Positions 1 through 64,000 of a stretch of DNA of 64,000 nt are shown in pieces. The stretch is taken from assembly GCA_001442925.1 (NCBI GenBank), contig LDXX01000001.1, forward strand, positions 62,001 through 126,000. The letters run 5' to 3'. Position 1 is the stretch's first letter, and every line of letters begins with the position of its first letter. The notes below the pieces were generated by a model. That model did not search any database. It had not been told where the DNA came from and saw only the letters and a program-made list of their open reading frames with translations. The position numbers and the translations under genes are program-made. This DNA is from Candidatus Kryptonium thompsonii (GTDB lineage Bacteria; Bacteroidota; Ignavibacteria; Kryptoniales; Kryptoniaceae).

Positions 1-165
1 CCACTTGAAATTCCAGAAAATGCAATAGTTGTAATGGGCTCAAGGGCTATACAGAAAAACGACTTCGCAGTTGAAAACGCTCTTTCAATCTATACTCCAA
101 TAATTGTAAAATATAGGGATGAAAAAACTGATCTTAAAACTGCACTTGAAACTATTTTAAGGTAG
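1..165 (+). CDS. dapD: DapD C-terminal fragment (tetrahydrodipicolinate N-succinyltransferase), partial
   Basis: The window opens inside a gene; the first 54 codons seen are open in frame 1 and end at TAG. The tail contains the segment [11 protein letters not shown] followed by a Lys-rich stretch ending ILR. This matches the end of DapD, where E. coli has a VIVKKVDAKT segment before its ILR-like terminus. DapD succinylates tetrahydrodipicolinate in the lysine/diaminopimelate pathway. The next gene, asd, supplies the same pathway 18 bp downstream, which strengthens the call. Only the end of the left-handed beta-helix and the C-terminal strand are visible, so the assignment rests on a short match plus context. 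Confidence 0.7.
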
Positions 166-183
166 TTTAAAAATAAATTCACC

Positions 184-1179
184 ATGCAAATGAGCGAATA
201 TAATGTTGCAATAGTTGGAGCAACTGGACTTGTCGGCAGAAAAATAATTCAGGTTCTAGAAGAGCGAAGGTTCCCGGTTAAGAATTTAATTCTCCTTGCT
301 TCGGAAAAATCAGCGGGAAGCAAGTTGAAATTTAATAGTGATGACATAAAGGTTGAAAAATTATCACCAGAAAAATTTAAAGGTGTTGAGATAGCTTTTT
401 TCTCTGCAGGCACTGATGTGAGTTGTGAGTTTGTTCCTGAAGCAGTAAAAAGAAATTGCATTGTTATAGACAATAGTAGTGCGTTCAGATTAAGAGATGA
501 TGTCCCGCTCGTTGTTCCAGAAGTTAATAAAGGAAAAATCTCTGAACACAAAGGTATAATAGCAAACCCAAATTGCTCAACAATCCAGCTTGTTGTTGTT
601 TTAAAGCCACTTCACGATAAATTTAAGGTAAAAAGAGTAGTGGTATCAACATATCAATCCGTTACTGGGGCTGGGAAAAGAGGAATAGATCAACTTTTTG
701 CCGAGATCAAAGGGGATAAAATTTTAAACCCCAAATTTCCACATCAAATTGCTTTCAATTGCATTCCCCACATTGATAACTTTTATGAAGATGGTTATTC
801 AAAGGAAGAACATAAAATTATGAAGGAAACGATAAAGATTATAGGTGACAATTCAATAAAAATTACCGCTACATGTGTTCGTGTTCCAGTCATAGGGGGA
901 CATAGTGAAGCCGTGAACATAGAGTTTGAGAAGGACTTTGAAATTGAGGAAATCAGAGATGTTTTAAATAACTCACCAGGTATAGTCTTATATGACGATC
1001 CATATAACAATGCATATCCAATGCCATTAATTTCACATGAGAAGGATGAAGTTTTTGTCGGAAGAATAAGGAGGGACTATAGCTCTGAAAACGCTTTGAA
1101 CCTGTGGATCGTTGCTGATAACCTGCGAAAAGGAGCTGCAACTAACGCCGTCCAAATTGCGGAGGAATTAATTAAGTGA
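184..1179 (+). CDS. asd: aspartate-semialdehyde dehydrogenase
   Basis: This enzyme reduces aspartyl-4-phosphate to aspartate semialdehyde with NADPH, the branch point to lysine, threonine and methionine. The 331-residue protein has the N-terminal Rossmann motif GATGLVGRK (12-20), the catalytic cysteine in NPNCST (Cys131), the SVTGAGKRG segment (159-167) and the catalytic histidine in RVPVIGGHSEAVN (His240). Length is normal for the family. ATG 184 is used; a second ATG at 190 is equally possible, as neither has a clear ribosome-binding site. It follows dapD by 18 bp, so the two probably form one lysine-pathway transcript. Confidence 0.97.
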   Translation: MQMSEYNVAIVGATGLVGRKIIQVLEERRFPVKNLILLASEKSAGSKLKFNSDDIKVEKLSPEKFKGVEIAFFSAGTDVSCEFVPEAVKRNCIVIDNSSAFRLRDDVPLVVPEVNKGKISEHKGIIANPNCSTIQLVVVLKPLHDKFKVKRVVVSTYQSVTGAGKRGIDQLFAEIKGDKILNPKFPHQIAFNCIPHIDNFYEDGYSKEEHKIMKETIKIIGDNSIKITATCVRVPVIGGHSEAVNIEFEKDFEIEEIRDVLNNSPGIVLYDDPYNNAYPMPLISHEKDEVFVGRIRRDYSSENALNLWIVADNLRKGAATNAVQIAEELIK

Positions 1180-1198
1180 AAGTTAAATTTTTACGACG

Positions 1199-1894
1199 AT
1201 GCTTAAGCTTTTGCTTGATTCAATCCTTGATTTCATCTTCATCTATGAATGTGAAATTTGCCATCGACACCTTGAGGATAAGAAAACAATAATTTGTCTT
1301 GATTGTCTCCATAAAATTGAAAAAGTAGAGCCAATTGATATGAAGCAAAGTTTTGAGTTGAAATTTGGAAACCATGGATATATAACAAAGGCTTTTTCTT
1401 GTTTTCATTTTAAAGAGGAAGGCATTGTTCAGATGTTAATTCATGAGCTTAAATATCAAAATAAAAGAACCATCGGTATATTGCTTGGGGAGATCGTTGG
1501 CAACGCAATTAAACATGATGTTGACTTCACCAGCGCAGATGCTCTCCTACCAGTTCCACTTCATAAGATTAGACTCAGGGAGAGAGGATACAACCAAAGC
1601 GAACTAATCGCTAAAGGGATAAGCAAAGTCACAGGAGTAAAAGTCATAAACGACATGCTTATTAGAAAAAAGAACACTCAAACCCAGACAAAGTTAAACT
1701 TTGAACAGCGCCTGGAAAATGTCAAGGATGCTTTCGTGCTTAACGAAAAATATAAAGATTTTGTTGTTGGCAAAAGATTTGCCATAGTTGATGATGTTAT
1801 AACCACAGGCTCTACGCTGAATGAATGTGCGAAAGAACTTATTCGCTCAGGCGCTTCCCAAGTTTTAGCTTTGTCGGTGGCGGTCGCAAGTTAA
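1199..1894 (+). CDS. comFC: ComF family phosphoribosyltransferase-like protein
   Basis: ComFC/GntX-type protein of 231 residues. The N-terminus has a four-cysteine zinc-binding site (Cys18, Cys21, Cys33, Cys36). The C-terminal half is a type I phosphoribosyltransferase fold with the PRPP-binding motif FAIVDDVITTGST (about 194-206). In naturally competent bacteria this family helps bring in single-stranded DNA, but many members sit in genomes with no known competence system and their substrate is unknown. It follows asd by 19 bp and ends 5 bp before the convergent acyl-CoA dehydrogenase gene, leaving no room for a conventional terminator between them. Confidence 0.9.
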   Translation: MLKLLLDSILDFIFIYECEICHRHLEDKKTIICLDCLHKIEKVEPIDMKQSFELKFGNHGYITKAFSCFHFKEEGIVQMLIHELKYQNKRTIGILLGEIVGNAIKHDVDFTSADALLPVPLHKIRLRERGYNQSELIAKGISKVTGVKVINDMLIRKKNTQTQTKLNFEQRLENVKDAFVLNEKYKDFVVGKRFAIVDDVITTGSTLNECAKELIRSGASQVLALSVAVAS

Positions 1895-1899
1895 AAAAT

Positions 1900-3057
1900 T
1901 TAATCTAAATGTGATAACTCCTTCAAAATTTTGTTCGCTATGATAATTTTTTGAATTTCGCTCGTCCCTTCCCCTATCGTGAGAAGTTTTGCATCCCTGT
2001 AAAGTTTCTCAACTGGGTATTCTTTGATATAACCATAGCCACCGTAAATTTGAACTGCTTCATTTGCGCATTTAACGGCAACTTCACTTGCATAATATTT
2101 CGCCATTGAAGCATGAAGATGATAATCCTTCCCCTGATCTTTAAGGTAAGCTGCTTTGTAAGTAAGCAATCTTGCTGCTTCTATTTGCGTTGCCATATCC
2201 GCAATCTTCCATTGTATCGCTTGGAATTCAGCGATATATTTTCCAAACGCCTTCCTTTCCTTCGCATATTTTAAACTTAAATCCAAAGCACCTTGCGCAA
2301 GTCCAACTGAAAGAGCAGCTATCCCTATTCTGCCACCAGCAAGAATTTCCATTGCCTGCCTATAACCTTGCCCTTCTTCACCAATTAAATTTTCCACTGG
2401 AACTCTACAACCGTCAAAAGTCAAAGAGCATGTATCACTTGCACGCATCCCAAGTTTATCTTCTTTTTTCCCAACGATTACACCATCATAATTTTTCTCA
2501 ACTATAAATGCAGAGATGCCATTTTTGCCCTTGCTCTTATCCGTTACAGCCATGACAACGATTATTTCACCAACCCCAGCATGCGTTGTAAAAACTTTGT
2601 TTCCGTTTAACACATAATGATCACCCTCTCGAACAGCTGATGTTAACAAATTTGCTGCATCGCTTCCAGCCTGCGGTTCCGTTAAAGCCCACGCCCCTAT
2701 TTTTTTACCTGTACAAAGATCAGGGAGATATTTTTGCTTCTGCTCTTCGCTGCCAAACATAAAAATATGATTTGTGCAAAGCCCGTTATGCGCCGAAACA
2801 CTCAAGCCTATCGATGGATCAACTCTGCTAATTTCTTCAATTATTACAACATAATCAAGATAAGATAAACCAGCACCGCCGTATTTCTCTGGAAATGTAA
2901 TGCCGAGAAAACCAATTTCACCGAGTTTTTTCATTATTTCCGTTGGGAACTCCCCTGTGGCGTCAAATTTTCTAATATGTGGGGCAATTTCATTCTCGGC
3001 AAATTCTCGGGCAAGGTTTTTAACCTGTTTTTGAGTTTCGGTTAAATAAAAATCCAT
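1900..3057 (-). CDS. acyl-CoA dehydrogenase
   Basis: FAD-dependent acyl-CoA dehydrogenase of 385 residues, normal for the short/medium-chain family. Signatures seen: ALTEPQAGSDA for FAD and substrate binding, GGRIGIAALSVGLAQGALD, a QAIQWKIADMATQIEAARLL helix, and the C-terminal IGEGTSEIQ, whose Glu363 is the likely catalytic base. The protein oxidises acyl-CoA to enoyl-CoA and passes electrons to ETF. Chain-length preference cannot be told from sequence by eye; short-chain or branched-chain substrates would fit the neighbouring MeaB gene and an amino-acid-degrading lifestyle. Confidence 0.95.
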   Translation of the reverse strand: MDFYLTETQKQVKNLAREFAENEIAPHIRKFDATGEFPTEIMKKLGEIGFLGITFPEKYGGAGLSYLDYVVIIEEISRVDPSIGLSVSAHNGLCTNHIFMFGSEEQKQKYLPDLCTGKKIGAWALTEPQAGSDAANLLTSAVREGDHYVLNGNKVFTTHAGVGEIIVVMAVTDKSKGKNGISAFIVEKNYDGVIVGKKEDKLGMRASDTCSLTFDGCRVPVENLIGEEGQGYRQAMEILAGGRIGIAALSVGLAQGALDLSLKYAKERKAFGKYIAEFQAIQWKIADMATQIEAARLLTYKAAYLKDQGKDYHLHASMAKYYASEVAVKCANEAVQIYGGYGYIKEYPVEKLYRDAKLLTIGEGTSEIQKIIIANKILKELSHLD

Positions 3058-3101
3058 GGCTTTTTACCGTAAGTTATTTTTAAATAGAGCTTTTGGCTCT
3101 T

Positions 3102-4052
3102 TTATAGAGAGTTTTGCTGGTAAAAATGCGCAATTAATTCCTCAGCTATTTCAATTGGATTTATATGCGAGTTTGTAATGGAACTGATCCTCTCATCGAG
3201 CAATTTAACTCGATCCCGCGTCCAAAAGTTTTCACGAAGCCTTTCCTCAACTATTTCTTTAATCTTCGATTTTAATTTCTCCTTTCTCCTTTTTTCAAAT
3301 TCACCAGTTCTGAACAAAAAATCACGATGTTTTTTTATCTGATTTAAAAGTGTATCAACCCCAAATCCAGCATTCCCAATTGTTTTTATAACTTCAACTT
3401 CCCATTCATCTTTTCTCATCCTGAAACTTAACACACTTTTAATTGCATTCGCCGCTATATCAGCTCCTTCCCTATCACTTTTATTCAAAACAAATATATC
3501 AGCTATCTCCATAAGACCAGCTTTCATCGCTTGAATTGAATCCCCCGATTCCGGGACGAGAACGACGACAACTGTATCAGCTGCTTTGACGATGTCAAGC
3601 TCCGATTGCCCAACCCCAACGGTTTCAAAAATAACATAATCAAAACCAGCCGCGTCAAGTATATCTCCAGCTTCAATTGCTTTCTTACTTAATCCTCCCA
3701 AACTTCCACGCGTAGCCATACTTCTTATAAAAACTCCATCATCAAGAGCTAATTCACTCATTCTTACCCTGTCGCCAAGAAGTGAACCGCCTGTAAATGG
3801 ACTCGTTGGGTCAACCGCTATAATTCCAACTTTTTTACCCTCATTTCTTAAAAGTTTTGTAAGCTGAAAAACAAGCGTGCTTTTCCCAGCCCCAGGTGGA
3901 CCCGTGATGCCAACTTTATAAGCTTTCCCCGTATATTTGTAAATTTTCTTGAGCAACTCCTTTGCTTCGTCGTGTTCATTTTCGACAAGCGATATTGCTT
4001 TTGAGATCGCCTTGAAATTTCCATCCGTTATTTTCTGAACGAACTCAAGCAC
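3102..4052 (-). CDS. meaB: MeaB/ArgK-type GTPase, methylmalonyl-CoA mutase chaperone
   Basis: G3E-family GTPase that loads and protects adenosylcobalamin in methylmalonyl-CoA mutase. The P-loop GITGPPGAGKST, the VDPTSPFTGGSLLGDR switch region, the ETVGVGQSE motif and the NKSD guanine-specificity motif are all present. The open frame extends upstream to a TTG at 4088, but the family N-terminus begins at VLEFVQKITDGN. I therefore prefer the GTG at 4052, which overlaps the stop of the upstream epimerase as GTGCTTGA and suggests translational coupling. A separate B12-binding mutase subunit lies at 58680-59096; the large mutase subunit is not in this window. Confidence 0.93.
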   Translation of the reverse strand: MLEFVQKITDGNFKAISKAISLVENEHDEAKELLKKIYKYTGKAYKVGITGPPGAGKSTLVFQLTKLLRNEGKKVGIIAVDPTSPFTGGSLLGDRVRMSELALDDGVFIRSMATRGSLGGLSKKAIEAGDILDAAGFDYVIFETVGVGQSELDIVKAADTVVVVLVPESGDSIQAMKAGLMEIADIFVLNKSDREGADIAANAIKSVLSFRMRKDEWEVEVIKTIGNAGFGVDTLLNQIKKHRDFLFRTGEFEKRRKEKLKSKIKEIVEERLRENFWTRDRVKLLDERISSITNSHINPIEIAEELIAHFYQQNSL

Positions 4053-4983
4053 CACCTTGAGATTTAAATTTGTTTTTGAAAAATTCAACAGTCAATCTCA
4101 AGCCTTCATCAAGAGATATCTCCGGTTTCCATCCGAGCGTTTTGTAAATTTTATCATAACTTATGACGCTTCTTCTTTGCTCACCAGGTTTTGGGGGCCC
4201 ATGAACTTCATCGCAATTTGCCTTTGTCAAATTTTTCAATTTATGAAACAAAGTATTCACATCTGTTTCAATGCCAGTTCCAATATTAAAAACGTCGGAT
4301 TTATCGTAATTAAGAGCAAGAACATTTGCTCTTACAACATCGCCAACGTATGTATAATCCCTCGTTTGAAGGCCATCACCGTTAATTATTGGCTGTTCCC
4401 CTTTTAACATTTTGCTTGTAAATATAGCGACGACACCGGCCTCACCATGTGGATTTTGCCTCGGTCCATAAATATTTGCGTATCTTAAAACAACATAATT
4501 TAATCCGTGAACCTCTTTGTAAAAGTATAGATATTTTTCAACTGTTAATTTCGCAACACCATATGGAGAAAGTGGCCTCGTCGGATGTTCCTCATCCGCT
4601 GGAAAATAATCCTGCTCCCCGTAAATTGCTCCACCAGTTGAGGCAAAGATAAATTTTTTTACCCCATATTTTATGCTAAATTGCAAAAGTTTTAAGCTTC
4701 CAATTATATTCACATCCGCATCATAAATTGGGTCTTCAACTGACTTTCTGACATCCATCTGCGCCGCATGATGATTTACGATATTGATTTTCTCATTTTT
4801 AAAAATTTCTTCGATCCTATCATCCCTTATGTCAAGCTGGTAAAACTTCGCCTTCGGGTTCAAATTTTCAAGTGAGCCAGTGGAAAGATTATCAACCACA
4901 ATCACATTGTGTCCAAGCTCAATGTAAGAATCAACGACATGCGAACCGATGAAACCAGCTCCACCAGTTACAAGTATGTTCAT
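4045..4983 (-). CDS. NAD-dependent sugar epimerase/dehydratase (UDP-glucose 4-epimerase-like)
   Basis: Extended short-chain dehydrogenase of 312 residues. It has the glycine motif GGAGFIGS (7-14), an acidic residue after beta-2 at Asp31, the STGG region near 115 and the catalytic YGVAK pair (Tyr141, Lys145). The family interconverts nucleotide sugars such as UDP-glucose and UDP-galactose; the exact substrate is not decidable here. Its ATG overlaps the stop of the upstream peptidase gene by 4 bp (ATGA at 4980-4983), and its 3' end overlaps the meaB start, so three functionally unrelated genes are read as one unit. Confidence 0.92.
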   Translation of the reverse strand: MNILVTGGAGFIGSHVVDSYIELGHNVIVVDNLSTGSLENLNPKAKFYQLDIRDDRIEEIFKNEKINIVNHHAAQMDVRKSVEDPIYDADVNIIGSLKLLQFSIKYGVKKFIFASTGGAIYGEQDYFPADEEHPTRPLSPYGVAKLTVEKYLYFYKEVHGLNYVVLRYANIYGPRQNPHGEAGVVAIFTSKMLKGEQPIINGDGLQTRDYTYVGDVVRANVLALNYDKSDVFNIGTGIETDVNTLFHKLKNLTKANCDEVHGPPKPGEQRRSVISYDKIYKTLGWKPEISLDEGLRLTVEFFKNKFKSQGGA

Positions 4984-7076
4984 TTAACCCCCAATTTTGG
5001 TTTCAAAAGATTTTGAGTTTCTTTTATGATATCTTCGAGTATTTCCTCAAATAATTTAATTTCTTTCAACGCAACATCAAAATTGTTAAAAGACAATGCC
5101 TCATTTATCCCTGGCAATACTTGCGTTCCATAACCAAGGTAATAACCCGGCGCATAAACTCTATGCTTGTACCAATTTCTATTTGGAAGCCCAACCTTTC
5201 GTGTGAACTTTCGTTCAAGTTTGGAAACATCAAGAGTTAAAAATGTTCTTTGCTTCATCTTCAGTGAATCAGCGTATAACTTCATGGTTTTAATCTTTTC
5301 TTTGATGTTGGTAAAATCAATCCCTTTCCCTTTTAGAAGGTCACCGTAATCTTTTTCGATTTCATTTATGTATCCCTCAATCTCATTTGCGTAATTAACA
5401 TAGTCGAAAGGTAAATAATCACATGAGCTTAAGCGCATCAAAGCAATGCCAACTATTTTAACCATCGTTTCATGGTATTTAAAATCAGGATCACAAAAAT
5501 TTTTCATCCAGTAAAAATTGTCAAGTTGAGAATGATAAACCCCATATGGTCCTGTGAACCTCATGTCAATCGATGGAATGCCAGCAAAATCAAGAAATGC
5601 AGTATAATCTGAACCGCTTCCCAATCTGCCAAATTTAATTCTTGCAGTATCGGGCGGATTTGAAATATTCTTTGAGATAGACTTGTTCTGTCTCTTCCAC
5701 GCTTCAGCAAAAATTGTATTTCCTGTTTCGGGGTCAACCACAGACTTTATCAGCTCCTCAATAAATCGATCAAGCGAAGGCACTGAACTTGCGCTAAAAT
5801 CTTTCCCTGATACCGCAACATCGACATTTATATAAGCAATCGCGTTTTTAACAAGATCATCATAATTTTCCTCAACCCATTCAGTTGAACCAATCAATCC
5901 ATATTCCTCTGCATCCCACGCACAAAACAAAATAGTTCTCTTGGGCTTCCAACCCTGTTTCATTAACTCAGATAAAGCTCTTGCGGTCTCAAGCATCACC
6001 GAAGTTCCACTGTTTGGATCAACCGCTCCATAAACCCATGCGTCATGATGGTTACCAAAGATTATCTTCTTATCTGGTTCCTCATAGCCCCGAATTTCCG
6101 CTATAACATTTTTAATCTGTCTTATTTTCCATTCAGATTTAATCCTCATCTTAACTTTAGCTGGACCTGGACCAATGTGATAAGCAAAGGGCAATCCACC
6201 TTGCCATCCTTCGGGAACATTTGGACCAGAGAGATTTTCAAGGATTTCCTTTGCAATTTTGTATGAGATGGGCATGGTGGGAATCCTCGGCAAACTTTTT
6301 GCCTGCTCCGGTGCGATTCTTTTTGCCTCTTTAGTTGCTGGATAGCCCGGGGTCAATGGATCACCAGGATATTCAAACATATAATAAATGCTTCCCCTTT
6401 GCACCGCACCTTCAGGCCTCCAAGGACCTCGTGGATAAACATCCCCCTTCATATATCCATCATCCATTGGATCGGAGTAAATGATCAAACCAATGGCTCC
6501 GTTTTCCTCAGCTACTTTAGCTTTAACGCCTCTGAACGATTTCCCATATCTTGCTATGACGATCTTCCCTTTTACACTAATTCCCATTTCCTTAAGTTTT
6601 TCGTAGTCCTCAGGCAAACCGTAGTTAACATATACAACTTGAGCTTCAACCTCACCATCTGGGGAATAGGCATTAAAGAATGTGAAGATGTTATCATCAT
6701 ATGTATCTTTATCCCAGAGCCATGTCGGCTCTTTTAATTCGAATTTAACTTTATATGGTTGAACCAATTCAATTGAAACGTCTTGGGGATACGGGAGATA
6801 GACCCAATAATCAACAATTTTTGAGTTCAAACCATAGGATTTAAAAACGCTATCTATATACTCAGCTACTTTGTATCCCGCTTCACTTCCCGCAGGATGT
6901 GGTTCCTCTGTGAGCACAAATAAGTGTCTTTCACAATTGCTAGCTTTTGGAATTTTTAAAAACTTTTGTTCCCATTCGATCTGTTTTTCTAAATTGCCCC
7001 CAATAAATCCTGTTAATATCTGGGCACTTGCAACGATCGGAAGGATTATAAAAAATAATATCGCTTTCCTCCTCAT
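4980..7076 (-). CDS. secreted M28 metallopeptidase, PSMA/glutamate carboxypeptidase II-like
   Basis: A protein of about 698 residues with an N-terminal signal peptide (a Lys/Arg-rich start, then a hydrophobic stretch ending ASAQ). Order: protease-associated (PA) domain at about 145-255, M28 peptidase at about 325-570, and a C-terminal dimerisation-like helical region. Zinc-ligand motifs match human PSMA closely: GNHHDAW, a DPNSG aspartate, WDAEEYGLIGSTEW, YINVD and YHSQLDNFYW. It should remove C-terminal residues from peptides outside the cytoplasm. The frame extends to GTG 7082, but ATG 7076 gives a normal signal peptide. Its stop overlaps the epimerase start by 4 bp. Confidence 0.95.
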   Translation of the reverse strand: MRRKAILFFIILPIVASAQILTGFIGGNLEKQIEWEQKFLKIPKASNCERHLFVLTEEPHPAGSEAGYKVAEYIDSVFKSYGLNSKIVDYWVYLPYPQDVSIELVQPYKVKFELKEPTWLWDKDTYDDNIFTFFNAYSPDGEVEAQVVYVNYGLPEDYEKLKEMGISVKGKIVIARYGKSFRGVKAKVAEENGAIGLIIYSDPMDDGYMKGDVYPRGPWRPEGAVQRGSIYYMFEYPGDPLTPGYPATKEAKRIAPEQAKSLPRIPTMPISYKIAKEILENLSGPNVPEGWQGGLPFAYHIGPGPAKVKMRIKSEWKIRQIKNVIAEIRGYEEPDKKIIFGNHHDAWVYGAVDPNSGTSVMLETARALSELMKQGWKPKRTILFCAWDAEEYGLIGSTEWVEENYDDLVKNAIAYINVDVAVSGKDFSASSVPSLDRFIEELIKSVVDPETGNTIFAEAWKRQNKSISKNISNPPDTARIKFGRLGSGSDYTAFLDFAGIPSIDMRFTGPYGVYHSQLDNFYWMKNFCDPDFKYHETMVKIVGIALMRLSSCDYLPFDYVNYANEIEGYINEIEKDYGDLLKGKGIDFTNIKEKIKTMKLYADSLKMKQRTFLTLDVSKLERKFTRKVGLPNRNWYKHRVYAPGYYLGYGTQVLPGINEALSFNNFDVALKEIKLFEEILEDIIKETQNLLKPKLGVK

Positions 7077-7167
7077 TTTCACTTTTTTTGGAAAAATTTA
7101 AACAAACAAAAAATGAAAATCAAACTCTCCCGATAAATCCGCAGCTATGATGAAGTAAAACAGCGGT

Positions 7168-7686
7168 CTAACTAACCTCGTGTATCAAATCGCTTATCTT
7201 TCTTCTCGGCGTTGGTTCTGGAGATTCATCAGGATATCCGATTGGAAGAATTGCGATGGGAATTATGTCTTTGCCGACCCCAATTATTTTTCTGACTTTA
7301 TCTTCATCAAAGGCGCCAACCCAAACGCTGCCAAGCCCCAGCGCTGTTACAGCAAGCTGTGCATAAGCACATGCGATCGTCGCATCCTGTAAAGAGTAAA
7401 GTTTTTCTCCCCTCGCTCCATATTTCCATCTTGACCTTGATGGATTTGCGCAAAAAACAAGAGCAATCGGAGCCTCACCTATGAATTCTTGTCCAAAAGC
7501 AGAATCAGCAAGTTTTTTAAGTTTATCTTTGTCCCTTACAACAAAAACCTCATACGCTTGTAAATCGCCAGCGGAAGGAGCTGAATTGATCGCCTCATAA
7601 ATCAGCTGAAGCTTATCCTCAGGAATTGCATCAGGTTTAAATTTTCTTATCGATCTTCTTTTCTTTAAAACCTCAAAGAAATCCAT
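7168..7686 (-). CDS. nitroreductase family flavoprotein
   Basis: FMN-dependent oxidoreductase fold of about 172 residues. It has the family N-terminus KKRRSIRKF, the INSAPSAGDLQAYE segment and LGSVWVGAFDEDKVRKIIG near the end. Members reduce nitro compounds, quinones or flavins, or serve specialised dehydrogenations, so the substrate is open. The frame reaches back to a GTG at 7713 inside the upstream radical SAM gene; the ATG at 7686 fits the family N-terminus better. The two genes are tightly linked (17 bp apart) and may be transcribed together. Confidence 0.9.
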   Translation of the reverse strand: MDFFEVLKKRRSIRKFKPDAIPEDKLQLIYEAINSAPSAGDLQAYEVFVVRDKDKLKKLADSAFGQEFIGEAPIALVFCANPSRSRWKYGARGEKLYSLQDATIACAYAQLAVTALGLGSVWVGAFDEDKVRKIIGVGKDIIPIAILPIGYPDESPEPTPRRKISDLIHEVS

Positions 7687-7703
7687 AAATTTATTTGCTT
7701 TTG

Positions 7704-8639
7704 TTAATACCACGGACTTAACTCTATCCTCCTTAAACCAAACTTCTGTGCAGTTCTTACAGCTTCCCTATATTCTTGAATTGTTATCCTCCTTGCAAGC
7801 TCAGGTTTTAAAAAAGCGTTAAAGCATGGTCTATATTGTGCCATTATGTTAACATATGTATTTCTTGAAATTTCATTAGCAATAAATTCAAAAACCTTCT
7901 CGGAGCCAGCGATATTATTTGGCAAAACAAGATGCCTTATAAGTAAGCCCCTCACAGCAATTCCATCAACTATTTCAAGATCCCCAACCTGCCTCCACAT
8001 CTCTTTAACGGCTGGTCTAACGACATCCCAATAATCTGGCACACCCGAATATTTCAACCCATTTGCGTTGTCAGAATATTTGATATCCGGCATATAAATG
8101 TCGATAATCCCGTCAAGCAATTTTAATGTATCGACGGATTCATATCCACCGCAATTATAAACAATCGGTATTTTTAATCCTTTGTTAACAGCGATCTCAA
8201 TTGCTTCGACGATTTGGGGGACATAATGAGTTGGCGTTACAAGGTTTATATTGTGACAGCCTATCTTTTGAAGATACAACATTGAATCAGCAAGCGTATA
8301 AACGCTTACAATTTCACCTTGTTTAAATCTGCTTATCTCAAAATTTTGACAATATATGCAATTCATATTGCAACTTGCAAAGAAAATTGTCCCTGAACCG
8401 TGAGTTCCAACAAGACATGCTTCCTCCCCAAAGTGCGGATGCACCCCCGAAATTATGATCTCACTCCCAACTCTACATTTCCCCTTCTTTCCAGCATTTC
8501 TATTCACATGGCAGTTTCTGGGACAAAGTGTACAATCGTTCAATATCTGTTTTAAAATCCCAACCCGTTCTTTTAATATACCCTTACGGTGAAGTTCAAT
8601 GTATCTTGGCTCGTATTCAATTGCGGTTTTATAACCCAT
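7704..8639 (-). CDS. radical SAM protein of the PflX / COG1313 type
   Basis: About 311 residues. An N-terminal cysteine cluster (CTLCPRNC plus a further Cys near 56) precedes the radical SAM CxxxCxxC motif CNMNCIYC (about 91-98). The rest of the TIM-barrel half includes ISGVHPHFGEE and YMPDIKYSDN. This arrangement is typical of the uncharacterised PflX-like relatives of pyruvate formate-lyase activase; no formate-lyase-type glycyl-radical enzyme is seen in the window, so a role in activating one is not supported. A GTG precedes the ATG I use by one codon. A terminator-like hairpin separates it from the upstream membrane protein gene. Confidence 0.9.
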   Translation of the reverse strand: MGYKTAIEYEPRYIELHRKGILKERVGILKQILNDCTLCPRNCHVNRNAGKKGKCRVGSEIIISGVHPHFGEEACLVGTHGSGTIFFASCNMNCIYCQNFEISRFKQGEIVSVYTLADSMLYLQKIGCHNINLVTPTHYVPQIVEAIEIAVNKGLKIPIVYNCGGYESVDTLKLLDGIIDIYMPDIKYSDNANGLKYSGVPDYWDVVRPAVKEMWRQVGDLEIVDGIAVRGLLIRHLVLPNNIAGSEKVFEFIANEISRNTYVNIMAQYRPCFNAFLKPELARRITIQEYREAVRTAQKFGLRRIELSPWY

Positions 8640-8663
8640 CACATGTAGGTTAAATTTTTAAAA

Positions 8664-8687
8664 GCCCGAGGCAAGGCTGCCCCGGGC
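8664..8687 (-). terminator. GC-rich hairpin terminator after the small membrane protein gene
   Basis: A 10-bp stem with one mismatch (GCCCGAGGCA against TGCCCCGGGC) closes a 4-base AGGC loop. On the minus strand it is followed by TTTTAAAAATTT, and on the plus strand by ATTTTT, so it could act in both directions. It lies 10 bp beyond the stop of the 8697-9020 gene and 25 bp before the start of the next minus-strand gene. Confidence 0.7.
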
Positions 8688-8696
8688 ATTTTTCCC

Positions 8697-9020
8697 TTAC
8701 GATGACGGTTTAGTTAAAGCTCCCCAGAATCCAAGAACGATGAATACAATCCCAACGATGATTGCGTTGGCAATCCCCTGAAGCCCAGAAATAAACGATG
8801 AAATGCCAAGCCAGATTCCACCAATTCCAATAATCGCAGAAAACACTTTCAACAAAGGTTTAACCGGTCCAACAAATACCCACAAACCAAGCACGAAAGC
8901 CAAGATACCCAAGATAAGATAAATAACATCAAAATCTTCCTTTTTAACAGCAACACCCATTATACCGGATCCCAAGAGGAGCCAAAGTCCCACCATTAAA
9001 GTTGCCCAAAATTGCCACAT
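8697..9020 (-). CDS. small four-helix membrane protein, SPW/DUF308-like
   Basis: A 107-residue, almost wholly hydrophobic protein with about four transmembrane helices arranged as two similar halves, each opening with a Trp-rich segment (WATLMVGLWLLLGSG; IGGIWLGISSFISG). It resembles SPW-repeat or HdeD/DUF308-type small membrane proteins; I cannot assign a function. The start is well fixed: a strong ribosome-binding sequence, GGGAGG on the minus strand (9027-9032), stands 6 bases before ATG. This is one of the clearest Shine-Dalgarno sites in the window. The gene is monocistronic by layout, with a hairpin terminator behind it. Confidence 0.8.
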   Translation of the reverse strand: MWQFWATLMVGLWLLLGSGIMGVAVKKEDFDVIYLILGILAFVLGLWVFVGPVKPLLKVFSAIIGIGGIWLGISSFISGLQGIANAIIVGIVFIVLGFWGALTKPSS

Positions 9021-9164
9021 GGCAGGCCTCCCTTTTTAATTTTTTATTTTTTAACGCTCGCCTCTTTAGCGAGCTCAATCTTCAAATCCTCGTTGTCATA
9101 AAAAGCTACTTTCAAAACTTATGCCAAATAAAAATTAGAAAATTTTTAATTTTATTTCAAGTCC

Positions 9165-9193
9165 TTGACAAAAGATTTGTTGAAAATTTGCCA
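9165..9193 (+). promoter_or_regulatory. possible promoter for the site-2 protease operon
   Basis: Within the 255-bp divergent gap 9021-9275, TTGACA (9165-9170) is followed by TTTGCC (9187-9192), which resembles the TTTG element of Bacteroidota promoters. The same gap also holds a perfect 6-bp inverted repeat GCTCGC/GCGAGC (9056-9061 and 9069-9074). No transcription start evidence is available; this is a by-eye motif match. Confidence 0.3.
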
Positions 9194-9275
9194 TGCTTGG
9201 TCTAATAATTTCACATTTTTATAAACTTGCTTTTTTCGCTTTTTTTCTTCAAATTGAACAAAAAACAGGATATAG

Positions 9276-10229
9276 ATGAGCGTTCCTGAGTATCAGTACC
9301 AGACCATTGAATACAAACCTAACTACTTTCTTCACATCTTTTTATTCATCATAACATTTTTCACAGTGACGATCGCCGGGGTTCAATGGGTTCTTAAAGA
9401 CCCCTTTGAATTAACAAATTTACATTTTGGACTGCCTTACTCTTTTTCGATTCTTTTTATAATCGCATCACATGAATTTGGGCATTATTTTGCAGCAAGA
9501 AAACATAATGTTGTCACAACTCTCCCATATTTTATCCCATTTCCCCCATTTCCATTCATTCTAAATTTTGGAACTCTTGGGGCTGTAATAAGAATTAAAT
9601 CATTTGTCCCAAATAGAAAAGCCCTTTTTGATATAGGTGTTGCTGGACCAATAGCTGGGTTTATAGCAACACTGCTTGTGTTAATCTACGGATTTGAAAA
9701 TCTTCCCGATATAGAGTATCTCTACCAAATTCACCCGGAATATCGCTTTCTTCCCCAATTGCCCGAAGGCGATTTAACGTTTGGCGATACTCTTCTTTTC
9801 TTCCTATTTAGAAAAATTTTCTCATTATTAAATTCTGATGCTTTCATTCCACCTATGAATGAAATCTACCACTATCCTTACCTGTGCGCTGGATGGTTTG
9901 GATTACTTGTCACAGCGATGAACCTAATCCCAGTTGGTCAACTTGACGGAGGGCATATAATTTTCGCGATGTTTGGAGACAAGCATAGATATATTGCACG
10001 GGGTTTCTTCTTCAGCTTAATAGCATTTGGATTGTTTGGGGTCTTTGATCAAAACTTGGGCTGGCCAGGATGGCTTGTATGGGCGTTCGTTTTATACTTT
10101 ATCGTTAAAATTGAACATCCACCTGTTGGAACTTTTGGAATGCTTGATAAAAAACGTAAAATAATTGGATGGGTAGCTATCGCCATATTCATTTTATCAA
10201 TTTCACCTGTGCCAATAAAGATAAAGTAA
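9276..10229 (+). CDS. site-2 protease family (M50) membrane metalloprotease
   Basis: Intramembrane zinc protease of 317 residues with about six to eight hydrophobic segments. The active-site motif HEFGH lies at 66-70 (His66, Glu67, His70) and the second metal motif is NLIPVGQLDGGH with Asp224. Family members cut membrane-bound regulators within the bilayer; no obvious PDZ domain is present, so it is not a standard RseP. It is the first gene of a plus-strand run; a lipoprotein gene starts 2 bp after its stop, implying co-transcription. Confidence 0.93.
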   Translation: MSVPEYQYQTIEYKPNYFLHIFLFIITFFTVTIAGVQWVLKDPFELTNLHFGLPYSFSILFIIASHEFGHYFAARKHNVVTTLPYFIPFPPFPFILNFGTLGAVIRIKSFVPNRKALFDIGVAGPIAGFIATLLVLIYGFENLPDIEYLYQIHPEYRFLPQLPEGDLTFGDTLLFFLFRKIFSLLNSDAFIPPMNEIYHYPYLCAGWFGLLVTAMNLIPVGQLDGGHIIFAMFGDKHRYIARGFFFSLIAFGLFGVFDQNLGWPGWLVWAFVLYFIVKIEHPPVGTFGMLDKKRKIIGWVAIAIFILSISPVPIKIK

Positions 10230-10231
10230 AA

Positions 10232-11047
10232 ATGCGAAAGATCCTTGCGTTTCTGATCATTATGCTGTTTTACTCATGCGAAAGGGAAAATTTAAATGTG
10301 ATTGATATTAACTTTGCTAATCCACCAATTATAAAATTTGCTAAAATTGAACCAAATGAAATTAATCTTGATACGATTTTAGTAGGGGCAGAAAAAAATC
10401 CTGAAGATACTTTAAAAATAAAATTTAAAGCGACCGCAATTGTTTACGATAAAGATGGACAAGGTGACATTGACGAGACCTTTTGCTATGCTATAAATCC
10501 CTTGCGCGGGATCACATTAGTTCAGATAAAGCTTAACAAAATTAATGATTCAACTTTCTACGGTGAACCTGAGTTTAAAATCAAAAGAAAAGAATCTGGA
10601 ATTTATCAGGTAAGAATCTTCTCAATTGACAAAAACAATTTCACAAGCAATGAATTTTACTTTAACTTAAACCTTTATCGCGGAAATCGCCCACCGATAA
10701 TTTCTGACTTAAATGCACCTGACACAGTTATCCTTCAAACTCAAACCGTTCTCATAAAAATCACAGTAAAAGCCACAGACCTAGATGGTGATAATGATAT
10801 AAAAGCTGTTTATTTTAGCTCCTTTAAACCGGATGGTTCTCCTTCATCGGGAAATCCATTTCAAATGTACGACGATGGAAATGCAAGCGGTATAAGTGGC
10901 GATGAAAGAGCTGGCGATGGGATTTACTCTATAATAATTCAACTTCCACCCAACACGCAAAAAGGCACTTATAGATTTGAATTTCAAGCGATCGATAAAG
11001 CTGGTGCTGTAAGCAATACCATAACACACTTTCTGAGCGTCATATGA
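10232..11047 (+). CDS. lipoprotein with extracellular Ig-like/'choice-of-anchor' type repeats
   Basis: A 271-residue exported protein. The frame is open from an ATG at 10169 inside the previous gene, but the ATG at 10232 gives a proper lipoprotein signal: MRKILAFLIIMLFYSC, with Cys16 as the likely lipidated residue. The mature part is beta-rich. It contains DLDGDNDIKAVYF and, near the end, a YDDG...GDERAGDGIYS segment of the calcium-binding-loop kind common in surface proteins of this phylum. Its stop overlaps the next start as ATGA (11044-11047), so it is probably made together with the BNR-repeat protein that follows. Confidence 0.8.
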   Translation: MRKILAFLIIMLFYSCERENLNVIDINFANPPIIKFAKIEPNEINLDTILVGAEKNPEDTLKIKFKATAIVYDKDGQGDIDETFCYAINPLRGITLVQIKLNKINDSTFYGEPEFKIKRKESGIYQVRIFSIDKNNFTSNEFYFNLNLYRGNRPPIISDLNAPDTVILQTQTVLIKITVKATDLDGDNDIKAVYFSSFKPDGSPSSGNPFQMYDDGNASGISGDERAGDGIYSIIIQLPPNTQKGTYRFEFQAIDKAGAVSNTITHFLSVI

Positions 11048-12582
11048 GACTGAAACTGCTTGCACCTTTCATAATTTTGCTAAATTTTTCATATTCACAG
11101 CTTAAAACTACATATCAATTAAACCCTTTTGAAAACAAAGCTTCAGCATCAAACTTTTCCGATTTACCGGGTGGCAATATAGTGACAAACATCTGCGTTT
11201 GTAACGATACTGTATGGATTGGTACAAGCAAAGGCTTAAGCATGACAACTGATGGTGGTAAAACTTGGAAAAATTATTACAAAACACCCGAGTTCGGAGA
11301 AAGCAAAATCTCTGCGATCGCTTGTAGAGATGGAATAGTTTGGGTTGCCTTAGCTCGAACTGTTAAGATAGATAACAATTACTTCCCCGAAGGTTTGGGT
11401 CTTGTATATTCGACCGACGGTGGCAAAACATGGACAAAGGTGGAACAGCCAATCGATGATAAAAATGATACAGTTGAAGTGTATGGAATAAATCAAATTA
11501 AAGCTTTACCTGTAACGACCACAGTTAACAATATAATATACGATATTGCGTTGACCAACAATGCTATCTTCATAGCATCTTTTGCAGGTGGATTAAGGAA
11601 GTCAACTGACATGGGTAGAACTTGGCAAAGGGTTATCTTGCCCCCAGATAATCTAAATCAAGTTAATCCAAATGATTCGTTAAGTTTTGAACTTAACCCA
11701 GTTAAAAATTATAACCATCGTGTTTTCTCCGTCATCTCTGTTGATGATTCAATACTCTGGGTTGGCACAGCTGATGGAATAAATAAGTCAACAGATGGTG
11801 GAAGGAGCTGGGTGAAGTTTAATCATCAAAATCAATCTATGCCTATATCCGGTAATTTTGTTGTTGCACTTGGAAATCAAAAAATTAACACTGGCGATGA
11901 AACAAAAAACATAATCTGGGGTGCAACAATAAACGCAAACGATCCGGAGGAATATAAAGCTTTGAGCTTTTCAGAAGACGGTGGTAATACATGGCGGACA
12001 ACACTATTAGGGGAATTCGTTCACAACATCGCTTTCAAAGATTCCATTGTTTACGCAGTAAGTGATAACGGGCTCTGGCGAACGAAGGATCTTGGGAAAA
12101 GTTGGGAAAAAGCTAGTAGAATAGTAGATCCATCTTCTCGACAAGTTATTTACACAAATATTTTTTATTCAATTGGGGTACAAAGAGATACAATCTGGGC
12201 TGGAAGCGCAGATGGGTTAGTTAAGTTCACAGATTCAATAACTTTTGGAGATAACTGGACGATTTATAGAACATATGAAAAAATTGAAGGACTTAACAAA
12301 ACTTATGCGTATCCAAATCCATTTTCACCATGGCTTGAAGCATCCCGAATTCATTACAGCGTCGAAAATGCACAAAGCAAAGTGACGATAGAAATTTTCG
12401 ATTTCTCTATGAGGAAAGTTAGGACTCTTATTTCAAACGCATCGAGAAGCGGTAAAAGAGAATATGATGAGATATGGGATGGGAAAGATGATGCTGGAAA
12501 TGTCGTTCCAAATGGTGTATATTTTTACAGAATTAAAATAGATGATAAAGAAATGTATGGTAAAATACTCGTTGTTCAATAA
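11044..12582 (+). CDS. secreted BNR/Asp-box repeat protein with C-terminal FlgD-like/T9SS sorting domain
   Basis: A 512-residue exported protein with a short N-terminal signal peptide. At least five Asp-box motifs are visible: TTDGGKTW, STDGGKTW, STDMGRTW, STDGGRSW and SEDGGNTW, with TKDLGKSW as a weaker sixth. They imply a six- or seven-bladed beta-propeller. The C-terminal 90 residues carry YPNPFSPW, an IFDFSMRKVRTL strand and NGVYFYRIKI, the pattern of FlgD-like/type A sorting domains used by type IX secretion. The propeller class includes sialidases, but no catalytic residues could be assigned, so an enzymatic role is not claimed. It overlaps the next gene by 26-41 bp. Confidence 0.85.
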   Translation: MRLKLLAPFIILLNFSYSQLKTTYQLNPFENKASASNFSDLPGGNIVTNICVCNDTVWIGTSKGLSMTTDGGKTWKNYYKTPEFGESKISAIACRDGIVWVALARTVKIDNNYFPEGLGLVYSTDGGKTWTKVEQPIDDKNDTVEVYGINQIKALPVTTTVNNIIYDIALTNNAIFIASFAGGLRKSTDMGRTWQRVILPPDNLNQVNPNDSLSFELNPVKNYNHRVFSVISVDDSILWVGTADGINKSTDGGRSWVKFNHQNQSMPISGNFVVALGNQKINTGDETKNIIWGATINANDPEEYKALSFSEDGGNTWRTTLLGEFVHNIAFKDSIVYAVSDNGLWRTKDLGKSWEKASRIVDPSSRQVIYTNIFYSIGVQRDTIWAGSADGLVKFTDSITFGDNWTIYRTYEKIEGLNKTYAYPNPFSPWLEASRIHYSVENAQSKVTIEIFDFSMRKVRTLISNASRSGKREYDEIWDGKDDAGNVVPNGVYFYRIKIDDKEMYGKILVVQ

Positions 12583-13525
12583 AAAAATTATTGCGCTATT
12601 TCTGTGTTTCAACCTTTTTGCGATAAACGTTGTGTCGCAACATATTTCAACCGCTTCTTTCTCGAGGTTAGGTTTTGGCTCAAGAGGCATAGCACTTAGC
12701 AATGCTATGAATTCGGTTATCTATGGTGAGGTGACAGGTTACTATAATCCTGCGGTTTTACCTTTTTCAAACTTAAAAATGGCTTCGCTTACTTTCGGCA
12801 TCTTATCGCTTGATAGAGAACTTGATTTTCTTCACTATACTCAATCTCTATATCCAACCGCTGGTTTTTCAATCTTTTTGATCAGGGCTGGCGTAAAAAA
12901 TATTGATTCAAGAGATGTAGATGGACATCATATTGAAAACCTCAGCACAAGTGAATTTCAATTGGGCTTCGCGTTTTCAAATAGAATAATTGAAAAACTG
13001 TCCGCGGGATTATCTTTAAAATTTTATTACAATAAACTTTACCGCGAGATGAAAACACAAACTCTTGGGATTGACTTTGGTGTCCTATTTAAGTTTAACG
13101 ATAACATCACGGTTGGCGCTTCCATTCACGACATCAACGCAAAATACAAATGGGATTCTTCAATAATTTATCAAGAAAAGGGACGGACAATTGTTGAAAC
13201 CTTTCCCAAAACGATAAGCCTTGGTTTGACCTATGCAATCAAAGATATTTTCTTCACATCGATTGAATATGACAATATAGGTAGGGAAAAATTTTTCAAC
13301 CTTGGTTCGGAATTATATCCGTTGTATTTTATAACGGATGGATTTAAACAGAGTTTAGCTATAAGGGGTGGAGTTCGGCTTTTTCAAAATTATTTAGACT
13401 TTTCCCTCGGTTTTGGCTTAAGTAGAAAAATAGGCAATTTTGTAGTATTTTTTGATTACGCATATAGATTTGAAAGATATTCCCCTTCAGGAATGCAATT
13501 GTTAACTCTTGGATTAAAATTATAA
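12557..13525 (+). CDS. PorV/PorQ-like outer-membrane beta-barrel protein
   Basis: A 322-residue protein with a signal peptide (MVKYSLFNKKIIALFLCF, with cleavage plausible after VVSQ) and alternating beta strands ending in an aromatic/hydrophobic terminus (GLKL). Near the start it has SRLGFGSRGIALSNAMNS and YYNPAVL, the SxGxxARG...YNPA layout of the PorV/PorQ family, which escorts type IX substrates. The frame opens at 12542, overlapping the preceding gene by 41 bp; the ATG at 12557 gives a cleaner signal peptide. The following gene is a second, divergent relative. Confidence 0.82.
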   Translation: MVKYSLFNKKIIALFLCFNLFAINVVSQHISTASFSRLGFGSRGIALSNAMNSVIYGEVTGYYNPAVLPFSNLKMASLTFGILSLDRELDFLHYTQSLYPTAGFSIFLIRAGVKNIDSRDVDGHHIENLSTSEFQLGFAFSNRIIEKLSAGLSLKFYYNKLYREMKTQTLGIDFGVLFKFNDNITVGASIHDINAKYKWDSSIIYQEKGRTIVETFPKTISLGLTYAIKDIFFTSIEYDNIGREKFFNLGSELYPLYFITDGFKQSLAIRGGVRLFQNYLDFSLGFGLSRKIGNFVVFFDYAYRFERYSPSGMQLLTLGLKL

Positions 13526-13544
13526 AGACAAATTTTGCACTCAT

Positions 13545-14453
13545 ATGATGAACAGTCTTAAAATAATTTTATTGTTGACTCTTATTTGGCTTCAAATTTC
13601 ATCAGGGGGTGGTAAATCGGGATTTAACTTTTTATCAATCGGTGTTGACGCGAAGGTAGTTTCACTTGCAGATGCAGGGGTCGCTTTGCCACCTGAACTT
13701 GGAACAATTTATTATAATCCAGCGGGGCTTGGCACATTTAAACGAAGTTCGGTATTGATAACATATCGCAATTGGATGGTCGATGGCAAATTTCTTTATA
13801 CATCAGTTTTAATTCCAACTAAGTTTCTCAATTTCGCGCTAAGTTTAACTTCCCTCAGTGTGTCGGATATAGAGATAAGAGAACGCCCTGGTGAAGCGGA
13901 AGGTAAATTCACATCAAGAGATTTTGGAATTTCACTTTCAGCTTCCCCAAATTTAGGCACAAAGCTTAAAGTGGGGATGACAGCAAAATATATACTTGAA
14001 AAAATTTTTGTTGACGAGACAAATCTTGTTTCTTTTGATCTGGGCGTTCTGTATTCTTTTAAACTTTCACAATTTAATTTCCAAGCAGGAGCATCACTAA
14101 AAGATTTTGGCTCCAAAGGGAAATTCAGAACTGAGAGCATTAATCCTCCAACGACATTATCAATCGGAGCATCAATTAGTTATTCAATTGCTCCAGGTAG
14201 CATAGATATTTTGCTAAATATTGAAGCAAAGCGAAAGTTTTACGATTCGTTAAACTTGTTAAGTGTGGGGATTGGTTTTAAATTTCTATCCAACTTTAAC
14301 TTAAATTTTGGCTATATTTTCGCTCATAACCCAGGGAACTTGAGATTTGGGGGAGGAATTGAATTAAGTAAATTTTCAGTTCATTATGCTTTTTCACCCT
14401 TGGGGTATAACTTCCCCGATTCTCACGTGTTCACAATTAATTTCAACCTTTAA
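13545..14453 (+). CDS. PorV/PorQ-like outer-membrane beta-barrel protein (second copy)
   Basis: A 302-residue exported beta-barrel. After a signal peptide it reads FLSIGVDAKVVSLADAGVA and then IYYNPAGL, the family hallmark. Strands alternate to the end (VFTINFNL). It differs from its upstream neighbour in most positions, so the pair is old or differently specialised rather than a recent tandem copy. It ends exactly where the glycosyltransferase starts (TAA then ATG, no gap). Confidence 0.85.
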   Translation: MMNSLKIILLLTLIWLQISSGGGKSGFNFLSIGVDAKVVSLADAGVALPPELGTIYYNPAGLGTFKRSSVLITYRNWMVDGKFLYTSVLIPTKFLNFALSLTSLSVSDIEIRERPGEAEGKFTSRDFGISLSASPNLGTKLKVGMTAKYILEKIFVDETNLVSFDLGVLYSFKLSQFNFQAGASLKDFGSKGKFRTESINPPTTLSIGASISYSIAPGSIDILLNIEAKRKFYDSLNLLSVGIGFKFLSNFNLNFGYIFAHNPGNLRFGGGIELSKFSVHYAFSPLGYNFPDSHVFTINFNL

Positions 14454-15584
14454 ATGAGCTTAAAAAGAATTTTAATTATTTTTCTGGGAAATATCTCACA
14501 TGATTCAAGGAGTTTCAAGATGTATAATTCTTTTGTCAGCTTAGGCTATGATGTCAAGGTGCTTTGTGCAAAAGAACCGAATGAAAGATCTCTTGAAAAC
14601 CCAGATGTCACCTATATTTCCTTAAAAAGACACAAAAGAGCAGTGACAAAAATTCTGATGTTTTATTTAAAATCAGTCCTTTCTATACCAAAAGTCAATC
14701 CAGATATAATAATTGCTTCAGATTTTTTCTCGCTTCCTATTGCATGGTTAATTTCCAAGATTAGAAAAACAAAATTGATATATGACTCACGAGAACTTTA
14801 TTCCTCACTGGCCTCACTTTATGGGAGAAAGTTAAAACAAAATTTAATAATTAAACTTGAGCGATTTTTTACTTCAAAATGTAATCTAATTTTAACTGTT
14901 AGTCAGTCAATTTATGAGATTTTATCAACCCAATTCTATGATAAAAAAATTCAAATCCTACGGAATCTGCCATATCAAAAAAATCAATCTAAAATCTTTG
15001 CTTTACCCCAAAATTTGTTCACTTCTGATGATATATTGCTTGCCTACTTTGGTTTATTTCATCTGGGGCGCGGTTTGAAACTTTATTTTGATATATTGGA
15101 AAAGCTCTCGCCCGAATTTCCAACCATAAAACTTTTGCTTATAGGTAAAGGTGAGTTAAAGCAGGAAATTGAAAGAGAAATCAGAAATCGTAAGCTTGAA
15201 AATTTTGTTTTTATTTTCGGTCCATATGCTCCCGATCAATATATTTTGTTCCCGAATGTGAGAAAAGTTATTGGATTATGCATTATTGAGCCACTTTCAT
15301 CAAGCTACATTTTCTCTCTTCCAAACAAAATTTTTGAATACATACAACATCAAATACCCTTCATCGCAAGCGATTTTCCAGAAATAAAAAAAGTTGTAGA
15401 AAAGTATAAAGTTGGCGTTTTAGTAAACCCTGAAGACCTCGAAGATATACTGGGAGCGATCAAAGAATTGATAGAAAATGACACGCTCTATGACAAATTG
15501 AAAGAAAATTGCAAGGTAGCACTAAATGAGCTAAATTGGGAAAAAGAGTTCAAAAAGCTTCACGAACTCATCGGTTCACTTTGA
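14454..15584 (+). CDS. glycosyltransferase family 4 protein
   Basis: GT-B fold transferase of 376 residues. The N-terminal half has GNISHDSRSFKM and NPDIIIASDFFSLP; the C-terminal half has LLLIGKGELKQE, the FGPYAPDQY region, and FEYIQHQIPFIASDFPE, where the acidic residue of the EX7E-type motif that holds the nucleotide sugar lies. The substrate is unknown; a role in surface glycan or glycosylation of exported proteins would fit the neighbouring outer-membrane genes. Its last 25 bp overlap a small convergent gene on the other strand. Confidence 0.88.
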   Translation: MSLKRILIIFLGNISHDSRSFKMYNSFVSLGYDVKVLCAKEPNERSLENPDVTYISLKRHKRAVTKILMFYLKSVLSIPKVNPDIIIASDFFSLPIAWLISKIRKTKLIYDSRELYSSLASLYGRKLKQNLIIKLERFFTSKCNLILTVSQSIYEILSTQFYDKKIQILRNLPYQKNQSKIFALPQNLFTSDDILLAYFGLFHLGRGLKLYFDILEKLSPEFPTIKLLLIGKGELKQEIEREIRNRKLENFVFIFGPYAPDQYILFPNVRKVIGLCIIEPLSSSYIFSLPNKIFEYIQHQIPFIASDFPEIKKVVEKYKVGVLVNPEDLEDILGAIKELIENDTLYDKLKENCKVALNELNWEKEFKKLHELIGSL

Positions 15585-15784
15585 GACGAATCGCGATTTC
15601 TTCTCATCCCAGCTTTTTCAATTAGCCTGCCGATGATAAAAACAAGGATGCCAATTCCAGCAAAAATCATCTCTCGTGCCATGCTACCTTGTAAGCCCGC
15701 GATTAAACCTATCATCGTCTCAGCAATCCCAATTGCTTGTAAGATTTTACCGAGCGTTATCATTTTTGTTGGGTTTTTTAACAT
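15560..15784 (-). CDS. small two-helix membrane protein, hypothetical
   Basis: A 74-residue frame with two Gly-rich transmembrane segments (ILQAIGIAETMIGLIAGL and MIFAGIGILVFIIGRLI) and a charged C-terminus. The composition is protein-like. It overlaps lgt by 38 bp at its start (an internal ATG at 15763 would cut this to 17 bp) and the convergent glycosyltransferase by 25 bp at its end. I do not recognise the family. The position directly behind lgt suggests it is read on the same messenger. Confidence 0.6.
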   Translation of the reverse strand: MLKNPTKMITLGKILQAIGIAETMIGLIAGLQGSMAREMIFAGIGILVFIIGRLIEKAGMRRNRDSSQSEPMSS

Positions 15785-16640
15785 TCCTTAACTTTTTAAG
15801 AAAAAGAATCCCCGAAACAAAAAGAAGGATAGAAAGCACCTGTGCCTCAGACAAGCCCAAAAGCAAAGGTGGATTTAAACGAATAAATTCAATGAAAAAC
15901 CTTTCAATAGATGAAAGAATTAAATATAAACCAAAGAGTTCCCCTGAAAACTTAATTCTTTTTCTATATATCCACAAGAAAATAAAAATCACAACCATTA
16001 GGAGAAATTCATATACGGGCGTTGGATGTAATTTAATAAAGGTATCAAATTCAGTAATTATTCCAAATCTATCCTCACCTATGACTTTTGAAGCTTTTTC
16101 CCAGTAGTTGTATTTTTCGGCAAGTTCGGGAAATCTCTCAAAATAACTGCGCAAAGCATATGTTGGTTTTAGTGTTCCGTTAGCATAAATTGTACCCCAA
16201 GGCAGTGATGTTGGAATGCCATAATCCCCATCGCCGGAAAGGTGGCATCCGATCCTGCCAATTCCATATCCAAGAGCAACTGCAGGAGCAATGGCATCAA
16301 GAACCTTAAGAATAGGTAACTTCCTTCGCTTTACATAAATGAGCAAAACTATAAAAGCAGCAATGAATCCCCCATACCAAGTCAAACCACCGGCTGAAAA
16401 AATCATTTCAAGAGGAGCTTTTAAAAAATCACTAAAGTTTTCAATCAAATATAAAAGCCTAGCTCCAGCAATCCCAGAAACAAGGGCTAAAATCAGCATT
16501 TCATTGGCGTAACTTACATTTAATCTCAATCTCTTAAACTCTCTCGCAAGGAGGTAGTCCGCTACTATAAACGCAAGCGCCATCATAAGACCATAACTGT
16601 AAATGGGAATTGGACCTATTTGAAATAAAATGGGACGCAT
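15747..16640 (-). CDS. lgt: prolipoprotein diacylglyceryl transferase
   Basis: Inner-membrane enzyme that moves diacylglycerol from phosphatidylglycerol to the lipobox cysteine of prolipoproteins. The 297-residue protein has seven hydrophobic segments, the GRIGCHLSGDGDYG signature (standard: GRxGCFxxGDxYG), and the conserved PTPVYE and RFFIEF motifs near the C-terminus. The gene follows a hypothetical gene by 5 bp. It is needed for lipoproteins such as the one encoded at 10232. Confidence 0.96.
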   Translation of the reverse strand: MRPILFQIGPIPIYSYGLMMALAFIVADYLLAREFKRLRLNVSYANEMLILALVSGIAGARLLYLIENFSDFLKAPLEMIFSAGGLTWYGGFIAAFIVLLIYVKRRKLPILKVLDAIAPAVALGYGIGRIGCHLSGDGDYGIPTSLPWGTIYANGTLKPTYALRSYFERFPELAEKYNYWEKASKVIGEDRFGIITEFDTFIKLHPTPVYEFLLMVVIFIFLWIYRKRIKFSGELFGLYLILSSIERFFIEFIRLNPPLLLGLSEAQVLSILLFVSGILFLKKLRNVKKPNKNDNAR

Positions 16641-16645
16641 GATTT

Positions 16646-17059
16646 TTAACTTTCAATTATGTTTAACTTGACAAATTTATTTTTCCTCGGTTCGCTTTTC
16701 AGCGTAATTTTGTCCCCAAAGATAAAAACGGCAAATGTATTTTTTAGTTTTTCTTTCTTAACCACCGTTAAAGAATATAAACCATCCTTGTAATCATAAA
16801 GATTATATTCGAATCTTGCTGGACCTGAACGAGATACAGGTGAACTGGGGGATTTGAAACCATGTATTTCAAAAGTTATTTCCCTGTCATTAACTGACAC
16901 ATCAATATCGAGCTCATAATTAAACGCAAGAAAATGCTGCGTTGTCTCAATTACAAATTTCAGAAATTTTTGTTTCCCTACCTCATCATATCCTTTTGAA
17001 AGATAAAGTATGAAATCATATTTAATTTTCGGTTCAATCCGTTGAAGCTTCCTGGGCAT
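16646..17059 (-). CDS. conserved hypothetical protein between hisS and lgt
   Basis: A 137-residue, soluble-looking protein with a helical N-terminal third and a beta-rich remainder (FAVFIFGDKITL and KFVKLNIIES near the end). No signal peptide, membrane helix or motif I recognise. Its start overlaps the end of hisS by 26 bp and lgt follows 5 bp after its stop, so it is embedded in an operon of housekeeping genes. Codon use looks like the neighbours. I assign no function. Confidence 0.7.
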   Translation of the reverse strand: MPRKLQRIEPKIKYDFILYLSKGYDEVGKQKFLKFVIETTQHFLAFNYELDIDVSVNDREITFEIHGFKSPSSPVSRSGPARFEYNLYDYKDGLYSLTVVKKEKLKNTFAVFIFGDKITLKSEPRKNKFVKLNIIES

Positions 17060-18320
17060 ATTTTGAAGTGATAAATTCTAAAATTTGGTTTAATTTAACA
17101 TCAAATTGTTCTCCACTTTTCATATCGCGAACTGTACATTTATCATTTTTTAGTTCATCTTCACCTACGATTATAACAAATTTAGCACCTTGTCTATCTG
17201 CTTCCTTCATCTGAGACTTTAGACTTCTGTTGAGAAGTTCCACTTCACAGGGGATCATCTTTTTCCTTAAACTAAAAACGATGTTGAAAGCAAATTTTTG
17301 TGAGTCTTGTCCAAGATAAGCAACATAGACAAATGGTTTTGGTATTTCGCCAAATTTATAGCCATTTTTTTCAAGTATTAACATCATTCGCTCAACCCCA
17401 AGCGCAAAGCCAACCCCAGGAACATCAGGACCACCAAGCTCTTTTGATAGGAGATCATACCTCCCACCACCAGCGATTGCATCTTGCGAACCGAGCTCTG
17501 GACTTATAACTTCAAAAGCCGTCTTCGTATAATAATCAAGTCCACGAACAAGATGTGGTTCAAGCTCGTATTTAATGCCAATTGTGTCGAGTATTTTCTT
17601 CAACTCATTAAAGTGTACTTCGCAGTCATCGCACAAATACTCATAAATCAAAGGTGCGTTTTCAATCACTGTTTTATCTCTTTCATCTTTTGAATCAAGC
17701 ACTCGTAAAGGGTTTCGATCCAATCGATTTTTACTGTCCTCAGAAAGAAGATCATAAAATTTTCTCAAGTATTCTTTTAAGACTTCTTTATATGCTGGAC
17801 GACAATTTTGACACCCAACTGTGTTAAGTTTCAAAGTGTAATTTTCTATATTGAAGCTTTCGATTATGTGAAGCACTAAAGCAATTATTTCAGCATCCAC
17901 TTCTGGATTTTGGCTACCTATCGCTTCAGCGCCAACCTGATGAAATTGACGCAGTCTTCCAGCTTGGGGACGCTCTTGCCTGAACATTGGGGAAATATAA
18001 TAAACTTTAAAAAGGGGAACTTGCTTGTTTATTTCATATTGAATATACGCCCTCATAACGGAAGCTGTCATCTCTGGTTTCAGGGTTAAACTTGTGCCAC
18101 CTTTGTCAAAAAATGTGTACATTTCCTTGCTCACTATATCGGTAAGCTCCCCTATTCCCCGCGCAAATAATTCTGTTTCCTCAAAAATCGGCGTTCTTAT
18201 TTCCCTGTAGTTATAAACTTCAAAGATTTTTCTTATCCTTTGCTCAACGTATTGCCATTTGTACGATTCATCTGGCAATATATCTTTGGTACCGCGAACA
18301 TTTTTTAAAATTTTCTTCAT
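17034..18320 (-). CDS. hisS: histidyl-tRNA synthetase
   Basis: Class II aminoacyl-tRNA synthetase of 428 residues. It has the N-terminal VRGTKDILPDE, motif 2 around PMFRQERPQAGRLRQFHQ, the histidine-specific LVRGLDYYTKTAFE (HisA) and motif 3 GGGRYDLL...GFALGVERM. The C-terminal anticodon-binding domain is complete. The start overlaps the stop of the upstream PTS IIA gene by 4 bp (ATGA at 18317-18320). Confidence 0.97.
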   Translation of the reverse strand: MKKILKNVRGTKDILPDESYKWQYVEQRIRKIFEVYNYREIRTPIFEETELFARGIGELTDIVSKEMYTFFDKGGTSLTLKPEMTASVMRAYIQYEINKQVPLFKVYYISPMFRQERPQAGRLRQFHQVGAEAIGSQNPEVDAEIIALVLHIIESFNIENYTLKLNTVGCQNCRPAYKEVLKEYLRKFYDLLSEDSKNRLDRNPLRVLDSKDERDKTVIENAPLIYEYLCDDCEVHFNELKKILDTIGIKYELEPHLVRGLDYYTKTAFEVISPELGSQDAIAGGGRYDLLSKELGGPDVPGVGFALGVERMMLILEKNGYKFGEIPKPFVYVAYLGQDSQKFAFNIVFSLRKKMIPCEVELLNRSLKSQMKEADRQGAKFVIIVGEDELKNDKCTVRDMKSGEQFDVKLNQILEFITSKYAQEASTD

Positions 18321-18784
18321 CCAAGATATTTGTCTTCCTCTATTTTAAATAATTCAACGACCTCTTTTGGATCTTTAGCATTGATCAATTTATCGCGGAA
18401 GTTGTTATCATTCATGAGCTTTGAAATCCGGCTTAAAAGCTTTATATGGGGTCCGACCATGTTATCCCTTCCAACCAACAAAAATATAAGACGAACGGGC
18501 TCACCATCAAGTGAATCGTAATCAATTGGTTTCTTTGTAATGGCAAAAGCAGCAACAATATCAGTGACGGCATCCGTCTTCCCATGCGGGACAGCAAAAC
18601 CTTTCCCAACACCTGTCGTCATTATCTTCTCCCTTTCAAAAACCGCTTCTCTCACCTTGTTTATATTTATCACTTTATCAGATTTAGCAATTAAATCAAT
18701 AAGTGCGTTTATCGCATCTTCTTTTGATGAAACATCTAAACCAACAATTACAAAATCTTCTGTTAAAATATCACTGATTTTCAC
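18317..18784 (-). CDS. PTS EIIA (fructose/nitrogen type) domain protein
   Basis: EIIA of the mannitol/fructose/PtsN class, 155 residues. The phosphorylated histidine lies in TGVGKGFAVPHGK (His67 counted from the start used). No EIIB or EIIC genes are near, which suggests a regulatory PtsN-like role rather than sugar import. The frame extends 6 bp to a TTG at 18790; I prefer the GTG at 18784 because an AAGG sequence sits 6 bases before it. It is coupled to hisS by a 4-bp overlap. Confidence 0.88.
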   Translation of the reverse strand: MKISDILTEDFVIVGLDVSSKEDAINALIDLIAKSDKVININKVREAVFEREKIMTTGVGKGFAVPHGKTDAVTDIVAAFAITKKPIDYDSLDGEPVRLIFLLVGRDNMVGPHIKLLSRISKLMNDNNFRDKLINAKDPKEVVELFKIEEDKYLG

Positions 18785-18806
18785 TTTCAACCTTAACTTT
18801 ATTTTT

Positions 18807-21326
18807 CTACCGTGATTTCATCCAAAATTCAACTTTATTAGAGTAATCTTCAAGTAACTGTTCAACTCTCTTTTCATCGTCTGATTCTGCAAACAAATGA
18901 ACCTCATTTCGTTGTCTATCAGGCAAAATTAAAATCCAGGTAATATCATCCATAAATATCTTAACACCATCGATGAGCTGTCTTTTATACCCTTCCGACT
19001 CAAGCGTTGCAAGCCGCATCACCTTCCCTTTCAAATCTCGCGGACAGGACACAAGTTTATGCTTGAAGAATAGCCTTGGTAATGATTTCTCAACCTCCCC
19101 TATCTTCATTCCAGTTATTGCCATCAGTTCAAGAATCTTCGATATTGAAAACATCCCATCGGAAGCGAAGAGAAACTCTGGGAATATGAAACCACCTTTT
19201 GTTCCTCCAACAAACTTTATATCTGGATCTTTTAAGACCGCCTCCATCATTCCATAATGCGAATCCTTTGTCCTTACAACTTCAACCCCGTATTCACTTG
19301 CGATCATGTCAACCTCAAGAGATGCAGTAATTGGAACAGCAATTTTCTTAACCCTATCGCGATTCGCTTCAAGATACAACTTTACAACTACAGAGAGAAG
19401 CCGATTATTTTCAATAAACTTTCCACGCTCATCGATAACCCAAATCCTTTCTGCTCCAGGGTTAAGCATGAAGCCAACATCATAGCGAATTGATGTAACG
19501 ATTTGAGATAATTCACTCACCGCTTTTTTGAATTCTTCCTCATCTTTTGTCAGTTTTGATGGATCAAGGTATGCATTTAAAGAGATGACTTGACATCCAA
19601 GCTTTCCAAGTATGTTCGGAAAAATGGTGACAGCAACACCGTTTGAATAATCGATTACAATTTTAAAATTTCGCTTTTTGATGGCATCAACATTTAAAGC
19701 AGATAAAAACTCCTCAACATAACCCTCCGAAACTCTAACTGGAAAATTGATCGTCCCAACTTTACTATAGTGAACTCGTGGAAAGTCCTCACCAAAGAAC
19801 AATCTCTCAATTGCTTTTGCCTTGCTCGCTGGCAGATCGCTACCGTTTGAGTCAAAGAAAATGATATCAGTTTGATGCTTGTCCACAGGCGATTTCCTGA
19901 CATGTACTCCTCCAGCATATCTTCCGCTGCGAAGTTCGTGCCTAACCATTGGAATTGAAGCAATTCTTAAATCGTCAACATCAAGTCCAGCGGAAATGAG
20001 CCCACAGATCAAAGCACGATTCATCATCCTTGAAACATTATCAGCATCTCGACTTACAAGAACTGTTTTTCCCTGCCCAAGAAACGCCCCAAAAGCTGCA
20101 CCAAGCTTTGCCCCAAATTCAGGAGTCATTTCAATATTAGAAATACCACTCACCCTTGATTCCGTAAAAAGCTCCTTAAGCCATTTATCTTCCCAAACCA
20201 AACTTTTTGATAAAACGGAATCATCTTCAACAACTTTCCATGGCCAAAGCTTTATGTTTGACATTAACTTTGCCCTATTTCCAATTGTGCAATGATCACT
20301 GATGAAAACATTCTCGTTTATCTCAACCCCTTCCCCTATTGTGCATTCATACCCAACAACATCGAGCGTCAACCTTGCTCGATCCTTAATCTTTGTCCCA
20401 TTCCAGATGACAGAATTAATAATCTCACAATTATCCCCAATCTCACAATTGGAACCAATCACCGAATTAACTATCTTCACATTTTTCCCAATTTTTGCAT
20501 TTTCACCGATGACAACAACCCCTTCAAATCTATCATAATTTTCAACCTGTGTATTTTTGCCAATGTATATACTTGCCTTTTCAATGTTTATTCTTTCACC
20601 ATAAATTTCAACATTAACAACTCCAGAGAGACAATCAAGATGCGCCTCTAAATAATCTCCCAAAGTTCCGATATCACGCCAATAGCTATCCGTTGAAAAA
20701 CCATAAAACGGAAGTTTTTTCTCAAGCAAAATTGGAAAAAGGTTTTTACTAAAGTCAAATTCTTGCTTATACGGAACGAATTCAAGCACTGATGGATTAA
20801 GAACATAAATTCCAGTGTTAATCGTATCACTGAAAACCTCACCCCAACTTGGCTTTTCAAGAAATCGAACAATTTCACCAGTATCCTTAACTATAACGAT
20901 CCCATAAGGAAGTGGATTCTTAACCCTTGTGAGAACTATTGTCGCCATTGATTTTTTATCAAAATGATAATCTATCGCTTTTGAAATATCTATGTCCGTC
21001 AAAACATCACCACTTATCACGACAAATTCATCATTTCCTATTAAGTCACTTGCATTTCTAACGCTTCCAGCGGTCCCGAAATCAGCTTCAGCTTTTACAT
21101 ACGAAATTTTTACTCCAAAATCTTTCCCATCCTTAAAATAGTTCATTATTATTTCGGGATAATAGTAAACAAGAGCAATTATCTCGGTAATTCCGTGTTT
21201 TTTCAACAAGGTAATTATTCTATGCATAACTGGAATATTCACAATTGGAACCATTGGTTTAGGTGTGTTCATTGTCAAAGGTCTTAGCCGAGTTCCAAAG
21301 CCACCAGCCATTATAACTGCTTTCAT
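18807..21326 (-). CDS. nucleotidyltransferase / left-handed beta-helix / phosphohexomutase-like fusion (mannose-1-phosphate guanylyltransferase type)
   Basis: An 839-residue three-part protein. Residues 1-235 are a sugar-phosphate nucleotidyltransferase with GGFGTRLRPLT (8-18) and the metal-binding GD pair at 106-107. Residues 250-375 are hexapeptide repeats. Residues 385-839 resemble phosphoglucomutase/phosphomannomutase. In the mutase part the usual catalytic TASHNP is replaced by HVRKSPVDK at about 475-483, so this half may be inactive or altered. Fusions of this length are known in several phyla and usually annotated as mannose-1-phosphate guanylyltransferase. Product could be GDP-mannose or another NDP-sugar for surface glycan. 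Confidence 0.88.
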   Translation of the reverse strand: MKAVIMAGGFGTRLRPLTMNTPKPMVPIVNIPVMHRIITLLKKHGITEIIALVYYYPEIIMNYFKDGKDFGVKISYVKAEADFGTAGSVRNASDLIGNDEFVVISGDVLTDIDISKAIDYHFDKKSMATIVLTRVKNPLPYGIVIVKDTGEIVRFLEKPSWGEVFSDTINTGIYVLNPSVLEFVPYKQEFDFSKNLFPILLEKKLPFYGFSTDSYWRDIGTLGDYLEAHLDCLSGVVNVEIYGERINIEKASIYIGKNTQVENYDRFEGVVVIGENAKIGKNVKIVNSVIGSNCEIGDNCEIINSVIWNGTKIKDRARLTLDVVGYECTIGEGVEINENVFISDHCTIGNRAKLMSNIKLWPWKVVEDDSVLSKSLVWEDKWLKELFTESRVSGISNIEMTPEFGAKLGAAFGAFLGQGKTVLVSRDADNVSRMMNRALICGLISAGLDVDDLRIASIPMVRHELRSGRYAGGVHVRKSPVDKHQTDIIFFDSNGSDLPASKAKAIERLFFGEDFPRVHYSKVGTINFPVRVSEGYVEEFLSALNVDAIKKRNFKIVIDYSNGVAVTIFPNILGKLGCQVISLNAYLDPSKLTKDEEEFKKAVSELSQIVTSIRYDVGFMLNPGAERIWVIDERGKFIENNRLLSVVVKLYLEANRDRVKKIAVPITASLEVDMIASEYGVEVVRTKDSHYGMMEAVLKDPDIKFVGGTKGGFIFPEFLFASDGMFSISKILELMAITGMKIGEVEKSLPRLFFKHKLVSCPRDLKGKVMRLATLESEGYKRQLIDGVKIFMDDITWILILPDRQRNEVHLFAESDDEKRVEQLLEDYSNKVEFWMKSR

Positions 21327-21410
21327 AACAATAAATGCCCAGATATAATTTTCACTTTTAGGTTAAATATAACATAAAGAAAGTAATTTAACAATCTCCT
21401 ATAAGTTGAC

Positions 21411-22883
21411 TCAACTTAAAGTTCGCAGTTTGCTGTGTCTATAACCATAAGTAAAGTAAATCAACAAACCGATGGAAAGCCATACAATAAAGCGAATCCA
21501 TGTTATCAATGGCAGACTTAACATAAGGTAAAAACATGTTAAAATAGCAAGTATTGGGACAAATGGGACAAGCGGGGTTTTGAATTGTCTCGGTGCGTTT
21601 GGATTTGTATATCTTAATACGAGAACACCAGCAGAAGTTAAAACAAATGCAAAGAGAGTTCCAATATTTGTGAGTTCAGCAGCTTCACCAATATCTGCAA
21701 ATCCAGCTGGTATAGCTACAAAGATGCCAGTTAAAATTGTTGTTACATGTGGCGTTTTAAATTTCGGATGAATTTTAGCAAACCATTTAGGCAAGAGCCC
21801 ATCCCGTGCCATTGAGAAAAATATTCTCGGCTGACCAAGTTGAAACACAAGCAATACAGCGGTTGTCGATACAACAGCTCCGAAGGAAACAATTCCAGCT
21901 GCCCAATTTAACCCAATGCTATTAAAAGCTTTGGCAAGCGGTTCTGGAACATTTAACTCAGAATAGTGTATCATCCCAGTAAGCACAATTGCAACAGCGA
22001 TGTAAAGTATTGTAGTTATAACAAGCGATGTTATTATCCCTATCGGCAGGTTTTTCTGCGGATTTTTTGTTTCTTCCGCCGCTGTTGAGATTGCATCAAA
22101 GCCAATATAAGCAAAAAATACGAGCGCTGCTCCAGTCATTATACCTTTCCATCCATTTGGTGCAAAAGGTTGCCAATTCTCAGGCTTGACATAAAAAGCA
22201 CCAACCACAATGAAAAAAAGCAAAATGGCAAGTTTTATAAATACCATAATCGCATTAAAAGCAGAACTCTCCCTTATACCTATCACAAGTATAACTGTTA
22301 TCAAAGCAACTATTCCAAATGCAGGCAGATTAAAAATTATAGGTATTGTTGTATTTAAAAACGGAATTGTTATATGCGGAGCTGAATTTAAAATCTCTGG
22401 CGTGTTCATCGCCCTGACATAATCTGTGGATAACCATGCTGGTATCGTAATTCCAAACCCTCTAAGTAATTCAACAAAATACGCCGACCAGCTGATAGCA
22501 ACAGCAATGTTCCCAACCGCATATTCAAGAATTAAATCCCATCCAATTATCCAAGCGATAAACTCACCAAATGCCGCATATGAATATGTATAGGCGCTTC
22601 CTGAAATTGGGAGCATCGATGCAAATTCAGCGTAGCACAGTGCAGCAAAGCCACAGGCAAAAGCAGTTATAATAAAAGAGATCACAATCGCAGGGCCAGC
22701 ACCGACATGATGTGCTCCACCTGCAGATGCGGTCCCAGTGAGCGCAAAAATTCCCGCCCCAATTATTGCTCCAATTCCCAAGGCAGTTAAATCAATAGCA
22801 CTTAAAGCTCTCTTAAGGCGATTTTCCCCGCTTTCAGCTTCGCTTAAAATTTGTGCTATAGTTTTTTTGCGGAATAAATTCAC
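21411..22883 (-). CDS. amino acid permease (APC superfamily, cationic amino acid transporter-like)
   Basis: Integral membrane transporter of about 490 residues with roughly 12-13 helices. It has the APC signature GIGAIIGAGIFALTG in helix 1 and FFAYIGFDAISTAAEETKNP in helix 6. The substrate is an amino acid taken up by proton symport or exchange; which one is unclear. The frame opens at a TTG (22895), but the GTG at 22883 has GGAG exactly 6 bases upstream (22890-22893), so I use it. It lies 22 bp behind the tryptophanase gene, which points to tryptophan or other aromatic amino acids. Confidence 0.92.
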   Translation of the reverse strand: MNLFRKKTIAQILSEAESGENRLKRALSAIDLTALGIGAIIGAGIFALTGTASAGGAHHVGAGPAIVISFIITAFACGFAALCYAEFASMLPISGSAYTYSYAAFGEFIAWIIGWDLILEYAVGNIAVAISWSAYFVELLRGFGITIPAWLSTDYVRAMNTPEILNSAPHITIPFLNTTIPIIFNLPAFGIVALITVILVIGIRESSAFNAIMVFIKLAILLFFIVVGAFYVKPENWQPFAPNGWKGIMTGAALVFFAYIGFDAISTAAEETKNPQKNLPIGIITSLVITTILYIAVAIVLTGMIHYSELNVPEPLAKAFNSIGLNWAAGIVSFGAVVSTTAVLLVFQLGQPRIFFSMARDGLLPKWFAKIHPKFKTPHVTTILTGIFVAIPAGFADIGEAAELTNIGTLFAFVLTSAGVLVLRYTNPNAPRQFKTPLVPFVPILAILTCFYLMLSLPLITWIRFIVWLSIGLLIYFTYGYRHSKLRTLS

Positions 22884-22905
22884 CGTTTTCTCCAAAATTT
22901 TATTT

Positions 22906-24288
22906 TCAATTTATTGGTTCAAACTTCGCCGTGAAATGCCTTAAAAGTGGCGCCTCCCAAACAATTTTATAACCTTTCAATTTATCTCTGTTTCTATAAA
23001 CCTCAGTTATAACTTCAATAACATAATCAATGTGACTTTGAGTATAAACCCTTCGCGGTATGGCAAGCCGTACAAGCTCCATTGTATGTGGGATGAACTT
23101 GCCAGTTTCTTTGTCTCTTCGCCCAAACATTACACTGCCAATTTCAACACTTCTTATGCCTCCAACTCTATAAAGTTCAACAACGACAGATTGACCAGGA
23201 AACTGCTCAGGTGGAATGTGGGGAGCAAACCTTTTGGCATCAAGATAAACTGCATGACCGCCTGGTGGAATTAAAACTGGAATACCACGGTCTATTAATT
23301 TCTCAGCTAAATACTCAACTGATCTTATTCTGTAGATCAAATAATTTTCATCAAGTACCTCCTCAAGTCCCTGGGCTATTGCCTCAAGATCTCGCCCTGC
23401 AAGCCCACCATAAGTTGGGAATCCTTCAGTGACAATCAAAACATTTCTCGCCTTCAACGCAAGCTCATCATCGTTCATAGCGAGAAATCCACCTATATTT
23501 GCAAATGCATCTTTCTTCGCACTCATTGTGCAACCATCAGCATAAGAAAACATTTCCCTGACTATCTCGAGAATGCTTTTATTCTCATACCCTTTCTCCC
23601 TTTTCTTTATAAAGTAAGCATTCTCAGCAAACCTACAGGCATCTAAAAAAAGCGGAATCCCATATTTATTGCAAACTTCCCTAACCTCTCGAATATTTTG
23701 CATCGAAACTGGTTGACCGCCGTTGGAATTATTTGTTACAGTTAACATAACAAGGGGAATATTTTCGGGTCCTTTTTCTTTTATAAAACTTTCAAGACGC
23801 TCAACATCCATATTTCCCTTAAACGGATGCCATACATCTGGTTGAATTCCTTCTGGAATTGGCAAATCAACCGCAGTACCACCAACAAATTCAATATTCG
23901 CTCGTGTTGTATCAAAGTGCGTATTATTTGGAATATACTTCCCTGGCCCAGCAACAATCGAAAATAAAATTTTCTCCGCTGCTCTTCCTTGATGTACAGG
24001 AATGATATGCTTAAATCCCATTATTTTCTTTATAACGCTTTCAAATCTGAAAAAGCTTTTCGAACCAGCATATGATTCATCGCCGTCCATAATCCCAGCC
24101 CACTGCTTCGAGCTCATCGCATTTGTCCCGCTATCTGTCAAAAGATCAATTATTACATCCTCAGCAGGGATATTAAAAACATTGTAGCCAGCCCTTTTCA
24201 GTATTTCCTCCCTTTCTTTCTCGGTCGTGAATTTAATAGGTTCAACAACTTTAATTTTGAAAGGTTCAATTATTGTTTTGAACTTCAT
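22906..24288 (-). CDS. tnaA: tryptophanase (PLP-dependent beta-eliminating lyase)
   Basis: Splits tryptophan to indole, pyruvate and ammonia. The 460-residue protein aligns end to end with tryptophanase and tyrosine phenol-lyase; the PLP lysine is in TMSAKKDAF (Lys259). The two enzymes differ at two known positions. Tyrosine phenol-lyase has Thr124 (FTTT) and Arg381. Here the equivalents are Asp126 (FDTT) and Ile383 (SVEIGS), as in tryptophanase. Other stretches such as YGGLAGRD look more like the lyase, so the call depends on those specificity residues. A short AGGTG precedes ATG by 5 bases. The permease gene follows at once. Confidence 0.85.
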   Translation of the reverse strand: MKFKTIIEPFKIKVVEPIKFTTEKEREEILKRAGYNVFNIPAEDVIIDLLTDSGTNAMSSKQWAGIMDGDESYAGSKSFFRFESVIKKIMGFKHIIPVHQGRAAEKILFSIVAGPGKYIPNNTHFDTTRANIEFVGGTAVDLPIPEGIQPDVWHPFKGNMDVERLESFIKEKGPENIPLVMLTVTNNSNGGQPVSMQNIREVREVCNKYGIPLFLDACRFAENAYFIKKREKGYENKSILEIVREMFSYADGCTMSAKKDAFANIGGFLAMNDDELALKARNVLIVTEGFPTYGGLAGRDLEAIAQGLEEVLDENYLIYRIRSVEYLAEKLIDRGIPVLIPPGGHAVYLDAKRFAPHIPPEQFPGQSVVVELYRVGGIRSVEIGSVMFGRRDKETGKFIPHTMELVRLAIPRRVYTQSHIDYVIEVITEVYRNRDKLKGYKIVWEAPLLRHFTAKFEPIN

Positions 24289-24301
24289 GTTAGCACCTAT
24301 T

Positions 24302-26254
24302 CTATTTTATTAAAACCATTTTTTTAAAGCCACGATAAACTAATTTACTGCCATCAGATACTCTCAATTCATAAAAGTATACACCAGACGAAATTTCATC
24401 AGCTACAAAGTGAATATTGTATTTCCCCGAACCAAGTTCACTACTAAAAGCCTTTCGTATCTCTCTGCCAAGAACATCAAAAATTTTAAGCTCACATAGA
24501 TAAACCTTAGAGCCACCTGCGATTTCAAAAGAAATTGTGGTAGATGAATTAAACGGGTTTGGGTAGTTTTGATGCAAACTAAAGTCAAAGGGCAAAGGAA
24601 GATTAACTTCCTTGGATGGAAATGAAAGAACTTTCTTCAAAATTTTTCCATTGGGATCAATTTGAACTTTTATATCACCTAAAGCGCTCAAACGATTTAA
24701 AGTGATTATGTATACAGTATCTGCGGAATATGTCCAAAATGTTAAAATCGTATCTAAATTCTTCGCTTGAATTTTAAACTCAATTGGAAACCTAAAAATA
24801 ATCGCATTTCTTTGTGTCTGTCGCAGATTTATAAAGAGGGTATCATAATTCGCAAAAGAAACTGAAAAATCAAGCACTGGATATCCAGCTTCGTAAACCC
24901 ACTGATTAAAAAACCATGATAAATCTTCACCAGTGATGTCATTTACAACTTGAATAAACTTTTGCGTCGTCCCAGTTCCATAAGCATATCTTCTCCCCCA
25001 CTCTTGAAGAACGGCGAAAAAAGCAGAATCACCAATTAAATTTCTTAACATATGCAAAACCCACGCACCCTTATAATAAACAGCCGTTCCAAAAAGTCTC
25101 CCAGAAGGTGGATTATAAATTGGATATCTAATAATTGAATCTTCCCAAAAGTAAGCTTTTGCCCAGTATTCCAGCTTTGATTTAAAAGCTTCGAAACCAT
25201 ATTTGTATTCTGTGTATAAAGCATCGCCGTAAGAAGCAAAACCCTCATTCAACCAAATCTCAGCCCAAGTTTCACATGTCACAAGGTCACCCCACCATTG
25301 ATGAGCAAGCTCATGAGCTATACCGCCTTCGGAGTTACCGTCGAGCCATTTTCTATGAATCGTCGTCATCGTTTGATGTTCCATTCCACCATACCTGAAG
25401 GGATATACAGCAACCATTCCATATTTCTCAAACGGATATTCACCAAATTTCAATGAGAAAAATTTCATCATATCGACGACATTTTTAAACGCCGAAACCG
25501 CCTTGAGCGAATCCTCACGCCAAACATAATATTTAACTTCAATTGAGTCGGAAGGATTAGAAACCTTGTGATACCAATCTGAAAATGTTATATATTCTGA
25601 AACCGCAAAGGCAATTAAATATGTTGACATTGGATGTTTTGAACGCCAATGAAAGATTCTTTCGTTTCCATTAATTTCATCACGAATTAACAAACCATTT
25701 GACGCAACAAGATAGCTACTTCTAACTTTTATAATCAAATCGACCTTCGCTTTATCCCATGGTTCGTCATAACATGGCAACCAATACCTTGCATCGGATG
25801 GTTCGCTCATGGTATATGCTATGTCGGATGGGAGATTGGGAGATACCTCATCGCTTCTATAAAAGTAAAAGCCACGCTCCAAATCTGACCTGCGCTGAAA
25901 GTAAATTGCAACGATCAATGTTTCACCTTGAGAGATTAGGGATGGGAAAATTATTTTTAAATTTTCGTAGTTTTGTTGATAACCTAATTTATTCTCGGAC
26001 AAAAAAACTGAATCAATTTGAATCACACCACTTGCTGAATGAATATTAATTTCGTTTGAGCTTTTATTCAGGACAAGTTTTATTTTAACATAGCCGTTAT
26101 AATATCCATTTCGTTGCATAAGTCCCTCATAAAGGTCGATGAAAATCTCATAATGAAGGACATCAAATTCATTCCGCCCCTCTGAGATCAACGGGCTTGC
26201 AATTAAAATTAACAAAATAGCGTTCCAAAGGCAAAACCTTGAAAATTTATTCAT
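24302..26254 (-). CDS. secreted M1 family metallo-aminopeptidase with C-terminal sorting domain
   Basis: A 650-residue protein with an N-terminal signal peptide. The gluzincin active site HELAHQWWGD (His314, Glu315, His318) is followed 18 residues later by the third ligand Glu337. The exopeptidase motif appears as GGMEH (289-293). The last 80 residues hold NYPNPFNSST, KIFDVLGREIRK and SGVYFYELRV, a typical type A type IX sorting domain, so the enzyme is probably exported across the outer membrane. It would remove N-terminal residues from peptides. Its start overlaps the stop of the upstream transporter gene by 4 bp (ATGA). Confidence 0.95.
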   Translation of the reverse strand: MNKFSRFCLWNAILLILIASPLISEGRNEFDVLHYEIFIDLYEGLMQRNGYYNGYVKIKLVLNKSSNEINIHSASGVIQIDSVFLSENKLGYQQNYENLKIIFPSLISQGETLIVAIYFQRRSDLERGFYFYRSDEVSPNLPSDIAYTMSEPSDARYWLPCYDEPWDKAKVDLIIKVRSSYLVASNGLLIRDEINGNERIFHWRSKHPMSTYLIAFAVSEYITFSDWYHKVSNPSDSIEVKYYVWREDSLKAVSAFKNVVDMMKFFSLKFGEYPFEKYGMVAVYPFRYGGMEHQTMTTIHRKWLDGNSEGGIAHELAHQWWGDLVTCETWAEIWLNEGFASYGDALYTEYKYGFEAFKSKLEYWAKAYFWEDSIIRYPIYNPPSGRLFGTAVYYKGAWVLHMLRNLIGDSAFFAVLQEWGRRYAYGTGTTQKFIQVVNDITGEDLSWFFNQWVYEAGYPVLDFSVSFANYDTLFINLRQTQRNAIIFRFPIEFKIQAKNLDTILTFWTYSADTVYIITLNRLSALGDIKVQIDPNGKILKKVLSFPSKEVNLPLPFDFSLHQNYPNPFNSSTTISFEIAGGSKVYLCELKIFDVLGREIRKAFSSELGSGKYNIHFVADEISSGVYFYELRVSDGSKLVYRGFKKMVLIK

Positions 26255-27198
26255 TTCTTCTCTTTAAAATTTGTAATTTTTTTCACCAAAAAGTATGAGT
26301 TAACTAACAGCATCCCTATCAAAATCAACACAGCCCCTATTAAAATGTTCGCTGTTATATTCTCCTTTCCGATGAACACACCGATTAAGATCGCAAAAAC
26401 AGGAGTTAAAAAAGCGGTCAAAGACATTATAATTGCTGGAACTTTTTTCAATAGCCAATAATAAACTGTAAATGTCACAATTGAACCAAAAATTCCAAGA
26501 TAAATTACACTGCCTATCCCTTTAACTCCAAATTTAATCGTATCCCAATTTTCGAAAATACTTGATATGATGAAAAGGATCAACCCACTTAAAGTTAACG
26601 GAAGAAAATTAATTGCAAGTGGATGAATTGCACCGCCAAATCTTTTAACCATGATTAAAGATGAAGCATTAAAAAGAGCGCTGAAAATAACAGCTATCAT
26701 ACTTATTACAAATTTTTCAGACTCAAAAGACAAAACGCCACCGAAATGCTGAAGGTCAATGTTAAAAATAAACACAACTCCAGCGAAACCAATAAACAAG
26801 CCAATCCCTTGAATTAAATTTAAATCTTCCTTTAGAAAGATCTTTGAAAAAATTGCCGCAAAAAATGGCATCGTTGCAAAAAGTATACTTGCCAGATTGC
26901 TTGGGATGGTCATCTCAGCCCAGTAAACAAACGAAAATGGAAGTAGAAATGAAAAGAAAGTAAGATAAAAATAAAGGAAAAGTTGCTTTTCATTTACTGG
27001 AACTTGAATGTTAAGTTTCTTCAATAAAATCAGAAGAACAATTCCAGCAAGTAAAAAACGCATCGATAGAGAAAACAAAGTCGGCAGTTCCTGCAATCCG
27101 ACTTTTATCGTAAACCATGTCGAACCCCATATGAAACATATCAAAACAAACAAAAAGATTTTAATTCCATTCTTTTCTAAGAGATTTTGAATCTTCAT
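26251..27198 (-). CDS. EamA/DMT family transporter
   Basis: A 315-residue inner-membrane protein with ten predicted helices in two EamA halves (ICFIWGSTWFTIKVGLQ in the first, GSVIYLGIFGSIVTF in the second). The family exports amino acids or metabolites or moves nucleotide sugars; substrate unknown. It is read together with the M1 aminopeptidase through a 4-bp ATGA overlap, and follows the M14 peptidase gene by 15 bp, so three exported-peptide-related genes form one block. Confidence 0.9.
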   Translation of the reverse strand: MKIQNLLEKNGIKIFLFVLICFIWGSTWFTIKVGLQELPTLFSLSMRFLLAGIVLLILLKKLNIQVPVNEKQLFLYFYLTFFSFLLPFSFVYWAEMTIPSNLASILFATMPFFAAIFSKIFLKEDLNLIQGIGLFIGFAGVVFIFNIDLQHFGGVLSFESEKFVISMIAVIFSALFNASSLIMVKRFGGAIHPLAINFLPLTLSGLILFIISSIFENWDTIKFGVKGIGSVIYLGIFGSIVTFTVYYWLLKKVPAIIMSLTAFLTPVFAILIGVFIGKENITANILIGAVLILIGMLLVNSYFLVKKITNFKEKK

Positions 27199-27213
27199 TA
27201 ACTGATGTGCTTT

Positions 27214-29766
27214 TTAGTTTAACAATGCATTGAATATAAATCTAAAGGTTGCCCATGTCTGGGATCTATGCTGGGGTCTAAACGCAAACATTATAATTTT
27301 ACCATTCTCATAGGGAACTTCACACAGTGCTGGTTTCCCTTTTATTTTATCCGACCCAAGAAGATAACCACTTAACAAAATATTGTTTTCATCAAAGCTT
27401 GCAATAACTGAAATCTTGTCAGCATAAACAGAAGTTGAAAAAGCAATTGGATTTATGATATACGCAGGGACATAATCGTTTAAACCATAAGCCAGCGGAT
27501 TAGCGGGGTCGTTAATTTTTAACTTTACGATCGTTCCAGGTGCGAAAAATTCTTTGCTGCTTGTATTTCTCAAAACATTTCTTGTAGGAACATCAATTTG
27601 CTCAATTACAAAGTTGCTCGCCTCACCTAAAGCGATCAAAGTTCCACCTTTTTTAATGAATTCTTTTATGTTTTCAACCCCCTCTTTTCCGATTCCACCT
27701 CTGTATTCCTCTGGTATTTGTGGCAAATCAATCCTTTCTTGAGCTCTGAATCTAAAACCATCGACAATTGCATTTGTTCCCATGCTTGGTAAAATCAAAA
27801 CATCAAGATCTTCAAATGTTTTCTTGTCTTTTATATCTTGGTTGTGAAGGACTTTGTAGGCAAAATAAAAACTATCAAGTACAAGTCGTGTCCATCCCTC
27901 ATCCATACTTGTAACCCATGGTTGATAAATCCCTACTCTTTTCAGTTTTATCTCAACTAAATTTTCATTTGAAACTTCATCGGTTAACTCTATCACAAGA
28001 CCGAGATTTTTTGAGTATGCTCGAACCTTATCAAGCGTTTTTTGATCATTTTTAACTAAAAATTCACCCTTGAACTTTTTATCCTTACTATAGTAAATTT
28101 TTATTCCGTCCTTCAAAAGCAAATTGACCAAGCGATACGAATTTATAAATCTTCTTTTGATAACAAAATAATTTCCCTTCCCGACAAACTTTGACTCACC
28201 AAAGTCAACGGTTTCAACTTTTTCAATCGGAATTTCAACTTTCTCAGAAAGTTCAAAGACATCAACACCCATTTGAAGTGGCAGAGTCCATGCGGTGACA
28301 TCATAGGGTTGTTTCGGTGGTCCATCTGGATAAAGTCGAATATCAGGATAATTTTGAACTTCCATCACATCTTTAATAAATGGCCTACAGGGCTGTGAAA
28401 GTGGAATGACAAATGTGTTTTCAGAAAAGAAGGTACTCCCAACCTTAAAATCTTTCTTCGCTTTATAAACTTCGACACCAGCAAATTGCAGCCTCTTAAT
28501 AAGTTCAATGGCTGAATTAGGATCATGTTGAGCGTTCAAATCGATCAAATAAGCAAACGGCGGTTCTGTTAATCCCTTTTCAATTGATTTTTTATTTGCA
28601 GTGTAAAATGTCCATAAAATTTTTTCTCTGTTAAGAGCTGAAAAATTTAAAATTGCATATGTCGCTGCCTTTTCATAATCAATTATGTCTCTAAGCCTCC
28701 ACCATCCTTCCTCAAATGGATAAAGATTATTGTTGGATAAACTGTTATCTGGAATTTCATCGCCAAGCCCACCAATACTTCCATATGGAAGATAAATCGG
28801 TGTTGCAATTCTCACACTCGCCGCTTCCGAAAGGATGCCAACTCTATTGTGCCACAATGGCGTCTTTGACATCGTGCCCTGAAAATAAGCGTTGAACCTT
28901 CCTCCAGTTACAACGCCTTTAAATCCTTTTTGTATCATATCAAACACAACATATTTCCCGAAAAGATTTGTAAGCGCCATTATCTCTGGGAGAACATTGG
29001 GATTAACTGGATCTGAATAAGGTGGCACGAAAAAGCGTGGACCATCCGAGCCCATTTGATGTTGATCATAAACAACCTGCGGGAACCACTCGTGATATAA
29101 AACCTTCGCAGTCAGCCTAGTTTCAACCAAGCTGAAAAAGTGCCAATCTCGATTGTTATCATGACCAGCGTAATAATGATAAAGCCACGGCATTGGCGAT
29201 GCTTCATACTTCGTTCCAACATATTTCTTGTACCAGTCAACGACCATCTGCTGCCCATCCGGATTAAGGGACGGAATTAAAAGTATGACACAATTATCAA
29301 GAATTGATCTCATTTCCTCATCATTTCTCGTTGCAAACTCATAAACTAGTTCGACCGATTCCTGACTTGACGCAATTTCCGTCGAATGTATATTCATTGT
29401 GATAAGCACAAATACTTTACCATCCTTAATCAAACTCCTTGCTTCTTTATCCCCAAGCTCATATGGCTTTGCTAATTTTCTCTGGATCGATTTTAATTTT
29501 TGTATATTTTTCATATTCGCTTCGGATGACGCAACTACAACAACGAACGGCTTTCCAAGCGTCGTTTTGCCGAGTTCTTCAACTGTGATTCTGTTCGAAT
29601 TTTTATCGACATAGTTTAAATATGAAACTATCTCATCCCAACCTATTAATTTTTTATCCTCTCCAATCCTGAAGCCGAAAAATTTCTCGGGGGATAGAAT
29701 CTGCGAAAAGGATAAGTTGAATAAAACAAGAAATATTAAAATGACAAACTTTACATATCTTCTCAT
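27214..29766 (-). CDS. secreted M14 family zinc carboxypeptidase with GATase-like C-terminal region
   Basis: About 850 residues with a signal peptide (hydrophobic IFLVLFNLSF then SQ). The M14 zinc motif HSTE (His127, Glu130) is clear, and the third histidine is likely in YDQHQMG. Past the peptidase domain (about 35-400) there are two more regions; the last contains LILPSMGTNAIVDG and IKKGGTLIALGEAS, as in class I glutamine-amidotransferase-like domains that follow M14 in large Bacteroidota peptidases. The frame starts one codon earlier at GTG 29769; ATG 29766 is preferred. It should trim C-terminal residues outside the cytoplasm. Confidence 0.9.
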   Translation of the reverse strand: MRRYVKFVILIFLVLFNLSFSQILSPEKFFGFRIGEDKKLIGWDEIVSYLNYVDKNSNRITVEELGKTTLGKPFVVVVASSEANMKNIQKLKSIQRKLAKPYELGDKEARSLIKDGKVFVLITMNIHSTEIASSQESVELVYEFATRNDEEMRSILDNCVILLIPSLNPDGQQMVVDWYKKYVGTKYEASPMPWLYHYYAGHDNNRDWHFFSLVETRLTAKVLYHEWFPQVVYDQHQMGSDGPRFFVPPYSDPVNPNVLPEIMALTNLFGKYVVFDMIQKGFKGVVTGGRFNAYFQGTMSKTPLWHNRVGILSEAASVRIATPIYLPYGSIGGLGDEIPDNSLSNNNLYPFEEGWWRLRDIIDYEKAATYAILNFSALNREKILWTFYTANKKSIEKGLTEPPFAYLIDLNAQHDPNSAIELIKRLQFAGVEVYKAKKDFKVGSTFFSENTFVIPLSQPCRPFIKDVMEVQNYPDIRLYPDGPPKQPYDVTAWTLPLQMGVDVFELSEKVEIPIEKVETVDFGESKFVGKGNYFVIKRRFINSYRLVNLLLKDGIKIYYSKDKKFKGEFLVKNDQKTLDKVRAYSKNLGLVIELTDEVSNENLVEIKLKRVGIYQPWVTSMDEGWTRLVLDSFYFAYKVLHNQDIKDKKTFEDLDVLILPSMGTNAIVDGFRFRAQERIDLPQIPEEYRGGIGKEGVENIKEFIKKGGTLIALGEASNFVIEQIDVPTRNVLRNTSSKEFFAPGTIVKLKINDPANPLAYGLNDYVPAYIINPIAFSTSVYADKISVIASFDENNILLSGYLLGSDKIKGKPALCEVPYENGKIIMFAFRPQHRSQTWATFRFIFNALLN

Positions 29767-29786
29767 CACTTAAATTCAATTTTGTT

Positions 29787-30605
29787 TTAAAATAAGATCT
29801 CAACTTCAATTCCTTTAGACGAAAACTCCTTCAATATTTCTTCAGAAACTGCGGTGAAATATTCATCCCTCATCGCAAAGCCAAGCGAGTTCATCCTGTA
29901 AATTTTCTCCGTCTTCCAGATGTAATTCATTCTATCAACAAGAACATAATCGACGAGACCATCTATTTCTCTCGAAAGGTTTACTGCATCCATCGGCAAG
30001 ATTGGACCAATGAAAGCAAATGTTTTGATATTTTTCTGTTTTAGTCCCTCAAGTGTCTTTATCCTGCTTTTAATCGATGGTGCTTTCGGTTCAAAAATTT
30101 TCCTGATGTCGTCGTTATCAGTTGTAATCGATACACCAACTTCAATATCTTCAAACTCAACAAATAGGTCAACATCCCTTAAGACAAGCGGTGAGCGTGT
30201 AAGTATACCTGTGGGATATTGAAACTTGAGAAGAACTTCAAGACACTTTCGGGTCAACATAAATTTCTTCTCGGCAGGTTGATAGGGGTCGGTGACTATG
30301 CTCAGCCATACATTTGGTTTTTTAACCTTTTTATCAGGAAAAAGAGAAATTTTACTTTCAAGCCTTGAAATTTCCTCTTTTAACTTCTCGTGAATGTTTA
30401 TCTTTACACCTAAAAACTCACCCCATTTCAAATTTGTAAAAAAGTTTGAGTAATTTTTTGAAAACCTTGTCATAAAATCGGCATAACAATATGAGCACCC
30501 AAATTCACATCCAAAATATGGGTTGATGGTATAATCAATTCCCGGTATCCTTGATTTTGAAAGCGCCGTCTTCGTTTCTATGATTTTTAAATCAAGATTT
30601 TTCAT
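29787..30605 (-). CDS. SplB-like radical SAM protein
   Basis: A 272-residue radical SAM protein with the CxxxCxxC cluster CEFGCSYC (Cys33, Cys37, Cys40) preceded by INPYFGC, as in COG1533 (spore photoproduct lyase-like). The usual TGILTRSPLVLRD and EVGVSITT segments follow. True spore photoproduct lyase activity is unlikely in a non-spore-former and the family is mostly uncharacterised. It lies 2 bp behind the DUF1015 gene and 17 bp before the M14 peptidase gene. Confidence 0.88.
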   Translation of the reverse strand: MKNLDLKIIETKTALSKSRIPGIDYTINPYFGCEFGCSYCYADFMTRFSKNYSNFFTNLKWGEFLGVKINIHEKLKEEISRLESKISLFPDKKVKKPNVWLSIVTDPYQPAEKKFMLTRKCLEVLLKFQYPTGILTRSPLVLRDVDLFVEFEDIEVGVSITTDNDDIRKIFEPKAPSIKSRIKTLEGLKQKNIKTFAFIGPILPMDAVNLSREIDGLVDYVLVDRMNYIWKTEKIYRMNSLGFAMRDEYFTAVSEEILKEFSSKGIEVEILF

Positions 30606-30607
30606 CC

Positions 30608-31855
30608 TTAAAATTTCCTCATCACAATTCCAGATAATAGCTTTGGGTAGAAATAGGTTGATTTCTGCGGCATCGCCACTCCAGATAGTGATACATTTTT
30701 AACATCGAGAACCGAAGGTGGATTTAGCAGAAAAGCAATTTTATCAGGTTGCTCAGAAAGTTCAACCGCAGTTTTAAAATCGTGGGTATAAACAATTCTA
30801 TCTAACCTCAATTCTAAAATTTTAAAAATAAACTCATGCAAAATGGTCACATCAAGCGCTTTGACAACATCGGGAATTTCCACGGGCAAGTTCTGTTTTA
30901 TCCTCTCGTAATTCCTGATTTTTAAAACAAATCCCTCTCCATTGCCGAGATAGATTCCAAAACTTCCTCTTGAAAATTCGCTCATTAAATCTTTTAACTC
31001 ATCTGTTGAGTTTGCCTTTATCACTTCAAAAAAATCATAAGTTAATTCCGAGAGCAACCTCGCTTTAAAATCGCTCTTGTAAACCCCGGATATAACTCTA
31101 TGCGTCGGCAGTATGATCAACCCTTTCGATTCCATATTGGTAAGATATGTAAGGATATAGTTGTGTTCATCTTTTTCAGAGGATAGCGATCTCATGTAGT
31201 CTCTAAACATCAGCCCCGTTTCATATCGATGATGTCCATCTGCTATGAAAACCTGTCGATTTTTAAAGAAGTTAACAGCGCTATATATGAAACTTTCATC
31301 GGTGATTTCATACAGTTTATGATTAACTCCGCTCCCTTGGGGAAATTCAAAATCAAATAATGGTGAAGTTGGTTTATATTTTTCGATAAGGTTTTCAACT
31401 GCGAAATTTGGATCTGGGTAAATTCCGAATATGTGGTCAAATTGAGCATTTGTTGCTTTCAAAAGGTTAAATCTATCTTCCTTGGGCTTTGGTAACGTTT
31501 TTTCATGCGGATAAATATCGCCCTTGCCGAATTCCTCAAGCTTCATCAAGCAAATGATCCCAATTCGTGTATAACCTTTGCCATCATATTTAAATCCTTG
31601 TTCATAAACAAAAATTGCTTCTTTGTCCCTTTCTGTAATAATTCCATCCCTGAGCCATGTTTCAAAGAAGTTTTTTGCGCTCTCATATCTGTTTTCATCT
31701 CGGTTTAAAATCAATCGTATCACATTATAGGGATGAAGTTCGTACAGTTCATCTCTTTCCCTATCTGAGATTACATCGTAGGGCGGTGCGACAAGCCTTT
31801 GAATGGGCAAACTTAAATTATAAATTAAACCTTTAAACGGTTTTATCTCCGGCAT
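30608..31855 (-). CDS. DUF1015 domain-containing protein
   Basis: A 415-residue cytoplasmic protein that matches the DUF1015 (COG4198) family: APPYDVISD near the N-terminus, YPHEKTLPKPKEDR in the middle, and the hallmark ADGHHRYETGL at about 205-215. The family is widespread and has no established biochemical activity; links with serine or phosphosugar metabolism have been proposed but are not shown here. The gene sits between era and the SplB-like gene with gaps of only 20 and 2 bp. Confidence 0.9.
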   Translation of the reverse strand: MPEIKPFKGLIYNLSLPIQRLVAPPYDVISDRERDELYELHPYNVIRLILNRDENRYESAKNFFETWLRDGIITERDKEAIFVYEQGFKYDGKGYTRIGIICLMKLEEFGKGDIYPHEKTLPKPKEDRFNLLKATNAQFDHIFGIYPDPNFAVENLIEKYKPTSPLFDFEFPQGSGVNHKLYEITDESFIYSAVNFFKNRQVFIADGHHRYETGLMFRDYMRSLSSEKDEHNYILTYLTNMESKGLIILPTHRVISGVYKSDFKARLLSELTYDFFEVIKANSTDELKDLMSEFSRGSFGIYLGNGEGFVLKIRNYERIKQNLPVEIPDVVKALDVTILHEFIFKILELRLDRIVYTHDFKTAVELSEQPDKIAFLLNPPSVLDVKNVSLSGVAMPQKSTYFYPKLLSGIVMRKF

Positions 31856-31875
31856 TTTAAATTTTTATTTTCTTT

Positions 31876-32835
31876 CTAATCAACCGTATAACCCAGCCTC
31901 TTTAACCACACTTTACTATCACGCCATTTTTTTCTTGCCTTAACATATAACTCCAGATAAACAGGTCTTCCCAGAAACCATTCTATTTCCTCTCGCGCAA
32001 GCGTTCCAATTTTCTTGAGCATTTGTCCATCTTTACCAATTATGATCCCCTTCTGCGATTCCTTCTCAACATAGATCTCAGCACTTATATAATCCCTCTC
32101 TCCCTCATTTTGCGCTTCCTTAAATTCAACTATAGATACAGTTGTTGAGTAAGGTATTTCCTGTCGACAAAGTTGAAAAATTTTTTCGCGAATTATCTCA
32201 GCGACGAAAAATCTCTCTGGATGTTCTGTAATCATATCTGGCGGATAAAAAGGCGGATGTGTGGGGAGATATTGAATCAAAACCTTTTTAAGTTCATCTA
32301 TATTTTGTCCCTTCAATGCTGATATTGGGACGATCTCTTTGAAAGGAAAAACTTTGCTAAAGAAATCAATCATCGGTAAAACTTCAAGCTTATTGATAAG
32401 GTCCACTTTGTTTATAACTAAAATTATTGGTTTCTCTTCAACATATTTTTTCAATATTTCAAATGGCAAAGTTTTGACAATGGCTTCATTGGTTTTAACC
32501 TTTTTTACATCGACCATGAACAAAATTATATCTGCGTCTTTTAAAGCAGATTCAGCATATTCCATCATCACCTCCTGAAGCAAATATCTCGGCTTGATCA
32601 AACCTGGCGTATCTAGAAAAACAATCTGATAATTCTCGCCGGTCATTATTCCAATTATTTTATGTCTCGTCGTCTGTGGTTTGGGTGTGACTATTGAAAT
32701 TTTATGTTGAAGCAAGGTGTTAAGTAAAGTTGATTTCCCAACGTTCGGTTCACCAACTATGGCAACATATCCAGCTTTAAAGTCGCTTGGAATTTCAAGT
32801 TTTGTCTCTTCGATTTCTTTTTCTTTATCTTGCAT
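31876..32835 (-). CDS. era: GTPase Era
   Basis: Ribosome-assembly GTPase of about 319 residues. It has the P-loop GEPNVGKST, the switch region KPQTTRHKIIG, DTPG and the NKVD specificity motif, followed by a KH domain with GIIIGKDGQMLKKIG that binds the 3' end of 16S rRNA. The open frame begins at a TTG at 32850; the ATG at 32835 is preferred although no strong ribosome-binding site is visible. It follows the GH94 gene by 22 bp. Confidence 0.96.
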   Translation of the reverse strand: MQDKEKEIEETKLEIPSDFKAGYVAIVGEPNVGKSTLLNTLLQHKISIVTPKPQTTRHKIIGIMTGENYQIVFLDTPGLIKPRYLLQEVMMEYAESALKDADIILFMVDVKKVKTNEAIVKTLPFEILKKYVEEKPIILVINKVDLINKLEVLPMIDFFSKVFPFKEIVPISALKGQNIDELKKVLIQYLPTHPPFYPPDMITEHPERFFVAEIIREKIFQLCRQEIPYSTTVSIVEFKEAQNEGERDYISAEIYVEKESQKGIIIGKDGQMLKKIGTLAREEIEWFLGRPVYLELYVKARKKWRDSKVWLKRLGYTVD

Positions 32836-32857
32836 AAGGATCAAGTTCAATTTAATT

Positions 32858-35311
32858 TTAAATTTTTCCCATGATAACCTTTACTTCGCAAATGCTTCCC
32901 TTTTTAAAAACTGGAAGAATACGATCGCCGTATTTTTTCCCATCCACCCATATTTCTTTAACTCCCTTATTAACGCCGTCCGGATTTAAAACTTCGATTC
33001 TATATTCAACGCCACGAAAGAGCCTATTCACACTAAAACTCTTCCAGCTTGATGGAATGCATGGGTCGATTAACAAACCAGCGTAAGTGGGCCTAACCCC
33101 AAGCATATATTCAACAACGCTTTTGAAAAACCAATCTGAAGATCCCGTCAACCATGAATGACTTGCCTCCCCAAATGAAGGGTGATCTGGGCTTGTCACA
33201 TATTCCGAATATACATATGGCTCCATTTTATACAAATCAGCGTCAATGGCATTATTTAATGGCAGTGTAGCATGATATATTTGATAAGCTCTTTCTGCAT
33301 TTCCAGCAATTAACTCAGCCAAGAAAACCCAGCTTGCCACATGATTGAAAATTGCGCCATTTTCTTTTTTCCCAGGGACACATCGAGTTGCAAGCCCGAT
33401 ACTTGGATCAACCTTGGTAAACGGGGGATGCAAAATCTTAGGTCCTTTCGGTGTGTCAAGATATTTCTCCACGGATTTAAGACACATCTTCGTTCGCTCT
33501 TCATCAGCAATTCCACTTATCACAGCCCAGGCTTGTGGATTGGCAAAAATTTTACCCTCCCGATTCTTTGAAGAGCCAAAAGGTTTCCCATCATCTTTAA
33601 ATCCCCGTATATACCACTTTCCATCCCAGCAAAATCTGTTTATATTATTGGCAATTTTTAAGTATTCTTCAGAATATTTTTTCAGAAATTGTTTGAGACC
33701 GAGATAGTTGAATAACTCAATTACTTCTCTCAAAATATACGCAAGAAACTCCGAACCCCACACTGTTTCTCCTTTGCCCTTAACCCCAACATAATCCAAT
33801 GTGTCATTCCAGTCCCCTCGACCAAATTTAAGCAAACCATGTTTCCCTAAATTGTTCAATGAATATTCAATCGCTTTTATCAAATGCTGTAAAACTGTGC
33901 CACTACCACCATCATAATATTCCACTTTTTCATATAGTAAGTTAAAATCCGCCGTTTCTTTCAAATAAGTGATGATGCCAAAAGGTAACCAAAGAGGTGT
34001 ATCGCAATGGCCTGTTTTTTCACCTGTTCTTGATATTCTAAAAAAATTATGTAGCATGCTCCCATCTTTGAACTGATAACTACAAACCTCAAGAATTCTA
34101 TCCCTAACTCTCTTTGGATTTGCGATTAACTCCCCGAAAATATCTTGCATTTGATCTCTTATTCCCGTGCCAAATAACAAACCTCCATGATAATAGCCGG
34201 CGTTTCTTGACATATCAAAGGTCACGGCTATTTGATACCTGTTCCAAACGTTGACAAAAAGATTTAATTTTTCATCCGGGGTTTTCACTTGAAGTGTTTT
34301 AAGATAATCATCCCAATATTTTTTCAATTCGTCAAACTTTTGATGTACGAAGCCAAGATTTTTAAACTTATTTAAAATTTCACTTGCTTTATTATATGCC
34401 TTTGAATTTCTTTTCAGCCTTTCATTGGTATGAAGTGAGGGTTTATCCACAAGAAACATAAAAAACACGAATTCCTTCTCTTCACCTTCCTCAAGTTCAA
34501 GTTCGGACTGAATAACTGCGCACGGATCCCCGGCGGTTATTTCAGTATTAAAGCAACTTCCTAATTCGACCGCTTCAGGATTAGCATTGCTTCTCCATCT
34601 ACCTATAAATTTTTCTTTATCCCCATCAAAACCTTTAATTTCAAGCGATGTCGAAAAGATGAGATAATATGGCCATGCATGATTTGGCTGCGCAACGCTT
34701 ACACCTCTATTTGTTACCCAGTACCTTCTCGTCGCAACGATTGATTTCAGATCGCCATCGAAATACACATCTGGAAAGTGTTTGTCGTTCGGTTGATTTA
34801 TCAAATCGTTGAGAGCGTTTCCCATTATAAGTTCGATATAAGCGAATATATCGAGATCCCTTCTTTCATTTGTCAAGTTTTTTAGCTTCACAAGCCATAT
34901 TTCAATGTCATAATCACGTGGAACGAAGTAAGTAACTTCTCCTCTTATACCTAAATTCTCAGTGATAATTTTCGTATATCCAAGTCCATGCCTGCACTCA
35001 TAATAATCATACTTTAACTCAATTGTCGGTGCCCAACTAAGAGAGAAATAGTTGGCTATTTTTTTATCCCTAACATAAATATACCGTCCCGGCTGATCCC
35101 ATGGAAGACAATTATACCTATATCTTGTCAAGCGATTGTCACGCGGAGTTAAGTAAAAACTATATCCTCCACCAGTATGACTTACAAGTCCAGCCCATCT
35201 GCCATTCCAAATATAGTTCATCCACGGCGCTGGAGTTTTAGGAGTTGTAATTACAAATTCCTTACCATCTTCAGTGAAATAGCCATATTTATTCACTTGA
35301 AAATTTTTCAT
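32858..35311 (-). CDS. GH94 family glycoside phosphorylase (cellobiose/chitobiose phosphorylase-like)
   Basis: An 817-residue cytoplasmic enzyme. The N-terminal beta-sandwich starts GYFTEDGKEFVITTP and the (alpha/alpha)6 barrel carries the GRGDWNDTLDY motif, whose Asp500 corresponds to the catalytic acid of cellobiose phosphorylase (ADWND). The family splits beta-linked disaccharides or short beta-glucans with phosphate to give a sugar-1-phosphate, saving ATP. The exact disaccharide (cellobiose, chitobiose, laminaribiose) cannot be fixed from motifs. No signal peptide, so substrate must be imported; no sugar transporter is adjacent. Confidence 0.9.
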   Translation of the reverse strand: MKNFQVNKYGYFTEDGKEFVITTPKTPAPWMNYIWNGRWAGLVSHTGGGYSFYLTPRDNRLTRYRYNCLPWDQPGRYIYVRDKKIANYFSLSWAPTIELKYDYYECRHGLGYTKIITENLGIRGEVTYFVPRDYDIEIWLVKLKNLTNERRDLDIFAYIELIMGNALNDLINQPNDKHFPDVYFDGDLKSIVATRRYWVTNRGVSVAQPNHAWPYYLIFSTSLEIKGFDGDKEKFIGRWRSNANPEAVELGSCFNTEITAGDPCAVIQSELELEEGEEKEFVFFMFLVDKPSLHTNERLKRNSKAYNKASEILNKFKNLGFVHQKFDELKKYWDDYLKTLQVKTPDEKLNLFVNVWNRYQIAVTFDMSRNAGYYHGGLLFGTGIRDQMQDIFGELIANPKRVRDRILEVCSYQFKDGSMLHNFFRISRTGEKTGHCDTPLWLPFGIITYLKETADFNLLYEKVEYYDGGSGTVLQHLIKAIEYSLNNLGKHGLLKFGRGDWNDTLDYVGVKGKGETVWGSEFLAYILREVIELFNYLGLKQFLKKYSEEYLKIANNINRFCWDGKWYIRGFKDDGKPFGSSKNREGKIFANPQAWAVISGIADEERTKMCLKSVEKYLDTPKGPKILHPPFTKVDPSIGLATRCVPGKKENGAIFNHVASWVFLAELIAGNAERAYQIYHATLPLNNAIDADLYKMEPYVYSEYVTSPDHPSFGEASHSWLTGSSDWFFKSVVEYMLGVRPTYAGLLIDPCIPSSWKSFSVNRLFRGVEYRIEVLNPDGVNKGVKEIWVDGKKYGDRILPVFKKGSICEVKVIMGKI

Positions 35312-35322
35312 CTTCTATTCCT

Positions 35323-36276
35323 TTATATGTTTGATATTACCTCAACTGCTGATGGGATAATTGAAATTTTTATCCATCTTAGAGATGTCCCGATTATTTC
35401 GCCATCTGCGTGCATCGTCAGATTTGAATTTGAACTTATTTCAATTTCCTTTGCCTTAAACATCGTTACCTCAGGATACTGTATGTGCTTACCTTTAAGC
35501 ACTGTTGGAAGAACTTGAAGTACTCTTAAAATAGATAAATCACTTACAAGGCATACATCAAGCAAAGCATCGTTAATTTTTGCATCAGGCGTGAGCAAAA
35601 AACCACCGCCGGCTGACTTACCATTTCCAACAGCGACAAGGAAAATTTTTTCTTTTATTTTCTTGCCATCAATATACACTTCCATTTCTGGGGTTTCATA
35701 ATCTTTTAAACTTTTGAGCAAGGCAAGCAAATAAAGTAAAATACCACGCAAATGCTTTATCTTCCGACTTTCATTTGCAACCACCGCGTCAAATCCAACC
35801 CCAACTCCATTTATAAAAAATCTTTCTCCAGAGTTACCAAATTCGTCAATAAATCTAATTATGCCGACATCCGAAGTCGTTATCCTTCTTCTTTTTATCG
35901 ATTCAATAGCAACCTTTATTTTAAATGGTTTTAAATTTAACATTTTAGCAAAATCGTTCCCTGAACCTATTGGGATAACCCCAAGAAGTTTTTCTGAATT
36001 GCTTTGTAAAATACCATTTACAATTTCATTAACTGTGCCATCACCTCCAGCAGCAACGACGAGTTCAGCCGGCGTGTCTCGAGCAATTTGTATTGCCTCA
36101 CCAGGTGCTGTGGTTACCTGAAACCTCTCAAGATATTTCAGATGCCTTACATATTGGATAAGTTTGTGATAAAGTTTCGCACCCTTCCATCTTCCGGCGT
36201 ATGGATTTAACACTATGTGTGTTTTTAACTCATTTCCAAGCGCAAACCATTTTGATAAAACAAATTTGTAGGACAA
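35323..36276 (-). CDS. diacylglycerol/lipid kinase family protein (YegS/BmrU-like)
   Basis: A 317-residue lipid kinase with the catalytic-loop motif GGDGTVNEIVNGI and IPIGSGNDFAK, both hallmarks of the diacylglycerol kinase catalytic domain, followed by the beta-rich C-terminal domain. It phosphorylates a membrane lipid; which one is unknown. The annotated start is a TTG and the N-terminus before HIVLNPYAG is about ten residues longer than usual, so the true start may lie further in. It follows the GH94 gene by 11 bp. Confidence 0.85.
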   Translation of the reverse strand: MSYKFVLSKWFALGNELKTHIVLNPYAGRWKGAKLYHKLIQYVRHLKYLERFQVTTAPGEAIQIARDTPAELVVAAGGDGTVNEIVNGILQSNSEKLLGVIPIGSGNDFAKMLNLKPFKIKVAIESIKRRRITTSDVGIIRFIDEFGNSGERFFINGVGVGFDAVVANESRKIKHLRGILLYLLALLKSLKDYETPEMEVYIDGKKIKEKIFLVAVGNGKSAGGGFLLTPDAKINDALLDVCLVSDLSILRVLQVLPTVLKGKHIQYPEVTMFKAKEIEISSNSNLTMHADGEIIGTSLRWIKISIIPSAVEVISNI

Positions 36277-36290
36277 GTTTGAACCTCTTT

Positions 36291-37307
36291 TTATTGTCGT
36301 TGCCTTAAAAATCCATGGGGTAGTCCAATATCTGCCATAGTTATAAGCCCAGGTTTTGCATTAAAAATTAAATAAGCAGAGTTAATCAAGCTTCCTACAG
36401 TAGCAACATCACCAAAAATTCCATTTAAAACTTTCATTTTTATCGGTGGCTCTCCATCTATGTAAACTGCGTCGTAATCTTTATGATCGCCAACATACAT
36501 CTTTAAATCAAGAGTTATAACATCCTGCCCATTCTTAAATCCTATCGCTGTATGATGTATCCCAGCGACCCTTCCTTTTTGAATCGTCAAATATTCGGTT
36601 TTTAAATTTCTCTTCGTTACTATCGGGTTCAGTTCCTCTTTTATCTCGTCAAGTTGTATGTTTAAAATATAAGCCAAAAATTGCAATGATTCAACAAGTC
36701 CAATGTGACCAAATTTCCCAGTTGCTTTTTTGGCTTTAAAATCCCCAACCTTTAAACCAGCACCGATCTTCAACTGAAGCGGTAACCTTCTTTTTGATGC
36801 ATTTACAACTCTTTCAACCCTTATCTTTTTAACTTCCGTGCAGACCTGCGTTAAAACTGAAGGCAACACATCCATTACAAATCCAGGATTAACCCCAGTT
36901 CCCAAAACTCTAACTTTAAATTTCTTAGCAAGTAAATCAATCTCCTCAGCAATCTGACGATTTCTAAACCATGGGAAAAACAATTCCTCGGTTGATGAGA
37001 CAACATTTAATTTCAATTTTATCAAGTCAATAATCTGTTCCTTCACATCTTCCATAAAGGAAGTCGTGGTGTGAAATACAAGATTTACTTTATGTTTCTT
37101 AACGATGCTTTTAATGTTATTTTCAACTATGATCCCAGTGCTCCCAACCCCAACTAACTCGCCAATATCCTTACCAACTTTAGAGGGATCAATATCAACC
37201 GCACCCACTAAATTAATTCTGCCGCTGTGTTTTTGAAGTATTGTTTTTGCGCAAAGCTGTCCTATAGGACCAAGCCCAAATTGAACTGCATTGATTTTCT
37301 TAGTCAT
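36291..37307 (-). CDS. NAD(P)H-dependent amine dehydrogenase family protein, 2,4-diaminopentanoate dehydrogenase-like
   Basis: About 338 residues with an N-terminal Rossmann motif QFGLGPIGQLCAK and DIDPSKVGKD after strand 2. This layout, with HTTTSF, NVVSSTEELFFPW and GTGVNPGFVMD, matches dihydrodipicolinate-reductase-like enzymes of the 2,4-diaminopentanoate dehydrogenase group from the clostridial ornithine pathway. No other ornithine-fermentation gene is near, so the substrate may differ. The start is the ATG at 37307; the frame opens at GTG 37340, inside the upstream FAD gene. Confidence 0.82.
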   Translation of the reverse strand: MTKKINAVQFGLGPIGQLCAKTILQKHSGRINLVGAVDIDPSKVGKDIGELVGVGSTGIIVENNIKSIVKKHKVNLVFHTTTSFMEDVKEQIIDLIKLKLNVVSSTEELFFPWFRNRQIAEEIDLLAKKFKVRVLGTGVNPGFVMDVLPSVLTQVCTEVKKIRVERVVNASKRRLPLQLKIGAGLKVGDFKAKKATGKFGHIGLVESLQFLAYILNIQLDEIKEELNPIVTKRNLKTEYLTIQKGRVAGIHHTAIGFKNGQDVITLDLKMYVGDHKDYDAVYIDGEPPIKMKVLNGIFGDVATVGSLINSAYLIFNAKPGLITMADIGLPHGFLRQRQ

Positions 37308-37326
37308 GGCTTTTACTCTTTTTGTT

Positions 37327-38685
37327 TTAAATATTTCCACGTGCTTTTAATTTTTCACTAATGATTTCGTAGGGGACTTTTCTTACATCCCTGTTAAACT
37401 TTACAGCCAAGCTTGCAACAACGCCTGCTGCTTCTCCCGTTGCTGCAGATGTTGCTTGAATTCTCAAAGCTGAATGACCTTCCCTCGTTGAAGAAATATT
37501 TCTACCAGCGACGAGCAAATTATATGCCTTTTTAACAATCAAAGCTCTCAATGGTATTTCATAATATTGTCCTTCTTTCAAATGTTCCAATCTAGATTTT
37601 TCTCCTCTTTGACCATGAATGTCAATTCCATAACAAGCCCTGGCTATAGCGTCTTTAAATTTACGAGCTTTCAGAATATCTTCACCAGAAATAATATACT
37701 CCCCTATTGCTCTTCGAGTCTCTCGCACTCCAACCTGTATCCCTGATTCAAGTAAATATGAATTTTCAAATCCTGGAATTTTTTCTTTAAGGAAATTATA
37801 AATTTGCAACATCTGAGTTCGTCCCTCTATCTCTGCTTTCGTTAAATCAAACGAACTTGTCCCATCAAGCCCAAGTATATTAGTTGTGTTAAAAGATGCT
37901 TCCCCCTCCTCAGGCAAAGTCGTAAAAAAGATGTATTCGATCTCTTCCGGAAGCAAACCTTTTATCTTCCCTTCCTTTACAAGATCAAAATAGCCAGCAA
38001 TTGAAACTATGCGACCTAGGATATACTCAGAAGTCGACCAGGGATAAAACTGTTGGGGATTTGCTCGCACAAAATCAACTGCTTTCTTGACATCGATCCC
38101 ACCAACTCTAAAAAATAATGTCATCGCTTGTGTTAACCCAGTTTTTTCATCACCTTTCATCCAACCCGCATTTGCAAGGTAAACAATTTCAGCATCTCCA
38201 GTTGTGTCGACAAAAACTTTTCCAGGAAAGCGATAAAATTTGGAATTATAGTTCAAGATTAAAGAAGTAATCTTTCTTTTTCGATTAACATTTTCAAACT
38301 CAACACCAAAAATTAAAGCATGTCTTATAGTTTTAACGCCAGCTTCACACAACAGTTCATTCACAACTTTTCTAAAAGCCCATGCGTTAAACCCATTATC
38401 TATGACCCCACCTATTTTCTCCATTCCCTTTACGATTTCCTCAAACACCCCTCCAACTAAAGGTTTAACTCTCCCGTCAAATTCATCCTCTATCCAATAT
38501 TTCATAAATGGTGAGACCATGCCAGCTGTCGACATCCCACCTAAAAATCCATATCGATCTATTAAGATAGTTTTTGCTCCCTCCCTTGCCGAAGCAATAG
38601 CAGAGCAAACTCCCGCTATTCCTGCTCCTGCAACTATAACATCAAACTCTTCAAACTCAATGATATTTTGTAAAGTTTTTTTCAT
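37327..38685 (-). CDS. FAD-dependent oxidoreductase (PF12831-like)
   Basis: A 452-residue flavoprotein. The FAD motif VIVAGAGIAGVCSAIASA is near the start, followed by DRYGFLGG, VDTTGDAEI, GVRETRRAIGEYI, YGIDIHGQRGE, AGRNISSTREGHSALRIQA and TGEAAGVVASLA at the end. These are the family-wide landmarks, all intact. Members are common in sugar and uronate catabolism of Planctomycetota, Bacteroidota and relatives, but no substrate is established. It is 7 bp behind nanE. Confidence 0.88.
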   Translation of the reverse strand: MKKTLQNIIEFEEFDVIVAGAGIAGVCSAIASAREGAKTILIDRYGFLGGMSTAGMVSPFMKYWIEDEFDGRVKPLVGGVFEEIVKGMEKIGGVIDNGFNAWAFRKVVNELLCEAGVKTIRHALIFGVEFENVNRKRKITSLILNYNSKFYRFPGKVFVDTTGDAEIVYLANAGWMKGDEKTGLTQAMTLFFRVGGIDVKKAVDFVRANPQQFYPWSTSEYILGRIVSIAGYFDLVKEGKIKGLLPEEIEYIFFTTLPEEGEASFNTTNILGLDGTSSFDLTKAEIEGRTQMLQIYNFLKEKIPGFENSYLLESGIQVGVRETRRAIGEYIISGEDILKARKFKDAIARACYGIDIHGQRGEKSRLEHLKEGQYYEIPLRALIVKKAYNLLVAGRNISSTREGHSALRIQATSAATGEAAGVVASLAVKFNRDVRKVPYEIISEKLKARGNI

Positions 38686-38691
38686 ATTATT

Positions 38692-39372
38692 TCACTTCTG
38701 AATTTCCTCAACGAATCTTTGAACAATTAACCTTGGCCTTGTTATAGCAGAACCGATGACGACAGCGTGAGCCCCAATCTCAAACATCTTCTTCGCTTGT
38801 TCAACCGTCCATATGCGACCCTCAGCGATAATCGGGACTTTAAGGGTGCTCGCAAGTTTATAAACGAGATCAAAATCAGGTTCATATTTTTTGAATGAAT
38901 GCTTTGTATAAGGAGTGTAACCAGCCAACGTTGTTGCAACAACATCAGCCCCAAGCTCAGCGGATATAACTCCCTCTTCATAAGTTGAAACATCAGCCAT
39001 CAAAATTGCATCTTTATATCTTTCCCTGATCTCTTCAAAAATTTTAAATCTCTCATCCCTTGATGTCACATCAATTGCAACTATATCAGCTCCAGATTCA
39101 ATTACTTTTTGAACTGCTTCTACGTCTGGCGTTATAAGCACACTTCCATCGGGGTATTTACCTTTTATAAGTCCAATCACGGGAATTTTAACCTTATCTT
39201 TTACGGCTTTAATATTTTCTAAACCTTCCGTTCTAATTCCTGTAGCACCGCCAAGCTCAGCTGCAATTGCGAACTCGACTATAAACTCAGTCCTTGAAAA
39301 AAGCCCAAACTCATCAGGCTGGCAAGAAACAATGATTCCATTCTTCAATTTATCCAAAACCTCTGCCTTCAT
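38692..39372 (-). CDS. nanE: N-acetylmannosamine-6-phosphate 2-epimerase
   Basis: TIM-barrel enzyme of 226 residues that converts ManNAc-6-phosphate to GlcNAc-6-phosphate. Signatures include IVEFAIAAELGGATGIRTEG, the catalytic lysine in VIGLIKGKYPDG, and the catalytic glutamate in IIAEGRIWTVEQAKKM. The open frame starts at TTG 39399 within the previous gene, so the ATG at 39372 is used. No nanA or nanK is present nearby; instead it sits between two FAD oxidoreductases. Confidence 0.9.
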   Translation of the reverse strand: MKAEVLDKLKNGIIVSCQPDEFGLFSRTEFIVEFAIAAELGGATGIRTEGLENIKAVKDKVKIPVIGLIKGKYPDGSVLITPDVEAVQKVIESGADIVAIDVTSRDERFKIFEEIRERYKDAILMADVSTYEEGVISAELGADVVATTLAGYTPYTKHSFKKYEPDFDLVYKLASTLKVPIIAEGRIWTVEQAKKMFEIGAHAVVIGSAITRPRLIVQRFVEEIQK

Positions 39373-39376
39373 TCGT

Positions 39377-40690
39377 TCACTTGGTTTTTGTTCTAGCAAT
39401 TTGATTTAATTTCAAGTTGTTTTTATATGCAAAAGATATAAGCCTTCCTATGCTTTCTGATGTTTTCACAGCAAGTGGGAAAGAGTAAAGAACAAATTTT
39501 AAATCTTCGCTTACGCTTGCGTTTCTGCCAACCGCAACTAGATTTTTAATTCTTGTTAAAAAAGATGAAAAAGGCACACGGATTATTAAATTGTCAAATT
39601 TTTTATCTGGAGCGAGAACACAAGGAAACAAACTCTCAGCGATCACAGATATTTTAAGCACCGCGATCTCATCGTCAAAGCTTTTATTGTTGAAAACATC
39701 TTCAGAAGTTAATGTATACATTCCGTTAATTCTGCAACTCTCCGTAAAATAAATTTGTGCTGGGAACATTGAAATATTAGCCTTCTCAAAAGGTTTAAAT
39801 TGCCTCAAATACTCAAGGAAAGAATGAACTTTTAATTGCAATCTCTCCTCCATCATGCTAATTAAAACAAGGTCATCGGGGATGAATTCATTGTCAGAAT
39901 TATCAGATAAGCCAAACACAATACAATGATTTTTTATGGGCAACTCATAAATTGCAACTTTCATACCGTCTTTTTCAACAATGTACGCATGGTATGTGAA
40001 ATTTTCTATCTTGACAGTTTCACAGACAATTCTATCATCATCTTTGCTGAAATCACAGCCACATATGACAAAATTATATCTCGCAAAAGATTTAACTTTT
40101 CTCGTCAAATTTTCATCTATAGATTTGAAAACAGCACAATTTCCAGTTGCATCGACAAAATATTTCCCCTTTACTTCGATCAATCCCTCCTTCCCAAGCA
40201 CTAAAATTGATGATACTGTGTCCCCCATCAACTTTGCTCTTACAAATGTAGCATGAAAAAGCAAATCGATCTTGAAATCAAGAAGAAGTTCAAGCATCGT
40301 GTTTTTAAACATTTCCAAATCGAATGGAATTACCCCACCCGATATTTTCAACGGGTCAGGATAGATAAATTGGGGTACTGCTTTATTTTTTAAGAGATAT
40401 CTTATCAGTGTTGAAAAAATCGGATATTTAATTGTTTCAGTTCCTTCCTCAGTAAACAATTCATCGAAGTTTCTTTGAAAATTAAACACTCTTAAAGGAT
40501 AGGCAAACGCAGTTGAGATAAGGCCACCGGGAAATCCATACTTTTCCACTAAAAAGGTCTTTAAACCATTGCTTGCACATGTTAACGCTGTCGTAACTCC
40601 ACTCAAACCACCACCAACCACGACAACATCCGCCTCAACAGTTTTAACTTTTTTGGGTATTTTTAAAATTACCTTTCTTTGCTCTTTCAT
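39377..40690 (-). CDS. FAD-dependent oxidoreductase, diverged PF12831-like paralogue
   Basis: A 437-residue flavoprotein with DVVVVGGGLSGVTTAL for FAD binding, EKYGFPGG, FVDATGN, FTESCRINGMYTLTSEDV and LVAVGRNAS. These follow the same order as in the oxidoreductase at 37327-38685. However the C-terminal hallmark (the TGEAAGVVA helix) is replaced by SFPLAVKTSESIGRLI, and the RETRR motif reads ESCRI. It is therefore a distant paralogue with altered active-site residues. The gene ends 4 bp before the nanE ATG. Confidence 0.85.
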   Translation of the reverse strand: MKEQRKVILKIPKKVKTVEADVVVVGGGLSGVTTALTCASNGLKTFLVEKYGFPGGLISTAFAYPLRVFNFQRNFDELFTEEGTETIKYPIFSTLIRYLLKNKAVPQFIYPDPLKISGGVIPFDLEMFKNTMLELLLDFKIDLLFHATFVRAKLMGDTVSSILVLGKEGLIEVKGKYFVDATGNCAVFKSIDENLTRKVKSFARYNFVICGCDFSKDDDRIVCETVKIENFTYHAYIVEKDGMKVAIYELPIKNHCIVFGLSDNSDNEFIPDDLVLISMMEERLQLKVHSFLEYLRQFKPFEKANISMFPAQIYFTESCRINGMYTLTSEDVFNNKSFDDEIAVLKISVIAESLFPCVLAPDKKFDNLIIRVPFSSFLTRIKNLVAVGRNASVSEDLKFVLYSFPLAVKTSESIGRLISFAYKNNLKLNQIARTKTK

Positions 40691-40758
40691 TATTTTGTCA
40701 ATTTTTAATGTTACCTATTTTCCACATTAAGAAGCTCAAACTGCATCTTTAAAAATGA

Positions 40759-41490
40759 CTATTTGAAGAAAATTTTAAACAAAATCATCAACAAAATTCC
40801 AAAGATAATAAATATCATCTTTTCAATGTTGTTCTTAAGCGACACTTTTTTGTGCAACTCTGGAACTAAATCAGTTAACGAAAGATAAAGAAAATTTCCC
40901 GCAGTTAAACCAAGGATATAAGGGATAAAGAATTTAAATTTTTCAAGGAAAAAGAACCCCAAAATTCCGCCTAAAATAGATGTTAAAGAAACGATGAAAT
41001 TTAGATTGAGCGCTTTTTTAGGAGAAAGTCCAGCATAAATTAAAACCCCGTAATCTCCAAGCTCTTGGGGAACCTCATGAAATATAACCCCAAGGGTTGT
41101 AATTACGCCAAGGTTAAAATCAACAAGATAAGATGATGCTATAAAAACTCCATCGATGAAATTATGAAAGAAGTCACCAAGAAGATTTACTGGGACAAAT
41201 GTATGTTGTTCACATTCCAGCTCATGGCAATGTCTCCATTTCAAAAATGTTTCAAGGATAAAAAAGAAAAAGATTCCGAAAATAATGGAATAAATTGCGG
41301 TAAATTTTTTCTCCAATGCCTCTGGTATAAGATGAAGAAAACTACCTGTTATCAAAGCACCTGCAGAAAAACTTACAAGGTAAAAACTTACCTTTTGAAG
41401 TTCTTCCAACTTTTTGTTTATAAATACTATCCCTATTAGGGAAACTAAAGATACAATTATTGTTGAAAAAACAATATATAACAGAATCAT
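40759..41490 (-). CDS. ZIP family metal transporter
   Basis: A 243-residue inner-membrane protein with eight hydrophobic segments. The metal-binding motifs of ZIP proteins are clear: DFFHNFIDGVFIASS in helix 4 and VIFHEVPQELGDYGVLI in helix 5. It probably imports zinc or iron. The cytoplasmic loop between helices 3 and 4 holds a His/Cys-containing stretch (RHCHELECEQH) that could bind metal. Its ATG overlaps the stop of a 48-codon gene by 4 bp (ATGA). Confidence 0.93.
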   Translation of the reverse strand: MILLYIVFSTIIVSLVSLIGIVFINKKLEELQKVSFYLVSFSAGALITGSFLHLIPEALEKKFTAIYSIIFGIFFFFILETFLKWRHCHELECEQHTFVPVNLLGDFFHNFIDGVFIASSYLVDFNLGVITTLGVIFHEVPQELGDYGVLIYAGLSPKKALNLNFIVSLTSILGGILGFFFLEKFKFFIPYILGLTAGNFLYLSLTDLVPELHKKVSLKNNIEKMIFIIFGILLMILFKIFFK

Positions 41491-41633
41491 AAACCAACAC
41501 CAATTTCTTGATTTACTTTTTCAAAATGTTTGCCCGCTTTTAAATTTAATATCTCAATGATGATGACTAAGGCTCTTTTTACTTGTCTGTTGTTCTCAAT
41601 GGAAACTTGAGCCATCTTAGTTTTTCCTATCAT
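41487..41633 (-). CDS. 48-residue small protein between the esterase and ZIP genes, unknown
   Basis: This frame fills the 139-bp interval between two annotated genes. It starts at ATG 41633, overlapping the esterase stop as ATGA, and ends at TGA overlapping the ZIP start as ATGA. The product is basic, with a helix-prone core (VKRALVIIIEILNLKAGKHF) and no signal peptide. I recognise no family. Coupling at both ends and the lack of any terminator or promoter in the interval argue that it is a real gene; the absence of a known homologue by eye argues for caution. Confidence 0.55.
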   Translation of the reverse strand: MIGKTKMAQVSIENNRQVKRALVIIIEILNLKAGKHFEKVNQEIGVGL

Positions 41634-42487
41634 TTTTTGGTAAGTAGTTTTTTGAGAAAATTATTTATTCCAACATCCCATAGAAGCCAATCATGTCCAC
41701 CAGGCAATTCATGATACTCGTAAAGAATTCCTTTACGACGTAATTTTTCAACAAACTCTCTGTTAGATTCAAGAAGTCCTTCAATAGTGTCATCTTTACC
41801 GCACAAGATGTAAAAGTATGGTAAATTAAAAGTTTCTATCTTTTCAACGATAACAAATATATCATTTTTATCCCAATGTTCACTTTCACTCTCGCCAAAA
41901 AACTCTTTTAAACTTTGACTTATTTGACTTTTGTCCATTTTGATCAAATCTTTCCAATTAAAAGCCCCGCTAAAGGAACCAACATAGTAGAATAAATTCG
42001 GATACTTCAGCGCGAGTTTAACAGCACCATAGCCTCCCATTGAAAGACCTGCTATCGCTCTTCCATGCTTTGCCGAAAGCACACGATACTTTCTTTCAAC
42101 ATAAGGAATTAATTCGGTGATTATGTAATCTTCATAATTTTTGTTTTTAAAAGTTGGCGAGTTTGTATACCAACTGTTGTCCGCTTCGGGTGTTATAACA
42201 AGAAGTGGATAGTTACTAACATATTTAATTAAAGATGTCTTATTTAGCCAATCGGTATGATTTCCAGAGTAGCCATGAAGCAAATACAGGACTCGATATC
42301 GTTCTTCAGTCTCATTGTAATTTCTCGGTAGAATAACATAAAATTTTCTATAGCCATCGGTAGCTTTTGAGTAAATACTGTCAAGGATAACATGAACTTT
42401 CCCCTGGGTTAAAAGCGTTCCCCCAAATAGAAGAATTAAAAGTGGAACAAGTTGAGCGCGCTTTATGATTTTTGAAAACAACAGCAT
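41630..42487 (-). CDS. secreted alpha/beta-hydrolase esterase (esterase D/feruloyl esterase-like)
   Basis: A 285-residue protein with an N-terminal signal peptide (LVPLLILLFGGTLLTQG). The nucleophile is Ser149 in GLSMGGYG, the oxyanion segment is LLHGYSGNHTDW, and a GKDD aspartate and GGHDW histidine complete the triad. The family includes carbohydrate esterases and S-formylglutathione hydrolase relatives. Signal peptide and context suggest periplasmic action on esterified polysaccharide or peptide-like material; substrate unproved. Confidence 0.88.
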   Translation of the reverse strand: MLLFSKIIKRAQLVPLLILLFGGTLLTQGKVHVILDSIYSKATDGYRKFYVILPRNYNETEERYRVLYLLHGYSGNHTDWLNKTSLIKYVSNYPLLVITPEADNSWYTNSPTFKNKNYEDYIITELIPYVERKYRVLSAKHGRAIAGLSMGGYGAVKLALKYPNLFYYVGSFSGAFNWKDLIKMDKSQISQSLKEFFGESESEHWDKNDIFVIVEKIETFNLPYFYILCGKDDTIEGLLESNREFVEKLRRKGILYEYHELPGGHDWLLWDVGINNFLKKLLTKK

Positions 42488-42499
42488 TTCAATGATCCT

Positions 42500-44704
42500 T
42501 TATGTTCGTTCTTCAGCAATAATTATAATTTTTTCGTCAAGCAAGCTTGAACTTTTCAGCTCAGCTCTTGCTACCGAAAGCATCTGTTCTTTGAACATCA
42601 CCCCAGTTAAATCAATTATCTTTGGCCCATAAATCAAAAATACATCTGGGGCAATAGCCCCAGCATCACCGTAAATGGTAAAGTTATCAATTACATGTGA
42701 AAGAACTTTTTCAAATCCATTTGGATTTGTTTCAACCACATTCGCATTTAAAAACTGAAGTTTTAGATTTCCTTCGGTATCAAATACCTTCACAGGTTTT
42801 AACTTATCCCTTAAAAAGAGAAATTTTTTTCGCTCAAGCTCCATGCCAAAAATCTTATAGAAGTTATTCTCTGCGATAACTTTAAGATATCCTCCATTAC
42901 TGTATGTGTATCTCTTTAGTAAACTTTTGAACGACTTTTCAGCTATTTTATAAAGCTCGTCATCGCTCAAGGATTTCTTCACAATATCACCCGCCTTAAA
43001 ATCGGGCGTTCCAGTGGCGATAGCTGTAATTCTTTTCGTTTGTCTGTCAATTTCAATAGCAACTTGAATTGTCTCAGGCTTTGAACCCATGCGAATAGCT
43101 GATGCGACAGCATCGTTTCTTATTTTAAGAATATCTTCCTCAGTTGGATTTGGAACAACCCTTTCTATACTCTCCCTTATCATTCCAAGAGCTGCTCCGA
43201 TTGCAGATATAACTTCGGAATTTTCCGCGATTTTATATTCAAGACCTAATTTATTTGCAAGATACGGAACTATAACCTCCGCACCACCACCCCCACCAAC
43301 AAGAGTGACAAGCTCCGTGTCAAGTTTATACTCTTTTATTAAATCTAAAATGACACCTTTTATCTTATTAACAGCAATGTCAAGTATATCCCTCGCTATC
43401 AAATCAGCAGGTTTTCCCATAAGCTGGGAAAGTTTCACGAAAATTTTCCCAACCGATTCAAAATTTCCTCTGCTATAACCATTTGGACTTATCAAGTTCA
43501 AAAAGTTAGCCGCATCAGTTGTTGTGATAGCAAATTCTGGTTTATCCGAACCTTTTCTTCTTATGGCTACATAATCTGACGGATCACCTTGCTTAGGTTG
43601 AATTAATACAAATTCAATATCATCAAAGTTTTCAGGCTCTGAAAATGAGACATACTTTAATCCAGCGATATGTGCACTTCTTGGACCAACATCAATTACA
43701 CTTTTAAAATTATCCGACATTCGTACCATTGAACCACCCGCAATTCCAAGCGTTCTAACATCAAGAGTTTTAAGATATAGCCTATTCCCTCCAACTTCAG
43801 CGCTTCGGATCATCGGTTTTCCATTTTTTATCACAGAAATATCTGTACTTGTTCCACCGACTTCAATAAAAATTCCATCGGTTATTTTAACATACATAAG
43901 CGCTGAAGCAACGCCAGCAGCTGGTCCCGATAATATCGTCATTATGGGTCTTCTTTTCATTTCTTCAGCCGTCATAATCCCACCATCGCTTCTCATTATC
44001 ATCAGCGGCGCTTTTATTCCAGCATTTTTAACAGCGTAAGATGTTATTTCAGCTGTTTCAATCATCTTCGGAAGCATACATGCGTTCACAACTGCAGTCC
44101 TTGTTCTAACCCGAAGCCCATAAAGTTTGGAAATCATGGATGCAGGGGTTGCCACTTTGCCCATGTCTTTTATAATTTCAACCACTCTTTCTTCCCTCGA
44201 TGGATCATCCACCCCAAATGCCTCACTTACAACAAAAACCTCAGCACCATTGGAAATCAGTTGTTTTACCGCTCTATTTACTTCCTCTTCTAATTTTTCG
44301 GTTCCAAAAATTTTCGAGTCAATAAAAGTGTGAAATGTCTCTATGAATTTCCCATTGCCGAGTGGAATCTTTCCAACATTCGTTTCACCTTTCGCCCTTA
44401 TCATATCTATTCCCGTTCCCATCCCAATTATCCCAACCTTGGCAACATCACCTTCGAGAAGTGCGTTCGTCGCTTGCGTTGTGCTATGCGCAATTAAAAT
44501 AACATCATCTGGATCTATTGGATCTATGTTTCCATCGCTTAAAATTTTATTCATCGCTTGAATAACCCCAAGTGCAACCCCTTCCTTTGCAGAATGAGTG
44601 GTAGGGACACAACTCTTCGCAACTATCTCAAGTGAATCTACATCAATTGCAACAGCATGGGTAAATGTCCCACCAACATCGATTCCTATCTTTATTCTTC
44701 GCAT
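42500..44704 (-). CDS. hydantoinase/oxoprolinase family protein, HyuA-type subunit
   Basis: A 734-residue ATP-dependent amidohydrolase-like protein. The N-terminal actin-like domain begins KIGIDVGGTFTHAVAID and the second contains EVGGTSTDISVIKNG and LVGGGGGAEVIVPYLA. This is the HyuA side of 5-oxoprolinase, N-methylhydantoinase and acetophenone carboxylase systems. These normally pair HyuA with HyuB; no HyuB gene is seen next to it, although it could be encoded elsewhere. An esterase follows and a frameshifted membrane gene and a permease precede it. Confidence 0.88.
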   Translation of the reverse strand: MRRIKIGIDVGGTFTHAVAIDVDSLEIVAKSCVPTTHSAKEGVALGVIQAMNKILSDGNIDPIDPDDVILIAHSTTQATNALLEGDVAKVGIIGMGTGIDMIRAKGETNVGKIPLGNGKFIETFHTFIDSKIFGTEKLEEEVNRAVKQLISNGAEVFVVSEAFGVDDPSREERVVEIIKDMGKVATPASMISKLYGLRVRTRTAVVNACMLPKMIETAEITSYAVKNAGIKAPLMIMRSDGGIMTAEEMKRRPIMTILSGPAAGVASALMYVKITDGIFIEVGGTSTDISVIKNGKPMIRSAEVGGNRLYLKTLDVRTLGIAGGSMVRMSDNFKSVIDVGPRSAHIAGLKYVSFSEPENFDDIEFVLIQPKQGDPSDYVAIRRKGSDKPEFAITTTDAANFLNLISPNGYSRGNFESVGKIFVKLSQLMGKPADLIARDILDIAVNKIKGVILDLIKEYKLDTELVTLVGGGGGAEVIVPYLANKLGLEYKIAENSEVISAIGAALGMIRESIERVVPNPTEEDILKIRNDAVASAIRMGSKPETIQVAIEIDRQTKRITAIATGTPDFKAGDIVKKSLSDDELYKIAEKSFKSLLKRYTYSNGGYLKVIAENNFYKIFGMELERKKFLFLRDKLKPVKVFDTEGNLKLQFLNANVVETNPNGFEKVLSHVIDNFTIYGDAGAIAPDVFLIYGPKIIDLTGVMFKEQMLSVARAELKSSSLLDEKIIIIAEERT

Positions 44705-44709
44705 TCCTT

Positions 44710-45409
44710 TTATAACATGATTTTAACTGCTTCTGTTAATAAATTTAATAAAACGAGTGAAGAAATCGAAGTCAAAAGTACATAAATTAAACTTTCGAAA
44801 AAATTCTCAGTTATATGTTTTAATCCAAACAGTAATAATAAAACTGAGTAAGCTTTTAAAATCCAACCAATGCCATAAAAAATATAAAAAGGAATTGGTT
44901 TAAGCTTATCAGGTTCTGGCGATTCAGTGAAATAGTAAATCCCAAAGACGGCAAGTATAGATGGCAAAAGAAAAAGAACCGACAAAGCAAGTGGAAACGC
45001 TGAGTATGAAACAATCGCAAAATAGTCTTTAAATTTTATATCTCTATATTTGAAAAGCAAGGCTTTCAAAATAAGTGAGATTAAAAATACAAACAAACCC
45101 CCAAGAATAACCCCAAGCCAAAGCATGTTAAGGATCAAAAAAATCAAATTTTCAAACTTTTCCCCAGCTTTAGCGAAGTAAAAAAACATCCAAAGACATC
45201 GCAATTCCAAAAAGCGAAGCAAGTAAAATTGAAAAATTTTTTCGCTTTGATAGAATTATCTTGTGAAAACCCTTTGAAGGATTGACAAACAATAAACTTA
45301 AAATTTCAAACAAGTTCAAAACATAAACCTGATCTTGAAGAAATGCGGCGCAATTTTTACACTTTACATTAAACTTTGAATTTTCAAATCCACATATCGG
45401 ACAAAGCAT
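44710..45409 (-). pseudogene. zinc-ribbon + Yip1-type membrane protein, split by a one-base frameshift
   Basis: The first 76 codons start at ATG 45409 and give a four-cysteine zinc ribbon (CPICGFEN...CKNC) followed by a helix. They run out at DVFLLR-stop. A second frame that continues from YFAKAGEKF to 44710 supplies a five-helix Yip1-like domain. Removing one T from the 7-T run (45180-45186 on the plus strand as A) joins them into about 232 residues. It could be a base-call or assembly error, a real mutation, or slippage. The function of zinc-ribbon Yip1 proteins is unknown. Confidence 0.7.
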
Positions 45410-45428
45410 AAATTTATATGTAAAAGTT

Positions 45429-46892
45429 TTATAAAAACATCATCGCCGAAATTATTAACCCAACTGTTGCAAGGCTCCACATGTATGGGAATGTTTTTCT
45501 TAAAATTTGGTTCACATCGATTTTTAACTCATTCGCTATCCAAACATTATGTGTATTAGTGGGGTCGCAAACACCTTGGATCTGCCCGACGGAAAGCAAC
45601 AATCCCATAACTGAAGCTGGTGGAAGTGTTCCCACAGGCGATGAAATAAGCGTTGCGATTCCATAGCCCAATCCCCAAACATTTAAAGGTCCACGATAAA
45701 GTGCCAATGGGCTTAACAATGAAAAAACCGCTACGTATAAGACAGGTGAACTTGGAACTATCGCCTTAAATAAAGGTTTCAGTTGCGCATACACCTTCCA
45801 CTCTCCATGTCCCCAACCAGACGGACCTAAAATTGCGTTAAGGAGCATGCCAATCCCAATCATTAGCGCAACTGCAGGAATTACGCTACTTCCACCTTCT
45901 ATAATTGATTGCATAAGCAAATTTAAACTGCCCTTTCTAAATGTCGTGATAAAACCGTAAAATAAACCAGCAACAAAGGCAAAAATGAAATATTTGCTTC
46001 CAAGCGCAAAAACTATAACCAGCGGCACAATCGGCGTTAACAAAGCATACCATCTTAACTGTCCCAAATGTGAAGGAGATATTGCATTAAAGATAAACTT
46101 GATAAAAAGATAACTTAGAAAAAGGATTAATAAAATTTCCCCGATCAACTTAAAGATATTCTTTAAGTTATCTGGAAATAACCTTTCAACCTTACCCAAT
46201 GTTAAAAAAATAAGAAAAAATGCTATAAGCAGAGCAAGGGTTAAGAGAAATTTAAAGTTTAAGATAAACTTAAAACTTTTAATTATCCTGTCCCTTTTCA
46301 ATTCAACAATGATAAAAGCGATGGCAACCGCCAAAGACACAAAGAAAAGATAAAGTGCAAAAGTTCGAACCGTTTCAAACTGGACATTTAAAATGTTGAT
46401 ATACAATGCCCAGTTTTGCGCATTTAAAATTCCACCTATACTTAACCCAATTAAAAAGACCCCAGCGATTATTCCAGGGCTTATTCCAACGGAGCTCATA
46501 ATAGGGAGCACGATTGTTCCAACCATAACTATTGCCCCAAGTCCTCCAAGGGTTGTGAATAAAATTGAAGTCAAAATTAAGATAATTAAACTCACATAAA
46601 AAGGGTTATCACCCGCAAGTTCCGCCCCCTTTCTTATAAAGCTTTCAGCAATTCCAGATTTCTGCATGAAAATACTTAGCATGCCACCGAAAATCGTAAT
46701 CGTATATGCTTGATGTAATCTGAAAGCGCCTTCTCCAATCACATAAACAAGTATATCATCTAACGGGATGCCACCGATCAAGGCTATAAAAAACGCCATT
46801 AGTGGGAGAGCAATAAGCGCAGGGATAACACGCAAGAACATAAGCAAAGCCATTACAATGAAAACTATTACTATCCCAGCAATTGTTAACAT
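45429..46892 (-). CDS. ion-transporter-superfamily permease (citrate/gluconate-type), substrate unknown
   Basis: A 487-residue inner-membrane protein with twelve or more hydrophobic segments, including VMVGTIVLPIMSSVGISPG and the Gly/Asn-rich ASVMGLLLSVGQIQGVCDPT, as in CitMHS/gluconate-type secondary carriers. An organic acid substrate is likely. It comes just before the frameshifted gene and HyuA, so it could import the HyuA substrate (for example a cyclic amide or its product). That link is inference from gene order. Confidence 0.75.
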   Translation of the reverse strand: MLTIAGIVIVFIVMALLMFLRVIPALIALPLMAFFIALIGGIPLDDILVYVIGEGAFRLHQAYTITIFGGMLSIFMQKSGIAESFIRKGAELAGDNPFYVSLIILILTSILFTTLGGLGAIVMVGTIVLPIMSSVGISPGIIAGVFLIGLSIGGILNAQNWALYINILNVQFETVRTFALYLFFVSLAVAIAFIIVELKRDRIIKSFKFILNFKFLLTLALLIAFFLIFLTLGKVERLFPDNLKNIFKLIGEILLILFLSYLFIKFIFNAISPSHLGQLRWYALLTPIVPLVIVFALGSKYFIFAFVAGLFYGFITTFRKGSLNLLMQSIIEGGSSVIPAVALMIGIGMLLNAILGPSGWGHGEWKVYAQLKPLFKAIVPSSPVLYVAVFSLLSPLALYRGPLNVWGLGYGIATLISSPVGTLPPASVMGLLLSVGQIQGVCDPTNTHNVWIANELKIDVNQILRKTFPYMWSLATVGLIISAMMFL

Positions 46893-46895
46893 CGT

Positions 46896-47891
46896 TCAAT
46901 CCTTTTTATTTTTCAAAAATGCTTTAAGCTCATTCGCATCTAAAACCGTAAATTTATCTCCTGATTTCAATTTAAACCCTCTTAGAAACTCTTCAGCGCT
47001 AAGTTTTCTCTTCCCTTCGATTTGTAGTTCAAGTATTTGAACTAAATTTAAATCAGTGCATACAGCATATATTTTATCCCTTCTCTCTGAAACTAAAATT
47101 TCCCCAGGCTCAGCGTCATTAATTTCAACATCGATTGATGATGGCAGTTTCGTTCTATATATTTTCACAAGTTTTCCGTTTAGAAAAGTAAAAGCACATG
47201 GGTTAGGTGAAAGACCTCGAACAAAGTTGTGAACTTGTTGGGCATCTTTTTCACGCCAATTTATCTGGCACATTTCCTTCTTAATTTTGGGAGCAGGAGT
47301 TGCAAGCGAGTCATCCTGGGGAAATGTTTGAACAGAGCCCTTTTCAATTAACTTAACTGTTTCAAGAAGTACCTCGGCGCCAAGCCTTGAAAGTTTATCA
47401 TGAAGTTCACCCGCGGTTTCATCCGGATCTATCGAAATTTTTCTCTGCAAGATTATATTTCCCGTGTCAACTCTTTCATTTATGAAAAATGTTGTGATTC
47501 CAGTTTCTCTCTCACCATTAATTATTGCCCAATTTATGGGTGCAGCGCCACGATACTTGGGTAAAAGAGAAGCGTGGACGTTTACAGTGCCAAGCGGTGG
47601 AAGGGTGAAAACCTCGGGCGGGAGTATTCTAAAGGCAACGACAACGATCAAATCTGGTGATAAATTTTTTAAAGCATCGATGAATTTTTCATCTTTTAAA
47701 TTCTCCGGCTGAATAACTTTCAAGCCATGTTCAAGTGCAAAAATCTTAACTGGCGGAGGCGAAATTTTATAACCCCTACCTTTCGGTTCATCAGGCGCTG
47801 TTACAACCGCTATAATATCATAATTGTTTTTGATAAGGATATCAAGTGAAGGTATAGCAAACTCCGGGGTTCCCATGAAGATAATTTTCAT
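46896..47891 (-). CDS. fmt: methionyl-tRNA formyltransferase
   Basis: Adds a formyl group from 10-formyl-tetrahydrofolate to initiator methionyl-tRNA. The 331-residue protein has the formyltransferase signature HASLLPKYRGAAPINWAI, the folate-binding DTGNIILQ region, and a complete C-terminal OB-like domain starting near NDAEPGE. It stands 26 bp behind def, the classic fmt/def pairing that makes and removes the formyl group. Confidence 0.97.
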   Translation of the reverse strand: MKIIFMGTPEFAIPSLDILIKNNYDIIAVVTAPDEPKGRGYKISPPPVKIFALEHGLKVIQPENLKDEKFIDALKNLSPDLIVVVAFRILPPEVFTLPPLGTVNVHASLLPKYRGAAPINWAIINGERETGITTFFINERVDTGNIILQRKISIDPDETAGELHDKLSRLGAEVLLETVKLIEKGSVQTFPQDDSLATPAPKIKKEMCQINWREKDAQQVHNFVRGLSPNPCAFTFLNGKLVKIYRTKLPSSIDVEINDAEPGEILVSERRDKIYAVCTDLNLVQILELQIEGKRKLSAEEFLRGFKLKSGDKFTVLDANELKAFLKNKKD

Positions 47892-47917
47892 CTGATTAAA
47901 CGAAGTAAATTTTTAAA

Positions 47918-48505
47918 TCAAACATCTTTATCGGATTCAGGTTCTGGATTTATAATCCTCTTTGTCCCTGGCACAACTATGGGATAATGAGTTTTAACCT
48001 CGCCCTTTTTTATTTTCGCAAGCCTTGGTTTAAGTGTTTTTAACCTAACCGGAGACAAGTAATCAATAAAAAACTTCCCATATAAATGGTCAACCTCATG
48101 TTGAACAACCCTCGCAAGAAGTCCCTCGCACTCAATTTCATTTACCTTGAAATCAATGTCTTGATATCTTAAAACAATCTTATCAGGCCTTATTATCTCT
48201 GCCCTTATTCCCGGGATACTTAAACAACCCTCTTCCATAACCTCTTCACCGCTTGAATAAATTATCTCTGGATTTATAATAACCATTTTTTTAAAATCTT
48301 TATACTCCTCATAAACCGAAAGATCAATCACAGCAAAAGAATATGGAATGCCAACCTGTGTAGAAGCAAGTCCAATTCCATCGGCAACCTCCATGGTTTC
48401 AAACATATCCTTTAAAGTTTCAATAAATTTATCATCTATTTTCTCCACCTTTTTAGCCGGTTTTTTAAAAATTGGATCACCATACAAATAAATTGGCAAG
48501 ATCAT
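47918..48505 (-). CDS. def: peptide deformylase
   Basis: Removes the N-formyl group from nascent proteins. All three metal-site motifs are present: GIGLASTQVGI, EEGCLSIPG (Cys ligand) and QHEVDHL (two His and the catalytic Glu). The frame opens at ATG 48517, but this codon overlaps the gltX stop, and a strong GGAGGT lies 4 bases before the ATG at 48505; the second ATG is therefore the start, giving 195 residues. It is followed by fmt. Confidence 0.96.
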   Translation of the reverse strand: MILPIYLYGDPIFKKPAKKVEKIDDKFIETLKDMFETMEVADGIGLASTQVGIPYSFAVIDLSVYEEYKDFKKMVIINPEIIYSSGEEVMEEGCLSIPGIRAEIIRPDKIVLRYQDIDFKVNEIECEGLLARVVQHEVDHLYGKFFIDYLSPVRLKTLKPRLAKIKKGEVKTHYPIVVPGTKRIINPEPESDKDV

Positions 48506-48509
48506 TTTT

Positions 48510-48515
48510 ACCTCC
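48510..48515 (-). promoter_or_regulatory. ribosome-binding site that fixes the def start
   Basis: The minus strand reads GGAGGT here, 4 bases before ATG 48505. It overlaps the alternative ATG at 48517, which would have no ribosome-binding sequence of its own. Confidence 0.75.
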
Positions 48516-48516
48516 A

Positions 48517-49938
48517 TTAGTTTTTTACACTAATCCTATCCAAAGCATTTTTAATTCTCCTTATCGTTGTTTCCTTCCCAAGAACCTCCATTACTTCAAA
48601 AAGCCCAGGACTTATTCTCATGCCGGTAATAGCCAATCTTATCGGATGAATTAAGTCACCTGCTTTGATATTCTTTTCATCAGCAAAACTTCTCAACTCC
48701 CTTTCAATTACTGGTGCGGTGTAATCTTCTATTTTTTCTATTCTACTGACAAATTCACTTAAAATCTCACTGGTTTTATCTTTCCAATATTTTTCAATAC
48801 CTTCCCTATCATAGTCAACCGGATCTTCAAAGAAATATTTCCCAAAAGTTACAAAATCTTCGAGAACTTTAACCCTATCTTTCATTAGCGTTATCACTTT
48901 TAGCAGATATGTATCATCTTCAAATTTATACCCGTGCTTTTCAACAAATGGTTTTACAAGCTTCAAAAGTTCAACATTTTCTTTTCTTCTAATATACTCA
49001 CTGTTCATCCACTCAAGCTTTGCTTGGTCAAATATGGCGCTTTTCTTTTGAATTTTTGTAATGTCGAAAGCATCTATTAACTCCTCAATGCTCATAATTT
49101 CTCTATTATCACCCGGTGACCAACCAAGAAAGCATAGGTAATTAAACATCGCCTCAGGAAGGAAACCTTTATCTCTGTATTCTAAAACCGCAGTTGCCCC
49201 ATGTCTTTTGCTCAACCTTTTTCGGTCAGGACCAAGAATTAATGGGACATGTGCAAAAACGGGAATATCCCAACCAAAAGCTTGGTAAATTAAAATCTGT
49301 TTTGGTGTGTTTGAAATATGATCATCTCCGCGAATTACATGCGTGATTTCCATGTTATGATCATCCACAACGACAGCCATATTATAAACAGGCGTGTTAT
49401 CCGAACGAAGTATAATAAAATCATCAATCTCAGAATTTTTAAACCTTATCTCACCATGAACAACATCAAAAAACACAGTTTCACCATCTGGAACTTTAAA
49501 TCTAATTGTTCGACCTCTTCCCTCTCTTTCGTATTTTAATTTCTCCTCCTCGCTCAGGTAAAGACATTTTCTATCATACTTATATGGAATTCTTTTTTGC
49601 TCCGCTTCCTTTCTTTTCATTTCGAGTTCTTCTTCACTGCAATAGCAAAAATAAGCATGGCCCCTTTTGACAAGTTCATAACATGCAGATACATATTCAT
49701 TTATGTGTTCAGATTGATAGTAGATATCATTGTCCCAGTTAAGCCCAAGCCACTTTAAACCATCAACGATTGATTGAACCATTTCTTCACTTGAACGCTC
49801 TCTGTCTGTATTCTCAATTCGTAAAAAGAAATCACCTTTATTTTTTCTCGAAAATAGCCAGTTGAAAATTGCCGTTCTTGCTCCACCTATGTGAAGGTGT
49901 CCTGTTGGGCTTGGTGCGAATCTTGTTTTTGTTTTCAA
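48517..49938 (-). CDS. gltX: glutamyl-tRNA synthetase
   Basis: Class I synthetase of 473 residues with the HIGH motif in SPTGHLHIGG and the KMSKS equivalent RLSKRHG. The catalytic core and the C-terminal anticodon-binding part are complete. There is no ATG in the expected place; the first codon is TTG at 49938, immediately preceded by a leader element shared with other genes. Because GatC is encoded at 59949, this may be a non-discriminating enzyme that also charges tRNA-Gln, but the sequence alone does not decide this. Confidence 0.96.
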   Translation of the reverse strand: MKTKTRFAPSPTGHLHIGGARTAIFNWLFSRKNKGDFFLRIENTDRERSSEEMVQSIVDGLKWLGLNWDNDIYYQSEHINEYVSACYELVKRGHAYFCYCSEEELEMKRKEAEQKRIPYKYDRKCLYLSEEEKLKYEREGRGRTIRFKVPDGETVFFDVVHGEIRFKNSEIDDFIILRSDNTPVYNMAVVVDDHNMEITHVIRGDDHISNTPKQILIYQAFGWDIPVFAHVPLILGPDRKRLSKRHGATAVLEYRDKGFLPEAMFNYLCFLGWSPGDNREIMSIEELIDAFDITKIQKKSAIFDQAKLEWMNSEYIRRKENVELLKLVKPFVEKHGYKFEDDTYLLKVITLMKDRVKVLEDFVTFGKYFFEDPVDYDREGIEKYWKDKTSEILSEFVSRIEKIEDYTAPVIERELRSFADEKNIKAGDLIHPIRLAITGMRISPGLFEVMEVLGKETTIRRIKNALDRISVKN

Positions 49939-49952
49939 TTTGCAATAACGAA
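49937..49952 (-). repeat. 16-base leader element, copy A (upstream of gltX)
   Basis: TTCGTTATTGCAAATT on the minus strand, ending at the gltX start codon. Copy B (52342-52357) is identical; copies at 59120-59135 and 54866-54881 match at 14 of 16 bases. Confidence 0.45.
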
Positions 49953-49970
49953 TTAATTTTTCTTTTTTAC

Positions 49971-51359
<1,389 letters not shown>

Positions 51360-51372
51360 ATCATACAAAGTT

Positions 51373-52326
51373 TTATTTATAATTCGATGATTCAGCTAAT
51401 GCAGTTAACCATAAAGTCGCAAGTCGAATTGATGCGCGAGTCATTCTATCGTAAACTAAATCTTTTAACTTTCCTGCCATAATTGAATAATATTCCTCAG
51501 AATAAATATATCGCGTTCTACCATCCCTTTTCTCAACTCTGTAAAGCTTCTCAGGAGGAATCAAACTCTTTGCATAATTATCAGCATTCAGTATATCGTT
51601 AATAAATTTATAGCTCTCAAGCACAATTCCAAAGGCAAAATTTACCCTATCACCAACAATCGAGTTCCTTTGTAGTTCATTCTTGAGCCTCTTAATATCA
51701 AATTTTAACTCATCATTTCGCATTAAATATTTTACAAGTTCAGTCTCAAATCTTGAATGAATCCCAGGCTGATTCGTCAACTGGCCATCGTAATTTTCAG
51801 TCACATGCAGAGGTTGATGCGCATCTTCGACATAATGAGCAAGCCACGAGAAATATTTCAGCATCTTTTCTTTATCGTCTTTTGAAATCGAATAAGCCAA
51901 ACTATCAGTAAAATCACTAATTCTCCAGGGGAGAAATCCATTTTTTTGAACCGTCTCGAAACCAAATTTTTCTATCGCCACTTTCTTATCCCTTGGAAGT
52001 TCATTAAAAGGATAGGCACCATACCGATCTATGTCGATGAAATGATTATATTGCTCATCCTTATCTTCACTCCTGACCATATCTGGCTCAATGCACCGTT
52101 CAATGATTATGTTTTTATTTTCGGAGAGAAATTTTTTTAAGAAGTCTAATTTGCTTTGCTCTATCTTATTAAACTTATCGAGGTTTAAAATCAAATCAAT
52201 AGCAACCTCAGTTATTTTTTTATGGCCTTCAAAACCCCAGGGTTGCGCATCTTCAAGCCGTAGGATTAAGAGGACAAGAAAAGCAAGCAAAAATAAAAAG
52301 CGAAATAAGTTCTTTATTTTATTCAT
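51373..52326 (-). CDS. zinc-dependent phospholipase C / P1 nuclease superfamily protein, secreted
   Basis: About 317 residues with a signal peptide ([17 protein letters not shown] then AQPWGFEGH). The mature N-terminal Trp and His (WGFEGHKKI), the HFID segment and [14 protein letters not shown] are the trinuclear zinc-site landmarks of the P1 nuclease/phospholipase C fold. It could hydrolyse phospholipid or nucleic acid in the periplasm. The frame extends to ATG 52362 through the leader repeat; the ATG at 52326 is preferred because it gives a standard signal peptide. Confidence 0.87.
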
Positions 52327-52341
52327 ATTTTCTTGTTTTTT

Positions 52342-52357
52342 AATTTGCAATAACGAA
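52342..52357 (-). repeat. 16-base leader element, copy B (upstream of the P1 nuclease-like gene)
   Basis: Identical to the element before gltX; on the minus strand it lies 15 bases before the ATG at 52326. Its presence in the 5' leader is a further reason to reject the longer start at 52362. Confidence 0.45.
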
Positions 52358-52374
52358 TACATATAGATGCTAAA

Positions 52375-52398
52375 AAGGTTGCCCCGATGGGCAACCTT
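52375..52398 (-). terminator. perfect 10-bp hairpin terminator behind the small ribosomal protein gene
   Basis: AAGGTTGCCC pairs with GGGCAACCTT around a 4-base loop, followed on the minus strand by TTTT. It lies 9 bases after the stop of the 31-codon gene and ends the sppA-HU-TPR-ribosomal protein unit. Confidence 0.85.
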
Positions 52399-52407
52399 AT
52401 AAAATGA

Positions 52408-52503
52408 TTATCTAATTTTCTTCTTATGCCTCATCTTTCTTCTTCTCTTCTTCCACTTATGCTTGTTCATTTTCTTTTTTCTCTTTTTCCTAAGATTTGG
52501 CAC
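52408..52503 (-). CDS. 31-residue AURKAIP1/COX24-type small ribosomal protein (bS22/mS38-like)
   Basis: The frame encodes 31 residues with 18 Lys or Arg. It starts MPNLRKKRKKKMNKHKWKK and ends with an R-H-K-rich tail, as in the AURKAIP1/COX24 family, whose mitochondrial member mS38 and mycobacterial relative bS22 are small-subunit proteins; the Bacteroidota carry such a gene. The start is GTG at 52503, fixed by GGAGGT (52512-52517) 8 bases upstream. The TPR gene ends 25 bp before it and a strong terminator follows. It is too short for length-filtered gene calling. Confidence 0.8.
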   Translation of the reverse strand: MPNLRKKRKKKMNKHKWKKRRRKMRHKKKIR

Positions 52504-52528
52504 GGGCTTTCACCTCCAATAATTTGTT

Positions 52529-53386
52529 TTAAAATTTATGTTGTTCAAGGATTCGTTTTGCCTTCTGAGCCACTTCTGCTGATGGATTAACATCTATACA
52601 GCGCTGAAAATAATCTCTAGCTTTTTCAACATTTCCAGACGCTAAATTTACTATGCCAAGATTATACAATGCAAGTTGATGCTTCGGCGCATAAGTCAAA
52701 GCTTTTTCCATTTCAGCAATCGCTTCCTCTACACGGCCAATTTCAAATAAACAAATTCCCATATCAACCCTGGCGTCCGGGTCCGATTCATTTTTTTCAA
52801 GATACCTTCTGTAATACTCAACCGCCTGATCAAATATGTGAACATCATGCAAGAGATTTGCCAACCTTAAAGTTGAAGCCATATCATCCGGGTTCGCATT
52901 AACCCTTTGGCGCAACCGCTCAATCTCAGCCATTATCTCAGAATTTGTCTCTGGATGTTGAGGAACATCCGGTTTTGATTTTTCTCTGCGGATCACACCA
53001 TAAGCAATTAACCCAACAAAGGCAATAGCAAGCCCAAGATAAAAAAGTTGATAAAAAGATAATTTAATGCTTTTTCTTTTTTTCCTTGATTTAACCTTTA
53101 CCTCAGGTTGTTTTGGCTTAATGGACTCCAACTCTAGGGGTTTGAACTCAACCTCTGGAGGTGTTACCTTTTCAGCCGAAGTAAAAGTTCCGGTGAGAAC
53201 TGAACCACAACTTACGCAAAACTTGCTACCAGGTTCATTTTCAAAACCACAGACATCGCAAATAATTATTTGCTTTTGTTCACCCGAAGGTTGTTCCATA
53301 TTCAGCAAATTAGCACCACAGTTAAAACAGAATTTTGCGTTTTCAGGCAATACTGTACCACAAACAGGGCAACTTTTTGCGGTCAT
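52529..53386 (-). CDS. zinc-ribbon, single-helix, TPR-repeat protein
   Basis: A 285-residue protein with two N-terminal zinc ribbons (CPVCGTVL...CFNCG and CDVCGFEN...CVSCG), a transmembrane helix at about 112-128, and at least three tetratricopeptide repeats in the C-terminal half (the repeats near DPDARVDMGICLFEIG and HQLALYNLGIVNLASG). This points to a membrane-tethered scaffold. I recognise no specific family. It is 18 bp behind the HU gene. Confidence 0.82.
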   Translation of the reverse strand: MTAKSCPVCGTVLPENAKFCFNCGANLLNMEQPSGEQKQIIICDVCGFENEPGSKFCVSCGSVLTGTFTSAEKVTPPEVEFKPLELESIKPKQPEVKVKSRKKRKSIKLSFYQLFYLGLAIAFVGLIAYGVIRREKSKPDVPQHPETNSEIMAEIERLRQRVNANPDDMASTLRLANLLHDVHIFDQAVEYYRRYLEKNESDPDARVDMGICLFEIGRVEEAIAEMEKALTYAPKHQLALYNLGIVNLASGNVEKARDYFQRCIDVNPSAEVAQKAKRILEQHKF

Positions 53387-53404
53387 AATTTAGCAGAATT
53401 TAAT

Positions 53405-53779
53405 TTATAATGTTTCACCCTCTCCTGAGCCTTGCTGTTCTTCGGCACTTATATCGGACGACTGAGGCTTAAGACCCTTTTCTTCAAGAATCCTATCTCG
53501 CAGGCTTTCAATAACCATCTGTTTAAACTCACGCGTCGGCTTAAAATCCGGAACATACCTATCATCAAGCGGGACTATCTCACCTTTTTTAGGATTTCTG
53601 GCTATCCTTGCTTTTCTTTTCACAACTCTGAAGGTTCCAAATCCCCTTATTTGAACATAATCACCTTTCTTCAACGAATCCATGATAATTGCTAAAGCTC
53701 CATCAATAACCCTTTCTACTTCTTCAACGGTTAAACCAATTTGCTCAGCTAAAATCTTAACAAGTTCTGTTTTCGTCAA
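53405..53779 (-). CDS. HU/IHF family DNA-binding protein
   Basis: A nucleoid protein of 124 residues. The dimerisation helices (MTKTELVKILAEQIGLTVEE) and the DNA-binding arm GFGTFRVVKRKARIARNPKKG with a conserved proline are intact. An acidic tail after residue 95 (EEQQGSGEGET) is longer than in E. coli HU. The first codon is TTG at 53779, with no nearby ATG in frame, and no strong ribosome-binding sequence. It lies 15 bp behind sppA. Confidence 0.93.
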   Translation of the reverse strand: MTKTELVKILAEQIGLTVEEVERVIDGALAIIMDSLKKGDYVQIRGFGTFRVVKRKARIARNPKKGEIVPLDDRYVPDFKPTREFKQMVIESLRDRILEEKGLKPQSSDISAEEQQGSGEGETL

Positions 53780-53794
53780 TTTCTAACCCTGATT

Positions 53795-54712
53795 TTATTT
53801 TAGAATAAATTCACATCTATACTGCAAAACAGGTTGATTTAAAATAAAATTTTTTATCTCTTCAAGATTTTCGATGGTTTTTGATTCAAAAACCAAATCT
53901 AAAATCCCTGGTTTCTTTTTCCTCTCTTTAACAACTTTCGGCTCTCCCTTTATTCCAGCAAGATTTCCTGCAATCTTTATAGCATCTTCAAGAGTTCCAA
54001 GTGTATCAACAAGCCCCATTTCAAAAGCCTGTTTACCTGTGAAAACCCTACCATCCGCTATCTTTAAAACATCATCCCTTTTCATTTTTCTCTCCTCAAC
54101 AACATGGTTCACAAATTGCTCATAAACATCATTTATCACGCTCTGAAAGTATCTTTTTTCTTCATCCGTCAAACCACGATATGGATTCCCCGAATCTTTG
54201 AATTTGCCACTTTTTATTATCTCAAACTCTACACCGACTTTATCAAGCAATTTTTTCAAATTTGGAAATTGAGCTATAACCCCTATGCTCCCTGTTATGG
54301 TTCCCGGATTTGCAACTATCTTGCTTGCTCCAAGAGATACATAATAACCCCCACTTGCTGCAACTGAACCCATCGAGATGACAACAGGCTTTTTTTCTCT
54401 GGCTTTTTTCAACTCCTGATAAATTTCTTCACTTGCTGATACCCCACCTCCGGGCGAATCGACATAAACAACAATAGCTTTAACGGCTGAACTTTTCACA
54501 TACTTTTTAATCTGTTTTACAATATCTTCCGAGTTAATTATCACACCCTTCAACTCAATCAAAGCAACCTTGTCCTTGCCGGCGATTGCCTCATCCTCAA
54601 CTTCAGGCTTCATAGAACTAACAAGCGTAAAAAAACCAAGTGCGACAAACAAAACCGCCAATGAGAGTATTATTCCAATTATTCCAAGAAACCATTTTGC
54701 TTCTTTACTCAT
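53795..54712 (-). CDS. sppA: signal peptide peptidase SppA, 36 kDa type (S49)
   Basis: Membrane-anchored serine protease of 305 residues that degrades cleaved signal peptides. One N-terminal helix (about 8-30) anchors it. The catalytic dyad is Ser120 in MGSVAASGGYY and the lysine of IKSGKFKD (probably Lys172). The single-domain length is that of the short B. subtilis-like SppA. A minus-strand promoter-like sequence is seen upstream at 54745-54773. Confidence 0.95.
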   Translation of the reverse strand: MSKEAKWFLGIIGIILSLAVLFVALGFFTLVSSMKPEVEDEAIAGKDKVALIELKGVIINSEDIVKQIKKYVKSSAVKAIVVYVDSPGGGVSASEEIYQELKKAREKKPVVISMGSVAASGGYYVSLGASKIVANPGTITGSIGVIAQFPNLKKLLDKVGVEFEIIKSGKFKDSGNPYRGLTDEEKRYFQSVINDVYEQFVNHVVEERKMKRDDVLKIADGRVFTGKQAFEMGLVDTLGTLEDAIKIAGNLAGIKGEPKVVKERKKKPGILDLVFESKTIENLEEIKNFILNQPVLQYRCEFILK

Positions 54713-54744
54713 CTCTCAAGCCTATATTAAGTTTTGCTAAGTAA

Positions 54745-54773
54745 ATTTTACAAAAAATTTTATTAAAAACCAA
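54745..54773 (-). promoter_or_regulatory. possible promoter for sppA-HU-TPR
   Basis: On the minus strand TTGGTT (54768-54773) is followed after 17 bases by TAAAAT (54745-54750), 32 bases before the sppA start. Both boxes depart from consensus, so this is a tentative sigma-70-like match. Confidence 0.35.
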
Positions 54774-54818
54774 TTGAAATTGAAGGCATCTTGCTCCCAA
54801 ACTTGCTTGGTTTTTATT

Positions 54819-54846
54819 TTGTGTCGTTGTTTAAAAATTGTATATT
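54819..54846 (+). promoter_or_regulatory. possible promoter for the rsmB-like/polB operon
   Basis: TTGTGT (54819-54824) and TATATT (54841-54846) are spaced by 16 bases, about 40 bases before the ATG at 54885. Tentative. Confidence 0.3.
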
Positions 54847-54865
54847 TTTTTAAACAGTGAATCCC

Positions 54866-54881
54866 AATTTGCATTAACGAT
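54866..54881 (-). repeat. leader element, copy D (14 of 16 bases)
   Basis: On the plus strand AATTTGCATTAACGAT lies 3 bases before the ATG of the rsmB-like gene, so relative to that gene the element is inverted compared with copies A-C. It is 153 bases upstream of sppA in the usual orientation. Confidence 0.3.
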
Positions 54882-54884
54882 TCT

Positions 54885-56384
54885 ATGACAGAGCGAATTT
54901 TCAAATATCTTACCAAAATACTTGACCCTGAATCCGCTAAACTTATCCTGAAACCATATAAACTTAATATACCACTCACGATCAGAACTAATACACTGAA
55001 AACTCAGGCAAACGAATTAAAATCTAAACTTGAGAATAAAGGTTTTAAACTTTTGGAGATTGACCTTGTGCCAGACTCCTTCATAGTTGAAGAAGAGCCT
55101 TTCCCTATTTCGAAAACGGTTGAACATTTTGCAGGTTTATTCTATGTACAAAGCTTATCTTCCATGCTTCCCTCGCTTATTCTTGAACCGAAGCCCAATG
55201 AGATAATTCTCGACATAGCTTCGGCGCCAGGCTCTAAAACAACTCATATTGCCCAACTTATGAAAAATACAGGCATCATTATAGCCAATGATATTTCATT
55301 TGAAAGATTAAAAGTTGTGGCGCATCAAATTGATAGACTTGGAATTTTAAATACTGCTATCACCTCAATTGATGGAAATAGGTTTGGTGCTATCCTTCCC
55401 GAAATTTTTGATAAAGCACTTGTAGATGCCCCATGCTCCGCGCTTGGGATAATATCAAAAGCAAATGAAGTTTTAAATTGGTGGAGCATCGATGAAGTTA
55501 AACGCCTGAGCAATAAGCAACAACAATTGCTCATAAGCGCGATAAAATCAGTTAAACCTGGAGGCATAATCGTTTACTCAACCTGCACTTTAACCGTTGA
55601 AGAAAATGAAATTGTGATTGATTCAATCTTAAAGAAATTTCCAGTTGAAATTGAAGAAATAGAATATAAAAAAGCTGAATTTGATGAAGGCATAACTTCT
55701 TATGATGGGCTTCCACTTGACGAAAGATTAAAAAAGGCGGTGCGCATTTATCCTTTCAAAGCGAACACAGAAGGTTTCTTCATAGCAAAATTAAGAAAAA
55801 CTGATTCAACCTTTTCAAAATCCCCAAAAATTACGGAAATAAACAATGGGAAAACAATCCAGCAGATAAAATTTTTGACAGCAAACGATGAGAAATTAAA
55901 ATCACCACTTAAGTTTCTAAGTGACGAGTTTGGGATAGAGGAAAAGATATGGGAGGAATTTGCGTTTTACTTCAAAGGTGATGAATTGTGGTTTAGCTCG
56001 CTCGACTGGATAAAGTTTTTAACAACTGATTTTTCACTTATTAATAAAAATTTCAAACATCATCTTTTGTCCAGCTTAGTTCAAAGAGTTGGCTTAAAGC
56101 TTGCCAAAGCAGTAAAAAATAAACAATGGAAAATTTCAACGAGTGCGCTTCAACTTTTGGCTCCGTTTATCACAAAAAATATAATCGAATTTGAAACCGA
56201 AGAACAGGCGCGCACATTCTTAAATGGCGGAACCATTAAAAATTTCCCGTCAAACTTCAATCCAGGGAGCTACATAGCTGTTAAGTTCGATGGCATAATC
56301 CTTGGCTGCGGACTTATAACGAAGGAAGGCTTAAAAAGTCAAATTCCAAAAGGGAGACGCTCTTCGGAGGTCGAGGTGATTTAA
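54885..56384 (+). CDS. RsmB/NOP-family rRNA/tRNA m5C methyltransferase
   Basis: A 499-residue SAM-dependent methyltransferase. The SAM-binding motif is DIASAPGSKTTHIAQL, the motif IV cysteine lies in DAPCSALG (Cys184), and the motif VI catalytic cysteine in VYSTCTLTVEENE (Cys234). A C-terminal PUA-like extension (about 400-499) resembles the RsmF/YebU layout. It methylates cytosine in rRNA or tRNA. It is followed after 1 bp by a family B DNA polymerase gene that carries its own ribosome-binding sequence (GAGGTG). Confidence 0.9.
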   Translation: MTERIFKYLTKILDPESAKLILKPYKLNIPLTIRTNTLKTQANELKSKLENKGFKLLEIDLVPDSFIVEEEPFPISKTVEHFAGLFYVQSLSSMLPSLILEPKPNEIILDIASAPGSKTTHIAQLMKNTGIIIANDISFERLKVVAHQIDRLGILNTAITSIDGNRFGAILPEIFDKALVDAPCSALGIISKANEVLNWWSIDEVKRLSNKQQQLLISAIKSVKPGGIIVYSTCTLTVEENEIVIDSILKKFPVEIEEIEYKKAEFDEGITSYDGLPLDERLKKAVRIYPFKANTEGFFIAKLRKTDSTFSKSPKITEINNGKTIQQIKFLTANDEKLKSPLKFLSDEFGIEEKIWEEFAFYFKGDELWFSSLDWIKFLTTDFSLINKNFKHHLLSSLVQRVGLKLAKAVKNKQWKISTSALQLLAPFITKNIIEFETEEQARTFLNGGTIKNFPSNFNPGSYIAVKFDGIILGCGLITKEGLKSQIPKGRRSSEVEVI

Positions 56385-56385
56385 A

Positions 56386-58683
56386 ATGGACGAGTTAATT
56401 TATGGACATAACCAGGAAAAGAATATAGTCGCCGTCCAACAACGCGATGAATCAACCGTCCATGCTTACATTAGAGAAGATGGGAATGTAAGAGAGGAGA
56501 TAAGAAAATTCTATCCCTTCTTCTTTCTCAATGATAAAACTTACATTGAGGGGTTTTATAAAAAATTTTGGATAAAAAAACTTGCCGGCAACAACTTTTA
56601 CCAATATGTTTGCGCGTTTGAGGAAATAACGGACATGTGGAATGCAATAAGATACATCCTGCGCAACTACAGCAATAGAAATGCGGTAAAGGTTGAGTCA
56701 TACACAGATACAGATATAATTTATCTACGCCCTGACCCAGTTCATCAATTCCTACTACAAACTGGAACGACATTATTTAAGGGAATGGAATTTAACGATA
56801 TATATCGCATTCAGCTTGATATAGAAACATATACAAAACATAGGTTCAGCAATCCTGAGAGAATTGAAGATAGAATTATTGTAATTTCCCTGACCGATAA
56901 TAGAGGCTGGAAACATATAATTGACGGTCGCAGGAAATCCGAGAAGCAAATGTTAATTGAACTTGTTGAGATAATTCGCAAGAAAGACCCCGATATAATT
57001 GAAGGGCATAACATTTTAAATTTCGATCTTCCATATCTTATAAAAAGGGCAGAACTTAACGAAGTTAAACTTTCACTCGGTAGAGATGGAAGCGAGCCAA
57101 AAATTACGACGATAACTTACGATCGTGAGACAGTCTTCACAGGCATAGAGATTTACGGGAGACATATAATTGACACATTAATTCTTGTTCAGCTTTACGA
57201 TTTTGTCAAACGAGAGTTTGAAAGCTATTCCTTGAAATATGTTGCGAAATACTTTGAAATTTCATCCCAAGATCGAATTTACATCCCCGGAGAAAAAATA
57301 GCATGGTACTGGGATAACGATCCGGAAAGTTTGATAAAATACGCCACTCAAGATGCCGAGGAAACGGGAAAACTTTCAGAGCTTCTTGCGCCCCCATATT
57401 TTTATCTTACTCAAATGTTACCGTTTTCACTTTGGCAGGTCATAAAATCCGGTTCATCTTCTAAAATTGAATCATTGCTTGTAAGAGCATATTTGAAAAG
57501 GAGGTATTCGCTTCCAAAACCGGATGTTGGATATCAAACAACGGGTGGTTACACAGATATATTTTACACTGGGGTATTTGAAAATGTTGTTCACGCGGAT
57601 ATCGAATCACTTTACCCATCAATTATGATAAACTTTAAAATTGGACCGAGGAAGGACGAAGCTGGGATCTTTTTGCAGATGCTTGAAAGCTTAACTAAAA
57701 TGAGGCTCGAGGCAAAACACAAAATGAAAAGCGCGACGACGCCTGAAGAAAGAGCGAAATATGACGCAATTCAATCAGCGTTTAAAATTTTGATCAATTC
57801 CTTCTACGGCTATCTTGGTTATAGCAGAGCGATATTCAATGATTATGAGAGCGCCGACAAGGTCACAATGACGGGTCAGAAAATCTTAAAGAAGCTTATC
57901 TTTGAGATAACAAATAAAGGTGGAAAAGTTATAGAAGCAGATACAGATGGAATTTACTTCATCCCACCGAAAGAATTTAGCTCCAATGAAGAAAAAGCGC
58001 TGGAATTTGTAAAGGATGTCGGTTCAACATTGCCGGAGGGTATAAACCTTGCTTTTAATGGGATTTACAAAAAAATGTTAAGTTATAAAAAGAAAAATTA
58101 TGCGCTTCTTGATAAAGACGGAAATATAGAAATAAAAGGGGCGTCGCTTATTTCAAGGGGAATGGAGCCGTTTGCGAGAAAGTATATAAGCGAATGCATA
58201 AAATTTTTGCTTAACAATGAAATTGAAAAAATTCATGAACTTTACAAATCAATCTATAAATCAATCGCCGAAAGAAAAATAGACATCCTTGAGCTTGCAA
58301 AGACAGAAACACTGCGTGAGCGACTCGATAGATATCAAGAGCTTGTTAGGCTTGGAAGAAGAAACAGAAGTGCAGCTTATGAACTTGCGATCGCAAGCGG
58401 GAGAAATTATAGACAGGGTGATAAAATAACCTACTATATCACCGGTTCAACTCCAGATGTTCGTTCATTTGAAAATTGTAAACTTGTTGAGGATTGGAAC
58501 CCTTTAAAGAGGGATGAGAACATACAGTATTATCTTGCAAAATTAAACGAATATACCAAAAGGTTTGAGATATTTTTCAAGCCGGAGGATTTCAAAAAGA
58601 TTTTTTCTTTGAGCGATGGTTTAAATTTTGATGATGTTCAGATAATCATAAAAAAACTTTCAAAGGAAATTGAAGTTGATTAA
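56386..58683 (+). CDS. family B DNA polymerase (DNA polymerase II-like)
   Basis: A 765-residue polymerase. The 3'-5' exonuclease motifs are intact: exo I in QLDIET (Asp145, Glu147), exo [12 protein letters not shown], exo [13 protein letters not shown]. The polymerase motifs also are: A in [10 protein letters not shown] (Asp405), B as [12 protein letters not shown] (about 467-478), C as EADTDG (Asp519, Asp521) with Gly where Ser is common, and KKKNY. The stretch between motifs A and B is short. Bacterial family B enzymes usually help bypass damaged DNA or restart forks. The gene shares its TAA stop region with a convergent gene. Confidence 0.92.
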
Positions 58684-59096
58684 GCGACCTTTTGCTTTTT
58701 ATTTCTTTCAAACCACTCTTTAATAAAATTAACGATTTCAGTTGTTAAGGTTCCAGGTGTAAAGATTTCAGCAACTCCCATTTCCTTTAACTTTGGTATA
58801 TCTTCATCCGGAATTATCCCCCCACCGACTAAAAGGACATCATCAAGCCCTTTTTCTTTCATGAGACTAATTATCTTCGGGAAAATTGTCATGTGCGCCC
58901 CACTTAAAATGCTAACCCCGATCACATCAACATCTTCTTGAATTGCAGCTGAAACTATCATCTCAGGAGTCTGCCTCAAGCCAGTATAAATCACTTCCAT
59001 CCCAGCATCCCTAAGCGCAGCTGCCACTACCTTGGCTCCCCTATCATGCCCATCAAGTCCAGCTTTTGCTATTAAAACTCTTATTTTTCTTTCCAT
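58680..59096 (-). CDS. cobalamin-binding subunit of methylmalonyl-CoA mutase-type enzyme
   Basis: A 138-residue B12-binding domain with DGHDRG (Asp15, His17, Gly20), where His17 is the lower cobalt ligand, plus the [12 protein letters not shown] and GGGIIPDED loops. This is the stand-alone small subunit seen where mutase is split into two genes; the large subunit is elsewhere. It fits with meaB at 3102. Its stop and that of the convergent polymerase gene share the palindrome TTAA (58680-58683). Confidence 0.93.
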
Positions 59097-59119
59097 CTGA
59101 TTTTCTATTTTTGTTTTTC

Positions 59120-59135
59120 AACTTGCAATAACAAA
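59120..59135 (-). repeat. leader element, copy C (14 of 16 bases)
   Basis: On the minus strand TTTGTTATTGCAAGTT lies 23 bases before the ATG of the B12-binding subunit. Two substitutions relative to copies A and B. It occupies the 128-bp divergent gap to plsC. Confidence 0.35.
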
Positions 59136-59169
59136 TTTAAAAAATGTAACTGATTTTTTCAAACTCAAC

Positions 59170-59198
59170 TTGATTTTCTCACCCATTTTCATTATCAT
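59170..59198 (+). promoter_or_regulatory. possible promoter for plsC-gatC-kdsB-pyrG
   Basis: TTGATT (59170-59175) and TATCAT (59193-59198) with a 17-base spacer, 26 bases before the plsC ATG. The spacing is standard for sigma-70; no experimental support. Confidence 0.4.
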
Positions 59199-59224
59199 TG
59201 TAAAAAACCGACCACAGCACAAAG

Positions 59225-59944
59225 ATGAAAAAAATTTCTTTCTGGTTAAAAGCTGGAATCATTGTTTTAATTACAATCCCAATGGCAATCATCACCTTTT
59301 TACTTCTCCCTTTTAACTACAAAGGCAAAATTTATCATTTCATGGCAAAAATTTGGTCGAAAATTATTCTCGCAATTTTCAATGTCAAAGTTAAAGTTAA
59401 AGGCCTTGAAAATATCTCAAGTAAACAAAATTACATCTACATTTCAAACCATGCAAGTGCAATGGATATACCAGCGCTTATCTCTGGCATACCTGATCAA
59501 ATTAGATTTCTTGCAAAACAAGAGCTCGGTAGAATACCACTATGGGGATGGCTTTTAAAACATGGTGGCTATATTCTAATTGACAGAAGGAATCCCAAGA
59601 GAGCAATAAGAAGCGTTCAAAAGGCAATTGAAAAAATTAAAAGCGGTGTCTCCGTTCTTGTTTTTGCTGAGGGAACCCGAAGCGTTGATGGTGAACTTCT
59701 ACCATTTAAACGAGGTGGCTTTATGCTTGCAATTAAATCAAAAACACCTGTTGTCCCAGTTACAATTTTTAACAGTCACAATATAATGAGAAAACATAAA
59801 CTTGAAGTAAATCCAGGAACTATCGAAATTATGATCGACAAACCTATTCCAGTTGATGAATTTTCAGGCAGGGACGGAGAAACTAAACTTATGGAGTTAA
59901 CTCGAAGCGTGATCGAAAAAAATTTAAAAACAAAAATAAAATAA
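59225..59944 (+). CDS. plsC: 1-acyl-sn-glycerol-3-phosphate acyltransferase
   Basis: Acylates lysophosphatidic acid to phosphatidic acid, a step in phospholipid synthesis. The 239-residue protein has one N-terminal membrane helix, the catalytic HxxxxD as NHASAMD, the glycerophosphate-binding FAEGTRS, and the PVVPVTIFN motif. It heads a plus-strand run, with gatC starting 4 bp after its stop. Confidence 0.94.
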   Translation: MKKISFWLKAGIIVLITIPMAIITFLLLPFNYKGKIYHFMAKIWSKIILAIFNVKVKVKGLENISSKQNYIYISNHASAMDIPALISGIPDQIRFLAKQELGRIPLWGWLLKHGGYILIDRRNPKRAIRSVQKAIEKIKSGVSVLVFAEGTRSVDGELLPFKRGGFMLAIKSKTPVVPVTIFNSHNIMRKHKLEVNPGTIEIMIDKPIPVDEFSGRDGETKLMELTRSVIEKNLKTKIK

Positions 59945-59948
59945 CATC

Positions 59949-60278
59949 ATGCCAGTCACCATTAAAGATGTTGAATATATAGCAAACCTCGCAAGGCTTG
60001 AATTTAAAGAAGAGGAAAAAGAAAAGTTTACAGAACAATTTAACAGAATTCTTGAATACATAGATAAACTTAATGAACTTGACACAACGGATGTTGAACC
60101 ACTTTACCACGTCATTGACTTAAAGAATGTTTTTCGCGAGGATATTGTAAAGGAAAGCTATCCTCGTGAGGAGATATTAAAAAACGCACCATCCAGGACC
60201 GAGTTTTTCTTTAAGGTTCCAAAGGTAATTCAGGTAGAAAAACCCCAAAAAGAGAATGAAGATAAAGAACAAAGTTAA
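59949..60278 (+). CDS. gatC: Asp-tRNA(Asn)/Glu-tRNA(Gln) amidotransferase subunit C
   Basis: The small subunit that stabilises GatA on GatB. The 109-residue protein has the family core YIANLARLEFKEEEK, FNRILEYIDKLNELD and DVEPLYHVIDLKNVFRED, with a short Glu/Lys-rich tail. gatA and gatB are not in the window. Its presence implies that Gln-tRNA or Asn-tRNA is made by transamidation. kdsB begins 3 bp after its stop. Confidence 0.94.
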   Translation: MPVTIKDVEYIANLARLEFKEEEKEKFTEQFNRILEYIDKLNELDTTDVEPLYHVIDLKNVFREDIVKESYPREEILKNAPSRTEFFFKVPKVIQVEKPQKENEDKEQS

Positions 60279-60281
60279 GTT

Positions 60282-61046
60282 ATGCCTCGAATCATTGGAG
60301 TAATACCCGCAAGGTATGCCTCGAGTAGATTTCCAGGGAAACCACTCGCAGATATACTTGGTAAGCCAATGATAAGGTGGGTTTACGAGAACGCGATGTC
60401 ATCAAAATTGATAAATGATGTTTATGTTGCAACAGATGATGAAAGGATTTTTAATACCGTTAAAAATTTTGGTGGAAATGTGATCATGACACCCTCTGAG
60501 ATTCCGACCGGAACAGACAGAATAGCTTACGCTGTTAGAAACATCGATGCGGATATAATTGTAAACATCCAAGGTGATGAACCTTTGATCTCTGGAGATA
60601 TGATTGATTCCGCTATAGAGCCATTTTTAAAAGAAGAAGATAACGATATTGATATTTCAACACTTGCAGTTAAAATTACAGATGTTGAAACCCTTTTCAA
60701 CCCAAATGTTGTGAAAGTTGTTTTCGATAAAAAAAATTTTGCGCTTTATTTCTCGCGAAGCCCAATTCCGTTCTGCAGGGATGCGCAGAGAAGAGATGAA
60801 TGGTTAAAATTAGGAGTTTATTACAAACACATCGGCATTTACGTTTATAAAAGAAACTCGCTTTTTAAGTTTGTAAACTTAAAAACATCAAAACTTGAAG
60901 AATTGGAAAAGCTTGAACAGTTAAGGGCAATTGAAAATGGGATGAGAATAAAAGTTGTGATAACTGATAAAGACACAATAGGTGTTGATACATTTTCTGA
61001 TATTGAAAATGTGGTTTCTATTTTAAAACAAAAAACGAGTTTTTGA
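60282..61046 (+). CDS. kdsB: 3-deoxy-manno-octulosonate cytidylyltransferase
   Basis: Activates KDO to CMP-KDO for lipopolysaccharide core. The 254-residue protein has the start [19 protein letters not shown], the NIQGDEPLI motif for CTP-Mg binding and [11 protein letters not shown] near the end. This supports a Gram-negative envelope. It stands between gatC and pyrG, separated by 3 and 1 bp; the CTP it uses comes from the next enzyme. Confidence 0.96.
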
Positions 61047-61047
61047 A

Positions 61048-62706
61048 ATGACAAACAAAAAAACGAAATATATTTTCGTCACTGGTGGAGTTGTCTCATC
61101 GCTTGGGAAAGGAATAGCATGTGCATCTCTTGGGCTTTTGTTGAAAGCAAGGGGTTTAAAAGTTACAATCCAAAAATTTGATCCGTACATAAATGTTGAT
61201 GCTGGAACAATGAATCCATATCAACATGGCGAAGTCTATGTAACGGATGACGGAGCCGAAACCGACCTCGACCTTGGACATTACGAAAGATTTCTCGACA
61301 TAAGCATGTCAAGGTTAAACAACACAACAACAGGACAAGTTTACCACGAGGTCATAATGCGCGAAAGGAAAGGTGATTATCTTGGTGCAACTGTTCAGGT
61401 TGTTCCACATATAACAGACGAAATTAAAAGGAGAATTACCCTGATCGCAAATGAAGATGATTATGATGTTATCATAACTGAAATTGGCGGGACAGTTGGA
61501 GATATAGAAGGTCTCCCTTTCCTTGAAGCGATAAGACAATTTATGCTTCAAGTTGGGAAGCAAAATGCAATTAACATACATGTGACTCTTGTACCTTATA
61601 TAAAATCAACAGGTGAGCTTAAAACAAAACCGACACAACACAGCGTAAAAACATTGCTTGAAATTGGAATTCAACCTGACATTTTAATCTGCAGGACAGA
61701 AAGACCTTTAACCAAGGAAATAAAAGAGAAAATCGCTCTTTTCACAAATGTCGAGCCAGAGGCGGTGATCCAAGGAATTGATGTTGAATCAATCTATGAA
61801 GTCCCGCTGATCTTTTATGAAGAGGGGCTCGATAATATTGTTCTTAAAAAGTTAAACATATCAGCCAAAGAGCCAAACTTGACAGAGTGGATAAAATTTG
61901 TTGAAAAGATAAAAAACCCAAAAGATAGCGTTGAAATTGCAATCTGTGGGAAATATACAGAATTGAGAGATGCTTATAAAAGCATAATAGAGTCATTCGT
62001 TCACGCTGGTGCTGAAAACGAATGCAAAGTCAATATAAAGTGGATAAAGGCTGAGGATATTGAAAAATACGGTGCGGAGAAATTTCTAAAAGATGTTCAT
62101 GGGCTTTTGATCCCTGGAGGTTTTGGGGAGAGAGGAGTTGAAGGTAAAATTAAGGCAATTCAATTTGCCCGTGAAAATGAAATTCCATTCTTTGGTATTT
62201 GCCTTGGCATGCAATGCGCTGTGATTGAATTTGCGAGAAATGTGTGTGGTTTAAAGGATGCAAATAGCACGGAGTTTAATCCAGCAACTCCATATCCTGT
62301 GATCGACCTTTTACCTGAGCAAATGGGGATTCAAATGAAGGGTGGAAGTATGAGGCTTGGTCTATATCCAGCGGTTTTAAAACCGGGCACAAAAGCATAT
62401 GCAGCTTACGGAACTGATAGAATAAACGAAAGGCATAGGCACAGATATGAACTTAACAATAAATTTAGGGAAATTCTTGAGGCAAACGGGATGATTTTCA
62501 GCGGTCTTTCACCAGACGGTTCACTTGTTGAGATAATCGAAATTCCAAACCATCCATGGTTTGTCGGGGTTCAATTCCATCCCGAACTCAAATCAAGGGC
62601 GACAAAACCCCATCCGCTCTTTCGAGATTTTGTAAGGTCTGCTCTTGAATTCAAAAGGAAAAAAGCAAAAACTTTTGAAGAAACAAATGTAAATGCCAAA
62701 GTTTAG
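61048..62706 (+). CDS. pyrG: CTP synthase
   Basis: Makes CTP from UTP with glutamine. The 552-residue protein has the synthetase start [35 protein letters not shown], and a class I glutamine amidotransferase domain with the cysteine in [11 protein letters not shown] and the [16 protein letters not shown] segment. The N- and C-terminal domains are complete. Its last codons overlap the start of glnE by 14 bp, and kdsB precedes it by 1 bp. Confidence 0.97.
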
Positions 62707-64000
62707 CTTTGATGCAAAAACAAAGCAAACTTTAAGAAAAATCTTCAGGTCAAATGAAAAGTCAATTGAGAATTTTGAAAATCTTGTTAATAACTTTATA
62801 GATTCGACCGCAAGATTTGACCTTATAGATAAATTTATCGAAAACTTTATCTCCTCCCTTACCTTCTCACCAAATCCAGAGCAAAGTTTAAATAACTTCA
62901 TTCGTTTCATCGAGAACTCGTTTAGCAAATCATCCCTTTATAAAGAGTTTGCCCTTCACCAGCAAATGTTGAAAATCTTGCTCACAACCTTTGGATACTC
63001 CCAATACTTTGCAGATATACTTGTGCGCGACCCCGAACTATTCCACTGGCTCACATCAACAAATGCCCTCGACAAAAAGCTATCAAGAGAAGATTATTTA
63101 AACGAGGGGAAAAATTCAATCTCATATTTTCAAAGCGTTAAAAATAAACTTAATGCATTAAGGCGATTTAAACGAAGGGAGATTTTGAGAATTGGCTTAC
63201 GCGATATCCTCGGCATCGCCAATTTTGAAGAAACCGTCACATCTTTATCTGATCTTGCTGAAGCGATAGTTGAAATTTGTCTTCAACTTGCGATTGAAGA
63301 AACAAGAAAAAAATTTTCATCCTTTCCTGAAACTGAATTTTGCATAATTGCCCTTGGTAAACTTGGGGGAAAAGAATTAAACTACAGCTCGGATATAGAC
63401 CTGATCTTTATTTACAATCGAGATGGGGAGCTAAAGATTAATGGTGAAGTTATCTCTTATTACGAAATATTCAATCGTCTCGTCTCCACTCTCATAAATT
63501 TTCTCTCAGAGAAAACCGAGGAAGGTTCTCTTTATAGAGCCGATTTCAGGTTAAGACCCGAGGGGAGCGCAGGTTCACTGGCTCGTTCTTTACTTGGTTA
63601 TTTAACATATTATGAAGTTTACGGGAAGATATGGGAAAGACAAATGCTGATCAAAGCGAGGCCCATCGCTGGTGATTTAAACTTCGGCTGGAAATTTTTA
63701 AACATGCTTGATTCATTTATTTACCCAAGTTCGTTCTTGGATAACCCGATCCGTGAAATTGCTAAGATAAAAGCCAAACTTGAAGCGATCTCAACAAGTG
63801 AATACGATATCAAACTGCGACGGGGTGGAATAAGGGATATTGAGTTTATAGTTCAAACTCTCCAGCTTTTAAATGCTGGAACTTTACCTGAGCTGAAAAC
63901 ACAAAATACATTAAACGCAATTGAAAGACTTTCAAACTACGGATTGCTGACAAAAAGCGAGGCAAAAATACTAACCGAAAATTACATCTATTTCCGAAGA
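62693..64000 (+). CDS. glnE: glutamine synthetase adenylyltransferase GlnE, N-terminal part (runs off the window)
   Basis: The frame is open for 436 codons to the window edge, starting at ATG 62693 within the pyrG end. The N-terminal adenylyl-removing domain is evident: [18 protein letters not shown] (from about residue 222), [14 protein letters not shown], and [15 protein letters not shown]. GlnE adds and removes AMP on glutamine synthetase in response to nitrogen status. The C-terminal adenylyltransferase domain is expected beyond the window. Full-length proteins are usually over 900 residues. Confidence 0.95.

Follow-up and report, generated by a model that had tools for sequence, protein, structure and literature searches.

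Organization of the locus

The DNA analysed here (64 kb, referred to below as the window) carries a 48-codon reading frame which fills the whole interval between a putative esterase gene and a gene encoding a ZIP metal transporter (Table 1). Upstream of this small frame lie the esterase gene and a hydantoinase/oxoprolinase-like gene, while the ZIP gene located downstream is followed by a gene for a FAD-dependent oxidoreductase, a NanE-like gene and a second FAD-dependent oxidoreductase gene. A membrane-protein-like gene of the same region (45429-46892, minus strand, 487 aa) has counterparts of 77-87% identity in three relatives; its product had no Pfam match at E ≤ 1 and a marginal match to a GntP-type NCBIfam model (E 0.8).

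Table 1. Features of the esterase-ZIP region, in window coordinates.
Feature	Position	Strand	Remarks
Hydantoinase/oxoprolinase-like gene	42500..44704	(-)	Hydant_A_N + Hydantoinase_A
Proposed parent segment, hydantoinase-like codons 539-577	42974..43090	(-)	
Putative esterase	41630..42487	(-)	PF00756
48-codon reading frame, ATGA overlap at each end	41487..41633	(-)	
First 39 codons of the 48-codon frame, putative diverged in-frame hydantoinase-like copy	41517..41633	(-)	67/117 nt, 15/39 aa, ungapped
ZIP metal transporter gene	40759..41490	(-)	PF02535; not found at the corresponding place in relatives
Approximate insert (939 nt), esterase stop to FAD-oxidoreductase start	40691..41629	(-)	Absent from G002, G003 and G004
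FAD-dependent oxidoreductase	39377..40690	(-)	Start overlaps the esterase end in G002, G003 and G004

The ATG of the small frame (at 41633) shares an ATGA with the TGA of the esterase gene, and its own TGA shares another ATGA with the ATG of the ZIP gene. The first-pass annotation of this DNA had reported such an exact fit, with ATGA at both ends, without giving a strand; our analysis confirmed it and assigned it to the minus strand. Read on the plus strand, the same interval contains stops. Only frame 0 is open over all 48 codons, and each of the five alternative frames of these 147 nt has 2 to 7 stops and a negative codon score.

The frequency of this arrangement was examined in a 464-kb sample of the same genome (the window plus 400 kb). 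A filler frame with ATGA overlaps at both ends was found in 1 of 341 co-directional adjacent gene pairs, this single case being the esterase-ZIP frame itself, which had been pre-selected by the earlier annotation. When the 62 gaps measuring 60-300 nt were simulated with a Markov model (an ATGA stop is present on the upstream side of 7 of them), 0.068 such fillers were expected. The earlier view that double coupling is unlikely to arise by chance thus held up, in that the double overlap is real and uncommon. The probability that 48 codons stay open, given both ATGA ends in phase, was 0.045 under the Markov model (range 0.045-0.048). This figure may be too low, since 22 of 95 ATGA sites in real intergenic DNA (both strands, with unannotated small genes kept in the count) open a frame of at least 48 codons.

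Coding character of the small frame

The frame is gene-like in its codon score (9.1), which equals or exceeds that of 40.4% of 5980 real 47-codon segments and is reached by 1.1% of 2267 open wrong-frame segments. Its per-codon score is reached by 5.3% of 113 intergenic ORFs. Half of the score (4.6 of 9.1) is supplied by codons 40-48. Because the double ATGA is rare and the codon score is gene-like, the frame is probably more than a chance opening.

The predicted product is basic (6 K and 2 R vs 4 E) and has a hydrophobic core (ALVIIIEIL), in agreement with its original description. A single-sequence AlphaFold2 model consists of one helix (residues 2-44; mean pLDDT 90.3, pTM 0.55). A lone, confidently predicted helix of this kind neither shows nor excludes a function, and we regard it as weak evidence of one.

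Distribution of the insert and of the ZIP gene within the genus

The genus is represented in our collection by seven species, i.e. the genome under study (G000) and six others (G001 to G006). Three of the latter (G002, G003 and G004) keep the order hydantoinase-like gene, esterase gene, FAD-oxidoreductase gene, and in these genomes the last two genes overlap by approximately 22, 7 and 7 nt, respectively (longest frames taken). Since the FAD-oxidoreductase gene overlaps the esterase gene directly in these relatives, the small frame and the ZIP gene together constitute an insert of about 0.94 kb, which was seen only in this genome when compared with the three of six other species that keep the gene order. 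The esterase-ZIP junction itself was found in none of the six.

Orthologues of the esterase occur in five of the six other genomes (58-79% identity). In G001 the hydantoinase-like gene is directly followed by the FAD-oxidoreductase gene, and the esterase (58%) is encoded on another contig. The esterase gene of G006 has no FAD-oxidoreductase gene beside it in the 12 kb read, and the esterase matches in G005 are weak (33% and 41% over parts of the protein). The hydantoinase-FAD junction (39377-44704) is modular: it has no esterase gene in G001, contains the esterase gene in G002-G004, and contains the esterase gene, the small frame and the ZIP gene in this genome.

The ZIP proteins encoded by G001 and G003 are about 51% identical to the one described here and their genes lie in a different neighbourhood; for G002, G004, G005 and G006 even the top-scoring match is remote (24-27% identity, rising to 35% over a short segment). 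Homologues in the genome_contigs collection are 36-50% identical, and many of them come from archaea, Omnitrophota and Patescibacteria. Horizontal gain of the ZIP gene is suggested by this distribution, because, of the species compared, this one alone has a ZIP gene at this place, and the homologues are at most about 50% identical in archaea, Omnitrophota and others and 51% identical in the two congeners, where they lie elsewhere. A separate observation concerns the end of a G001 contig (C13; L038, 9855-10000), which repeats a 5' piece of the ZIP gene beside the end of a GroES-like gene and is probably an assembly artefact.

We also considered a small partner travelling with this ZIP subfamily. 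The regions upstream of the ZIP genes of G001, G003 and 32 of the 33 ZIP loci from genome_contigs (L078, which carries a partial ZIP gene, was omitted) were scanned for frames that are 25 aa or longer and terminate near the ZIP start, from 80 nt ahead of it to about 20 nt past it. None of the 22 frames obtained was a clear relative of the 48-codon frame. The best alignment was with a 62-aa frame from L070; its score of 38 was reached by 11 of 3000 shuffles, and it covers a 22-residue stretch in a different position; as the best among 22 frames it is unremarkable, and it was not taken as homology.

Searches for a related small protein

The 48-residue product had no Pfam match at E ≤ 1, and PHROGs, NCBIfam and PDB sequences likewise yielded no family, just as none had been recognised at first sight. 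No confident homologue was found in 60 relatives (weak matches only, best E 0.068), and a sample of 391 genomes of the class gave, besides the genome's own frame, two weak matches (E 0.031 and 0.068). The genome_contigs, viral_contigs and plasmids collections also contained no confident homologue. With all of these searches negative or weak, a conserved family of small proteins was set aside, and matches in G024, G038, G361 and other genomes (E 0.03 to 2) were put down to chance. The weak matches in G004, G001 and G002 (E 0.07, 0.15 and 0.48, respectively) shared a single location, an identical set of codons in the hydantoinase-like gene. The first-pass annotation had proposed that the frame might encode an undescribed partner of the transporter or the esterase. 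We could not uphold this proposal, given that no confident homologue was found, that the junction occurs in none of the six other species, and that the frame aligns with the hydantoinase-like gene.

Similarity to the hydantoinase-like gene

The first 39 codons of the frame align without gaps with codons 539-577 of the hydantoinase-like gene, at 67 of 117 nt and 15 of 39 aa. This putative parent segment lies 1.3 kb away, two genes upstream on the same strand, and the two are in frame with each other, Met on Met. Among 927,304 ungapped 117-nt placements in the 464-kb sample (self aside), 67 was the best count and 58 the next. None of 150 codon shuffles reached 67 (mean of the maxima 57.5, highest 62), and of 300 real coding segments compared with the rest of the sample one reached at least 67. 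That single control had hit a true paralogue, encoded by an adjacent pair of genes in L092 (G000:C6, 25625-27028 and 27396-28670, plus strand; 30% identity over 429 aa, E 2e-62). The orthologous site was also the top placement in the loci of G002, G003, G004 and G001 (69, 63, 64 and 61 of 117, respectively; next best 52-54).

The protein comparisons point in the same direction with varying force. The scores of alignments to the orthologues of G000, G002, G003, G004 and G001 were reached by 3, 0, 2, 0 and 1 of 3000 shuffles, respectively, and a protein HMM built from the five orthologues ranked the frame above all of 2000 shuffles (E 0.002 within this set). The parent ranked first among 393 sampled genes (score 52 vs 44 for the next), and its score was reached by 18 of 200 shuffles when all 393 genes were searched and by 5 of 300 when the long ORFs of the window were. 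Local DNA alignment gave scores that none of 1000 codon shuffles reached for G000 or G002; for G003, G004 and G001 the numbers were 49, 2 and 8 of 1000, the G003 value being unremarkable. An nhmmer DNA profile found the putative copy with a borderline E value of 0.059, followed by an unrelated match at 0.11, and in the class search a match elsewhere (E 0.031) slightly outscored the site in the G004 hydantoinase-like gene (0.068). The 117-nt length was picked post hoc, with the alignment already seen, and over 144 nt the margin narrows to 74 vs 71.

Codons 40-48 have no match to the parent. Since these parentless codons give half of the coding score, descent from the hydantoinase-like gene does not account for all of it. 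Taken together, the comparisons lead us to regard homology between the frame and the hydantoinase-like gene as quite likely, a grade that reflects our judgement and not a computed figure.

No second copy of the hydantoinase-like gene was detected in the genome at E ≤ 0.001. A less diverged or intermediate copy of the fragment was likewise absent from the six other species of the genus, in which matches at E ≤ 10 occurred only in the hydantoinase-like gene itself (G001, G002 and G004). A remnant of the 5' end of the FAD-oxidoreductase gene was considered by eye as another source of the frame and rejected, as at most a few bases match after the ATG, too few to be assessed. In the gap between the ZIP and FAD-oxidoreductase genes, the best candidate for a second fragment matched 42 of 68 nt at C4:127635 (next 38).

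Divergence of the putative copy

Compared with the parent segment by the NG86 method, the 39 codons of the putative copy have a dN of 0.55 and a dS of 1.09 (dN/dS approximately 0.5), while the parent gene compared between G000 and G002 gives a dN of 0.08 and a dS of 1.15 (dN/dS 0.07). The former ratio is rough, the parent being the only possible partner for comparison, and with 39 codons a value near 0.5 is no proof of neutrality. Identity is spread evenly over the three codon positions (22, 24 and 21 of 39). On these rough estimates, strong purifying selection acting on the copy would be hard to accommodate.

With respect to age, the copy is nearly equidistant from the segments of G000 (67) and G002 (69) and further from those of G004, G003 and G001 (64, 63 and 61). 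At the 17 sites that differ between G000 and G002, it has the base of G000 in 7 cases, that of G002 in 9 and a different one in the remaining case. This points to an origin near the split of G000 and G002. An early event on the G000 branch is the simplest reading, because G002 keeps the plain junction.

In simulations of neutral decay starting from the parent segment, the frame of the 117 nt survived in 11.5-23.5% of runs, according to the model used, and 24-40% of the surviving frames equalled or exceeded the codon score of these 39 codons. If the segment does descend from coding DNA, its open frame and gene-like codons can be accounted for without selection. The last nine codons and the exact ATGA fit to the ZIP gene are less well explained by descent, and the double ATGA is rarer than plain decay would suggest.

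Translation of the frame and of the ZIP gene

No SD-like 4-mer precedes either the small frame or the ZIP gene. Huber et al. (2023, PMC10666635) found termination-reinitiation to be nearly lost at gaps of about 20 nt in the H. volcanii and E. coli gene pairs tested; judged by those pairs, an untranslated gap of 139 nt should uncouple the ZIP gene from the esterase gene. On the other hand, the ZIP gene may initiate alone, since an SD-like motif is present in only 76 of 306 genes here. Translation of the small frame by coupling to the esterase gene, with ribosomes then passed on to the ZIP gene, seems to us the likeliest course.

Origin of the frame

We consider it probable that the 48-codon frame is the decayed relic of a partial duplication of the hydantoinase-like gene, situated in a lineage-specific operon insert. 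According to this explanation, approximately 117 nt (codons 539-577) would have been duplicated to the 3' end of the esterase gene with frame and strand preserved, on the lineage of this species or close to it, and the same or a related event would have placed the ZIP gene between the esterase and FAD-oxidoreductase genes. The start codon of the frame might be an ancestral start near the esterase stop, given that the final esterase codons of G002, G003 and G004 contain the start of the FAD-oxidoreductase gene; alternatively, it might descend from the parental Met codon with which it aligns. Thereafter the copy may have drifted fast, perhaps near the neutral rate, until its resemblance to a working part of the parent was lost. 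Ribosomes that finish the esterase would probably start anew at the ATGA, synthesize the peptide of 48 residues and then restart on the ZIP gene. At most, the frame might be a bridge that keeps the ZIP gene translationally coupled across the 139-nt gap.

Such bridging could also be the reason for the existence of the frame: the peptide would be immaterial, and selection would maintain an open frame ending on the start of the SD-less ZIP gene, which reinitiation needs. The excess of double ATGA over its expectation, the missing SD-like motifs and the reported sensitivity of reinitiation to short gaps agree with this; however, the ZIP gene may initiate on its own, neutral decay alone keeps 39 codons open in 12-24% of runs, and the gap is kept in none of the relatives compared, so that we find a selected bridge somewhat unlikely. 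A combination of the two ideas, in which a piece copied from the neighbouring enzyme gene was turned into an independent bridge cistron and selected solely for remaining open between the esterase stop and the ZIP start, restoring coupling for the newly inserted transporter gene, appears rather unlikely. It is quite improbable that the frame opened by chance in filler DNA which arrived with the ZIP gene, and that its match to the hydantoinase-like gene is coincidental. Long open frames are indeed more common in real intergenic DNA than under the Markov model, and the profile statistics of the match are borderline, but a coincidence would have to produce the best of all placements by a wide margin, a count unequalled by codon shuffles and by any coding control except the one with a true paralogue, and it would have to do so in the same operon, strand and frame. 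Most doubtful of all is a lineage-specific small protein (a predicted single basic helix), possibly born from the hydantoinase fragment and acting with the ZIP transporter or the esterase. The gene-like codon score, half of it from nine parentless codons, and the confidently modelled helix would fit such a protein, whereas the fast change of its amino acids, the searches without a confident homologue and the lack of a clear relative among the 22 frames near the other ZIP starts speak against it. There is little positive evidence for a selected microprotein, and none of the results favours a conserved new protein.

If the frame is indeed a decayed relic, the locus illustrates how the look of an overlooked gene (an open frame with gene-like codons and double overlaps) can be explained by a decayed coding fragment beside a lineage-specific insertion. 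Should the bridging role be true, gene debris would be keeping a newly gained operon gene translationally coupled. We do not imply that such cases are new to the literature.

Comparison with known systems

The arrangement resembles the overlapping termination-reinitiation pairs described by Huber et al. (2019, PMC6728339; 2023, PMC10666635) in its 4-nt ATGA overlaps, present here at both junctions of co-directional genes. It differs from the pairs presented there in that the middle cistron has no detectable conserved product and in that coupling is predicted from sequence. With the hydantoinase/oxoprolinase A family (PF05378/PF01968) the frame shares the match of its codons 1-39 to codons 539-577 of the neighbouring member; in contrast to members of this family, it has only 48 residues and matches no Pfam-defined domain. 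Fragments of partial gene duplications and degenerate gene relics are of a general kind in bacterial operons. The 48-codon frame is like them in being a short, apparently in-frame piece of a neighbouring gene that has diverged fast and has no conserved family of its own, but it differs from them in that ATGA overlaps fit both of its ends to the flanking genes.
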